In this document: piece by piece, positions 1 to 64,000 of the stretch | Layout of the letters: each line of letters starts with the position of its first letter | How positions within the stretch are numbered: position 1 is the first letter of the stretch | NCBI RefSeq assembly: GCF_947623445.1 | Contig: NC_135242.1 | Coordinates: 17,980,001 to 18,044,000, forward strand | Source: Clavelina lepadiformis | Taxonomy: Eukaryota; Chordata; Ascidiacea; Aplousobranchia; Clavelinidae | DNA: 64,000 nucleotides | Direction of reading: 5' to 3' | The notes under the pieces: generated by a model | The model's input: only the letters and a program-made list of their open reading frames with translations | Databases searched by the model: none | What the model was told of the DNA's origin: nothing | Translations under genes and position numbers: made by a program

Positions 1-7
1 ATTGTAG

Positions 8-2680
8 ATTGAGGAGCCACACCAGGACTTCCGCTTGTGGTTAAGCTCTTCTCCGCATCCAGACTTTCCAATCTCAATCCTTCAAGTCGGCATCAAAATG
101 ACCACCGAACCACCCAAGGTATTGCGATCGTAACTGATAAAAGATGTCATGAACAAACACAAGCGAGGTAAAGGCAGTGGGCCGTAAATGATATGACAGG
201 TAACATCTTTTTGTGCGTAGGGTCTGAAAGCGAACATGAAACGTCTTTATAACCAAGTGACGGAGCAGCAATTCGAGCGTTGTACGAAGCCGTCCAAGTA
301 CAAGAAGCTTCTGTTCGCTCTCTGCTTTTTCCATTCTCTTCTCATTGAACGAAAGAAGTTCCTCATGCTCGGATGGAATATCATTTACGGATTCAATGAC
401 TCCGATTTCGAGGTAAATCTAATTCAGAAGGAAGTAGTTTTAATTAATTTTTTATGTTCTGAACGTAAGAAATGTTTTTATAAAACTTATGCAAAATTGT
501 ACTTGAACAAACTTGCACAGATTTAGTCTGTAAAAAGGAGATTAACCAAGGGTACTCGCTCTATGTTAAATAACGATTGCAACATTTTATATGAAGGTTT
601 CGGAAAACTTACTATCCATTTACCTGGACGAATATGACGAAACTCCATGGGACGCCCTCAAGTATTTAATCGCTGGAGTTAATTATGGTGGTCACGTGAC
701 AGATGACTTTGACCGTCGCTTGCTTCACAGCTACATCAACACCACATTCTGCAGTGATGCGGTTTCCACCACCTTTTACAAGTATGTTTTAAATTCTTGT
801 ATCCCTCTGGATGTTAGAAATGCTTTTTTTACAAGGTTTCCGTCTTCTTCTTGTGTTTGCACCTCGCAAGCTTTGTGAATTTCGACGTTACAAGACCGTG
901 CACTTCTTAATACGAACCTTTAATATTCATACTAATTTTGTTGATATATTTTTCGCAGGGTGCACTCTCTGCATTAGAAACAAAAACTTTAACTTTTTTT
1001 GTATTTTTGTGCAGACTTTCTACGATGGACACCTACTATATTCCAAGAGACGGACCACTGACCACTTACAAGGAGTACATCAGCATGCTACCTAATGTTG
1101 ACAACCCGGAAGCTTTCGGCCAACACCCGAACGCGGATATTGCGTCTCAGATAACAGAAGCAAGAATGCTTTTTGAAACATTATTGTCGCTGCAACCAAA
1201 GATTGCAACGAAAACTGGTGTCAGTCAGGAAGAAAAGGTAAATTTGAGCTTTGAAACATCTATTTTGGAAGCACTGATAGTCTATGCCTGATCTTTTATA
1301 TTGTAATTGCTTAAATTATTATTTTAATGTTTGTGTAATTGCACTAAATTAAGGTTTTGGATTTGGCGGCCAACGTGCTTAGGACAATACCGGAGTTGAT
1401 TGACTACGAAGGAACTGCCAAGATTTTATCCGATGATCCCAATCCGTTAAATGTCGTGCTTCTACAAGTAAGTTTTCAGTTTGAAGGCCTTTGTTTCGAC
1501 TTGCATCACGCCGTTGTAAAGAATTGAACAACTGCACATTCTTTCAGGAAATCGAGCGTTACAACAATCTGCTCAGAATTATGCGAACTTCCCTGGTTGA
1601 TCTCGAGAAAGGAATTCAAGGTCTGGTGCTGATGTCGGCCGACTTGGAAGAAACATTCCAGTGCATATTTGAAGGTCGCGTGCCTTCTATGTGGGAACGG
1701 GTGAGTAAATAAAGGCTTTGTTTGCCGTTAGTCAATACATCACAGTGGTACTTGGGTTGACAAGCCAAAGCGAATTGTAGTTGCAAGGTTTTTTTAAGTA
1801 TGGTTACAAATTTATTAGACTTATCCGTCACTGAAGCCACTCGGGGCTTGGACAAGAGATCTTGTTCTTCGCGTGGAACAATTCGCCAAGTGGGCTCAGA
1901 CTGCTCATCCACCGACCATTTTCTGGATGTCAGGTTTTACCTTCCCTACGGGATTCCTCACGGCCGTGCTGCAGACTTCTGCAAGAGCGAATGCGGTGCG
2001 TTCATTTAAATTGAGTAGGCCTTCATTTAAATTAAGTGTGCTTTAAATGCTCTAGTGCTCTTTGACTTATAAGATGTTATCAAATTAATATCAAGATAAA
2101 CATTCTTTCATGATGAAATTTCTCCATAGGTTTCAGTTGATTCGCTATCCTGGGAATTCATTGTCTCGATGGTTGAGGATAACCACATCACAGCACCTCC
2201 CAAGGATGGAGTTTGGGTCAAAGGTCTCTTCCTTGAGGGTGCAGGATATGACAGGAAAAATTCACATTTGATTGAAGCAAGTCCAATGCAACTCACATGT
2301 CCGATACCTACCATTCATTTCAAACCTAGCGAGGCAAAAAAGAAATCTGGCAAGGGTAAGCGGGTTTGGTAATTTTGTACTGTCTTGTATTCAAGCTTGG
2401 TTTGATGTTATCTGCAGTTAAAAATCACTTTTTTGTCAATATAGTTGTTCAATGTCCCAAGTTTTTTTTGTGTGACATGTTTCGCCGTAAAACTATGTTA
2501 TTTTGACGTTCATTTATTTTATTAGGAATGTTCAGCTGCCCTTGCTATTATTTCCCGAATCGTGCCGGCGGCAGCGGTCGTCCTTCCTACGTAGTTTCAG
2601 TTGATCTCAAGGCTGGAGCAAACACATCTGATCACTGGGTGAAGAGAGGCACTGCATTGCTCATGTCTCTGGACCATTGA
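8..2680 (+). CDS. DNAH2: Axonemal dynein heavy chain, C-terminal part (DNAH2-like)
   Basis: This is the 3' end of a dynein heavy chain, the motor ATPase that drives ciliary and flagellar bending. Nine exons join in frame: 8-118, 221-412, 597-781, 1015-1237, 1354-1467, 1548-1700, 1819-1995, 2130-2355 and 2526-2680, giving 511 residues to a TGA stop. The 5' portion (thousands of residues in this family) lies outside the window. Visible family words are FRLWLSSSP and MTTEPPKGLKAN of the AAA6 region, [41 protein letters not shown], and [11 protein letters not shown] with a terminal [12 protein letters not shown]. That ending is what I remember for DNAH2 rather than other axonemal heavy chains, so the paralogue is from memory while the family is certain. 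All splice sites are GT-AG and phases agree. Confidence 0.9.
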
Positions 2681-5127
2681 AGTCTATTTTATGTTTTGTT
2701 TTTCTGTAGCAATGTTTTTGTTTTATAACAATTTTGAAGAGATTTTTCGGTAATTTTATAGTTTTGAATTTTTTATTGCCTTGTTTTTGTGAACATCGAA
2801 AATAGAGAACAGGATTGTTTTCTGCTGAAAATGCTTTAGTAAGTCTAAATATATTGTTAATTTGAGGTTTTGTATTGCTTTTCGAAACATTTTCTAAATT
2901 CAAATTCTGTATAGTTTTTTATTGATTTTTATTTTATATTTTTTATCAATTTTATTTTTTCCACGATATATTCAAAACATGTAGGCCTATGTAAAATTTT
3001 GTAGTTAGCTTGTTGTTAATATACATTTCTTTGTTATTCTTTGGTCGCTTCAGCTTTCAACCTGGACGAGATTACGTAGATTTTTCACAACTTATAGGCC
3101 TACGCTTGTGTTCGATAGCGGTCACAGTAGCAAAAAGCAATTTTTACCCTGTTACCCCTACCATGTTCTAACAAACATGTACAACATATTCCAGCTGTGG
3201 GTCTAGTAAATATATTAGTCTTAGTGCGCACAGGCATTACATTTATGCAATTGCAAGACGACTGCAGTGTGGTTTGTCTATAGCGCAACAAAATACATTA
3301 CGTTATGTATACGTCGTAGACCTGTTCCTGGTCCACAGCTGCGGCTAACTTGGTTTTATTTTATTGGCAAATAACATGTGCCGAAGCGCATTACTTTGAC
3401 CCGAGAGACGTCTCAAAAGAACGTCTGTATGCCTCCCTGTCCGACTGACTCAAAATGCTAACTGTGAAATAGAGAAAAATACAATGACTTTTTCGACAAA
3501 TAAACGTGGTGTCCTGCCGCTATTTAGCTGACAGGGTGTCGAACATTGCATGTCTCAACGATATTAAGCGTTACACCGTCTATGGTTACACATTGCTGTT
3601 ACCTGTGACTTATTAAATAATAGGTTTATTAGAAACTTATAAACCCGATGCATTCAATTGTATTTAGCCTAAACAGTAAACATATCCTGTATGAAAATGC
3701 CAGAGTCCCAAAGGAAGACACTTTTGGCCGTTTTGCACATATTTCTTATCTAGAAAAATTTATTGGTCATATAAAAGAGTACATGAATTGAAAGTCTTAC
3801 TCCGGTAGCTAGAGCTAGGCCGTAGATACATTGAAGAAAATCAGTCACTTGCACTCATAAATTTCCCGGAATTTTGGCACAAAACGGTTTTAGTGCTAAA
3901 CTACATTTAGCAATATTTTTAATTAAATTTTAAATGTAAATATTTTACCCTGGCTCGGGCTTTGGGTAGGTTAGACCAACGATATAAAGAACTTTATATC
4001 GTTGGTTAGACTATGTAAGTTACGCCAAGTAATAAATAGAATAACTAACAACAACTATGATAAATGCCTCAATTAGTGAACAATTTCAACAACAAGAAAA
4101 AAGTCGTAAATAGGTTTTAACCTCTAAAATAAAGTGCTGACTTTATCGTCAGTGCTTTTCTTTTGGTTTTGGCGCAAAACGGCAACTGGAAAGAACCACT
4201 GGAAAACTGGAAACTGTTTTGACTTTTGATTGCAGATTTTGTTTCCTTGTTTCATTTCTTACATATTTGCATAACCTAGCCAGTACAAGAAACTGCGAAT
4301 GCGTAAATTTGAATTTTAAATGTGTCATATTTTCAATTTTAGACTAGGCTACCTAAAATACATTAAATTTTTTGGTACGCAATGTTTCATTTGATAGGAT
4401 TACCGATACGACGATACAATTCTTCTGCTTCATCGTTTTCTGCCAGTAATGACGGCTTTAATCATAAGATAATAATTGTTTTAAAACATTAGGTGTGCAG
4501 GTGACGCAGCAGGTCTAGGCCTAGTGCAGAAGTACCGCTACACAACCAAATGAATGTACCGGTATGTTCCCCCTGTACCCAGACCTACAGATTGCAGAGT
4601 ATGGCAAGAGCACACCCGAGATATTTTACGGCATTGCACACCTGGGCAAGCCGGTGTCTCTTAAAAAAGGAGACGCTAACTTTTGCTCCAGTTTATACTG
4701 CAAAATAAAACTTGTTTAAAACCAATATCTCCTGAAAAAACGGGAAATAATTATTTTTTCCCTGATTTCTATCGTATAGGACCACAGCACCTTGCCTGCA
4801 CAAACGCCGGGCAGCCACGAGTCGCAGTGCACACCAGCTGCTTCCGTGGACACCTGTACAATGGGCATTTGATTCTAGGCCTACACACCTCAGACTGCAA
4901 AATATTGAATATTGAAAGAAATTCAACTTTTGTAAATTAAATTTTGTTTTGTTAATTTTTGATTCGTTTTACTGTTTCCATTATGTGGTTGTTTCATTAC
5001 TCCACAGTTACTTTTGTGTATCATGTATATTTGTATGATTTCGCTATAGATAAAAATAACACCTGAGATTTTTGATGGAAGTTTATTGTTTTAATATTAT
5101 TAACATGTAGGCTAGGCTACCCATCAA
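2681..5127. other. Intergenic spacer after the dynein gene
   Basis: No gene could be supported here. The open frames near 3.1 and 4.7 kb have no family similarity and no splice logic. The stretch is AT-rich with a somewhat GC-richer patch around 4.49-4.87 kb. It holds one perfect hairpin, listed separately. The dynein 3' UTR must start at 2681, but I could not place its polyadenylation signal with confidence. Confidence 0.5.
3975..4006. repeat. Perfect 15-bp inverted repeat, 2-nt loop
   Basis: The left arm ACCAACGATATAAAG (3975-3989) and right arm CTTTATATCGTTGGT (3992-4006) are exact reverse complements separated by AA. It could fold as a cruciform or RNA hairpin. No flanking duplication or transposon end was seen. 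Confidence 0.8.
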
Positions 5128-5190
5128 GGGGTCACATAAAATATTTTTTCAAAAATTGGATCGAAGAATAAAAAAGTTTAAGAAGCCCTG
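5128..5190. mobile_element. Possible decayed right end of a hAT-type MITE
   Basis: The segment ends in AAAAAAGTTTAAGAAGCCCTG-like sequence (5170-5190) preceded by AGGGGTCAC. It resembles the right end of the complete hAT-type element at 55426-55867, which ends GTTTGGGAAGCCCTG after a GGGGTCGCG stretch. No matching left end or 8-bp target duplication was found, so this may be a truncated copy or chance similarity. Confidence 0.35.
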
Positions 5191-5212
5191 GTCTAGAAGA
5201 CTAGATCAAAAC

Positions 5213-5263
5213 GGCAAAAACTTCCTTTTGAGGCAGTACCTTCCCAAAAGGAAAGTTTTTGCC
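5213..5263. repeat. Imperfect hairpin, 18/19-bp arms
   Basis: The left arm GGCAAAAACTTCCTTTTG (5213-5230) pairs with CAAAAGGAAAGTTTTTGCC (5245-5263) with a single unpaired base and a 14-nt loop. The function is unknown. Confidence 0.75.
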
Positions 5264-5837
5264 AAAACAATTAGGCTGAAGAAATTGCAAAAAATTTTCA
5301 CTCTTTCACCCCAAAATTGGTGCAACAGATTTCAGTAGAACAAAGTTTTTCATCTTGTCAAGCAAAAATTGGTTGAGGCAATCAAAAGATATTTGCAAAT
5401 GTTTTGTCTCCGGGCAAAATGTTGTACTCCTACGTCATATGCATTTAAAAAAATTGCTTTGTCTTAGCAACGCATGGCAGGCGGATAGTGAAGAAGAGGA
5501 CAAGATTTTGATTTCCAAAAGAAAAAAAATTGGGTTAAAAACAGTTTTAAGTTAGTACCAAGCATCTTATTCGAGAAACAGCTACAAGCTGAGAATATTA
5601 AAGGAAAGGTTTCCATTCGCTTTGGGCTGAAAACTAAATAGCAATAATTTAAAAGTGTTTTTTGACAAAGGCTTGCTAAAGCATAAAAACTCGCATCTGA
5701 CAGCCTGTGAGTGCACACCCAAGATCTTGTGGTAAAAGGCCAAAAAATGCAGTCCAGATGTCCAGGCCACAGCTTCCTTTTGTGTGAAAAGACAAGAAAA
5801 TTTGTGGTTTTAACTTGAGTGGTAAGACGATAAACAA

Positions 5838-5894
5838 GAGATAACTCGTGCTGGTTTAGCTATGTTGGCCAAAATTCCAACCACGAGTTATCTC
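5838..5894. repeat. 13-bp inverted repeat
   Basis: GAGATAACTCGTG (5838-5850) and CACGAGTTATCTC (5882-5894) are exact reverse complements, 31 nt apart. Pairing continues inward through GGTT/AACC after a 2-nt bulge. Confidence 0.75.
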
Positions 5895-6836
5895 GTTGTT
5901 GGCGTTCAACGTGTTAAAACTTGTCTGACAAAACTCATTTTTTGATAAATAACAAGTTGCAAATGCACCAAGTAGTTAAAAGTGGTTGAATAAAAAGAAA
6001 AATTTTATAAGTTTTTCGACGATTTTGAGTCTTGGCTAACTTTGTTCATTAAAATGATCACGAGACGTTTAATTAGCGCTGGTAATTTGTTTTACATTGC
6101 TGTTATTTTTGTTACTTGAGCAATATATATGTTTTGAAAGTGAATAATATTGAATTGATGAATGTAGGCTTCCACCTAAATGGAAAGTATGGCAGTTTTC
6201 AATGAATGATCATTTATTCAAAGACGCAATTCAACAGCATCAGTTTCCAACTCTTCATGAAATTTCATGCCATTTATTAGGCTACAGTAAGATGGAAGTT
6301 CTCCATATGTACAATGCAAATTTGCAACATACGAATGCGATTAGTTTTCGAAAATGCGATGGAGGGAAAATGTTGTTGAATTGCTAAAAAGAGCAGCAGT
6401 GGCAAATTGAGCGAGCTTTTTTATAGAAAAGCAAAGGTATGGATGACATTTTTTCATGGAAGAGCAGCAGCGTCAGTGACAATCTGTTTAAAATAGCAGT
6501 TGCCCAACTCTGTGTATGAAGTAGAATATAGCACAAAACGACAATTGGGAAAAATATGATGCTTCATATACACAAACTTTCCAGTAGGGAATGTCATGTT
6601 TGTTTCTTTGCTCGCAAGATTTCTCATTAAAAGCTGCGATACGTTTCAATTTCTGCTTTTTTCTCAAAATTGCTATGATAAAAAAGCAACTAAATTTTAT
6701 GTACACCAGACCTATTAAAACATGCATATTTAAATGTTTTTATAAAGGCTATATGAAAGAAAAATAACTTATATCGACGCCAACATGCAGTCTTTAAATT
6801 ATTAATTATCAATGCAACTCAAGGCTATTTTAAACA
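5895..6836. other. Intergenic spacer
   Basis: Nothing coding could be supported. The short open frames at 6202-6387 (+) and 6488-6727 (-) have neither splice context nor family similarity. Sequence is AT-rich and otherwise unremarkable. Confidence 0.5.
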
Positions 6837-6844
6837 ATCTAGCC

Positions 6845-7351
6845 CAGGGGTCGGCAACCTTTTGCACTTAAAGAGCCATTTTAACCGATATTCCACAAAA
6901 TAAAAATCACTGGGAGCCGCAAAACTATTTTCACAATAAAACGAAAACGACACTCTGTAACAAAACTGTCATGTGTCGCATTTATAAAAGCAGTTAATTC
7001 AGTAAGAAAGCAAATGAATTTGTCCACGAACCGTTGAGCGTTCTGTTTTCTTCAGACACTTTTCTTTTCTTAGATTTACTCATAGTTGGTTGGCTGTTAC
7101 AGCCTGCGCACTCTCTAACTTACTAGTCTAACTGCTGCTAGTAGACTGCTAAAAACAACCTTTATGTTAATCGACTAATTATGACGTCACAACCAGAATC
7201 ATTATGCTTTCATTTACTATAATGTGCTCAGTGAGATAAAGACGCGAGTGTTCTTCTGTTTGTTTCTACTGTAGCAATAAATTAATAAGAGCCGCATCAG
7301 AAGGATGAAAGAGCCGCATGCGGCTCCGGAGCCGCAGGTTGCCGACCCCTG
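6845..7351. mobile_element. Non-autonomous hAT-type MITE with 8-bp TSD
   Basis: The ends are perfect inverted repeats CAGGGGTCGGCAACCT (6845-6860) and AGGTTGCCGACCCCTG (7336-7351). The element is flanked by the exact 8-bp duplication ATCTAGCC at 6837-6844 and 7352-7359. Eight-bp duplications and CAGGGG-type ends are hallmarks of hAT transposons. The 507-bp body carries no transposase. GAGCC motifs sit just inside both ends (AAAGAGCCATTTT and GAGCCGCATGCGGCTC). Confidence 0.93.
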
Positions 7352-7676
7352 ATCTAGCCTATGTGAATATTTTAGCACGCGTACCCGACGTCCTTTTAGA
7401 ATTTAGAAGGAAGGTGTTGCATCATGGAAACCTGGTAGAAAAAGAAATATTTAGCTGGACTGAGTAAATTCCAAATATGTAATTATATATATTTAGATTA
7501 GTATGATAACTTTCTATGAAGTTTATAATGTTGGTGTCGGACGTGACAGTGTTTTGAAACATACAAATGGCAGATATGTACTGGTACTTATTTTACCAGA
7601 CTGCAATGTATATAGACAATTGCTGAAAAAGTAAACCTAATGTTACTAATTGATTGATTTCGTTCTTGCTTTCGGT
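7352..7676. other. Upstream region of NCAPD2
   Basis: Short AT-rich region between the hAT-type MITE and the NCAPD2 start codon, so it probably contains the promoter and 5' UTR. No clear TATA box or initiator was recognised. Confidence 0.3.
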
Positions 7677-10600
7677 ATGATTAATTTTATCATACCTACC
7701 ACTCGTGAAGATCTGTTGACGTGTACTGCTGGCCAATATCATGTTGAAGATGTTTTTTCCACAAGATTAATTCCAATCAAAATACAAGGTATATTTAGAC
7801 TTAACTGATTGATTACACTGGTCAACAGCCAATTTGCTTCTGAAACGAATGAGGTCAATCTTGGCTAATTTGGGGTCGCTGATCACGAATATCAACTTTA
7901 AATTTGTTGATTAGCTCTAGTTTTTGAGATATGGCACCATGCTTAAATGTGCTTTACTTGCTAACGCGGAAAGAAGTGTGCGTTTATCTGTTGTAGCGTG
8001 CATCTGCCAGATAGAGTTGAGCACTTAATATATTTGTTTGAAGGTAGATGACGTTTCTATTCATATTATTTTTATTTTGACGTATGTTTGTTGTTGGGTT
8101 GTTTGCTTGCTTCATGTGTGTAGTCTGAACTGCTCTTTCTGCAGATGCCTCGTAAATGCATAAAAAATGCAGACAATTTCTACTAGATTTGTGGTGAAAT
8201 AACTTTTTCTTCACAAAAGCGAAGTATAACGGCTGTGGTCAGGAAAGCAAACCTTGTATTCAACTTGTATTTTGGATGTAAAGTTGGTGATCAGGACAAG
8301 AGTTGGGCCCCTCACATATGCTGTAACTCCTGTGGTGCAAATCTTTGGCAATGGCTAAACGGAAAAAGAAAATGTATGCCCTTTGCTGTTCCAATGGTTT
8401 TGAGAGAACCTACTGACCACATTAGCGATTGCTACTTTTGCACGACCCCCCCCCCTCCCCCGGTTTGTAAAGGTTTGTCGAGAAAGAAGAAGCAAAGTAT
8501 TCAATACACAAATATTCCATCAGCAATTCGTCCCGTACCGCATAGAGAATTACTTCCTGTTCCTGAGGTACCTAAAGAATTCATGTTACGTTGAAACAAT
8601 ATCTTCCAAAGAACCACACCTTATAACTCAAAATGAATTGCACGATCTTATCCGGGATTTGGAACTACCAAAAGTTAAATCAGAAATTTAGACTTCAGCT
8701 CTAGACTACAGCATAGGAATCTTCTGGCAGAATATTCATCTTCGAAGACAGTAAATTTGATCAAGTGTTATTTGACAAAGAGAAAATTGCATGGGTAGCG
8801 TTTAAGTTGCTGGCCACAAAATTCTTGGGGAACAAAAGAGCTGACAACTACACGGAATTAGTGTAAATCTCATTAAAGCATACGATGCATGGAGTGCAAT
8901 ATGTCACTGAAGATACACTTTTTGGACTCGCACCTGGATTTTTTCCACCAAACTGTGGAGATGTTAGTGATTAGCATGGTGAGCGATTTCACCAATGCAT
9001 ATCTGCAATGCAAAAGAGGTGACAGGGAAAACAGAATCAATCAATGCTTGCTCACTTTTGCAGGATGATATGTAGGGTCGGATGCTCCATTAACCATATA
9101 CGAGTTACAGGCCAAAAGGAATATAACAGATAAAATAGATTAGAAATTTATATTTGGAAAGTGGCAGTTATTTGTTGCATATGCTATGCTGAAATATAAA
9201 CACATGCAATTATTACACCGTTTGTAGATTGTTACTGTTGTGTTCAATAAAGTGCACCAATTAAGGCTTGCCTTATATAAGAGCAACATACAAAAATGAA
9301 AAAAATTTTTATCTTTTAAACTAGAGCTAATCAGCAATTTTAACCGACATTTTTGGATTCAGCGTCCAAAAATACATAAGAATCAATTGTTTTCTTAACG
9401 GAAGCAAAACATTTTTGAAAAATTGTTGACCAGTGTTATTTATTCATTCGTTTAGTTCAATGTTGTTTTTTTTGTTATGTAAAAATATTATGTATCATAG
9501 AGGCCAAACCAGATTTGTTGAAGGAAGGTGGAATTCTGATACACAAACATTTTGAAGTGTTTTTTAGTGTTGCCTCCAAATTTTATGAACTTGATCCTAC
9601 TGTGAAGCAATTGTCATGGTCTTTATTAACCAAAGGTAGGCTTGATTAACCCCTAAAAAGTTGTCCATTAACATATTTTGTTATCATCTACTTCATTTTG
9701 ACTATGAATATAAGTATTGTACCCATTTTGTTACAGCATGTGAGCGCTTCAGCAACACATTACATCAAATGCTAAACAGGGTTAATGATGGTGGAAAAAT
9801 ACTGGAAGCAAGCCAATGTGCCAAGTATCAAAATGCCCTAAAAATGAATGTTTATCTTTTGGTACAATTGGCGGAGCAATACCATTCTGCTTCCATGCAA
9901 AATATGTCTTTGGCAACACCCAGTAAAGGAAAGAAACAAAATAAAACTAAAGGATTTGAGAACAATTTAGGTAAAATAGCCACAGCAGATATTGTAGTCA
10001 GGTTGTGATACTTCACACAAATTACGATATAGTATCTTTTCTTCAAATCTGGTTTTCTCCAACTATTTTCACTCATGGCACACATATATTTATGCAAAAT
10101 TCTCCACAACCTCTCAGTTAAATGAAAAAAATGAGTAACTTAAATCACTATTAAGGTTTGATAAGCTCAACAATATCCACAGTAGATTGTCTAGTTTTGC
10201 AGCTACGCTATTTATGTATTTTGAAAATTTAATGTTTTCACAATAAAAAATAATTTGGTGATAGTACAATGTCTTTCAAAGGGATTAACTGGGAAAGTGA
10301 ATGTCAAAAGGCTGTTCAACTTTTGATGAATTACGTAGATCTGGACATCCATAGATTGTGGAAAGACCAACTAGTTGAAGATGAATTTACAAGGTAACCT
10401 AAGATATTTATAAATATTTAAATATCATATTTATTCAAGTATAGGTTTTAAGTCGTATGCATTTTAATTCACACCCCTAAACTCTGGCTTAAAAAATGTC
10501 AGAACTGGTTTCATAACAATACAAGTATATGCACACTTCTTTGTGTGACTGGACTGCTTGTTAACACATGTGTTATTCAACCTTTATGCAAGATTGCTAT

Positions 10601-13600
10601 TACTTCATCATGTTTTTATTCGTGAATAAATCTCACCCCATAATTGTAATAAGTATATATATATTTGGTACAAAATTGCAACTTATTCCCAAATAAATAG
10701 TAAACAACATGATTATTGATATTCATTTATATGGCTTCATTTGTTTGGCATGATTGCCTTTGCAGTCATAGCTCATAGGTGTCAAGTTTCAAACCTTTTG
10801 GGTCTGACAAACTTTAAGACCTAAATTTCGAAATATAAGGATTTCTTTAAACTTGCAATTTTTAACTTTGCAGTTTTTATAGGGTTGCATAGCCTAAGGT
10901 ACTCCCTTTTGCAACATAAACAACTAATGCTTACTTGTAATTTACTACAGACGGAATAAAACTCTATTTGATGTGATAATGATATCGTTTGCCACTTGTC
11001 TTATCCTGTATTATACAGTAATACATTTCACATTTAACTTTTATTTTGCTTTTGTTTTCTAGTTTGATATCAACATTGTGCTATAGACTGTTAGAAGATC
11101 CATCTTCTGTAAAAAGCAAAGGAATCAAAACCGCTGTATTTCATCTTTTGGGCTGCATTATCAAAAAGTACAACACACTTGTATATTTAATTTAAATATC
11201 TATTGTGGATTTGTCAAAGTGAAGTGTGGCAAAATGATACTCTACATTTATTAACCCTATATTTTAATGTTCTTCAATTTTTCATTGAATGTTTGGTTGA
11301 ATGCTTAGACACAACCAGGCCCTCAGTGCAAGCTTAAAGTTAGTGCAGATGTTGCAACACTTTGAGCATGTTGCAGCTCCAATGGCTGAGGCAGTTACTA
11401 TATGGATCTCAACATTCAAGTGCAAGACGTTGGTGTGTGAAATTTTGCGGTGAGTCTTCATTTGCCATAATAATTGCCAAGTGAGCAACAACATTATTAA
11501 TTTTAACTATTTTGAACACACAAGGGAAATAAGCCAGATTGATGAAAAAGAATTTGTGCGGGACAGTGTCAGTACAAAAACAATGTGTAGCTTTATTCTG
11601 GAACTTGCACGTGTTGTTCCATCTGATGTATTGACACATATAAGCTTATTGCTATCCAGGATGGATGAAGAAGTAGGCCATGATAGTTTCAATAAATTTA
11701 TAAATTTTCTGATCTATGTGCTTTTGTGTTAATCAATACTTCGTATGTACCTAGTCCTACCAAATGAGAAATACAGTGCTTGGTGTTATGGGAGAAATCT
11801 TGATACAGTGTTTAAATGGTGAAGGATTAGATGACAAAGCAAAAGGCGACAGGTAAGGATATAATTTTTCAATAAATATAAAAGTAACCTACTGGTACCT
11901 TAGATTATATAACATAGTAAATCATGTATATATATATTGTTGTTATTATAATTGAAGGTTTCTTTCATTTATTTGATGGCCACTTTAGCATAATAGACCT
12001 ACTCAGCATGCTTTTTGGCGGAATGACTCCTTCCTTCCTTTTCATTGAACACTGGCAAAAAATTTTCCTTTTACCATTTACAAAAATTCAGTAAATGTGT
12101 TGTTATTCCAGAGATCAATTCCTCGATATCTTGCATGATCATGCCAATTTAGATATGAATGCATTTGTCAGAAGTAAAGCTCTTCATATCTACCTTAACC
12201 TTGTAAAAGATCAAGCTTTGCCCATTAAAAGGTAAAATTGTATGTCATATAACAAGTAAGTTCCTATTTTTGCCATTAGCTTTTGCAGCTCTGTTTTGGC
12301 CCACATAGGGCATGCGACATTTTCTATGATTATGCCTATAAATTTTCTTTAGTTTTTAACATTTGCTTTATGTTTACTGCTGTGTAAAATGATGTGCAGC
12401 TGATGACAAGACCATAGAAGAAGATGCCCTTTTTTAGAAAAACTCTTTTCTTTTCAATTTTTCTAGATGCCCAGAATTAGTTGATCTTTGTGTCAGGCTT
12501 CTCCTTGATAGGAGTAACCTGGTTCGAAAAGCAACTGTGCAGCTTCTGGAATGCCTGTTGAGGTGGAACCCTTTTGCAGCAACAGTAAATCATTGACTCA
12601 TTGTTAAGATCATTGAACATTTATAATTAATTTTTAGTTTTGGTTTATTTTATTAATTGTTGTTAATTTATTAATAGCTATCCATTAATGTGCTTCAAGA
12701 TGGACTCGATGATGCTAAACAAAAGTTAAAGGAAATGTATGAAAATAATGGTAAATTTTTTATTTAGGTTATTAAATTATAATAAGTTTAGCTTTTTTTG
12801 CTGATATAATTTAGTTTAAAGTTCTGTTTTGCATGAAGCTGGTAAATTGTGAGTCTTAATTGTTGCATTCATTTTCCATACAATAGTAGCTACGACTTTT
12901 TGCGTATTGCTTAATTTTGTGAACTCTTCCACCATATACACAGCTGCAGCATTGAAAAGTCCTCATCATCCAGGTGCAGAGGAACTTGTCACAATAGAGA
13001 ATAAAGAAAATAAGGAAAATAGTGAAATAAGTGAAGACGCAGTTCCACCAAAGCCTGAAGCAGATGATAAGGTAACAGATGAAGTTAATGCTGGAGTTAT
13101 TGACGAAGATCCGGATTCAGTACCAGGAACAGAAAAGCAAAAAGTATGAAAAGCAATGCATGGTTTTAGCATGTTTCAAGATGTATGATCATTGCTCTGT
13201 CAGTGTGTATCACGAGGGCATGCAATTAATAAAAATTTTATTTCTCACAAAAATTTTTATTAAAGGCTATCATCACCTACCTTTCGGAGTCAATTTGCTT
13301 TGTTGAAAAGTTTCATGAAGCTGTCCCTGTATTGTGTCAGTTATTGAAATCGAAAACACAAAGTGACGTTCTGGAAGCTATTAACTTTTTCACTACAGCA
13401 TGGGAGTTCAAACTTGGCTTTGCTGTTCAAGGTAATGGCTTTAAAGTTTCTTAAATTAAGATAAATTAGTTTTTGTAAAGAGCGTGCAGAATCGAGCGAA
13501 TCAGCAGATTTTTGACTGCATTAATAAATTTTTTCCAGGTATTGCTGCAATGTTGGATCAGATTTGGAATGAAGAACAGAAAGTTCGTGATGCTGTTGTG

Positions 13601-16600
13601 TTTGCATATCGAGAACTTTACTTCAAACAAGATTCTTCACGCAGGTGAAAGCGACTATTTATGTCTGGTTTAAAGTAAATTTCTTTTACGTGTCAGAAAT
13701 TTTATATATAACTAAGAAATTCCAAGATAATATTGTAATGCATTATTGTTGGTTGTTATTTAAGTGAAACCCATGCTGGTCAAATTGTCGATAACATGAT
13801 AGTACTTGCTGCTAATTCAACAACAGAGAAGCTGCATGCTATTGAAGCTCTTATAGGAGAAATGCAAAAATCTGGTGATATTCCTTCAGCTGTAGTACCA
13901 GTAAGTATTTCTGTGTGAGTGTAGTTTCTTTTTTGTCACCCATGTGTTTTTACATCATTTAAAGACAAGGGGTGTTATAGATAAGTAAATAATAGATATT
14001 TCATTGAATTATCAGCAACTCTGGGATAGATTTGTCAACCCACCCTCATCATTTACTATGGAGCGAGGCATAAGTGAAATTTTACAACAGAAGGTGATCG
14101 TCCAACTACTTGGAATGTTTGCAAAGTAAGTGATTTTCTCAGGTAAATTATAGTGTCTTTCAGGCAGTCACATACGCTGCGCAGTGCGCATTGATCACAG
14201 AACACTGTACAAGTGTACATATAGAAACACATTCAATTTAGTTACGTGTTAACAATTACATAATCTGTAACATAATTTGCTTGTTTTATCAATTTTAAGT
14301 GCAACTATTCTTCATTCTTTTTAGCTCCAAGCCTCAAATGCTGACATTAAAGGTCAATGTATTGGTTGATGTTGGACTGAAGGATGTGATTAAGGACATG
14401 TCACTGCGCAGTGGTAAACTGCTCGATTTCGAGCTTGCAATGCACACATGTGGGACACTCTCCAAACTTGCATCTCGAACCGTTGAAGCTGGAAAATACA
14501 TCCAGCAATTTCGCTTGGCTGATGACCACCAGATGTTTAACTCCCTAACTCACCTCATAGTTGATGGTATACTATTACGCCATGACAAAAATTTTATATT
14601 TGTTTCTTCTTAAAACTTCATTTTTCTCAAATGATCTTTACATTTGGTTTTCGTTTTGGACAGGTTTTGACAAGGAATCTGAAAATTGGATAAGATTTGC
14701 CATGCAAGCCTTAACAGCAATATTTCAACTTGCTGAACATCCAGTTAACATCGCTACAACAATTTTTACAAAAACCAAGGAGACACTTGATGCTGAAATC
14801 AGCAATGAGAATGCGAGTAAGTTTCACTGATATTCCTTCTGAAGCATCACCAGTATTTTGTGTAATATGCAGCAAAACCACTAACAAAATTTTATTGTTG
14901 TCACGAAGCATCAACTCGAACTGATCGTTTGCTGAGTCGTTTTTTCAGTATTGTTGGGCAGATAGCATTGAAATTACTGATTTTTGTCGATGGCGATATA
15001 CAGTCTGAAATTAAGAGGCAAAGGTATATATGCAAAGGCAACTTTGCTTTTAATAATTTCATCACTTATCTTAATACATATAGTTCGGGGGTGTTCAAAT
15101 GGCGGATCTTGATCCGGATCTTTTCAACTTTTTGTGTGGATCTTCCAATGTAGTCTTGAAACAATCTTGCAGCTGTAGCACACTTCACTTTGGACTTTTA
15201 CAAAGTTATAAATATGTTGTAGGCCCTACAATGTAGGGTACATTTACATAAATAAAGCACCATAAAAATTAAAGCATGTCCAATATGTTTACTTTTCGTA
15301 TTTAGTGGATCATCACCTTGTCAGGTTTGGTTGTGGTGGATCATGGTAGAAATCATTTGAACACCCCTGATATAGTTGATTAGTTATACAATAAGCTGTC
15401 AAACCTTTTCAGAAAAATTGAAGATGAAAAAGAAGAGGCTGAAAAGAAAGCAAAGAAAAAGGGACGAAAAATAGATGAAATAAATAAGGTACAGAGTATC
15501 ATACACAAGTGTCGTATAGTTTTCGGGTATCTTCACTTTTTTGTGACACTTTTGCATCAGGGTGAAGCTAATCTTGAGGAGGAGATGGGTGTGGGGGGAG
15601 CAACAGCTGATGATGCCGACCAAGAAATGATCAAAAACATTCTTGAACACGAAATAGTTGGTTAGTGCAAGCATAGTTTGCTCAAAGTGCATTTTGTACT
15701 CGTAGAAACTAAAATTTCTTTATTTGCAAACTGTTTTCATTCTATGCAGGTCCAGATACGCTGCTTGGCGACGTTTCCGAAATGCTTGTTCGTTGTTGTG
15801 CCTTAGACATTGCAGAAAATGATACCACTGCAGTGCAAGTACAAAATAGTGCTGCATTGGCCTTCACAAAGTACATGTTGGTATGTTGAATTATTTACTA
15901 TTCCAATTTTTGAAGATAATAATTCTTTTTAGAAGCAATTCAATACCATGTATTCTCATGATAACGTGTCAACTCGCGCCACCATTCTTTTGCAGGTCAG
16001 TTCAGAATTTTGTGAACGACATTTACGTTTATTTTTCACAATGCTTGAGAATTCACCATTCGAAGCAATCCGAGCAAATTTAACGGTCGGTGCTGGTGAC
16101 CTTTGCATAAGGTACCCAAATCTGTTAGAACCTTGGACCGCAAATATTTATGCCAGGTGAGCTAATATAATAATTTGCGGCGTCTTCTGAGTTATAGCAC
16201 AGTTTTCATTAGGGATGAACAGTTTTGTCAGAGAAGTATTAACGCTTGGAACAAACTTTACTGATGAGTTTTTTTTAAATTGTACATTATTTTTTATGTG
16301 TAGGTTAACAGACAAATCAAATGTTGTTCGAATTTACGCAATTAAAGTTCTCACTAACCTCATTCTGAACGACATGATAAAAGTTAAAGGTCACGTCAGT
16401 GAAATGGCAAAATGCATTTGTGATGAAAACGACAGAATTTCTATGCTCGCCAAGCAATTCTTCCAGGAACTATCAAAAAAGGTAGCTCCATCATTTTGAG
16501 ATTTTTGATTTAGTTAAATTTTAATGTATTTTTGCGTATGTTATGGCACCTGGCCAACTTACTGTGTTTTTTTTAACATTGAACTTTTCAGTAAGCTACA

Positions 16601-19600
16601 GCACTAGGATTTTTTTAAGAATTGTTTTCCCATATCTTTGTCTAATATCGTTTTCAAATGGATGACCCTTTCACCTGAATTCTGCCAAGTCTTGAGTTTC
16701 TTTTTGTTAGAAAATCTTTGAATTGATTGTTTTTTCTTTCATTTCATGTAGGGCAACGCAGTGTACAATGTTATGCCAGATATAATAAGCAGATTGTCAG
16801 ATCCCGATGTTGGTGTCAGTGATGAAGTGGACTTCAAGACCATTATGCGATTTCTTTTTGACTTCATACAAAAAGAAAAACAAACTGAAAGTCTTGTTGA
16901 AAAATTATGCTATCGTTTCAGAGCAACTAGGTAACTAGGTTAAAGTATTTGTAAATTGGAAAGAAAAGTTGGTATTGGTAGCGTTTCTAATGTTGTGCCC
17001 GGTATTCGAATTTTACAATATTAATTTTTTATACTCCTAGAATGCAGCAGCAGTGGCGAGATTTGGCTTTTTGTCTATCCTTGCTAAACTACTCTGAAAA
17101 AGCCACGAAGAAGTTGTCCGAAAGCTTTTCATTTTATTGTGAAATGCTTCGCGATGAACAAGTCTATTACTCGTTTAACAACATCATTACCAAATGCAAG
17201 AAACTTTCCAAACCAGAAATAAAGGCAATTGCTTTATTTTTTATTAAAACTAATTATTCTGCTGCATCTTCTTACCTATTTCACGCTTAACCATGAATTT
17301 TTACTGGATTAGGTGCAAGTTGACGAACTGGAAGGCAAGATTATTGACCAGCACACAAAAGGCGTCAGCGAGGACGAGTCTGCGGCAAAAGCAGCAGAAG
17401 CTGCCAAACAATTCAAACTGCCTGAAACTGAAAGCTCCACCAGTCAGCCAGGTAAGTCGTTGTCAGGAACAATATTTTAAAAGACTATTAAAATACAATC
17501 GAAAACTTTCTTGACATATGCTAACTTGGATATATGGCAAAGTTCCAATTTACTTTGTGGTTATATTCAGTATATCCACGTAATTATATATATAAAACGA
17601 TTACAATTGGTACAATCCACCTTATCTAATCAGCACATATCTGAATGGGACGTGGAAATGTGTTTTTGGAAATATGGAAGGCCATATTTTTCCATAAAAA
17701 AACACCAATCACGCACGGATTATCAAACTCCTCGAAAAGTCATCAGTATTCGTGACAGCTTATAGTTATACTTGCATGCTTTACTCTTTCTGAGAGTTCG
17801 TATTCTTAGGCTTATAGCACTTGCCAACATATAAATATTAAGGGCTCGTTTACGGATTATAATGCGCATACGTGACAACGGCTCTGTAGCCTATGTACAA
17901 TGTTGAAGTGTCGGTTACTAACCGAAATAGGTTGATGTTATCTTGAGTAGATAATGGGCGTTTCCAGTAACAGACGTCCAGCGTCCTAGTAGACTACTGG
18001 CTCTGGCCAATGGCTATGAATTGTTTCGTAGGCTGTTACTTCATCTACATGTTACAACTGCGCGCTCCGGTGCTGTTTTATTGCATGCGAGTGTATTAGA
18101 TGATTTACTTTTACGAATATGATTTCGAAGGCAGTTCTATTCAACGTTTCGTATTTCGACTTGATTGAGAAATGACAGGAGTTGTGTGAAAAGTGAGTAT
18201 AGTTCGATTTTGATGTAGAAATTCGAATGATCAAGTTAAGAATAGGATTGCCATCGAAATAACATTTGAAGCTATGCATTGTGTAACACCGGCACCTTTT
18301 TTACAGAAGTTCCTCTCAAAAAGCGAAGATTTTCTTTAGTCAGAGGCTTGTCTGTTACCATGGACAAATTAGAGATTGATGACCTTAGCTTAACGCCGGT
18401 ATTTGCCAGAAAATATGTAAGTTATTCAAAAATCCGTGTTCTTTAGTTTCTACCATGTGCACAACTCAAACCCTGGGTTCTCTTAACACTGCATTTCCTT
18501 AGTAATTATATTATTTGCATGAAAGCGACAAGCGCTTATGATAAACAACTTGACTTTACATTTTTTATGTGTAGGCGAGACGTCGCCGAACAAGGAAAAA
18601 CTCCGATTCAGAATCGGATGTGAGTTCGGTCATTTCGAAAGCAAGTAACCAAGATTTGATCAGCAACAAACGAATAAAGAGTAGTCCGTAATACAGCCTA
18701 GTCGGTACAGAAATGAGAGATTTAATTGATAATTATGAAACAGATTTTGTTTACGCTTGTTTTGCGGGTTTATGTGTAGCTTATACCATCTCTTATGATA
18801 TCTTGTAACATAAAAGCTATTTGCTCATCTCACACATTTTTAAAAAACTCGCGCTGGTCTAAATTTGCATGAACGTTTTGTGTAAAAACATTTTTTAATG
18901 TTCACTGGCCTTAACGAGTCGGCAAATGTTGATAAAATTCAACCGCAAAAATGTCGATTTTATAAAATGGTATTTGCTGTTAACAAAACGACTGGCCTGT
19001 GTGTTCTCAGGAAAACTTGACTTGCAATTGTTATTTTCAGGATACGCGATGTTGGTTGGAACAAATTATGTCATGATTTTTATGCAAGTATCGGGTGACC
19101 CGAACATGTTTATTCTCTTCATCATCGTGAATTATTTACGAACTGCTTGATCGTGTCAATATACTTTTTGATGAGCATTTTATCGTGATTTATTTTAAGA
19201 TATTTTTGCTTTTATAAAATTGCTCGTTGTGTAGTTATGTGCTTTTCATTTTTGTACCGTTCTTATTTTTTGCGAATAGTGTAGCTAGCACATAGTGCAT
19301 TCCTGATTTCAGTTTCATTTTCGATTTCTTTTCTTACCTCAATGTTTTCTTTATATGTTTAATAAACAGATTAGAAAAACATAACAGGCGTGTTGGCTTA
19401 ATGGTTTTTAAATTAAGTCGTAAATCTACGCGCTTGCGTATACCCAGTTGTGCAAACAAACTACCAATAATAATATTAGATTTCAAATGATTTCACTTCC
19501 CCGAAGAATTTATGACTTCTGTCGTAAACAAGCTAACTTGAACACTGGTTCTCTTACAGGCAACAAACGAACCGTGGTGGCTTCGACAAGAAAAACAAAG

Positions 19601-20542
19601 TCGCGGAAGAAGCGTCGTGAGAATGACTGGAGCGACGAAGAAGCGGAAAGACCAAACACCACTTCCGTGGCCAACCGCCGACCAACTCGGAAGCGGGTCC
19701 CACGCAAAAAACAAGTGCTTGATTTCTCCAGTGATGAGGATAGCGATTTCCATGACGACATGAAAGGTGAGCGCCATTGAGTTTACTGAAATCGTTTTAT
19801 CAACGCAATTACATATCACCAATGGTCACGGCTGTATATGGTGAAGCAAATGGCAACTTAAGGCTTCAAATTTTGTTGGAAAAGTGCTCAAAAGCCCAAG
19901 TTGTAATAATGTCAAAGTAACAATAAAACCGATTCCGTTAAGAGATGGCTAACAATTAACTTCTGCTAACATGGTGGGTGGATGGATAGGGCCCAAAAAA
20001 CGTTTGCGTACAGAGTGTTCTATTTCTGCTTTGGCTCAGATTACCCTAAACAATAAACATGTTTCAATCTTATGTCAACGTGGTTCAGTTTGTTTTGTAG
20101 AAGTATGATAAAAATCCGCTTCCAACGACAGCGGCAATAGCTTGTTTTTCATCACTTGTTGATGTATTTTCCGCGGGCGCTGCTGTTAAATACATTGGTT
20201 AAAAATGTTACAAACGTAGTAAAAATTAGTCTAATGAAATCCGAAATTGGATAATACTTAAGCTTATGACAATAGATTCGTCCCAAGTAAACCAAAATAG
20301 GAATTGAAATTGCTCTTCAACCGTTCAAAAGAACGCAGCAACATCGCTTCATACTCAACATCATAACTAACTATATTACGACTCTGTTTATGACAGAAAA
20401 TGTTCAAGACATCCCGGCGACTATGACGTCAAACGAAAAAGAAGAAGGCATTGATGACGACAATGATGATGACGTATCGACACCAATCCGACGCAAGAAG
20501 ACTCCCCAACGAAAAGGATCAAGATCGGTTTTAAGGGCGTAG
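7677..20542 (+). CDS. NCAPD2: Condensin complex subunit 1 (CAP-D2)
   Basis: This HEAT-repeat subunit of condensin I acts in mitotic chromosome compaction in the nucleus. Thirty-one exons join in frame to 1434 aa (human about 1400): 7677-7788, 9501-9635, 9737-9970, 10282-10393, 11063-11167, 11309-11449, 11525-11672, 11755-11852, 12112-12231, 12467-12584, 12678-12750, 12944-13143, 13266-13431, 13539-13644, 13765-13900, 14016-14125, 14325-14566, 14664-14816, 14909-15023, 15413-15488, 15561-15660, 15750-15880, 15996-16156, 16304-16481, 16752-16930, 17041-17224, 17313-17451, 18307-18416, 18575-18644, 19560-19766, 20397-20542. Diagnostic words are NALKMNVYLL, KLVQMLQHFEHVA, IRANLTVGAGDLCIRYPN (Cnd1 region), KGNAVYNVMPDIISRLSDP and KQTESLVEKLCYRFR. 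The basic C-terminal tail carries TP sites (LSLTPVF, STPIRRKKTPQRK), as expected of a CDK-regulated tail. The start ATG gives MINFIIPTTREDLL, alignable to the vertebrate N terminus. Exons 4 and 5 have the least certain boundaries. Confidence 0.93.
7816..9435. mobile_element. CACTG-ended DNA transposon (CACTA/EnSpm-like) filling NCAPD2 intron 1
   Basis: The left end CACTGGTCAACA (7816-7827) is the exact reverse complement of TGTTGACCAGTG (9424-9435). The candidate 3-bp target duplication is TTA (7813-7815 and 9436-9438). CACT-type ends with 3-bp duplications suggest the CACTA/EnSpm group, but the assignment is tentative. A second inner inverted pair, TGATTAGCTCTAGTTT (7908-7923) and AAACTAGAGCTAATCA (9318-9333), supports one unit. 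The 1620-bp element occupies nearly all of the 1712-bp intron (7789-9500) and contains a decayed coding region on the + strand. Confidence 0.8.
8145..9090 (+). pseudogene. Decayed transposon-encoded protein
   Basis: Reading from ATG 8145 gives MPRKCIKNADNFY, then a TAG stop, then ICGEITFSSQKRSI and on through YFGCKVGDQDKSWAPHICC, WLNGKRKCMPFAVPMV and YTNIPSAIRPVPHRE. The remainder has stops and frame changes, including FPPNCGDVSD followed by a stop and HGERFHQCISAMQKR. From memory this matches an unnamed, highly repeated protein family found in many arthropod genomes, with cysteine pairs that may bind zinc. The domain order and ends fit a transposon product. It lies between the terminal repeats of the CACTG element. 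It is non-functional because of several in-frame stops and an internal deletion. Confidence 0.75.
15086..15369. mobile_element. hAT-type MITE in NCAPD2 intron 19, 8-bp TSD
   Basis: The left end CGGGGGTGTTCAAATG (15086-15101) and right end CATTTGAACACCCCTG (15354-15369) are inverted repeats with one mismatch. The flanking 8-bp duplication ATATAGTT is exact (15078-15085 and 15370-15377). The 284-bp body is non-coding. It sits between exons 14909-15023 and 15413-15488 without touching the splice sites. Confidence 0.9.
17225..17312 (+). other. Probable GC-AG intron of NCAPD2
   Basis: No GT exists between the end of conserved exon sequence (KKLSKPEIK) and the next acceptor (GGATTAG at 17312). The only junction that keeps phase and aligns with the vertebrate protein (KPEGKAIIDEF versus KPEIKVQVDEL) is AAG/GC at 17224/17225. 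The 88-nt intron would therefore start GCAATTGC and end AG. Confidence 0.75.
18575..18691 (+). CDS. NCAPD2: Alternative terminal exon of NCAPD2 (intron-retained)
   Basis: If the donor at 18645 (AA/GTAACC) is not used, translation runs on through SNQDLISNKRIKSSP to a TAA at 18689-18691. This gives a 1332-aa form that lacks the acidic/basic tail encoded by exons 30 and 31. A canonical AATAAA lies downstream at 19361-19366 inside the same intron, so a polyadenylated short transcript is possible. The spliced form reads ASNKRTVVAST and ends STPIRRKKTPQRK, like vertebrate CAP-D2, so the long form is the better-supported main product. Confidence 0.5.
   Translation, partial: ARRRRTRKNSDSESDVSSVISKASNQDLISNKRIKSSP
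19361..19366 (+). terminator. AATAAA inside NCAPD2 intron 29 (short-form poly(A) signal?)
   Basis: A canonical hexamer lies about 670 nt after the retained-intron stop codon and about 190 nt before the acceptor of exon 30. It could terminate the short transcript, but the hexamer alone is weak evidence. Confidence 0.4.
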
Positions 20543-21789
20543 TTGTACCAAATCGTAGTTTGCGGAAACATGTTCTGCTAATTCTTTTTTGTTACAAGCA
20601 TGTCGTTTTAGTTGTTCCATAGAGGTCACGTTTTTAAGTTGGAATTTTATCTGTTGTATGTATCCGTTTTTTTTTTAATCAACTCCCTTAGATTTTCAGC
20701 TCTTTTACACTAACAATCATTCCGTTGTGTTGAGTAAATCCTATCGTTTTTGGTCACAGAACCGCGAATAAACTGCCTTGCACGTCATTCGTTGTATGTT
20801 GAGGGTGACGGCAACAAAAGAAGAGTTAAGTGCATTGACGGTCGCAATAACAAGCAGCATTGAAAACTCCAACAAAGCTTTGATCATAGAAATGACAGTT
20901 CCAAGGCGACAAGATAAACTGGTTAAACGCAAAGGCGATTCTACTTTCATTTATAGACAGTAACTCCATGAAGTTGACTCTGTTGTTTCAGTACCTTAAC
21001 CAACATGGGGCTAGGCGGAGAAAATTTAAGCCCCTTCTAGAATGCTTTGACCCCATAATGTCAAGCAAGAAATTTATGTTTTAATTGAGCTCAATGATCA
21101 GTCTGAAGTCATTTAGCAAGACTATAGTAGTCTGCAGAAGGCGGAGATTCCCAACCTTCCCTGATGAGTTGTTGAAAACCTATTCTGCAAATTATGTCGT
21201 CTGTATTGTTTCAGCTATGCGTCGCTGTTTTCAGTCTTGTGGTAACTGGTAAGCGATCTACTGCTCTGGACTTGTAGGGTCTTGCAAAAAATTCTTTGTT
21301 TGTGAGCGTGGTGGGCTCCGCATTTCACGCTTAGCTGGAGATAGCTATTAGCAAGCACAAGACAAGAGAAGGGTAATTTGTTGGCATGTAAATTGATGCG
21401 AGTGTTCTTTCTAGACACAAAAGTGCACAAAGCATTTAAAATTTAGCAGTGACGAAAAGTAAACTTGTTGCGGCAATGATTATTATACTTTAGAGTCAAC
21501 AAAATAGAAGTGGCTTTTCATCAAAATCCATTACGACAGAGCCGTCTACCGCTAAAACACAATTATTTTATCACTGAAAAACATATCATAAAAATGTTCA
21601 TTTTCAAAACAAGCTTGCTTTGGCCGCAGGCTAACGAGGCGGTGACCGATGCAACTGAAAACTGTTCGTTTTAGTTTAAAATAAGAAGGCATATAAAACA
21701 TTACAGTGTAGAAAATAGTGTAAGTTAGGTCATCCATTGCGGTACCACGGTGTATTTTTGTAAATTTGTACATATTGCTGACAAGAACC
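20543..21789. other. Spacer between NCAPD2 and the first SLC6 gene
   Basis: Contains the NCAPD2 3' UTR and then AT-rich sequence with no supportable gene. GATTCCCAACCTTCCCTG near 21146-21163 looks like a hAT end in reverse, but I found no partner end or target duplication. The SLC6 promoter should lie in the right part. Confidence 0.4.
20767..20772 (+). terminator. Candidate poly(A) signal of NCAPD2 long form
   Basis: Canonical AATAAA 225 nt after the TAG stop at 20540-20542, a normal 3' UTR distance. Confidence 0.5.
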
Positions 21790-24700
21790 ATGGCGTCAGG
21801 GGTAAGATAACATTTGTTTCTGTACTGTAGATGTATTTCCTTTTTTTACATTTATGCTTTTTAATTTAACAATTCTAACTGAAAGGCTTTCAACAGTTGT
21901 TCAAATGGAAAACGCATAATCTAAATATGAAATTGGGATTGGATTACCTACATTTTTAAATTGCTTAATGGCTGCACTTTGTTAAAGCAAATTTTCAAAT
22001 AATAACAAACTATATGGATAAGATCATCACCACTATAAATTTTAGCTGTCACAAGTCTTCTAGAATTGCCTTCCTATTTAATAAGCGAAAATTGTCAAAC
22101 TAAAATTAGCAACTTCTCCCCTAAATGTGTCATTTCTGTCGTTTTGAAAAAATTCGTGGGAATAATTAAACGTTTTCGCCGAGTATATTTCAGTTGAAAA
22201 CGATGTAAAAATAGAATAATTTTAAAATTCAATGATAAGTTACAGGCAATGAATTCTAAATGATTGTACACCTGCAAACACACGCATTGAGACTAATTGT
22301 TTGAGTGGAGTGGAGGGCTGATCGCTGTGATACCAATTTAACGGTTCGTTGAACATAGTCCAATATAATGACTGGTTGTAATTCTGGCAACTTTGAGCAG
22401 AAAGACGTGAGTGAACAAGATGAAAACAAGGACAGGGGCAACTGGGATCGCAAAGCCGATTACATGCTTTCGTGCATCGGGTATGCAGTTGGCCTGGGTA
22501 ACGTCTGGCGGTTTCCCTACTTAGCCTTTGAGAATGGAGGAGGTAACGAATTTCAACTATCCATTCAATTTATCCATTGACGTTGTATGTGTCAGAGACT
22601 TGTTTTACAAACATAATGGCTTCGTTTTTCGCAGGCGCATTTTTGATTCCTTATGTCATCATGCTTGTGTTTGCTGGGTTGCCGATATTCTTCCTGGAAT
22701 GTGCGCTTGGCCAGTTTTCCAGTCTTGGCCCAATATCTGCGTTTAAGTTCAGTCCTATCTTGAAAGGTCAGAAGTGCCAACTGCTAATATCGTTCTTTTC
22801 AAATATTTAAAGATCGACCACGTCCACTATTAACTTATATTAATTACAATGTTAATTTCCTGCAGGAATTGGATACTGCATGGTCATTCTCAATATCCTG
22901 GTCAGTATTTACTACAACATCATAATTGCCTACACCGTATTTTATTTTTTCTCTTCCCTCACTGCTGAGCTTCCTTGGAACACTTGCGATAATTTTTGGA
23001 ACACTCGCCAATGTACTACCAATGAGACCGGTAAGTGAATAATCAAAGGTAGTAAGCTTATCTCTTAATAACGGTATTGCATGCTGGCTATTAAAAATTA
23101 CTCCTAAATTTAATCGCGATCATTTCAGATAAAATAGTCCAGTGCAATCTGCTTTTGTCGTCTGAAACCCTCAACAACGCGAGTGTTACAACTTTTTTGA
23201 ATTTGAACGACTACGAAGCAAATAGCAATAACATTGTCACAGACGGTAAAGGTGTAGGCCTACTTCCTGCAAACGCATTTTCGTGGTTTGAATAAACTTT
23301 TCTGTAGGTTTGGCGCAAGTTCAGCGCTTTTATTGTAAGTAGGCGGCTAACATGAAAACTCAACGCATCTGTGATTCTGCATGTCTTCGTATTTGCGTAT
23401 GTGAAATAAAACGCAATTAGTTTTAATTCATTTTTACACACGTTATGAAACTATTGTATATATCTTAGGCAATGAAAGAATTGAAATCTTGAACGTTAAC
23501 AATATAATAACAATTATCTCTCCATATTAGTGCTGCAATCTCATGCATCGAACCTTGCCGGAATATTGAGGGTTAACTTCTCAGAAATTTGCTTCAACGA
23601 AACGTCATTTCTGCGCACAAGTTCGAGTGAGGAGTATTGGGAGTGAGTAGCATACATTGTTGGATTCACCTAAATTTAAGTTATTAACTGGTCAAATTAG
23701 TTAAAAAGGACAAAATTATACCTTGCAAAAATAACTTTGTTACAGCAAGCTCATTGAAGTTGAAATATTTTCACATTCAACTGCAATTATTCTTTCGTCT
23801 CAGTAACAATTAAGTTGATCGTTTTTTTACTAAACCAGAAATTATGCCTTGCAACGCTCAGCAGACATTGACCACACTGACGGAATTGTTACTGGAATGG
23901 TTTTGTCTTTGTTAGTGGCATGGATAGTTGTGTACTTCAGTATGATAAGAGGAATAAAGTCATCCGGCAAGGTAACAACATGTTGTGAGAAACATTCCAA
24001 GCTAACCACCTCCTTTTATGGTATTAGTAAGTTGTAACGCTCATTGTTCAGGTGGTTTATTTCACCGCTATTTTTCCCTATGTCGTTCTTATTATCCTCC
24101 TTGTTCGTGGCGCCACGCTACCTGGAGCAAGGGAAGGACTAGAATTTTATATAGGAAGTCGATCTGACTTATCAAAACTTGCAAATGCGGAGGTATGTGT
24201 TGAATGTTTTAGTTAATTTTCCAGTAAAATTTGATGACAGTGATACAAAATCAACTTTTTGTAAAGTATTACTTTCTGTGCTATTACAGAGAACAGTTAT
24301 GGCCTAAAACTTAAACAATTGCGCATCGTTTTACATCTAGGTATGGCAGGCTGCTGCAACTCAAATTTTCTTCTCATTAAGTGCCGCATGGGGTGGTCTC
24401 ATAGCTTTGTCTTCTTACAACAAGTTCCAAAACAACTGCTTTTATGATTCGGTCATAGTGTGTTTTATTAACTGCGCAACCTCTATTTTTGCCGGCTTGT
24501 CTATTTTTACTGTGGTTGGGCATTTGGCGTACAAACTGGGCAGAGAAGTAGATGATGTTGTTAAGTCAGGTGAGCGTCTTTTCTTTAAAATAGTTTGTAC
24601 CAAAGGTTTTAGAGTATGGTTAATAATAGCGTAAGTTTGGTGAACTGTACACAGTCATGTATGATCATATACTTCTTAGGGTTTAGCCTTGCATTTGTTG

Positions 24701-26012
24701 CTTATCCGGAAGCCCTGGCACAACTTTGGGCGTCTCCTCTCTGGGCAATTCTCTTTTTCCTCATGCTCTTTACTTTGGGATTGGACAGCCAGTTCACGGG
24801 AGTCGAAGCAATCTTGACTGCAGCTATGGACTTGTTTCCAAAAAAACTCAGGAAAAGAAGAGCGCTCTTAACCTTGTCGTCGGTAATCATCTTCTTTCTA
24901 TTGGGAATTCCATGTGTAGCAGGGGTACGTCTGATCGTTTTGGAATTTCAAAACTTGTTTTCCGTTTACATTAGCACTTAGTGGAAATTTTCTGCATGTT
25001 GCTTTGTGTTTCTCAAAGATGAAATGTGCTAAGGAAATTATTTCAGCTAAAACCCGACATTTAATGTGCAGAGTGGCGTTTACTGGCTTAATTTGATCGA
25101 TCATTATTCTGCTGGATGGGGCCTGCTAATTATGGCTGTTTGTGAAGTGATTGGAGTCAATTGGGTATATGGTGGTAATCGGTTCATCAAAGACATTGAA
25201 ATGATGATTGGCAAGAAAAACTGGGTCTTTTGGCTTTACTGGAGAGCTTGCTGGTTCTTTATTACACCCTTGCTCTTGTTGGTTAGCAGATGTGCTGTTA
25301 AATACGCTTAATGTCATGATATGATATGATATGATATAGTACAAAGGTGGGCAAACTGCGGCTCGCCGACATGTTTTTGTGGCTCCTCTAGCTGAATAGT
25401 AATATCCATTATTATTGTTCATTACCCATGCATTGTTTACCGTACTTGTATTGACAATACCGATTTTGCGGGTCGCTACTGTTTGTAGTCTTCCGCAAGT
25501 GACTGTTTCATGGAACACGTTTGCTCACCGCTAATATAGTATGACATGCTCACCGCTACAACAGCTGCCTTATTATGATCTGCGCAATTTTGTATAAACT
25601 ATTTCAGGCTATACTCATATGGTCTTTGGTAACATTTACCGCACCCGATTACGCCGGTGTTCCATACCCGGACTGGGCAAACGCTCTTGGTTGGTGTTCG
25701 ATCGCTGTCGGTCTCATGTTCCTTCCTATTATGGCGGTAGTGGCACTAATACAGTGCGATGGCAACCTTTTCAAGGTAAAAATCTTTGCATAGAAGTTAA
25801 AGAAATACAAATCAGAAAACAACTTTGAGAGTAACTGTGTAAAACAGGCTGCGTTACCTGCAAAAGACTGGGGACCTTATCTCAAGCAATTTCGAGGAGA
25901 ACGTTACGCAGACATGGCTGAACCACAAGAAGCATTGGCATTGAACGAAGGGAATGACAAGGGACAAGCGAATCCAACATACGAAGCCGATGAAGCCATG
26001 ACCAAACTGTAA
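21790..26012 (+). CDS. SLC6 sodium/chloride-coupled amino-acid transporter, copy A
   Basis: A 12-TM plasma-membrane neurotransmitter:sodium symporter. Thirteen exons give 656 aa: 21790-21801, 22401-22542, 22635-22766, 22866-23030, 23129-23245, 23531-23642, 23839-23971, 24052-24192, 24341-24569, 24680-24924, 25072-25281, 25608-25775, 25848-26012. TM1 has [16 protein letters not shown]2-3 [19 protein letters not shown] and IYYN, TM6 [19 protein letters not shown], and TM7 NCATSIFAG with the chloride-site Ser. The tail has [17 protein letters not shown]. The large loop after TM3 holds N-glycosylation sites (NET, NAS, NFS). It is closest in style to the glycine/ATB0,+ group (SLC6A5/SLC6A14); substrate unproven. 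The short first exon (MASG) is chosen by analogy with copy B; an in-frame ATG at 22368, reading into exon 2, is an alternative start. Confidence 0.92.
25315..25338. repeat. Short ATATG pentanucleotide run
   Basis: About four and a half copies of a 5-bp ATATG-type unit lie in the SLC6 copy A intron, directly abutting the left target duplication of the hAT-type MITE. Confidence 0.7.
25342..25533. mobile_element. Short hAT-type MITE in SLC6 copy A intron 11
   Basis: The ends CAAAGGTGGGCAAAC (25342-25356) and GTTTGCTCACCGCTA (25519-25533) are imperfect inverted repeats (11 of 15 match). The 8-bp duplication ATATAGTA is exact at 25334-25341 and 25534-25541. The length is 192 bp. The equivalent intron of copy B (31854-31986) lacks it, so insertion post-dates the gene duplication. 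Confidence 0.85.
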
Positions 26013-26548
26013 TCTCTTGTAACCCAAACACATTACCGACTTTTCGGAAAAGTGCTACGATCTCGTTAATTTGCTAAGACCGTAATGTAGGCTATTTGTC
26101 ATCTTTTTTTTATTCATAAGACGGTTTTATGGCCCGAAGCTATGACTTGCTAAACATGTTCTAACAAATATAGCAAGAGCGTGGTAGCTGATGCGGTTAC
26201 TTATGATACAAGGGTTTTTTAAAAATATTTTTCTCTCGTTGTGTAAGTTAATCTGCCTTTGTAACACATACATTTAAATGTGTCGTATGACTTTACGATT
26301 AGCACGTCTACTATACTTTAATATTTTATAGCTGTGTGCCAAGCAAACTAAACCTCTGTTCACGCTACGCTCAATGACATCGCATGTGTTTTACATTACA
26401 CGAATAATTAATCAATTAATTGATGATCGTATAACCAGTTTAAAACTTAATTTTTTTTTGAAAATTTCACATTAAAAGGAATTTATACTCAATCGAGGGA
26501 ACGTAAACGCCACAATAAGAAATTAAGCAAAATTGTATTGAGCACATC

Positions 26549-26554
26549 AATAAA
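26549..26554 (+). terminator. Candidate poly(A) signal, SLC6 copy A
   Basis: AATAAA 537 nt downstream of the stop codon. The distance is long, so another non-canonical signal may be used. Confidence 0.3.
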
Positions 26555-29126
26555 AATAATTTTATGTTGTTTTGTTTTTAAAACTTAATGTTTTTTTAAA
26601 TTGCTAATCGCATGCCTTTCTTTCTACAACCTACATTACTTTTCGAGGTAAATGATAGACACATAATGTTGAATAAATGGCAGTTCTGGCATTTGCAGTT
26701 TGTGTGTTATGTTTGGCATTCATAAACTGTACCTTCCATTGCAATGATTTTAACTGAAAGTAATTAAAATGCGCTACTGAACCTGAGTGTTTCGAATTTC
26801 GCTCTCTGGTTAGGTCTTGAGGTGTCCTGTTGTCCATAAAATTTAAAAACACCGAAAATATTTTCCACCTAAAGTGTTTAAATGTAACACTTGAGTGATC
26901 TTGTAAGGTGCGCTTCTGATGCGCTTTTCAGATAGTCACTTGTCTAGAGTAAACAAAAGACGCCTACAGTCCAGTGCTGTCACACTACTCCGTTCTTTGC
27001 ATTTCTTTAAAAACACAAACAGGCACAAGTTCAACAAACGAGCCAAAAATTACAGAAAAATAGCGTGAAAACATGTTCGAGTGTTTTATGCTTAGGTCTT
27101 AAGCACTTAGGACTGGTGTTACTTTTGATAAAACCGCAATTTCTGTCGGTTATTGCAGTACGTCATAAAACAGCACGTCGAATTTTTATATAACAACAAG
27201 TGTGCACAACAACTTAATATATTGTTGTCGGCCTATCCTGCCGTGTGTTCCTACCGCTTCTTTCAACCACAGCAACGAGTTATTATCACGAGTATTAATG
27301 GCTGGAGTTCTTGGCTAAAGCAAGTATTTTTTTAATTTGTATCTAAAACTGCAGTCAAATCAAGTTCAGATATTTGAATTCAACTCAGTGATAGGCAAAA
27401 GTAAAGGTAAGCACTCAACAACGCTATACGTGGGGTGAAGTATTGCTAGCCTTTCGACTCTGCTGCAGTATTATCCCAGTATTGCGTTTAACATCTGTGA
27501 GCTGGAGCTTACCGTAGAACGTTTAATGTGAACGTAAATTTAAGTCTTGTTGTCAGCGTATATAAATTACCGTAATTTTTTGCTTAAGTTTAAATAAAAC
27601 AAGCTGAACTTGACTTTAAGATAACAAAATTTTTGGAATAAGATATGTGATTCAATTTGATCAACTTTAAACTGAACGTGTTGGTAGCTTGACAGATATA
27701 GGTAACCTCTATCTCTTGTGCTTATGACGACAGTCATGTTTTCGTCACATTTGGTTAGTTGCGCAAAAGAACGTTCGATAAACACATTTTTTTCTTAAAA
27801 CCGTGTCAAATGTTGGTAAAAGAGAATAGTAACAAGCTTGAGGCCTGTTCTATGATTCATTGCGTTAATCCATTTACGTAATTTGACCGATTTCTATATG
27901 TAAAAACTTTGAGTAAACCAATTGTTTTCATATAACTGCTGATGTAAACGATCCAAACCAAGCCGAAAAGTATTAATTATTGAGACCAAACCACCACTTT
28001 GCAACGTACTAAGCCTACCCATGCGCCAGCAAATGGGCCACGGACAGCAATAAAGAATTTTGTCAGTAGTCACATCGAGAGAACCGGTGGAGTTTATTAT
28101 GTGCCCCGCAGGGTTTTAACGGAAAAAATGATCACGAAAAAGTGTCATGAGATTATTATAAAGCCTTTTTGCGTTTTTTTTAAGTTTGTGTATGTTTTGT
28201 TGCATTTTTCAAATGAAGGGCGTGTCCACGCCAGCGAAGTTTGCTGTAGAGGCTCTTCAAAGTGAAGGCAAATCTCCTTGTCAACGGTTGGACAAAAACA
28301 TTTGTAGAGAAAACATTTTGTAGAGAAAGTTTATACCAGTAAGCTCGAAAATGGATTGCTACAGCCTTGCTAGGGAGAAGTCATTCAAGCCGTTCTGCAG
28401 GTGTGTGCTGATCAATTAGAAACTCAGGGTAAAAGATAAAATACAACAGAATGTCAGAAAATGATAATTCCTATGCTGTATAAAACAGATAAGTTTGGCG
28501 TGGCAAGCGTTGTTTTTTTTTGTGGAAAAGGAATTTTAATCTGTTATCAGTGTGCTTGTAGCCCTTGAACCTTTTTCGATTTTCCAAAGCTTCAAAAGCG
28601 GAACTGAAGTACGGGCAAACACACTTTTTAGTTCAAGAAAATATCAGAAAGGTTAGCTGCGCAGGTAAATGTTTTTGCCAAAGCCCTGTATAAACTTGGT
28701 GTGATAGCGCGTATTTTGTGCATTGAATAGAAGGGAAAAGGTCCCATTTTAACTAATCTTTTTGTACAAAGCGGTAAATTTTGGTGTAAGAACTCATAAA
28801 GACTCTCAAGAAGTTGAACACGTGTACAGTATTTTTGTTTAAGTGTTTTGTTACTGTTACGCGCACTTTGGCCTGACATAAAGCATAGAACGTTTGGCAG
28901 GTAGTTTTTTAATTAGACCTTTTTGGAAAAGACTTTTTGCTTAACAATGGGTTCGCAGTGGAATTTGTACATCGCACACACAGTAGTCGCAGAAAGTCTA
29001 AAAAGTCTGTTGTCAGACGATATGTAGAATAGTTGCCTATGTGCAGTTCTTCGTATTGCTTTAAACAGTGAAATTTTACTACATGTTTCAGTAATTGTTA
29101 GGGAAGTTTTGCATTCTTTCGGCAAA
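26555..29126. other. Spacer between the two SLC6 genes
   Basis: No gene supported. Small open frames at 27999-28265 (+) and 28628-28879 (-) show no recognisable domain. This must contain the copy B promoter. I saw no remnant of a third SLC6 copy. Confidence 0.45.
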
Positions 29127-32100
29127 ATGACAAGTGACGTTGTAAGTATTACGAGTCCTAATGCTGTTAAAACTTAAACTAAAGCATCAGCAAAACTTAC
29201 CTAATTGTAAAATAGCCTACTTAGCTCAGTTTGTAGACATCATGTTGTACGTTTTCTTGTTCTTCAAAGTAGCTTTGTAATTCTAAACCAGGCTGAAAAG
29301 GACGAGAATCAAGATCGCGGCAACTGGGACAACAAAGCTGATTACCTTCTCTCGTGCATTGGCTATGCTGTCGGCTTAGGAAACGTTTGGAGGTTTCCAT
29401 ACCTCGCTTATAAAAATGGTGGAGGTATTAATAATGATTCAATAACCGAACTAAAGACAGATTTTTTATTTTTTGCCATTCTGCTAAATTCTGAAAACTG
29501 AGGTTTGTAGCTGAAAATCATTTGATCAAATAGATCACCTACTTTCGATGAAATAGTCACGTTCGGTAGTATTATCTGTGGTATAGTGCACGAAATCAAA
29601 TGTGTTTCTCATGCGACTGCACCTAACTTTCTCTTTATAGGGGCCTTTCTCATTCCTTACATTATTATGTTAGTCTTTGCCGGGCTTCCTATTTTTTTTA
29701 TGGAAGTATCCCTTGGCCAGTTTTCAAGCTTGGGGCCAACTGCTGTTTGGAAATTCAATCCAATACTTAAAGGTGGGATTTACCGGAAATAAAACTTAGT
29801 TAATTTGATCATTTTACAACTTTAATATGCATTGTTTAATTAGTATATAATACACAGCGTAATATTTCATGCGGATTGCTATTTGCTGCAGGTGTCGGAA
29901 TCTGTATGGTAGCACTGAGTGCAATGGTGGGCATCTATTACAATGTTATCATAGCTTATACGGTGTTCTACTTTTTCTCTTCTCTCACTGCTAATTTGCC
30001 TTGGGAGAAATGTGACAATTACTGGAATAACCCGTTAAGTTGTAGTACCAGCTTCAGTAAGTACGCCTAACTCAATTTTGAGCATATTTTTACCATTCTA
30101 AAGCAAAGCAACTTGGCTTTAAATTTTTCGGGCTTCTTTATATTCTTCATTCCCTTTTTGTCAGAAAACTCTTGCGCGGTTATTAACTTGACCGATGTGG
30201 TTCTTACCCCAAGTGAGGTGGATTTTGTGAATCTCGTCAACAACACTTTCTCTATTGATGACGTGTCGAAAAATGGTATTGTGCTTCTGATAACTAGACT
30301 GACATTACTCACAAATTTGTATCAGCGCACTGTACCGTAAAGTTGTTTTTTTCACAATTTTTTGACCAACTTTGTGGTATTTTAGTCGAACGGGAACAAG
30401 TGGAAGCGTTAACAGTCATAGCAGGTAGAGACAAAAGCTACTTTGGTTGTCCCGAATACGTCCCTTTCCGTGGTAGCAGCGCCAGTGAAGAATACTGGAA
30501 GTGAGTTAACAATGCTTTATAGCAGATTAAATTCAATTTCTTTGGGTCCCTATCCTTTCCGTCACATGTTTAACCTTCAAACGTTTGTTAGGGATTACGC
30601 CCTTAACTTGTCCGATGGAATAGATCCGGAATATACCGGTATCCCCAACACACATCTCGTGTTATCTTTGATCGTCGCTTGGATTGTTGTATTCTACAGT
30701 TTGATTCGTGGTATTAAGTCATCTGGAAAGGTAAGTATGGTTCGGCTTAAGACTCTCTGTGACATTTAATGGGTAGATTGCTCCCACTTCAGATGTTATT
30801 CTTCACCAGGTTGTGTATTTTACCGCCATTTTTCCCTACGTTGTACTTCTGATTCTGTTGATACGTGGTGCTACCTTGGAGGGTGCTTACGATGGTGTAC
30901 AATATTACATTGGTTATAAATCCAACTTTAACAAGCTTGCTGATGCCGAAGTATGTAGTGTTGCAGACAACAGTGCCTACAAAGACATTACTCCACTGAA
31001 GTTAAATGTTAATTTAAACTTCGCCTTTTTAGGTTTGGAAAGACGCTGCAACGCAGATTTTCTTTTCTCTCAGCGCTGCGTGGGGTGGACTGATCGCTTT
31101 ATCTTCGTACAACAAATTTGAAAACAACTGTTTCTACGACGCCCTTATAGTATGCTTTGTCAACTGCGCTACCTCTTTGTTTGCCGGATTTGCTATCTTT
31201 ACTGTATTGGGACATATGGCTTTGAAGTTGGGTCGAAGCGTAGACGAAGTCGTACAATCAAGTAAAATTTGAAATCAAGGTGTTCTTGTCTGCGGTTTTA
31301 AGTACTCACTCTTTGTTTTAAAACGCAGGTTTTGGTCTTGCTTTTATCGTTTACCCGGAAGCCATTACTCAACTTCCGGTTTCTCCGCTGTGGGCAATCC
31401 TGTTTTTCCTCATGCTGTTTACTCTTGGTTTGGACAGTCAATTTACTATTTTGGAAACTGTAAGCACAGCGATTATCGACAGCTTTCCACGACAGTTGAG
31501 AAGCCGCCGATGGCAACTAATGTTGTTCTTGTCTGTGATTCTCTTTTTGCTCGGGCTGACTTGTGTAACCGACGTAAGTGAAAATGAAACGAAAGCAAAT
31601 TGAATATTTAAACTATTTAAATTAAAACTAAAACTTCTTCCAGTCTGGACTTTACTGGGTGGATTTGATTGACCACTACGCGGCAGGCTGGGGTCTGCTC
31701 TTTGTGGCAGTAATGGAGCTCTTTGGTGTTTGCTACATCTATGGCGGTAACCGCTTCATAGAAGACGTGGAAATGATGATAGGGAAGAAACACTGGGCAT
31801 TCTGGATTTACTGGAGGGCATGCTGGTTTTTCATTTCCCCGCTTTTACTCACGGTAGATATTTTGAACAAAATAGAACTTGGCATGTGATTTGAACCTCG
31901 TTAACCGCAAGTTCTAACCAGCATTAGGTTCAGCGAATAATATTTGTATTTATTTTCTAATTTTAAATTTTATTTTCTAACTTTAGGCAATTCTTATTTG
32001 GTCACTGGTCACTTTTACCGGAAAGACGTACGACGATGATACAACCTACCCAGTATTCGCCAATGTTCTTGGATGGTTAATGATTGCGTTTGCCATAGCT

Positions 32101-32472
32101 TTTATTCCTTTGTTTGGTGTGATCACGATCATTAAGAAGGGTGGAAATATTTTCAAGGTATTTTGTGACTTTCGCTCTCGAAAAACTCGGTTGCTTTCTG
32201 TTATTTCACTGGTTAAAATATGCTGATTGCAGTTGCATTATTGGAAAAATGTAAGCAGCGGGTGTAATTGCAGAATATTATATTAGGCATCATCACCGGA
32301 CGGAGACTGGGGCCCTTACCTGAAAAAATTCCGCGGGTACCGCTACGCCGACATGGATGAGCCCCGAGAAGCCCTGGAGATTGCAAAAGAAAAGGAAGAC
32401 CGAGGCTATGACAAGGCTGCAGCAAATCCAGTTTACGAACATGATGACGACGTTGCGCAGACAAAATTCTAG
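29127..32472 (+). CDS. SLC6 sodium/chloride-coupled amino-acid transporter, copy B
   Basis: Tandem paralogue of the preceding transporter, 663 aa from thirteen exons: 29127-29141, 29292-29424, 29641-29772, 29892-30056, 30165-30275, 30386-30500, 30592-30730, 30810-30950, 31033-31261, 31329-31573, 31644-31853, 31987-32157, 32287-32472. Exons 3, 4, 8, 9, 10 and 11 have exactly the same lengths as in copy A (132, 165, 141, 229, 245, 210 nt) and phases agree throughout. It carries the same motifs: [41 protein letters not shown] and [19 protein letters not shown]. The extracellular loop after TM3 (exons 5-6) has diverged most, as in other SLC6 pairs. The short first exon MTSDV has good phase and an AAAATG context. 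The C-terminal tail is acidic. Substrate unknown; probably an amino acid. Confidence 0.93.
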
Positions 32473-32845
32473 AAATCTCTTTCTTTCCCACTAACCCGGA
32501 AATACGTCAAAATCATAACGTTACCATTTCAATGTACTGACGATTTCAGGGTACACAGTATTTTGAAAATCAATTCAGCTATATCGTTAACTATTACTTT
32601 TTCGTAAGTTTTCGTGTTGCCCGCTGCCACTACCGAAATAACATTTATGATTTATGATGGGCCGTGTGGGAGTACAACAAAAAGCTTTTAACAAATGGTG
32701 CTATGTTGAGAGACATTATAATCATGCTCTGTTTCCTTTTGTATTTTTCTATTTAGCATCACTTAACGTGTAAAATTAGCAACTTTTGTACATATGATGG
32801 TAGGTTATAATGTTAACGTGCGTCATAATAGTCTGAAATACCTGC

Positions 32846-32851
32846 AATAAA
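32846..32851 (+). terminator. Candidate poly(A) signal, SLC6 copy B
   Basis: AATAAA 374 nt after the TAG stop at 32470-32472. Confidence 0.45.
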
Positions 32852-33541
32852 CTCTGTTAACAAATTTCTTGAAATACTGTAGTAAGTATATCAGGTAGCA
32901 ATGAAAGCAACCAGTGCAAAATAGATTTTTATTTTATTACAAGTTATTTGACATGGTTCGAACGTAAACAGTTCTCCTTCTTCAGGGAAAGTACAAGCAA
33001 ATAAATAGTCGAATTATTTACAATGGATAAGTAAGTAAAATTATCGGTAACTTATACGAAATTATTTAGCTGCACAAAAAAGAACACAAAACTAGACTAA
33101 GTATATAGAGGAGGACATATGGAGCGATGTCAAAATTACTGCTAAATGTTGCGAGGTTATTGTTACAAAAAAGTAAAGTCTACTGGCTATGAATACAACG
33201 TACGATGGATTGTGCTGATTAACTGTGGCATCAACAACGTTGGATAAAGGCTGTGACTCAATCAGTAAAAACGGATAACTTAAACTTAAGAATTTTAAAC
33301 TTAAAACTTGACCATAGTTGTGTTACTGAGTGATTATGGTCATTAGTTACAGCCTTCCGCTTTCAGAAACGCACTGAAATAGACTTTTTTCTGTTCCTGA
33401 CGTACTCCACTCCGCATTTTTACGCACGCGATACGTTGGAAACCGATAACAAACGACATAGCGACTAGTCGAATAGCACAGCTGCACAGTACTCTACAGT
33501 CTACACTCATATAGACCAAGATCGCTGCTGGAAGTTTCAGA
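32852..33541. other. Spacer before the claudin locus
   Basis: Non-coding and AT-rich, with no repeat end recognised. It is the likely promoter region for the first claudin alternative exon. Confidence 0.4.
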
Positions 33542-33803
33542 ATGACAGGCAAAGTACTTAGTGTTCGATGGCGTTATATTTATGGAGCTGCTGGAAGTGT
33601 TGTGATGTTAATAACTGGTTTTGTTATGGGGGCACCATTCTGGAGACATACCTCACCAGAAGATTCGCTTCAATTGTACGCAACAGTATATGCGTTTGAT
33701 GGGTTGTGGATGTCGTGCATGTTTCAAGCTAGAAATATAGATTGTGTGCAGATGGGTTTCGGTTCAACTTACTACGGTTCAACTCCAGATTATCAACTTT
33801 ACA
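33542..33803 (+). CDS. Claudin alternative first exon 1
   Basis: Encodes MTGKVLSV, a first membrane span (YIYGAAGSVVMLITGFVMGA) and an extracellular loop with the claudin W-GLW-C-C signature: APFW, GLWMSC, then nine residues to C. It ends in phase 1 at a consensus donor (TACA/GTGAGT). No exon for membrane spans 2-4 follows before the next first exon, so it is read as spliced to the shared exons at 38089, giving a 311-aa protein. It could instead be a degenerate single exon; transcript data would decide. Confidence 0.72.
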
Positions 33804-34479
33804 GTGAGTATTTCAAAATGAATGTCGTGAATTACATTACTTACAAATTTGAAGAGATTTTTTGTTTACCAACTTTCATTCTAAAAAGAGGAATATGGGT
33901 ATGGAAGTAGTATTAACATTGTGTTTCATAATTTCGGGAATGTGATACACAAGTCTATTAACTTTTCCTGGTTGCAGTTTTACAGTATGTGAAATTTCTT
34001 ATAAGTCTGCACTACCATTATGAATCAACAAGTAAAAATCATGAGTTTACTACATACGTAACGTTTTCGCCATTTCGAATTTCAATTCGATTCTCTTTGA
34101 ATTGAAAAGTAAATAAAAAGCGTTGCCCAGCAGAAGAAATTCTTTGCAGAGTTAGGTTTTTGGATAACGAATACGCACATCAGTAATGATTTGAGAAAAA
34201 CCATCATCGTCATTCAAAGTGACGGCCACAAGCTAGAAATGGTGTTCGAACAGACATTACTTTCTATTTAGTTTACACATATAAAAGTATTCAGTGAATT
34301 GAATTCAAAATTAGCTGAGAGTACAGATTTTAAGCATCTTTCTTTCACTAATTTAGTATTTTAATAGAACAAATTAAAAACTGCAATTTTAGGAAAAGAT
34401 GGCAGTGGATCAACTCTTAATCTAAAGTCGATTTGTATAAAGTGCGTGTTGTAGTGTTTTTAGAAATATTTCAAGAAAA

Positions 34480-34789
34480 ATGGCGTATAATACAACGTCA
34501 TATGGCAAGCCTTCCAAGAGGATACTTTCAACTAAATTGCGAAATACAATATTTGGTCTGAGTTTTTTCTACTTGCTTCTATTGCTGTTTGTGTTGGCCG
34601 CACCTTATTGGAAAGTGTCTTCCTCCTGGGCCAGTGCCTCTGTAATGAGGAACATCTGGGGTTTTCAAGGCTTATTTTTGTCCTGCGTTAATACTCTGGG
34701 CGCAAGAGGAAATAATCAGTGCTATCAAATGGGTTTCAACAGCGGTTATTACACCAATTCAGCGGTTTACGCCACTAACGGAGTCAACG
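34480..34789 (+). CDS. Claudin alternative first exon 2
   Basis: Encodes a cytoplasmic start (MAYNTTSYGKPSKR), a hydrophobic span (FFYLLLLLFVLAAPYW) and the first loop with NIWGFQGLFLSC and NQCYQM, a variant of the GLW-C-C signature with Phe for the last Trp. It ends in phase 1 at CAACG/GTAAGT. It closely resembles exon 3 (shared APYWK, NIW-FQG and QCYQ), so the two look like a tandem exon duplication. Joined to the shared exons it predicts 327 aa. Confidence 0.75.
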
Positions 34790-35517
34790 GTAAGTCCACG
34801 GCTTCAATAGAATAAACTTCAGAATGTTAAGCAAAATCAGACGGAAACACATCGATATAGGTACACCGGAAAACTCTCACGATAAACCTGTCGATACTTT
34901 TTAGGTTTTCGCATAGTTTTGAAAGTTTGAGTTATAATTTGGACAATAATTTTGCATAACATTGAAAGTTTTATCTGAAAGGTTGGTTAGGATTCTTATT
35001 ATGGGTGGTTATAGATTATTCTGAAATTGGAGTTATTGTGAAGGGCCCAACCAGGCCATGGATTTAAACCCTAAGAAATTGAAAAGTAGGAATCTTATTA
35101 TGCAATTTCGATTGCTTGTTTCAATATTTTCGCACGTTTTAATCCCATGTTGTGAATACGTGTAAGCAAACGTGCTCATCATGTCTTCGTTGCTGGGATA
35201 TGCCAGTTCAGATCCGTTACTGTCTTGAGTGTCGTCGAACAATCGCAGAGAACATATAGTGGAGTTATGTATAGTCAGAGAACATATAGTCAGTTAATAT
35301 GAGTGGATAGAAACGCCAACAACTTTAAGCTTTGAGATGGTGATTTAAGAACTTTAAGATTTACTTTACAACTTAAGTAATTTAAAATTAGTCAGTAAAC
35401 ATAAAGTTAGAGCTGCATCGAGAAACGGTAAAAAATGATTTAATGTAAAGCTTTTTTGCAGATTTACAAACGAAAAAGATACTCTTGAGATTTAATCATA
35501 TAGTGGGTGGAATAGAT

Positions 35518-35845
35518 ATGAGTAGAGCCAAGTATGGTTATCACGATGAAGCTAGCGAACGTACAAAAGCAGAAGGTCCGGCTTCTGTCAACCTCCGCAG
35601 GGCTGCGCTGTTGCTCGGCACTCCCACTATATTTTTGATCGCCTTTGTAGTTGGCGCCCCCTACTGGAAGTCGAGCGCAATATGGGGGAGTATAACTACA
35701 ATTACAAATATATGGGAATTCCAAGGGATCTTTCTGCAATGTGTGAAAACTGGTGCAGGACAAGGGACTATCCAATGCTATCAAATATATACGACGATTG
35801 GAAATAGTGGTGGTCAACAGTCCGGTTATGATGCACTCATATATC
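35518..35845 (+). CDS. Claudin alternative first exon 3
   Basis: The first ATG (35518) gives MSRAKYGYHDEASERTK, then a membrane span around LLLGTPTIFLIAFVVGAPYW and a loop with NIWEFQGIFLQC and IQCYQ. It has Ile-Phe in place of the usual Leu-Trp. It ends in phase 1 at TATC/GTAAGT. Joined to the shared exons it predicts 333 aa, and the codon across the junction becomes CCC (Pro). The 1.75 kb to the next first exon holds no membrane-span exon. Confidence 0.75.
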
Positions 35846-37599
35846 GTAAGTGTACACATCCTACCTTATAAGATTTAAAAAAGAAAGAATTGGCTTACCG
35901 ACACTTCCTTGGTAAGAGTATATGATCAGGACAAACTGCTATCTTGCATGTTTGACCTGAACGCACGCAAAACAAAGAGTATATAGCCTAGCCTACTTCC
36001 AAACGAAGTGTAAATTTTGGAACTCACTTTAGGCCTACTCATAAATGACAAAAGACAAAAAACTATCGAATCAAAAGTCAAAAAGGCATGAAGGCTATAT
36101 GCCTAAAAAGAGAGAGTTATTTTACGATTAAAGAGTGTATATTTACATAAGGTATGTATCATTTATGTTACATTTTTATTGTTCTCTTTCAATAGCCACA
36201 ATGTTCTCTTTTATTGTTTCGGTTGCAACAAAAAGTCGTCAAATGTTTAAACTGGACACATCATTGAAATAATTGCGATTGTCTTGTTGAAAACATGTTA
36301 CAAATATTTCCAAAAATAGGAAAATTTCATCCTATGACATTTTCTTTTACAAGATAAGACAAGATTTATAAGTCTTTACAGTCGGTAATGTACGAAGTTG
36401 GCATTCCTCAGCTAAGGTACTAAACTCAACGCTAAGTGTAATCTTGATTTTTTGGCAGTATTAGACTATAATAATTTGTGTAATTAATTTATTCAAATAC
36501 ACCTTATTTGAGTGATATTATTATTGAAGAGGATATAATTTGAGCTTTATGTTGATTTCGTTACTATTGTTATTGTACGATTTCAACGCCTATTTAACAC
36601 TGCGTGGTACTGGAGTATTTTACTGGAGGTTCCTGCAATTTTCTAATGTAAAGAAGGTAACCATAAATATTTGTAAACACGAAAATAAGATTGTTGTGTA
36701 GAAAACAGACAAAAATATACAGTTCCAAAGTTAGAAGCGACAGATATGACGACAGCACTAAACAACAATAACATGGTGCTGTGCATAGTCATAGTCAATA
36801 TACTTTGCCGATAAACGATATAGGAGTATAGTCGTGACCTCTCTACAGTTTGGGCAACCAAGGCACAGAAACACCTTAACTGCTTTACGATTCTTCAGTA
36901 AAAGTGAGCAATGATTTAATAAGATGGTAAAGTACTCATACAGTATGCGCAAGGTTTTATACTTTACATAAGTCGCATATAGACAAATTATTGTTTTAGA
37001 GCTGAGATAGGCATTTACGTTCGAATAACCACTCCTCTGTAAAGCATTCGCCTTGTTGCAATTTTGAACCAAACGGGTAAATATGTGCTTAAGCCTACGC
37101 GTTTAATGGTGAGTTCATACCTACCCACATCATATAGCCTACACAGCTAGAAGAAGTTAAGTTTAACATTAAGAGTTAATGAGTAACCTAAAGTAGAGGA
37201 TAAATATTGCTTTTATCTTCTATGTATCCTTAGTTTCATCCTGAGCGCAACAGGTAGATATTGCAGTAAACGTAAGCCTACTAGTTGAAGAAATGTATAA
37301 CAAGTAGATGAAGTTTGGTATGTATTAAAAAAGCAAAGGTATTACCGATTTCATGAACATCAGATGTACCGGTTGTACGCTATTTTATATATATAGCTAT
37401 ACATTATGACAACAAAGCAAAGGATGAAATAACAAATGAGATTAGCAAAAGCTGAAAAGAAGATGGAAAGTATCAACATATTTTGAGATCAACTGATCAC
37501 ATGATTATATTAGTTCAAATATCTAACTTCTTTTTCGTCATACCACCAGAACAGAAACTAAAAAATATTTGAAAGTTAGTGTCGCCTTTGCTTTTTACA

Positions 37600-39718
37600 A
37601 TGGCAAGTCAAGGTTTAATCCATGCATCTGTGCTGCTTGGATTTGTTTCTATGATTTTAATCGTCGTTGTGGTTATCATGCCCGAATGGAGAGTAAATTC
37701 TGTAGTTGCGTCAGATGCATATATGAGAGGGGTTCGAGCCAAAGAGGGCTTGTGGGTTAGGTGCACAAATTACCAGAACAATTACTTCACGTGTGACATG
37801 TACGACACACCTATATTCGGGCTCGCGGGTAAGACAACATTTAACGATGTGTCTGACTTGCATAAGAATTTAACATGATCCGTTTGACTAAAATTATGTA
37901 ACAAATTATTATTTAACAAATAGAATGTCTTATAAAGCAGAGCAAGGCAGCATCATAAATAAAATAAAGTCTACTTAGACGTAAAGAATTATTAATCAAA
38001 GCTCTGCGAAATACTAGCAAATTAAGGCATGGTAGGTGACTTACAGTTTTTTTGTGCCCTGCGTTGTTAAACTTGCAATTTTTTACAGCCTACCTGAACG
38101 CTTTTCGTGCGTTGATGATAATCGCGTTACTCGCGTCAGTGGCAGGTGTGATATGTTCCGCACTTGGCATGAGATGCGCGACCATCATTGAGGAAGACTC
38201 AAAATCAAAAAGATGGACAATAATGATTGGAGGAGTATGCCACATTGTAGCAGGTTATTAGATACCCATCTTGTTTTGTCTCTTGGTTTCCTGTCAAAAT
38301 CATCATACTTATGTAAATAGTTAGGAACCACGTTGATCAGTGTATAACTGTTGCGCCATATAGCTATACGTTAATCATTGATATGTTACCTAGTTTCATC
38401 TTCTCAAAAGCTTTATTAAGTAATTTATATATCTGTAGAAAAAATGATGTTTAAAATACCAAAGTGTTTTCTTGTTGTGATAATATCTAATCTGTGAAAA
38501 TAAACTCCATGACAGCTTAAAGTCTGATTTCTGTTACACAGGTTCACTGACGGGAATATGTGTATCTTGGTACGCTGCCGAAGTCGTCCGCGAATTTAAC
38601 TACCCGTACAACCAACAGCAACTCAGTTATACTTTTGGTGCTTGCCTGTATCTTGGCTGGGTTGTCATGGTGCTTTCTTTGATATGTGGTATTCTGATGA
38701 CATGCTGTACCTGCTTTAACAAACCAGTGGGGAAAACAACGGCATATGAATATTCGTACAAGCCACCAGTAGCCCAAGAAAAGTATTCTTATCCCCGTAA
38801 GTATCACTAATAGTTACGTAATGTCATACAAAAGTTATCCGCTTCGTGTTTGTTACAAGTATGTATTGTTTACAAGTAAAAACTTTCACGACTGAAGGTT
38901 CCAAAACCAAAATTGACTTATACAAGCACCTGACTCCAATGCACATCACTACGGTCATAGCCTGTCTTATAGAAGACAAATGAAAGAAAACATGTTTTCG
39001 ATGACTATCTAACAAAAAGATATAATCGAAGCAACTTTACAACGACCAGAAATTCACGAGGTCAATTCCTGGAGTAGCCTACAGGTTGCGTCACCGATAA
39101 TAATTAACTAAATACCGGTTGAAGACAACACATTCCAAAACCGACTCAGAGATAAGAAAGTTAAACCATAGGAAAACATCAATACCATAAAACTTGTTTA
39201 CGTATACAATAAATACGTTATACCAGAAGCTATAAAAGCAGAAAGCTCTAGTTTAAATCACAACCCTACAGGAGATATTATACGAGTCATGAAACAAACC
39301 GCTAACAACTCTCCGCACAAAAAAAACCACACTTTAAAAAATTGAAAAAAGTTAAGATCCTAAGCATCCATTAACGATTTGGGAATTAAGACAAATTTTC
39401 TGTGTATTTAAACCGATCGCAAAGATATATTTCGATATTCTGTTTATGAACTTCTTTTTTTCAGCTCCCGCCGTTGAAACTTACAAACAAGACCCGATTT
39501 ACAAGGATCGTAGTGGTTATCGGAAATCCGACTATCGCCAATCCAAGCATAGCAACCATCACTCGCATCATTCTTCCCACTACTCCGGACACAGAGATCA
39601 TCGAGCTTCATCTTTCACTTCTAGCCACAGTCACCGCAGCAGCCTCCACCGCGACAGTCCCAAATCCAGTCACACTCGACATGACAGTGACATCGCGCGG
39701 GCAAGTGGTTTCGTTTGA
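37600..39718 (+). CDS. Claudin-family four-span junction protein (proximal first exon plus shared exons)
   Basis: Four-pass junction protein of the PMP22/claudin family, 300 aa in this form. Exons are 37600-37828 (first exon 4), 38089-38253, 38542-38796 and 39465-39718. Exon 4 gives TM1 and the first loop with MPEW, KEGLWVRC and a second Cys (FTC). The shared exons give TM2 (LMIIALLASVAGVICSALGM), TM3 (WTIMIGGVCHIVAGSLTGIC), the second loop and TM4 (ACLYLGWVVMVLSLICGIL), followed by CCTC. The cytoplasmic tail is long and rich in Tyr, then His, Ser and Arg, ending SGFV; a terminal Phe-Val may act like the claudin Tyr-Val PDZ ligand. Every upstream first exon ends in phase 1, matching the shared acceptor at 38089. 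The donor at 38254 (GTTATT) is weak. Confidence 0.85.
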
Positions 39719-40860
39719 ACGAACAGGTCTTGATAAGACATGCCACGAGTAAAGAAATTCTTTTGCAATGTCCTGAGCACTAGTTTTGATCACAAAATAC
39801 GAAGTATGTATTGAACGTTACTTTTAACAACATGCTGTACATAAGAACATAAAACTGCTGCCTATCTTTTACAACTGTTTGTTGATCGAACGAGGTGGCC
39901 AGTACAAAAGCTATCAGTTCACGTGGTGTTTTCACATAGACATTTTATGGCCGCTTGGTTGTAGAAAATACAGCCATTAAAAGCTTCTAACAAGCAAATA
40001 TAAGAGTTTATGTTTAAATTGAGAACTGAGTTGTAATCCTTTATTTTATCACGGTTAACACGTTCATATTTTTTGATGTTCTAACATTTGTGGAAGCATA
40101 TAATAGGGTAATATTTGGAAACGTTGCAATTTGTTAAACGGATATATTGAAAATTATTTTTCCATCACTCTTTCTTATGATTTTTTTTCGATTTACGGTA
40201 AATACATGGCCAGAAAATGAAAGAAATTAATGTATAGTATTATCACTTGCAATTTTGTCTTTGCATTCTCTACAATAGAACCTGATCGCATTTGTATACA
40301 GACTTACACGTTTGCAACGAATTAACTTTTTATTTTCATTAATGTGAGTAATACTCGCAAATGTTGAAAGAACCTCAAGGTTATTTGATGTCGTATAACC
40401 TACATTTGTCTTTCACGAATATTTTATGTCAAACTGTGTGTAAAATGTATATGGAAGCATTAGCATTGTCAGCTTTTCAAACGTTTTGTCATATGTTTCC
40501 TATTGCTAAGAAGATTTGTTATGTTAGTTTATTAATCATAGCCAGCAGTAATTTAAAAACCACTTGACAAGTATACAACCGTTTTAATTTGTGCACACCC
40601 CCTGTAATAAAATGTTCCTTATTATGTAAGCAAACAAATCGTTTCTATCTCATTCAAGGATCAAGAGCATATCAACGTCAACTGAGAATGGCTACTGTTA
40701 GAACAGTTTATCAATCGCTTTCTGGACTTTGCCACTTATGTTAATATCCTACCCTACAGATATTTTTTGTTTACCCAGGTCTTTCAAACGTATTGAATGT
40801 GGTCAAGAATAAAGCAAAGAAATACTTTTAAATTTAAGCTTATCCAGTATTTTTTCAATT
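39719..40860. other. Claudin 3' UTR and spacer
   Basis: Non-coding. AATAAA occurs at 40606-40611 and again near 40807, either of which could end the claudin transcript. Confidence 0.35.
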
Positions 40861-40866
40861 TCAAAT

Positions 40867-40895
40867 GTATATATATATCTATATATATATATATT
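40867..40895. repeat. AT dinucleotide microsatellite
   Basis: An uninterrupted TA run broken once by TATC, about 29 bp. Confidence 0.85.
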
Positions 40896-42671
40896 CCAGA
40901 CTGTATTGCAAATAAAAATCAGTCTATTTACATTGGATTATTACAGTATGTCTAAGTTACCTTATGTTGTTTATAATGCAACAATGTTGACGTAATGTAT
41001 TCTTGGTTTTAACTATATTTCATCTTCGTACAAGAAATAGCATACTGTACAGTATGACATCGATATTGGTGGTGCCTCGTGTCATGAAAATCTTCAAAAA
41101 ACAACTTAACCCAGGGTAGATGAAGCAACATTTCGTTCACTGTAATAGTTGACCAGGCTTGTAACATGCAACTTACAAGTGACAAAAACTGATAGTTAGG
41201 TGTACTATATTAGTAAATGCTTCAAGATACAATTTATCTAAGGTAGATCTTTACAAGTTAGATAGATAGATATAAGTATATGGAAAAAATAAATATCTGG
41301 GCAAATATCCTAGCAATACATACCTTGCTACCAACATACGTCATTAAACCAATAAAACATGTTGTCTAGGAATTTGCTAAAGCGTACTAGAAAAATGCCA
41401 ACAGAACCTGGTAAACCTGTATGTTAAGTTGTCATGAAAAGACCACACACGTAATATGTCTTATACGAACTGTGACCCGCTTCTCCCAACACACACACAC
41501 ACAAACACAAAACACACGGAAATAGCAAACATTGTGTACAGTGAACGTTATTAGTTATTACTTATTAGTAACACGATATGGTATTGCTATTTTCCAAAAC
41601 GTCGTACGTAATGCCAACAGATTCTTGTTTACTTGTATGTTTGGATGGTCATGCAAAGACTATTCACGTAATTGGTCCTATATACTGCTAATACCCGTGA
41701 TCGTCTTCTGCCAATACACAAACAAGGGAGAAGCAAAAATTTTGTACAATAAACATTATTACGCAATATGTTATTCTATTTACTAAAAGGTCGTATAAGA
41801 TGACTTTCCATGCTTAGAAAAACATAAAAACAAAGTCTTGCTTTGTTGTTGTTTTTGCTTAGTATTTCAAGAAGAAATGTCATTTACCTACACCAAAACA
41901 TAAACGTCAAAAATTAGACCTGAGCAGCTATGCCAGATCTTGTGACTTCAAAACGCGCAAAGAGTAGATATGCTCGACAAAATAGTAAGGATGTATGGTA
42001 CCAATACTTCCCATAAGAAGATCTTTGAAATGCTCTTTCACATCGAAACCAACTCATAAATTTTAAATGAAATCATAACTCAGTGCTTTTAGAAGATCTA
42101 AGTTGATAAAAATTGCATGTTCCATAATACTTCATACCACGAGGTATAGCAATGCCTACGACAACTACAATTAAAACATATGTTGTATGCATTGTTGGTT
42201 ACATAGCTTCAGACATTCATGAAATATCTTATCAAAGTGTTAAAGTTAAACAAAGTAAATGAGAATAATTAAATGGTTAATACGTCGGAATATAAACTAT
42301 AGTTAAGTATTTAGACAATAAAACATATCAATCTACCCCTAAACAATCATTCCTTTGAGAAAGGCGTATCCTTTGAGTAATAAAATAAACGTAAAATGGT
42401 ACAGTTTTAGCGCTGTTCTCATCGCAACTTGGTTAAAGATTGTAAGTTTTGCTGGCTCGTTGCATAACATAATAGTATATCTAATAACAAAATTACAAGG
42501 AAACTATGCGTTGGGAATTTTTAAGAGAGTTAAGGGCAGCGGCTGCGCTGTGGATTTCTCCTGACTTATGTTGATCGTAATTGTCTGAAACGAGAACGAC
42601 CCAGTTTGACCCCCACAAAAACTCAACTCAGTAAATCAGTGACATTGCCCTGTAGATTCAACAATAATTAA
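40896..42671. other. Spacer between claudin and the pogo-like element
   Basis: No gene supported. It contains a possible diverged tandem duplication: a block around 41447-41620 and another around 41661-41790 share the order ACGTAAT, CCCGNNTCTNCCAA, ACACAAAC and a GNAAGCAAANATT-TGTACA-TAAAC-TTATTA string. Alignment by eye is rough. Confidence 0.35.
41489..41517. repeat. CA-rich microsatellite
   Basis: Run of AC dinucleotides with two AAAC interruptions. Confidence 0.8.
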
Positions 42672-42673
42672 TA

Positions 42674-45578
42674 GGGGAGACCGGGGTTAGTTGGAAAAAA
42701 TTTTAGGAAAATTTAAACCACCAAAATTCAGAATGATCTTCGAAACCTTTATCTAGTCTGGCATAATGACTACGATGATCTACAACTTCTTACAAAAGAC
42801 TGACCAGAAATTGTTACAGGTTTACGCACAAACTTTAATTATTCAGACATCAGTCACGTCTTCCAACTAACCCCGAAGCCGGGGCTTGTTGGAAAACCAC
42901 ATGGGGTTAGTTGGAAAATACATCGATTTGTTATATACAGTATTCAAAAGTGTCTGTTCTTTGAATGTTAGTTAATCAATCTATTGTGGATTGTAGCCCG
43001 ACAAGTCAACAGGGAAGACAAATTTCTGTTGACAGCGTTTCGTTCCTTTTCTGTTTAAAGGAACAGGCAATTTGAACACAATGTCTTTTAAATTTTGAGT
43101 GAATTCCGATTCGTCAGTGTCCATAGGAAAAATAAACAAGGGGTGTTCACTCACTAATTTAGAGTGACTGGAGCGCTTCAAAAATTTGAAGGTTACGTCC
43201 CCATCTTCAAAAACATCACTTACTTGTCCAACGTAGTACTGCACACTTTTTCTTGCAGAAAATTTGACAAGTGCAAATTCACCTACTTTAATGTCACTTG
43301 GTTGATTAACCTCTGTCATTTCTTCATCGTCTGTTGTACTCCCGTCTGAGCAGTCCTCCTCATCCGATAAGAGTGGTGGCGGTGCTTTGGCAGAGTCAGA
43401 CTTTGAAGCATTTATCAAGCGTTTACAAATTTTCTTACTTGTCTTTTTCTTTTTTTCATCCTGTGCCATAAGTTCCTGTTTTTCAGGGGTGTCAGTTAAA
43501 ATCCTGGTTCTTCCACGATTTATGTTGGATTTCCTCTTTCTGGGAGCAGCTTTTGTAAATGGCCTTATGCTTTCAGGTGTGACATTCACAGGACAATCAA
43601 TTGTTGATGATAAAGACCTACCTGATATTTGGTGTTGTTGGCTGGTTGCTTGCTGGTCTGTTGGTTGTGTGCTGGCACTGTCAGCAACATTTATCGGGAT
43701 AGGCCTGTCAGTCACATCAGAAGGCAGAAATTCTACATCCGTGAAAATGTCACTGTCGAATGGATAGATCCCAGCAACCTTGAACCCTGATTGTATGTTT
43801 ACCGGTGTGAATGCTCTGGGGAAACTTCTCCCTACCATATCAGGGATGTCATAAATAGTCATTGTTGTTCCTCGATTTTCTTTCATCCAGCAGTCACAAG
43901 CACTGTTGTAATAACGTTTGAAAGGCCCATAAACAGCCCTATCTAGCGGCTGCAGCTTATGAGAGCAGTGGGGTGGAAATGAGAGTAAGACAATGCCACG
44001 GTCTTTGGCATAATCAATGACTTCCAGGCTGATGTGGCTCTGATGATTGTATAGAAGCAATAGCACTTTGTCTTCATGGGTTGGTCTAACATGAGACACA
44101 AAGTGTTTCATCCAGACAAGAAAATTCTCTGCGGTCATACAGCCACTTGGATGTGCTCTCCCAATGGAGCCAGTTGGAGCACCATTTTTAATAAAGTGAT
44201 CCTTGTAGTGTACCCTTGGAAATATGAACATGGGTGGGATTGCATTTCCAGTTGCACTGACAGCACAACAAAGTGTGACAAGTTGCCCTCTCTCTCCAGA
44301 AACAATAGCACCAACTTGCTTAGCACCTGTTGCTGCGACAATCTTTCTTGGTTTCTGCACAGTGGTACAGCCAGTTTCATCTACATTCCAGATCTTGTCT
44401 GGTGTAAATCCATCCCTTTCCAACACTGAGGCAAATCTATCATAGAAAGTTTTAACATTATGCCTGTTAAAACTGGTAGCACGACTCAGTGATGTGCTTT
44501 CTGGTGTTCTCAAGGACAAGCTGGGATGTCGTTTCATGAAAGCGGAAAGCCAGTCGCTCCCAGCCTGCTTTGCTACAGCCCAAGAGCTTGGTATTTTTAG
44601 ATTAACTTTGGTAGCATATTCATATGCCAATGATTTTACTTCACTAGTGGACAGTCCATAATATAAAGTTGATGATTTAAGTAAATATTCCACCAAAAGA
44701 AGCTCTTGGTTACTATCAAATACTGATCTATTATTGAAATATCCATATCTCTTCAAAGATATTTCTTCTATATCATCATTCTGGTTAGAGTGTTCCTTGC
44801 GATATTTCAAACAGTACCTTCGCAAAGTCACATGAGGAATGCCATATTCCTTACCAACTTTGTGGCAAGGTCTTTTCTGCATTAACACCTGTTTCACTGC
44901 CTTTTCCATTACAAACTTTGGAGTAGATCCACGTTGAGTTTTGCGTTTATACTCGCGCATACTTTTAATTAAAAAGTGTAGCTATTTATCGACCTGTATA
45001 AAATAACAAGTTCCAACTTAACTGTACGAGGCTGTAAAAGTAAAAGGTATGAATTCCATCAAGCATTAATGAAAGAAATTTTTACTCATATGATTTTACT
45101 CATATAATACTGTTTAAACTTTAAAGCAAGTGTTTAGCAAAAGTTATTCATAATTGGGGTTAGTTGAAACATTTTCCAACTAACCCCATTCAAATTTTTC
45201 CAACTAACCCCGTATGCACATGGGAGTGAAAACTTACTTTTTATGTAGCCACCAAAGCAGGTAATTTAATTGCCTCTGCCTTTTCTGGTACCATGGCACC
45301 TACGGTCAATATAGACTAATGAACTTTCACTAATCTCTCTAGAGCACTATGTTACACGATATTTACCAACAAGCTCGAATTTTAGTTCAAAGTGTAAAAA
45401 ACAGAAAAACGTGTACCACTCTTATGTTTTTGCTCTGAGACCAATAAAATTACCATGGCGAATAGATAACATCGTTGTCAATCACTAAGGGACAGTAAAG
45501 ATTTAAAAAAATGTTCAGGGAGTACTAAAACAGCGATTTTTCAACTAACCCCGTTTTCCAACTAGCCCCGGTCTCCCC
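42674..45578 (-). mobile_element. Near-complete pogo-like DNA transposon
   Basis: It begins GGGGAGACCGGGGTTAGTTG (42674) and ends with its reverse complement (CAACTAG..., to 45578), one mismatch over the first 24 bp. It is flanked by TA on both sides (42672-42673 and 45579-45580), the TA duplication of the Tc1/mariner-pogo superfamily. Copies of a GGGGTTAGTTGGAAAA-type motif recur inside both ends (about 42861-42876, 42881-42896, 42903-42918, 45155-45168, 45172-45187, 45194-45212 and 45541-45553), probably transposase-binding repeats. One long intronless transposase gene lies on the minus strand. Confidence 0.92.
42981..44960 (-). CDS. Pogo-like transposase (DDE_1), second catalytic Asp replaced by Tyr
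   Basis: An uninterrupted 659-aa protein. Residues 15-55 form a Psq-like helix-turn-helix (KQVLMQKRPCHKVGKEYG, PHVTLRRYCLKY). A linker with DWLSAFMKRHP and RTPESTSLSRATSFN precedes the DDE_1 catalytic domain, which starts near residue 185. First acidic residue D194 is in WNVDETG and the third, D340, is in HKLQPLD. The second motif normally reads LLLDNH-SH, but here residue 304 is Tyr (LLLLYNHQSH, codon TAC at 44051-44049), one base from GAC. The C-terminal 300 residues are basic/acidic low-complexity followed by a barrel-like stretch (VGEFALVKF, YYVGQVSDVFEDGDV) that may be Tudor-like. The ORF is intact, so decay is recent, but catalysis is expected to be lost. Forward-strand open frames across this region are its shadows. 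Confidence 0.92.
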   Translation of the reverse strand: MREYKRKTQRGSTPKFVMEKAVKQVLMQKRPCHKVGKEYGIPHVTLRRYCLKYRKEHSNQNDDIEEISLKRYGYFNNRSVFDSNQELLLVEYLLKSSTLYYGLSTSEVKSLAYEYATKVNLKIPSSWAVAKQAGSDWLSAFMKRHPSLSLRTPESTSLSRATSFNRHNVKTFYDRFASVLERDGFTPDKIWNVDETGCTTVQKPRKIVAATGAKQVGAIVSGERGQLVTLCCAVSATGNAIPPMFIFPRVHYKDHFIKNGAPTGSIGRAHPSGCMTAENFLVWMKHFVSHVRPTHEDKVLLLLYNHQSHISLEVIDYAKDRGIVLLSFPPHCSHKLQPLDRAVYGPFKRYYNSACDCWMKENRGTTMTIYDIPDMVGRSFPRAFTPVNIQSGFKVAGIYPFDSDIFTDVEFLPSDVTDRPIPINVADSASTQPTDQQATSQQHQISGRSLSSTIDCPVNVTPESIRPFTKAAPRKRKSNINRGRTRILTDTPEKQELMAQDEKKKKTSKKICKRLINASKSDSAKAPPPLLSDEEDCSDGSTTDDEEMTEVNQPSDIKVGEFALVKFSARKSVQYYVGQVSDVFEDGDVTFKFLKRSSHSKLVSEHPLFIFPMDTDESEFTQNLKDIVFKLPVPLNRKGTKRCQQKFVFPVDLSGYNPQ

Positions 45579-45580
45579 TA

Positions 45581-46298
45581 CGTGTTATGCAAGGTCATGA
45601 TCACCATATGCCACGTTAAACGGAATTTTAATTTTTGGTAATTTATTCCAGATGAATGGGAACAGATATTTAGTGCGTATCGGCTGTTTCTAAAATTTTT
45701 AGATAAGTTATAACACGATACGAATAATAAGGATATGTTTACAAAACTTCAGATTAATTACCATTTGCTTAGTTGAATTACCGCCTGAGATTAAAGCTAT
45801 AGCAAGTAGATACGGCTACACCTACATAATTACGAGAAACAACATCGAAGGACGATTTGAAAAAAACGTTTCCTGGCTATAGCCTACTCTCTTTCCTAAA
45901 ATGAATCTGGAAAAACCGTTTGTTATCTAGCCTATAACTATATATTTTAAACTTATCAAAACCATTTTGTCAAGTAGGCTGTCGCAAAGCTTAAGTAGCC
46001 TACAATTTGTTGTAGGCTATAGTGCCGTTGCAGCAAAAAATAAGTTAGTAACAGTCAAACACGAGAAAGACTCTTCTTTGTTCTTGATAAAATAAATTGG
46101 AAGAAAATTGTCCTGACGTGTAAGATGGTAGTTTTGACTTACAGTTATTTGATTAATGACATCGGAGGAATGAGGTAGCTTAAGTCTCTTTTCGTGTCGT
46201 TAACTTTTGCTTCGTAATACTCGTCAAAGCAAGCACCGTAAAAATATTTATCGCCTCGATCAGCCCTCAAGATTAACGTGGTGGAAGTAACGAACATT
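45581..46298. other. Spacer between pogo-like and hAT elements
   Basis: AT-rich, with repeated GTAGGCTAT-type words; nothing coding seen. Confidence 0.45.
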
Positions 46299-46306
46299 GT
46301 TGGAAG

Positions 46307-47910
46307 CAGTGGCGTAGCAGCCACCTGGCGGTTCTGGCTCTGCGCCAGGGGCGGCAGGCTGCAAGGGGGCGGCAAAATGAGGCTGCACATTGCACACAGC
46401 ACGAGAATTTAAAAAAAAATGGAGCGGTAAACAAGCTATTTTGTTACAATTTGGTCCCGCTGACCAAGAAAACTGTGGAAGGTGAACCAGTCCTGGGCAT
46501 TTAAACGTTTAATTGTAACCTTTTAAGTTGTTATTGATTGTAAACGTTTAAATGACAAGTGTTAATTTAGACTCGAAAATGAAACATGTCAAAGAGAGTG
46601 GAGCTTTTTTTAAAAAGAAGAGAAAGCAAGAGAAGCAGAATTTAAAAAGCACAAGGGAGCTATGCTAAAATTTGTAATCTCTTCTGGTTCAAATGTTTCT
46701 TTAACATTACCAGAGAAAGATTCAAATGAAAACCCAGACAATAACGCTGAGCTCCAGAGAGATACTGAAAATATCAGCTTATCAGCAGAAACGCAAGAAA
46801 CAGGGTCTATCAAAAGTAATGCCAATGAAATCAATTATGCATTGCCAGTTATAGATGGAGACGAATGTGAAAATAACGACGAAGCAGTTGCAGTAGTCAA
46901 CAATTTGCCCAATGATGTGGCCTCTTGGCCTGAAGCTATAGATCACCATTTGTATGGATGAAGAGCGAAAAAAGTGGAAAGCAATTTTAGAAAGCGTTGT
47001 TGATGTCATATTATTTCTAAGTAAGCAAAACCTTCCTTTTCGAGGACATCGTGAAGCTTTTGAATCCAACAACCAAGGGAATTTTTTACAGACCGTGAAG
47101 CTTCTGGAAAAATATAGTCCCGTAATCATCAAATACCTTTCTGATATTCGTATTTCTACGAAGATGACCACTACTTATCTTTCTCCCACTATTCAAAATG
47201 AGCTTATTTTGCTTCTCAGTAAAAAAGTCAAAAACATCGTTCTTGAAGAGGTGCGCGAAGCTAAATATTTTGCGATTATGTGCGACAGTACTCCGGACGT
47301 ATCACATACTGATCAAATGACTCTTATAGTCAGATATGCAATAATCAAAAACAGTATTGCCCAACTGAAGGAATTGTTTTTGAATTTCTTTCCGTTGAGC
47401 GGAAAAACGACAGCTGAAATTTCTCAATCTATTCTAGATGAACTTGAACCAAACAACCATGATGTGATGATGTGTAGGGGACAAGGCTACGACAACGCAT
47501 CTACTATGTCGGGAATTCATACTGGAGTTCAGCAAAAAATCAAAAACATAAATCCAAAATTCATAAATCCAAGACATTACACGTTCAAAAACTTGATTTT
47601 GAAGATATTATCGCTGATTTTGCTTCGGCGAAAGCTCGAAAAGTTCAATTTTGAGGCGGCTATTGATCTTTTATTTGCCTAATACATTTGTTCTCCATTT
47701 TTTGTCTTTTATTTTAGGTCTTAACGTTGAGACAGTGAGGCTTCTTTCTCAAGCAATATAGAACTTCTGAGACGCGGCACATTATCTATAATTATTTTTA
47801 TTGAATAGATTGCGTGAACATGAAACTATACTTCAAAATTTGCTGCAGTCTACATAGGGCGGCATTTTCAACGAAAGCCAGGGGCGGCAGCATATGCTCC
47901 TACGCCACTG
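46307..47910 (+). mobile_element. Internally deleted hAT transposon, 8-bp TSD
   Basis: The ends are CAGTGGCGTAG (46307-46317) and CTACGCCACTG (47900-47910), inside the exact 8-bp duplication GTTGGAAG (46299-46306 and 47911-47918). The element is 1604 bp and carries parts of a hAT transposase gene, shorter than autonomous relatives. GGGGCGGCA repeats lie just inside both ends (46348-46356 and 47880-47888). Confidence 0.92.
46563..47682 (+). pseudogene. hAT transposase remnant (ZMYM/DUF4371-type)
   Basis: N-terminal pieces occur in two frames (ESGAFFKKKRKQ, then KKHKGAMLKFVIS), showing a frameshift. The stretch to SWPEAIDHHLYG stops at 46961. The TTF-type zinc-finger section expected next is missing. 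A 242-aa open frame from 46954 then covers NLPFRGHREAFES, YFAIMCDSTPDVSHTDQ (first catalytic Asp) and CRGQGYDNASTMSG (second Asp). After INPKF the conserved continuation is gone and the tail KFNFEAAIDLLFA does not complete the domain. Two internal deletions plus a frameshift make it non-autonomous. It resembles transposases that gave rise to ZMYM/ZBED-like host genes, by family memory. Confidence 0.88.
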
Positions 47911-48155
47911 GTTGGAAGGCTGCATATACATGATCAGGGTGCCAAGTAATTTACACCGTTTTTTCTGACTGAAATCAGTTTACGTTTGAACCAAGTCAAC
48001 TGAACGCCTAACTTTGATTTCACACTACTTGTTGCCAGTTGCGTAGTTACGCGTGGGGCATTGGGCCGTGATCCCAAAGTCATTCTACCCGGCGTTTCGA
48101 AAGTGTACACCAAAAATTGGCAGCTATTGTATGTAGGTCTACAAATATGAGTATA

Positions 48156-49053
48156 CAGTGGGACCTCGTTAATCCGGACCCCGAACAACCGGAATCCCCG
48201 CTATCCGACACAAAACTGCCGGGAACGGATTTCTTCCTATGCATTTTACCCCTTTAATCCGGAAACCCCGCTGTCCGACTCCGACACAAAAGTTTTGGAA
48301 CAAATGTGCTAAATCAATAGCAATAAAATCCGATAAACCGGATTATTAACAGTTAAGCGAAAATGATTCACGATTGTCCTAATACACTATGTAGTTAGTT
48401 GACGAAACAATAGCCGATTATCTACGCATAATAACGTTGCGGTCTTTATTGATTCAAAAGTACAGTATTGCGCTTTGTAAAAAATTTTAGCCGCACAGCT
48501 TTTTAGTCATACTATGAAATACTGTACAGTATTTTAGAAACGAAAAAATAAATTGTTCATCAACAGTAACAAACAACACTTCCGCGGTCGCAAAAAAATA
48601 CGTACAGTACATCGGTTGAGTGCGGCAATCTATTGAAGACATACTGCTGCAACTCAATCGTGCTATCAGCTTAATATATCGCATTGCGCAAAGATTGGAA
48701 ACAGGTCAAAGAAAGTTCAAGACTGCTGGTCCCGCCGGAATGCTTCGCCATGCAAGAGCGGTTGTCAAACCGATTTGCGGCCGAATGTTCGTCACTTGGA
48801 GAGCATTCGTCTTTAATACAGTGGTTCTGGGGTTCGACACTGGGTCGGATCATACAAAAAATATAATTTTATTTTAGTTGCTGTCCAGCCAGAAAGTCGG
48901 TACTTAGAATTGGAGTAAGGTGCATACTGCGTTTTGAACACGGTGCTGCATTTGCAAGATTGATTGATTTTTTACTTTCCGATAATCCGGATACCCCGCT
49001 AAACCGACATTTTTTGACGAAACGAAGTGGTCCGGATTAACGAGGTCTCACTG
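48156..49053. mobile_element. Tigger-like (pogo group) non-autonomous element
   Basis: The terminal repeats are 25 bp with one mismatch. They begin CAGTGGGACCTCGTTAATCC at 48156 and end as the reverse complement at 49053. TA flanks both ends (48154-48155 and 49054-49055). A CCGGA-CCCCGCT-TCCGAC motif recurs inside the left end (near 48189 and 48259) and right end (near 48977). No transposase could be read, so it is a deleted or foldback derivative of 898 bp. Confidence 0.9.
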
Positions 49054-49055
49054 TA

Positions 49056-50293
49056 CTCGTACATTTCTTTCCGAGGCGTTTTAAAGCGGTCTTTCAATCG
49101 GAAAGGCCCATAATTTTTGTATTCCGCGCATTTTGGGCGGGTTGCGAAAACAAGGTAATTTTAGACCCAGCTTTGATCCACGATCAACGCAACCCAAAAT
49201 GCGCCACTGCGTTGAGTTGGTTATCGTAAGGTCATGACGTCTCCAAATTAGTCTGGTTGAAATTTTTTTTTAGAAAATTACCTGTTTTTGTTACTTAAGC
49301 TCTATATTTTGCCGTAACAGCTGTCACAATATAACTCGAGTCATTTTGGACTTCACTTTAGTCAAGTCAAGGAAAAATGAGGCACGACTGATTACTGTAC
49401 TGCATATGACACAACAGCATAAAACTTGGAGCAAGCTAATAAAACTGCCTGATATCATGTTTATACCTGGTGGATTCGAGTATACGCTGCTTGGTGAATA
49501 TCTGGTTACCAATAGAGATTTTTGAACGAATATCTAACCTTGTGTGCGGAAATTCATTTAAATAAGCAAACTACAGGGTAGAGTAGAATATTATTTACTT
49601 GCACATCTGGGGAGATTAATTCACTTGCGTAACATACGGATCACATTTAGTGCACTCAGCACAAAAGTAACAGTAAGGTCGAAACCAAAGAAAACATGTT
49701 TGCGGGCTTTTATGCAACAGTACATTTCGTGTAGAAAAGTGTTCTAAATTAGCCAATAAACGCACAAAATGCACTTGCTTTACATAAATATTTTATGTAA
49801 AAGCATATTTACTTTCATTAAAGTATTATGAAGGGTGTAAGTAGAACATGTAATTTTACATGAGATAAACGTTTTCGTTGACAAGATGTCATTAAAGGAA
49901 AGGGGGAATAACTTCACTTCATCTTTAAGACATTTTCTGGTGTGATTTCTCCTCACTTCATCCTTGACGTTTACTTTCAACGTCTCTTGCTTGCTGCAGT
50001 TGGTCACCATCAACATCTGCAACAAGCAATGTTGGCTTTAAACAACAAAGATTTATTAGATTTTTTTTATTTAACGTTTTTGTGATCGGCGACCAACACA
50101 GTGAGGTCACTTACACCATGTGTAGATTTCATAACTTTTCAGGTGACCAGGTGAAGTTTTTATTTTTAATGCCAGAAAGGCGTATATGATAAAATTCTAT
50201 GGAGATTCTGTGAAACCAGTTACCTTTACTGCACAATTGCAGAAGAATGGCAAAAAAAGAGAATTTAAATTGAAATATCATACCAATATGACT
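49056..50293. other. Spacer and likely BRCC3 3' UTR
   Basis: No gene supported; the minus-strand open frame 49780-50025 has no recognisable family. The right part should be the 3' UTR of the minus-strand BRCC3 gene. Confidence 0.45.
50052..50057 (-). terminator. Candidate BRCC3 poly(A) signal
   Basis: TTTATT on the + strand is AATAAA on the minus strand, 237 nt past the BRCC3 stop. Confidence 0.45.
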
Positions 50294-53200
50294 TCAATCT
50301 GTACATTCAGCTTCTTTTTCTTTTTCCAATAAGAAAATCTCTTTCTTCAACTTCTCATTTTCTTCTCTCACTTGTTCCACCTTTCTTTGATGGGATGAAA
50401 TGGCAGCCTCAAAGACGTGCAGCAATGGAGATGTTACAGTTTCAGTGATATTGCAAATGGTCTGTGCATGAACTGCTGCGTTGTGGATATTTGTCAAAAT
50501 ATGATCACCACATGAACTACAAAAACATTGAGGTCTGTTAACATCCTAAGGAACATATGCATAAAAGAAGTAAATTTTTAAAAATAAACTTTGGTAGACT
50601 TCCGCTTTTAACTAGTAATACCTTTAGTATACTTTCATGCTTACCCTGCCACAGTTTCATATGCTTGGGCCTCCTCTTGTACAAGAATGTTTGGTAAATC
50701 AATGAGAGTTTGAAGGTTGACCTCGCTTAAGGTTTTTGTTTTTTCAACATACATTGGAACTTCTATCCTTTCATACCTAAAAAGGTCGGGTCATAAAACA
50801 AGTCCAACTGGGAAGTGTTAACTTAGATCAGGCATGTGCAACCTTTTTCACTGGAGGGCCAAATACAAAATTTTGAATGACAACGCGGGCCACATGATTT
50901 TTTCAGAAAAAATTAGTATCATAAAACGACTTTCCTATGCAGTTTATATAGTTAAGAAATAGATTTAATGTAGTCCACGACACAAAAATGCGAAAATTTC
51001 CATTGCTTTGATGTAAACTGCATCAAATAGTGATGGCTAGTATGAACTTCTAACATTTTGCTGAGCACCACGCGGGCCGCTTGGAACAACCTGGCGGGCC
51101 GCACTGCGGCCCGCGGGCTGCTGGTTGCACATGTCTGACTTAGATGGATCTACATATGTTATATTATTGCTTAAATGTTTACATACTGTGGAGGATCCCA
51201 TTCCTGGTTAGTCCTTGACTGAAAGCATGTCATTTCAACAGAATGCTAATAGGACATAAATAAACAATGACTAACCAGTTGCATACAAATGGATAAACCA
51301 TTGATGTTAAAAAAAGTCTGCTCTGAAATGTTACGAAAGCACCTTTAACAAATTAACAACAAGTGTTTACCGCATTGGACTTGGTTTGATTAAAACAGGA
51401 AAATATCAACCCAACAAATGTTTGATCCATCATTTGATACATGGCTTGTGTCTGCACATCTAAAATAATTTAATGACATACAGAAAACATTAATTATGTT
51501 TTTCAAATACTAACTGTGTTCAAAGTTCCTCATATTGAGACAAACTTGCTACAAATTGGCAATGATGTATATTGTATTTATATCTAACAAAACTTTCACA
51601 GCTCATTTTATTTTAATGTGACGCCTTACCGACATGTGATGGCCAAACTGTTATATGAGGATGCGAATGATACCAACCAACAATTCTTAGGGGCCTTCCT
51701 GTTTTTTTTGCTAGTTCGTGTTGACCAAGTTAATTTAAATAACATTTTTAATGTTTAGTAATGTACATAATTATAAATATCCTATAAAAAAATAAGCGTG
51801 CCCATAAAAAAGTTAAGGATATCTCAGCAACAGTGGATGCATTAGACAACTGTTCCACAGAAATTTCCACTCTATCTTTCCTTTTGTCCATGCGCCGAAG
51901 CAACATCACAGCACAGATGTTTATTTCACAGCCAAAACGCTGTAAAAATAGAATATAACAAATTTTGTTACAAAATACAGTGGAAGACAATTATTTTGTT
52001 TCTGGTCAATTTGAAGTGAGAAAAATTGTGCTTTTTAAGTATAGGTGGTTAGCCTGCCATGAGGAAGCATGACAAGTGTATCTTACCATTATTCCAAGTA
52101 CAAAGTTGATGTTATCTGAACCGTGTTAACCAAATTTTAAAGCATACTAAATAAAACAGGAAATAGTTTGGCACTCTGAAGGTTAACTTTATATTTTTCT
52201 ACACGGGCTTTCGCAAGCATAAGCTTGCTTCGTCAGGTGTACTAGGAAATGCAAATACTTTATTCCATGATAACAGGTAGCACATTTTCAGCTTCAAGCA
52301 AAAAAATTCTTACATTTTTTGAACTACACCTAACCTATTCAGTGATGAATGATAAATAATATACCTCTCACAAATAGAACAAATAAATAAATTTCACACC
52401 AGTGTGACGTCACAATGTATTTTCTTTGCAAATTCATTAAGCACTATAGTATTCCTGGCATTACTACTATATTTCTAGGAAAAACTACTATATTCTTGTC
52501 TTTGTGGACAAAATCGATCACAAAAATAACTCTGCAGTGTCTTTACTCTTTAGCACAAACTTTGTGGAAACAAAACGTTTTTGTTTCCCACTTCTGAAAC
52601 TGTTTATAGTTGTTTAAATCAATGAGTTGAAAAATAAACTAAAACAAGTAATAAAAAGCTTCAAATGCGAAACTGGTAAACAGATAAATAGTTTGCGTTA
52701 ATAAAGAAACACTTGTGAATCAAACAAGAAACTTTATTAAAATTTAAAGCAAAATAAATTAAACTAAAATAAAATGAATTCATATTATTTCCTCAAATAT
52801 ATACAAAACAGCCTGTAGAATTTAGCAATTACGTTTGAAGATAATGGTCATTTCCAGGAGTTTCTTGATACTTCCATCAAAAAGCTGTTAACAACACCAC
52901 AGATAATTAAATAATAGCTATTGCATTCTTCCAGGGTAATTAATTCCATCATATTTACTACCTACGCAAAAGATTCCAAAATGTATCATGTACGAAGAAG
53001 CCTTTTGATTGATATCAGACTGAGTTGAAAAGTAATGAAAAACTGGTTGAATACTTTGTATGAAAATTTGTCGAATAGATTTACTTCCAGGGTGTTTGGG
53101 TGAATTGAGAAAAATTCCTCCAGATTTAGACCTTCGTGTAGTAGGTCATCAATCCGAGATGGTGTTGCCATGATTGAGATCGGGGACTTTGGTTAAGGAA

Positions 53201-55023
53201 CTGGCAGGGCTAAATCTTGGGCGAAAACTTTTCTTTCACTGACTGCTGACCCAGACTACACGTTTCCTTTTATTGAACTGTCAATTCCGTCCGCCAAACC
53301 TTTACCATGTGATGTGGAAAAATAATTCCATGTAACGGAAAATTATTGGACCACATCCAGCTGCGGCAATGCCATTGCAACCAACCTGTTCTTAAATTGC
53401 AATGGTAGCTATCTGAATGAAACATGTTTCATCAGTATAGGAAATGAATGGAATAACAGTGCCATTTGAATGATCAGGACTATCAGTCACAATTGCTTTT
53501 GAGAAATGAGCACCGCTATGTTACAGACTAACGGTAAAAAGCACAACTCGATTTCGGTTCAATATCTGGATTGGATTTCATCCTGGTAGCTACAGATGCA
53601 GTTTTTAGCAAAATCCACCGGCAGCACTGCAACATCAGAGTTACTGCTTTGAACCATTTCTCCATTGTAACAAAGTTGGTGTCCCTGGGACATCTTGACG
53701 TAGAAAAAACTGTGGAAGCTTTATTGCAATAAAAATGCACAAACCTTAAATATTTCCAGTGTCCACAGTTTTGAAAAACTTCTGTTATAGGGTCTTCCAT
53801 GCATACCAGGTTGTTTCCTAAAGCTTCAATCTGGAATCGGCCAGGGGGTAGAGAAGCAAAAAACAATTTCACAGGTATTTGACACACTTATTGTTCCAGC
53901 AGGTGTGGGTAAGTTGATTGCAAACCACTTTAGATAGGAATTTGCCGAAATACAGCTGTGTGCAAAGTGCGTCAAGATGCCAGTCTAATAATTTCATGAT
54001 ATGTACAAAGGGACACATTACGAGGTGCCAGCTTGTTGCTGAAGAGTACATGGCCAGGTCTCAGAAAGGAAAATTTGCTTTGGTTAACATTCATTGCAAT
54101 TGGCCATGAAAAGCTGACAAGCTTCCCAAAAGGAAGATAGGAGTTGTTTGGCCTGTGCATGTTACTTAGATCCGACAACATCTTTGACGGTAACAGCATC
54201 TTTTTTTCCGGGGGTTTGTCGAGAAACTGTCAGACATGATTTTTTGTTTCCTAATTAATTCCCCCGTGATGAAATGGCCTGTTAAGTCAGCTAAACTAAG
54301 TAAGAAAGGCTTGTACAGCTGATTAACAAACAAATGTCAGTGTTTAACTTGAAAACAAATCACTTGTTTAGAAAATTTATACCTTCAGTGGCCAATCACG
54401 GAGTTATCAAGTTAAAATTCTTATTGGAGAATATTTTACTGACTATATACACTAAACAATATTATCATTTAAGTAATCACTTTTGAAAAATGTCTGGCTG
54501 AACTCTTTGACGTCAAGCTTGTTTTAGACTCACAAGTGACAAAATGAACATCTTAACATCACTCAACTAGCATGACATGCATTTAGAGATCTTTTCCAAT
54601 TTTAATACAGTAACCACAAACTACTTCACAGTAATTCCATAACATACCGTATGTGACTGCGTGATTCGACATAGCACAACATGCTTTAGACACTACACCA
54701 TGCTAAATGCCTTACTATTTTGACAAGGGCTCTAGTATACAAAGGCATCCTGTGATTGTGCACTTGTATACTAGACCCTTATTAAGTTGATGACAATGCA
54801 TTAAGTGTTGTCATCAAACACTGTCGATTAGCTACAAAACGTTAGTATTTAAGCTTAGTTTAGAACTATCAAATGCTACATATAAAGGCTATATATACAT
54901 TACCAATTCATTCGCTTGACCGATGCAAAGACCCATTACTTCTTCAGTTTCATTGGAAAGAGCATGTGTCAAACATGCTAAATAAGCATCAGCATTAAGT
55001 TTGACACGAGCAACAGAACCCAT
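50294..55023 (-). CDS. BRCC3: Lys63-specific deubiquitinase BRCC36
   Basis: A JAMM/MPN+ zinc metalloprotease that cleaves K63-linked ubiquitin in the BRCA1-A (nuclear) and BRISC (cytoplasmic) complexes. Seven exons (minus, 5' to 3'): 55023-54904, 51939-51823, 51717-51630, 51459-51371, 51245-51187, 50776-50645, 50516-50294; 275 aa. The start gives MGSVARVKLNADAYLACLTH and EEVMGLCIG. Catalytic features are DKRKDRVEIS, with the proton-relay Glu region, and GWYHSHPHITVWPSHVD with the zinc ligands His, His and Asp. Later come YQMMDQTFVGLIFSCF, TCFQSRT and a C-terminal coiled coil (VEQVREENEKLKKEIFLLEKE). It lacks the extra segment of the long human isoform between the IG and LLRR motifs, like invertebrate orthologues. 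Exon 2 is joined to exon 3 through an AT-AC intron. Intron 1 is 3 kb and intron 5 holds a MITE. Confidence 0.95.
50829..51137. mobile_element. hAT-type MITE in BRCC3 intron 5, 8-bp TSD
   Basis: The ends CAGGCATGTGCAACC (50829-50843) and GGTTGCACATGTCTG (51123-51137) are inverted repeats with one mismatch. The 8-bp duplication ACTTAGAT is exact (50821-50828 and 51138-51145). The right end carries a GC-rich block (CTGCGGCCCGCGGGC). The length is 309 bp, with no coding capacity. Confidence 0.93.
51718..51822 (-). other. U12-type AT-AC intron of BRCC3
   Basis: On the minus strand the exon ends GTTGCTGAG and the intron begins ATATCCTTAAC, matching the minor-spliceosome 5' site consensus ATATCCTTT at 8 of 9 positions. 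There is no in-frame GT alternative. The intron ends in AC (TTGGTCAACAC) just before GAACTAGCAAAA. A branch-site-like TTAAC lies about 12 nt upstream of that end. Joining here gives TVAE/ELAKKTGRP, matching human EAERLAELTGRP without a gap. Confidence 0.85.
51940..53159. other. BRCC3 intron 1, 3' part
   Basis: Non-coding intron sequence; no terminal repeats or genes recognised. The plus-strand open frame 52415-52597 has no support. Confidence 0.4.
53160..54243 (-). pseudogene. Decayed coding region of unknown family in BRCC3 intron 1
   Basis: On the minus strand, translation from 54237 begins MSDSFSTNPRKK. If frames are allowed to shift it continues in protein-like stretches such as KQLLSSFWEACQLFMANCNE, a 119-aa open run at 53887-53528, and GTVIPFISYTDETCF. 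It ends near MATPSRIDDLLHEGLNLEEF at 53171. Many stops interrupt it. No introns are needed, so it could be an old retrocopy or transposon gene. I do not recognise the family, and part of the apparent continuity could be chance. Confidence 0.35.
54725..54780. repeat. Hairpin, 17/18-bp arms
   Basis: AAGGGCTCTAGTATACAA (54725-54742) pairs with TTGTATACTAGACCCTT (54764-54780) with one bulged base, in BRCC3 intron 1. Confidence 0.75.
54787..54817. repeat. 10-bp inverted repeat
   Basis: TTGATGACAA (54787-54796) and TTGTCATCAA (54808-54817) flank an 11-nt loop, directly beside the preceding hairpin. Together they may be remnants of a foldback element. Confidence 0.6.
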
Positions 55024-55114
55024 TTTATTACTGATATAACAACCTGAGCAGATGAAAGTTTAACTCTGTAACATAGAAACAGTTGTGGTCATACACAGTG
55101 CCAATGGTTCCATG

Positions 55115-55187
55115 TCAACACGACTCCGGTCAATTTAACCTCGATCGACTCAACTCCGGTCAAATCATTCCCGGTCTGTTCAACCAT
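55115..55187. repeat. CCGGTCAA-rich segment, similar in reverse to 59051-59114
   Basis: Contains CTCCGGTCAATTTAACCTCG and a second ACTCCGGTCAAATC. The interval 59051-59114 carries similar words in the opposite orientation (ATCGAGGCTGAATTGACCGG, GAGGTTGAGTTAATCGACCG). It may be a repeat family or the ends of an old large element. Confidence 0.45.
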
Positions 55188-55425
55188 GAAACACTATAAA
55201 TAAAACTATGTACTAACTACTAACATAACCGAACTTGCACCAGCTACCACGAAATATAACTATACACGCTGGACATAGGCTATAGCAAGAACGAAGTGAC
55301 TGTTTCACCGGCGTCCGTTTGCGGAAGTTGTGCACTTAAGATATTCATTGTCATTTTAATCAAACCATATTTATTTCGGCTATTGATATCCGTGTTTTTA
55401 ATGTTAGGAAACATGTCCTCTACAT

Positions 55426-55867
55426 CAGGGCTTCCCAAACTGGGGGTCGCGACCCCGCAAGGGGTCGCGTAACGAACTTCAGGGGTCGCAGAGCGTATAC
55501 CAATTTTACACGAAGTACAAAATACAATCAAAACAAAATATACTTCCAGCCTAATAAACATAGAAACCGCCTTGAGACCAGCATTAACAGATATTGAGCC
55601 ACGGCTGGACTTGCTTTGTAGCAGAAAGCAGTCGGACCAATCACACTGAATAAATGTGTGTGCTTTTTTGTTTGCAGTAGCCTACATATGTGTAAAGTAG
55701 TAAGTAGACTTTGAGTACTGGTGGCTTGAATTCAGTCTTTGCATCTCAATAAATGTCACTAATGACTAATGTATATTTCGCACTGCTTATCAATTTAAAC
55801 GTGAAGGGTCGCGGAAAACTTCAGAAGTTTGAAAGGGGTCGCGAGCAAAAAAGTTTGGGAAGCCCTG
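55426..55867. mobile_element. hAT-type MITE in the BRCC3/zinc-finger divergent promoter
   Basis: Perfect 16-bp inverted ends CAGGGCTTCCCAAACT (55426-55441) and AGTTTGGGAAGCCCTG (55852-55867). Exact 8-bp duplication CTCTACAT (55418-55425 and 55868-55875). Inside both ends lie GGGGTCGCGACCCC-type and GGGGTCGCG words. The length is 442 bp, with no transposase. Confidence 0.95.
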
Positions 55868-56116
55868 CTCTACATCAACGATATAAAGAACATGATGGGA
55901 AACTACCTCCTCCTCGTCTGTTTCTTTTTTATGAGAAGAGAAGGTTTTGTTTCGCCCGCGTCACGCATGGTTGCGGACACTTACTCACTCACACTACGCC
56001 AGTCGTGGCGAAAAGTTATACGCATTTGCATGGTTCGTTTATCGATTACTGAGAAGTGAGGTTGTTGGTTACGTTGTTTTGACGATTCAAACGTGTGTAG
56101 CCTATCAGTTGCCAAC

Positions 56117-57090
56117 ATGTCGTCCGCACCAGCACTAACTGCTGAATATTTAATTGAAATCGTTGTCGACGATGAAGAGTGTATAAGCAAGCCTGTGTCA
56201 TCTTCTGCTTTGCAAGCTAATGATCTCTTTCAGTAAGTTAAGAATTAAGATAGGCTGAGGCTAAGAGACCTTTTAAGTATATGGTGCTTATAGCTTTATA
56301 TGATTTAGAAACTATCTCTCACACCAGGAAAATAGAAGGTTGGATGCATTTAATGAGTTTACTTTTGCATGTTACTGGTTAGGTGTAAATACTGTGATGA
56401 AAAATTTAAAAGTCAGCGAGGTTTTGAAGTTCATCAAAAGGTCAAGCATCGTGGTTATTTAGGTAAGTCCTGCTGCCTTAAGGTTTTGTATATTTTTATA
56501 AGTTTACATGTTTAGCAAGATAAATTTGTGTGTATGCCAAATACAGGATTTTTCACAAGCTAACATTTTTTAAGGCTTTTCCTCTGAGACGTGTTCTGGC
56601 AAAACAATTAAAAGTATGTGGGTTGAGGTATGTGAATCACCAGATGATTTGACGACAGAAGCCATTGATTCCTTTATGAACATTTTCGCCACTAAACCAA
56701 ATGGATCTGAGTTGTTGACAACGTTTAGTTTAGATGGCATATCTAGAATTCTTCATATTTTTGGCCCGAATGCAGATCGATGCAAATCACTTGAAGCCAC
56801 AAGAAAATTTTTGATCTTTTTCTCAGGTATTTAATTTTTATGATTCAGCTTAACATTTAATGTGATAAGATATTAATGTTGTATTATACTTATATTGAAT
56901 GGTGTGGTAATATGTTCTAACTTTCTGAAATCAATTGCAATAAGTTGGATTGTTTACTCTAGGAAAATACACGCAGAAAATACAACAGAATTGCCATCAA
57001 GTAACCTCACTCCAGATGAAATTAGTATTGCGTAAACCGAAACGCAATTTTAATTTGTATGTTACACATTTGTACACGTTTTGTCTTTAA
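56117..57090 (+). CDS. Small single C2H2 zinc-finger protein
   Basis: Four exons, 56117-56232, 56383-56462, 56575-56826 and 56963-57090, join in phase to 191 aa. The N terminus is acidic (EIVVDDEE). One classical C2H2 finger is split across the exon 1-2 junction: CKYCDEKF, twelve residues between the second Cys and first His, ending HQKVKH. The following region (SMWVEVCESPDDLTTEAIDSF, LTTFSLDGISRILHIFGPN) looks folded and helical, but I do not recognise it. The start follows CCAACATG. The last exon is least certain: its stop overlaps an AATAAA. A phase-compatible alternative exon (acceptor at 57987, G/ATGATGATAAG) exists further on. The gene is divergent from BRCC3. Confidence 0.7.
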
Positions 57091-57094
57091 TAAA
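57089..57094 (+). terminator. AATAAA overlapping the zinc-finger stop codon
   Basis: The hexamer starts at the second base of the TAA stop. If it is used, the 3' UTR would be only tens of bases. Confidence 0.4.
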
Positions 57095-58540
57095 GGTGGT
57101 GAGTCCACCCTAGGTGTGAATTCAAATGCAACAAAATGTTTATGATGTAACAAAGGCTTTGTTTGACTTGAATGCTGGATGATGTAATAATGCTTGCTAT
57201 CTAGTTTTGATGGCAGGAGCTAGACTTGTAAACATTCAATTTATTTTCTTATCGCTGTAGTTAAAAGAAAAGCGATTACACTGTTCGAAAGATGAATGTC
57301 CTGCCGTGTCAGAAATGTTATAGTTGTCAAAATTGACTCATAGTTTGTCGAGCAATTGTACAAATTTCAGGCTAATTTTAGAACTGGTTTTGCAAGCGTG
57401 CATGTGCATGAACTTGTCCTCTCGGTATGACAAAATTTTTCTTTTTAATACTTCTGCCCATGCTTCTTTTATTTGATACAAAATTAGAATGTAACATGGA
57501 CAAGTAGATACGTGTCATTGTATGGCTAGTTTGGCACTCGCCCATTGGCCAAAATATGGGAGTATAAAACCTAATGTTTGGTCTAAATCTCTCTCTTGTC
57601 TTTTGCCATCTTCCAACAGCGTATTTCATTATTCTTCCATTTTTACATCTTCCAACAGCGTATTTGTTTGTGTTAATTTGGCCTTAAATTCGTTAAACTC
57701 ACGAATTATTTTGTGGGTTTAGTGGCCATGCTAACCTACCATCTTACAGTACAATTCTATTATATTGCTATCTTGCATGTTTTAAGCTTTTGGGCTTCGC
57801 CACTTTTTCCTGCTCGTGAATTGTTCGTGAGCATGTGTTATAATATTGTGCTACAACTACAACGGTTAGCATCCTAACTTTCGCTCTGCACAGTTAATAA
57901 AAATAAACAATAAGAGACAAAAAGTTGCTGAATCTTATACAGTGACCGGCAGATTGTTGCTGATGTGTTTATAACTCTCGTTTTAGATGATGATAAGAAA
58001 GCAATGTTGCGGCGTAGTGATCAACGATGGGGTTCATGTGGTGAAGGTCCGGGTACCAATCTTGTTATTGTTAACTCCTTTTTTTGTCCAAACTTATTTT
58101 TGCTATAATTTAGTCATGAGAGGTGAGAGTTTGGGTCGGAGGGGATAAGTTTTAAATTATTTTAGGCTTTGGAAAAAGATGTGATCTTAAGTTGAAAAAT
58201 AGCGTTTATTTCAATTCGCAGCCTAGCTTAGTAATTTAATAGTGAGAGGTCACCCACTCACCCCATTCGACAAGGATTAGCCCATAGAAAAGGGAAAAAG
58301 GAACGCACAGATTAGCCATTCGTATAAGCTAACGGTAATAATTCCATCTTTTATTAAAAAATCGTTGTAAGGTTAATCATATGTCGAATGAATAATCCCC
58401 TTTGTCACGTGATATATTGGCAGGACCTATGTAGAAAACATACGGTAAGGCATACGTGAATTTGTTACCTCGTCATTTTAGGTTGAAAATTAGCATACAT
58501 TTCAGTTCACTGACTGGCGTAATTGCCGTACTCATATTTT
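57095..58540. other. Spacer with promoter-like and poly(A)-like sites
   Basis: No gene is certain. GGGAGTATAAAACC (TATA-like, 57563-57568) is followed about 330 bp later by overlapping AATAAA hexamers near 57896-57908. This could be a solo LTR or an unrecognised transcription unit, but no TG...CA ends with a target duplication were found. A possible exon begins at 57988 (DDDKKAMLRRSDQRWGSCGE). Confidence 0.3.
57607..57665 (+). repeat. 20-bp direct repeat, two copies
   Basis: CATCTTCCAACAGCGTATTT occurs exactly at 57607-57626 and 57646-57665 (period 39), downstream of the TATA-like site. Confidence 0.85.
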
Positions 58541-58546
58541 CCTATT

Positions 58547-58680
58547 TTGGTAAACGGCAGCCGGTAAGATAAGTGTCAACTTCACCGGTCACCGTTTACA
58601 GAAGTAAGAAAATACCAATTGTGTAACCGGGTGCCGTTTACCGAAGAAGCTTTTTCCAAATTCGGTAACCGGCAGCCAGT
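58547..58680. repeat. Cluster of GGTAAACGGCAGCCGGT words in both orientations
   Basis: TTGGTAAACGGCAGCCGGTA (58547-58566), its near reverse complement TAACCGGGTGCCGTTTACCG (58624-58643) and TTCGGTAACCGGCAGCCAGT (58661-58680) lie within 134 bp. The pattern suggests a foldback or a decayed element end. Confidence 0.6.
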
Positions 58681-60578
58681 GAAATAGACGCTGCCTAGCA
58701 AGAAAGACGACTCAACCCAGGACCATCCAACGCGTTAATCACATCTGAACTGTCCTATTGATCATAATCTTAATCATAAACAATATTCTAGCAATATTCT
58801 GTATCTTAGAAAATTCTAAACAACAGAACATAGCATGTATAATATACAATACAAAATAGGACTGTTTTGCAATAAAGTAAAAATCAAATTGTCGTGAGAA
58901 GTTTTACTTAAGTCATGTAAGCGAAAGATGGGTATATTTATTCGTTCACCAACAAAATAAACAAGAGAAGTTTAAGCTAGCAAAAAAACATGAGAAGTAT
59001 TTCTGTCAAATCCGAATCGCTGACTTTTATATTTATTAACAATCGCTTAAGGTTGAACAAATCGAGGCTGAATTGACCGGGGTACAGTTGACTGAGGTTG
59101 AGTTAATCGACCGTCTACCACCGTAATTTTGGATTGATGGCTGCACACGCTGCAACAAGTATAAAATGAAGGGATCCATAATTTTGTGCGCTAACGTAAC
59201 TGCGGTTCTTTTACTATTTCAGGCAGAGTCTGCATCGCAGTGTATTGAACACGTGATGTACTTTTGCACTCACTTTCTGGATCGTCTATTGAAAAATTAT
59301 CAAACGACGTAACGTCTTTATTATCTCATACTTCTTTTTCATTCAGGCTTTTATGTTGGAAGCAAAAGTAGGCGTAGGCCCTAAGTCAGCAGGCTCACCG
59401 GCCGCTGTTTGTGCACTTTCAGGTTGCATTCCGTGCGATGTGTTGGGCTGTAGGTTACGCGCCGAAGGTTTTTTTGGAGTGCATACAAGTATAGGCGTAC
59501 CGTACGCCAAAGACATGCCAGACCTAGTCTATGCTACATAAAATGTTTATAAGTGCAATCTCCCAAAAGGCACTGTAGGCCTACTCTTTATCGTCTAAAC
59601 AATAGAAAAACGGAAGAGTAAAGTGAATTTACACTTGCAAATTGCTATGTTTTTTTGCGTCAAGACATAGCCTATATGCACATATATCTCCCTGTCATCA
59701 TGCCGAGGTAAAACCGAATTTCAGCCGCTTGACTTTCTAACTGTATATACTGATATAGGCCTAGGCCATACAGTCATATATTCGGTGTAACTCACCTGCA
59801 AAGAACTCTAGGCGTACTTCCAGACTTTAGGTATGTAATTTTTGCACTTAATGAGTAAGCCTTATGAATATGATACATTGACTTGGACACATAGACCTAC
59901 AGACCATAGTGAATAGTATGGCAACTGCACCCTCAAAATCTTTCAAGGCTGCTGGGTGCACCTGAATGTCTCCTTTTTTATGGTTTGCACATTTCCTGCC
60001 AAAAAAGAGAGCCCACAGGCTTTGTGTTTAGGCTACTATTGGCTTCTGAAGTGTGACAGAACACATGTTTACTTGTTAAAACTACATTGAACTAGATTAC
60101 GATTAAAAACACAAGGGAAAAAGAGCAGCATAAAATGTTTATTCCATTAATGACTTGCGTCAATTTAGTTTCCCTAGACTCGAGTCAAGTCAATTCAAGC
60201 ATTGACTCTAGTCAAGTCAACTCATCTAGAAAATTGATTCGAGTCATTTCAACATTGATCATTAGTATTGAGTTTTAGTCATGCAGAAACTCTACAGCCC
60301 TCGGATTCTGATATAAAATGTACCACAAAAGAGAATGAAAATGTTTTTTCTTTATTTACACTTTCTCAATATGTTCCGATATCTGAAGAGTTTTATCTAA
60401 AAACTTATGTAATAGATTGTACTGGTTTAAGACCCAAGGAGTATTGTATTTTCCATACATACCCCACAGACTATTGATCGTAATTGGAACGAATTTTACG
60501 GAACTAGTGGCTTTCATTACGTGTTTAATTTTTATCTTTCAACTTTTCTTTTTAGATTTGTGTGGTAGGTATTGTATA
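58681..60578. other. Spacer before SNRNP70
   Basis: No gene supported. Includes the reverse CCGGTCAA-like segment at 59051-59114 and a cluster of TCGAGTCAAGTCAA-like words at 60178-60260. The open frames at 59353-59541 and 60268-60477 show no family similarity. Confidence 0.4.
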
Positions 60579-60587
60579 TTTTAACAG
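60579..60587 (+). promoter_or_regulatory. Strong splice acceptor 8 nt before the SNRNP70 ATG
   Basis: Pyrimidine-rich sequence ending TTTTAACAG (AG at 60586-60587) precedes TTTCAAAC and the ATG at 60596. In Ciona-type tunicates such a site could accept a trans-spliced leader; it could equally be the acceptor of an ordinary 5' UTR intron. Confidence 0.4.
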
Positions 60588-60595
60588 TTTCAAAC

Positions 60596-60917
60596 ATGAC
60601 TCAGTTTCTACCACCCAACTTGCTTGCACTGTTTGCTCCAAGAGATCATATCCCATTTAAACCACCCATTGGAATGGTATGATATTTGAATAAATTATAT
60701 CGTTTTTGAATTCCTTGTAAACAATAAACGATATAATTAATGGAATTTTATATATTGTACAATTATATGCATGTTTGATTTTTAGTTAACATGGGAAAAA
60801 GACAGAGAAAAATCACCTTATGTTGGAATTGCACCTTATGTGAATTTGTTTGAAGATCCAAAAGATACACCACCTCCTACTCGAGGAGAGATAAAAGTTG
60901 AGAAAAAAATGAGGCGG
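60596..60917 (+). CDS. SNRNP70: U1 snRNP 70 kDa protein, N-terminal exons
   Basis: RNA-binding subunit of the U1 snRNP that helps recognise 5' splice sites. Two exons, 60596-60676 and 60786-60917, encode the first 71 residues. The start [17 protein letters not shown] is essentially identical to the vertebrate protein, and [19 protein letters not shown] and PPPTRGE follow as in the conserved N-terminal U1-70K domain. Both introns are phase 0. The RNA-recognition motif and Arg-rich tail are not in the remaining 3.1 kb, so the gene continues past the window behind a long intron carrying a Tigger-like MITE. Confidence 0.95.
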
Positions 60918-62414
60918 GTTAGTTTTTTAATGCATTATCTTTTTAAATATAATTGCAATTCATAGACTTACAGATAAAAACAAGTACAGTAATTATCAGT
61001 ATATGTAAACCAGTATTTCAGATAGTTTGGTTTGTTTGTAGACTACCAGTACTTCTGAATTTGTAAAATTTCATTAGATTTTTGTCTTTCAATATCACCA
61101 AATTTTTTTTTAAAGATTTCAAAGAATCATGTGTGCAAAGATCGTTGTATTTCTTTGGATGTATTGTAATGTTTTGTTATATGAAATAGGTTTTGATGAG
61201 AAATGTGCAAAATCAAATAATTCGCTATTCTGCAATAATTTTTCGAAACCAGATTTTAGTAACCACTAGTAATTACATATTTTCATAAAATTTTTGCTAT
61301 GAAAAACTGTAACAGATTCCTTCAGGAAATTCTGGTAAATATTATAACTATCTATTTACTTGACTGGAATTGGTTAATCTGGCCAGTTGTAGTGAGATAT
61401 TATATACAATGATAATTTAATAGTTAATATAATGCAAAATAAAGACTTAAGTTGGGATCCTGCGAACATTTGTCACAAATGGATTTTCGTTTATTTTTAA
61501 CTTACTAAACTTAGCCAGCTCACTTCCTCATCTGCTTAGTTAAGTTAAACAAATGTGAAAAGCATTTAAGCGAAATCTGTGCTCATTTTTTATCTACCTT
61601 TTATGCTCACAATATTTCTTGCTACCCTGTAGAGATTGACTATAATTACTTGGCAACAATCGATGTCAATATTTGATCTCATTTTTCAGTTTTCACTGGT
61701 TCTTTTAGAAATAAATGCTATCTTTTACAGCTATATTATAATAGTGATATATACAAGCAAGAAATCGTAAACACAAATACTATAGATATAATCTTCATTT
61801 GCTACACTCGGTCAATGTAGTGTCTGTACAATGTTTGTATTAGCGCCACCATATGTTTATTAATGTATTATGTTGAAAACACTGCGAATATGTTGCGAGT
61901 TGACATTGGCAAATAAAGTCATTCTTTTTGGAGCGTGTAAACGAGGGAATGTTACAGTCAACACTCAACATCATACGTAAAATCCAAACTTGTTTCCATC
62001 TGTCATGTGACATGATTTCATCATCGTCGATCAATTGTAAAATTATCTTAACCTTTGGAGAAACAGGAATCGGCTGTTGTCATTATTCTCTCTGACTCTC
62101 AATTTTCTGCTGAAACACAAGTTGACTTTTTAATTGATAAATTGCACATAACAATAGATACTGCCAGCTTTTTTCACAGGTTGCAAGCTTGGATGGGAAA
62201 CAGTATGGACATTTTTACTGTCAGTCACAGATCCTTCTGATATTTCAAGCTAAACAAAATATGGTTTTCTATTACCAAACGTGTAAAAGTTGCTAGTATG
62301 GCAACGTTGCTACATTACCTAACGATTACAACACTTTATCAGAAAGATGCGATTTTGCTGACATAAGACTCAGGTATTGATTGCTGCAAAGGCATTTGTG
62401 TCTGAGAATACTTG
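60918..62414. other. SNRNP70 intron 2, left part
   Basis: AT-rich intron with no supportable exon. A WDP-like reading at about 61453 lacks a usable splice frame. Confidence 0.5.
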
Positions 62415-62416
62415 TA

Positions 62417-63044
62417 CAATAGAACTCACCTAAGTCGCCGTCTATCGCTTGGTCCTAGTGGAAAGCTTATTGTTTTCTGTAGTATAGAAGTTCAGCTAAG
62501 TTGTCTTCGCCTAACTCGCCACTGTTCTTGCTACTATGACCAAAATAATTCGCTTAGTAGTCAGGCCTTTAAAACACTTTCGGCGTGATTATATGGCAAA
62601 CTTAATCTGCTAAAACTACGCTACAGCCGTATCGCCCAACTGTCTGCGATCCTTGTTAACATAATGCAACCTTATTGTACGTCACAATGTACATTTATGG
62701 AGAACTCCGAAATCTTATTGTTTTAGACTATTTTTTATCAGTTTTGATTTTCTTTCAGGCAACAATGCTACAGTCAGGTGAAACGGCCTAACCAGAGATT
62801 ACAGAATGACGATGAGAATGAGACTAGCTATAGTGAATAGAGAATGTTGTTTTTATAGCACAGTTTTGCTTTTGCTATCAAGTGGAGAGTCTTTTTCTGT
62901 CCTCATAAAACCAAGCAGATTATGATTGTAGCAGCATTATGATATGGTTGATTCGATTTTATGTTGTTTGCCTAAGTCACCAGTTCGCGTAAGTCACCAC
63001 TTTTTCTGTTCTTGTTGAGATGGCAACTTAAGCAAATTCTAGGG
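62417..63044. mobile_element. Probable Tigger-like MITE in SNRNP70 intron 2
   Basis: The left end CAATAGAACTCACCTAAGTC (62417-62436) and the reverse complement of the right end (CCCTAGAATTTGCTTAAGTT at 63044) agree at about 14 of 20 positions. Both are flanked by TA (62415-62416 and 63045-63046). Internal repeats of a CTAACTCGCCACT-GTTCTTG / TAAGTCACCACT-GTTCTTG unit occur near 62511 and 62989. It is more diverged than the other elements in the window. Confidence 0.55.
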
Positions 63045-63046
63045 TA

Positions 63047-64000
63047 GGTAATAACATATCACAACAATATTCTCCGAGTAAGGTAATATTTTCAACACAA
63101 TATGCCTTATATTATCGCACTCAGTTTGAACTTGAATTGATTGGTGCATCAGAATAGAGATTGAACAAGATCCGAAGAGTAATTACAAAATTTTTTTAGC
63201 TTTGTTATCTAAATTCATTCCGTGATGATGGTTGGCAAATAATCTCACTATAGTAACACAGTACATTGCGCTACAGCTCCAACGACAATACTGCTTTAAT
63301 GAATTAAGAACTGCATTGAGTATGGGCGTATGGCACGATTGGCCACTTGATGTTGCAGAAGTGCAATCAAGATAGCATTCTACGCTCAATGAATCAGTGC
63401 TCGCCAGACTACTTCCTGATTTGCATTGTTTTGTCACTTATAATTTTGCAGTTGATCGTTGTTTAGTTCTACTACCCCAGTAATAATACCCAATTCTACT
63501 ACCCTAGTAACTCCAAACTTTGCAGTACAATATGTCTAATCATCTTCCGGGTGTTAAGTTTGTGTCTGCTATAGCATTTTAGTTACTCAAAGTCATAAGC
63601 GTTTTGCTTTGTTGATAAAAAAATTATAAACAAAAAAGAAGATGGCCAACACTCAGTTAATGGTTTCAGCCATTGTTGGTTTCGAATGCTAATTGAATAG
63701 ATTAGAACATTATATATTAAAAATACATTAGAATGTATTTGAGCAGAAGTTGACGCTATTTTATAGCAACCGCGCTGTCCATTAATTATTTCAATAGTAT
63801 TTAATATTATTCCCTCATTTAATGGATTAAAGGTTGGACACAAACAAATTAGGATATCTGCCTGTCACTCCTATTATTGTAATTGTTGTTTTAATGGATA
63901 TGTTATCTGTGACTCTACTCCATGCAGCACTTAAACCGGTTTTGTCTAGTACGCCTTAAAAAATCAATAAACGTTTGCACAATAAATGCAATAAACATCT
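63047..64000. other. SNRNP70 intron 2, right part
   Basis: No exon or repeat could be supported. The minus-strand open frames at 63183-63437 and 63583-63843 have no family similarity. Confidence 0.4.

What the first reader, a model, noticed from the sequence alone, without database searches (positions are those of the whole stretch)
33542..39718. Claudin locus with four candidate alternative first exons feeding one shared body
Four separate exons (33542, 34480, 35518, 37600) each encode TM1 plus the W-GLW-C-C first loop. All four stop in phase 1 at good GT donors, and no TM2-4 exons occur between them. One shared set (38089, 38542, 39465) supplies TM2-4 and the tail. First-loop identity sets pore charge and pairing in claudins, so swapping this exon would make several paracellular specificities from one gene. 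Vertebrate CLDN10 and CLDN18 use alternative first exons in a similar way; four in a tunicate-like genome would be notable. Exons 2 and 3 look like a recent exon duplication.
Basis: partly seen in the sequence, partly recalled or inferred. Interest (0 to 1): 0.78.

Follow-up and report, generated by a model that had tools for sequence, protein, structure and literature searches.

The report
Sea-squirt claudin with swappable first exons
A sea-squirt gene for a cell-junction pore protein seems to carry four interchangeable front ends on one shared body, so one gene could make four kinds of gap-sealing or ion-passing protein; two sister genes appear to take the same idea further, but RNA proof is still missing.

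Summary
Four exons (33542, 34480, 35518, 37600) each encode a claudin-like TM1 plus first loop, all end in phase 1 at GT donors, and join in frame to one shared set (38089, 38542, 39465). A profile made only from first exons of other loci of the genome picks exactly these four out of 2,108 window ORFs (E 5e-21 to 6e-7; next 0.84). Exons 34480 and 35518 are not a recent duplication: 40% protein identity, 66% of third positions changed, no shared DNA. The first loops differ in net charge (-3, +3, 0, +1), recalling CLDN10a/b. Beyond the finding, two sister loci carry two and four first exons and also two TM2 and two TM3 exons before one tail: 8 of 8 and 16 of 16 combinations are in frame. Three other places show repeated E1-E2-E3 sets instead. 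Against: alone, three of the four first exons have no Pfam claudin match. Best reading: a claudin gene with variable first exons, in a genome where claudin exon arrays recur. No transcript was examined; exon use, promoters and pore properties are inferred.

The parts
33542..33803 (+). E1a: alternative first coding exon (TM1 + first extracellular loop), phase 1 donor ACA|GTGAGT; loop net charge -3 (K+R minus D+E)
34480..34789 (+). E1b: alternative first coding exon, donor ACG|GTAAGT; loop net charge +3, no D or E in the loop
35518..35845 (+). E1c: alternative first coding exon, donor ATC|GTAAGT; loop net charge 0
37600..37828 (+). E1d: first coding exon nearest the body (260-nt intron) and the most claudin-like of the four; loop net charge +1; perhaps the ancestral type (inference); donor CGG|GTAAGA
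38089..38253 (+). Shared exon 2: end of first loop and TM2; phase 1 acceptor and phase 1 donor (CAG|GTTATT, 88.6 percentile)
38542..38796 (+). Shared exon 3: TM3, second loop, TM4, start of tail; phase 1 at both ends
39465..39718 (+). Shared last coding exon: His/Ser-rich cytoplasmic tail ending SGFV, then TGA

Best explanation
This is one claudin gene with four alternative first coding exons (E1a-E1d) and one constant body (E2-E4). Each first exon supplies the start codon, TM1 and nearly all of the first extracellular loop; its phase-1 donor joins the phase-1 acceptor at 38089. I infer that each transcript uses one first exon, that each has its own transcription start or 5' leader, and that the choice sets the loop charge of the claudin and hence which ions pass or are held back. 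The set arose by old, in-place duplication of the first exon, with E1d perhaps the ancestral type (inference). Shown: sequence, phase, open frames, one E2 and one E3 copy in the window, recurrence of exon arrays at sister loci. Inferred: transcription, exon choice, tissue use, pore properties. The confidence is for the shared-body, alternative-first-exon layout; whether all four are used is rival 2, and how the choice is made is rival 3, both of which could hold within it.
For: All four exons keep ATG, frame, phase-1 donor, a W-to-first-Cys spacing of 25 residues and a cysteine pair, although third codon positions differ at 66-72% and second positions at 36-61% (six pairs). A profile without window rows finds just these four. 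One E2 and one E3 in the window. The isoforms score 68.1, 58.3, 54.6 and 77.0 bits against Pfam PMP22_Claudin, the body alone 51.8. In the PDB sequence search the top match of each of E1a, E1b and E1c alone is a claudin, though not significant (E 0.26, 0.059, 0.063); the E1 profile, which includes window rows, matches claudin-19 at 4.4e-11. Sister loci C2:24.51M and C5:15.54M have 2 and 4 first exons plus 2 E2 and 2 E3 copies with one tail; 8 of 8 and 16 of 16 combinations are clean. Where E1-E2-E3 sets are repeated as wholes (C3:21.365M, C8:14.06M) the order is E1-E2-E3-E1-E2-E3 instead.
Against: No transcript, start-site or junction data. Alone, E1a, E1b and E1c have no Pfam claudin match at E up to 10, and E1d alone scores below the cut-off (21.3 of 26.7 bits), behind a Clc-like model (22.9 of 24.9); E1b and E1c add only 6.5 and 2.8 bits to the body's score. 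The Pfam search of the genome marks only the TM3 exon of this gene. E1a and E1c donors lack G at -1. E1a against E1c shows little codon-position contrast (0.57, 0.61, 0.72). TATA-like words within 400 nt lie upstream of E1b and E1d only, and do not show a promoter. The own-genome search scores only the best candidates, so a very divergent body exon could be missed. No structure prediction finished.
Confidence: 0.8

Rival explanations
1. Remnants of tandem whole-gene duplication: E1a-c are first exons of former claudin genes whose body exons were lost, so they are dead or decaying.
For: E1-E2-E3 sets do stand next to one another elsewhere in this genome (C3:21.365M, C8:14.06M), and C3:21352099 is an E1 copy that has lost a loop cysteine. 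The Pfam support of E1b and E1c is slight.
Against: No E2 or E3 relic was found between the four exons. All four stay open for 76-109 codons; such runs are open at 0.9-2.5% of positions of this window, both strands. Phase, spacing and cysteines are kept despite many third-position changes.
Confidence: 0.12
2. Only some of the four exons are used (for example E1d plus one other); the gene is in effect a two-isoform claudin like CLDN10 or CLDN18.
For: E1d is the most claudin-like; E1a and E1c have the weaker donors.
Against: All four keep coding and splicing features.
Confidence: 0.25
3. One shared upstream 5' leader (cis-spliced, or a trans-spliced leader) is joined to any of the four exons, so the choice is made by splicing rather than by separate promoters.
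For: E1a has an acceptor-like TTTCAG one base before its ATG. Trans-splicing of leaders in tunicates is recalled, not tested here.
Against: E1d has no AG within about 20 bases before its ATG. Start sites cannot be told from sequence here.
Confidence: 0.25

Closest known systems
Vertebrate CLDN10 (exons 1a/1b)
   Same: Alternative first exons swap TM1 and most of the first loop on a common body; claudin-10a and -10b form anion and cation channels (PMC6862131, passages read).
   Different: Two major first exons against four here; no orthology was tested; no function shown here.
Vertebrate CLDN18 (18.1/18.2)
   Same: Two alternative first exons replace the N-terminal 69 residues (PMC11464258, passages read).
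   Different: Two exons with, in that paper's words, highly homologous products; here four, 23-40% identical pairwise.
UGT1, GCNT2 and protocadherin clusters
   Same: Several variable first exons in tandem feeding constant exons (PMC1885805, abstract and outline read).
   Different: Unrelated proteins; that abstract calls the variable/constant organisation of Ugt1, Gcnt2 and Ugt2a vertebrate-specific. A promoter per exon is not shown here.
Dscam exon arrays
   Same: Sister claudin loci C2 and C5 have more than one copy at several exon positions, so choices could multiply (Dscam: PMC1397879, search listing only).
   Different: Two to four copies per position; Dscam has four arrays with potentially 38,016 isoforms (same listing). 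Mutual exclusion is not shown here; of the four E2 and E3 pairs tested only C2 E3x+E3y is barred by frame.
Other claudin loci of the same genome (C2:24.51M, C5:15.54M, C3:21.35M, C8:14.06M)
   Same: C2 and C5 have the same E1/E2 and E2/E3 cut points in phase 1; C3 seems to as well (by eye).
   Different: C2 and C5 also duplicate E2 and E3 and have a further cut before TM4; the C3:21.365M pair and C8 are repeated E1-E2-E3 sets.

Membership tests
Claudin (PMP22_Claudin, PF00822) | Profile match over the curated cut-off for the spliced protein | tested here: met
   68.1, 58.3, 54.6 and 77.0 bits against a cut-off of 26.7; but the body alone already has 51.8, and no first exon alone reaches the cut-off
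Claudin (PMP22_Claudin, PF00822) | First-loop motif W...GLW..C...C (motif recalled) | tested here: met
   Met in full by E1a and E1d; E1b and E1c have GLF and GIF in place of GLW with both cysteines kept, with 11 residues between them instead of 8-9
Claudin (PMP22_Claudin, PF00822) | Best match among solved structures is a claudin | tested here: met
   Queries without the last exon: E1d isoform, claudin-4 at 8.9e-26; E1a isoform, claudin-9 at 7.3e-20; all 11 matches of each at E 0.001 or better are claudins. The E1b and E1c isoforms were not searched whole
Claudin (PMP22_Claudin, PF00822) | C-terminal PDZ-binding end (-YV, recalled) | tested here: inconclusive
   Window gene ends SGFV; the C2 and C5 genes end in YV
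Claudin (PMP22_Claudin, PF00822) | Tight-junction localisation and paracellular function | not testable with these tools
   needs experiment
Gene with alternative first coding exons | Two or more start-codon exons with the same phase into one shared acceptor | tested here: met
   4 of 4, phase 1
Gene with alternative first coding exons | No private body exons between them | tested here: met
   no E2 or E3 match between them
Gene with alternative first coding exons | Transcripts joining each first exon to the shared exon | not testable with these tools
   polyA RNA-seq run ERR10908613 is listed for the species but is not held here
Gene with alternative first coding exons | A separate promoter for each first exon | not testable with these tools
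   TATA-like words upstream of E1b and E1d only; not evidence of function

The most novel reading that the evidence does not exclude
Claudin genes of this ascidian are a small combinatorial system: variable first exons at three, perhaps four, loci and, at two of them (C2, C5), alternative TM2 and TM3 exons as well, so that first-loop and second-loop identities are chosen independently. If one copy is taken at each position, the window gene could give 4 claudins, C2 8 and C5 16, a multi-position layout in a junction protein that resembles Dscam or UGT1 more than any claudin gene I know of (recall).
Probability: 0.5. Interest if true: 0.78.

Novelty: new variant of a known kind. Interest (0 to 1): 0.62.

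Why it matters
Vertebrates diversify tight junctions mostly by many claudin genes (at least 24 in mammals; PMC6862131), with exon choice in CLDN10 and CLDN18. A tunicate (sister group of vertebrates, recalled) that diversifies by exon arrays within a gene would be a second route to the same end and a natural set of loop swaps on one scaffold: four loops (net charge -3 to +3) on an identical body would let the question of how far the first loop alone sets pore selectivity be tested directly.

Tried and rejected
Recent duplication of exons 34480/35518: rejected. The C6:1.37-1.39M cluster of claudin-family hits was opened as a possible second array; three PMP22-like segments on both strands were seen in a motif scan of 30 kb; I judged them separate genes and did not annotate them. 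The E1 copies at C3:21352099 and 21354888 were first read one base out of frame; in the right frame both have a phase-1 donor, and one lacks the first loop cysteine. A first run of the C2/C5 isoforms put the tail exon one base off and gave false stops; corrected (C2, 8 of 8; C5, 16 of 16; the C5 tally reads 0 of 16 because the last exon was one base too long). An E2 alignment with one row out of frame was replaced. Trees of E1, E2 and E3 are weakly resolved: for E1 only C3x+C3y and C5x+C5y have strong support; E1a-c group at 82/84, with a long E1a branch that makes its place unsure. The bacterial-type promoter scan says nothing about this genome. Claudin-like hits at C6:1.91M, C6:19.60M and C2:8.63M and further Pfam hits were not opened, so this is no full census. 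C3p was left out of the nine-row profile.

Literature: searches (open-licence PMC only; I saw listings, several cut short, e.g. 12 of 107) showed no paper that describes tunicate claudin exon arrays. Subscription papers and Ciona gene models were not seen, so this is no proof of absence. Ascidia mentula was considered as the species; two of the window genome's chromosome lengths were sought in its paper and not found.
Full report
WHAT IS THERE. The window is contig C3, 17980001-18044000, of a held assembly of 209.06 Mb in 95 contigs. Contig lengths seen for C2, C3, C5, C6 and C8 (26.53, 25.73, 24.62, 20.77, 19.51 Mb) agree within 0.01 Mb with chromosomes 2, 3, 5, 6 and 8 of Clavelina lepadiformis kaClaLepa1.1 (26.54, 25.74, 24.62, 20.77, 19.51 Mb; PMC10884593, passages read). 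The published total is 210.1 Mb in 102 scaffolds, slightly more than the held copy; the identification rests on the five lengths. On the + strand, about 1.3 kb after the last tested segment of an SLC6-type transporter (Pfam SNF in three of three segments tested, the last below its cut-off), stand four exons at 33542, 34480, 35518 and 37600, then three at 38089, 38542 and 39465.

OBSERVATION. Each of the four starts with ATG, encodes TM1 and the first loop, and ends in phase 1 at a GT donor. Joined to 38089-38253, 38542-38796 and 39465-39718 they give four clean proteins of 311, 327, 333 and 300 aa. Against Pfam PMP22_Claudin the isoforms score 68.1, 58.3, 54.6 and 77.0 bits; the body alone scores 51.8, so E1d and E1a add clearly, E1b and E1c little. 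Alone, E1a, E1b and E1c have no claudin match in Pfam at E up to 10 and E1d stays below the cut-off. To lessen circularity I built a profile from nine first exons of other loci only and ran it over all 2,108 window ORFs of at least 20 aa: E1d, E1b, E1c and E1a come out at 5.2e-21, 3.4e-12, 6.4e-10 and 5.9e-7, the next at 0.84. Those loci had been found with window proteins, so some dependence remains. Each of E1a, E1b and E1c alone has a claudin as top match in the PDB sequence set, none significant (E1d was not searched alone). E1, E2 and E3 profiles over the whole window give four E1, one E2 and one E3, with three further weak rows (i-E 0.067-0.58).

ARE THE UPSTREAM EXONS ALIVE? Protein identity among the four is 23-40% in six pairwise alignments; third codon positions differ at 66-72%, second at 36-61%. 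The contrast is clear for E1b/E1c (0.52, 0.36, 0.66) and slight for E1a/E1c (0.57, 0.61, 0.72). After that much change, open frames of 76-109 codons, phase, the W-to-first-Cys spacing of 25 in all four and the cysteine pair are still kept; in this window a run of that length is open at 0.9-2.5% of positions. No shared DNA is left between E1b and E1c (blastn self-comparison; repeat search), so the 'recent duplication' is rejected. E1d is closest to first exons of the C2 locus (41 and 40%) and may be the ancestral type; E1a-c group together with modest support (82/84) and a long E1a branch.

SISTER LOCI. Searches of the genome with single claudin proteins and a profile scan of the window and seven fetched loci (L050-L056) show the following. 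C2:24.512-24.519M: first exons x, y; TM2 exons x, y; TM3 exons x, y; one tail exon ending NTEYV. All 8 of 8 combinations are clean. Joining E3x to E3y breaks the frame (3 stops), because they enter in phase 1 and leave in phase 0, and 48 nt part them; joining E2x to E2y does not break it. C5:15.538-15.548M: four first exons (one with an inner intron), two TM2, two TM3 and a two-exon tail ending TKTEYV; 16 of 16 combinations are clean, and tandem inclusion of both E2 or both E3 would stay in frame. In the six first exons of C2 and C5 the W-to-first-Cys spacing is again 25. C3:21.352-21.370M: two near-identical first exons lie about 10-13 kb upstream of two E1-E2-E3 sets; one of the two lacks the first loop cysteine. 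C8:14.057-14.062M has the order E1-E2-E3-E1-E2-E3 (the last E3 match is weak, i-E 0.19), and C6:19.579-19.582M one set followed by a further first exon (several weak matches); splice joins were not tested at C3, C8 and C6. Repeated sets thus show a different order from the grouped arrays, and a single tail after two TM3 exons leaves alternative splicing as the natural reading at C2 and C5. The genome search scores only the best candidates and several claudin-like hits were not opened, so this is no full census.

HOW IT WORKS, MOST LIKELY. Shown: architecture and coding capacity. Inferred: one first exon per transcript, chosen by start site or leader splicing; the choice sets the loop. Net charge of the loop from the TM1 tryptophan to the donor (K+R minus D+E) is -3 (E1a), +3 with no acidic residue (E1b), 0 (E1c) and +1 (E1d). 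In CLDN10 the two first exons give oppositely selective pores, and claudin-10a has seven positive and one negative residue in this loop (PMC6862131, passages). By analogy E1a would favour cations and E1b anions; this is untested. Whether each exon has its own promoter cannot be told: TATA-like words within 400 nt precede E1b and E1d only.

KNOWN OR NEW. Claudins with alternative first exons are known (CLDN10, CLDN18; passages), and loci with many variable first exons are known (UGT1, GCNT2, protocadherins; PMC1885805, abstract and outline). Four coding first exons in a tunicate claudin, and arrays at further exon positions in sister genes, did not appear in the listings of the searches made (open-licence library). 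I rate it a new variant of a known kind. The main weakness is the lack of any RNA evidence.

Noticed in passing
L050 (C2:24512544-24518996): Claudin locus with two first exons, two TM2 exons, two TM3 exons and one tail exon; 8 of 8 combinations in frame; E3x and E3y are 48 nt apart and frame-incompatible in tandem.
   Followed up: yes
L053 and L051 (C5:15538670-15547947): Claudin locus with four first exons, two TM2, two TM3 and one shared tail; 16 of 16 combinations in frame.
   Followed up: yes
L054 (C3:21352099-21352312 and 21354888-21355101): Two near-identical claudin first exons about 10-13 kb upstream of two E1-E2-E3 sets; one has lost the first loop cysteine.
   Followed up: partly
38253/38254, and E2 ends in L050, L051, L052: TM2-exon donors at the three array loci depart from GTRAGT in 5 of 5 cases (GTTATT, GTACCC, GTAGAA, GTTAGT, GTTAGA); at the repeated sets of C3 one departs (GTGGGC) and one does not (GTAAGT).
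   Followed up: no
42981-44981 (-): Open 666-aa frame with a DDE_1 transposase domain, downstream of the claudin gene.
   Followed up: partly
46942-47679 (+): 246-aa open frame matching DUF4371; such frames often come from transposons (recalled).
   Followed up: no
35464-35865 (-): An open antisense frame of 133 aa over E1c; probably incidental.
   Followed up: no
29840-32223 (+): Segments of an SLC6-type sodium:neurotransmitter symporter upstream of the claudin gene (three of three tested match Pfam SNF, the last below its cut-off).
   Followed up: partly
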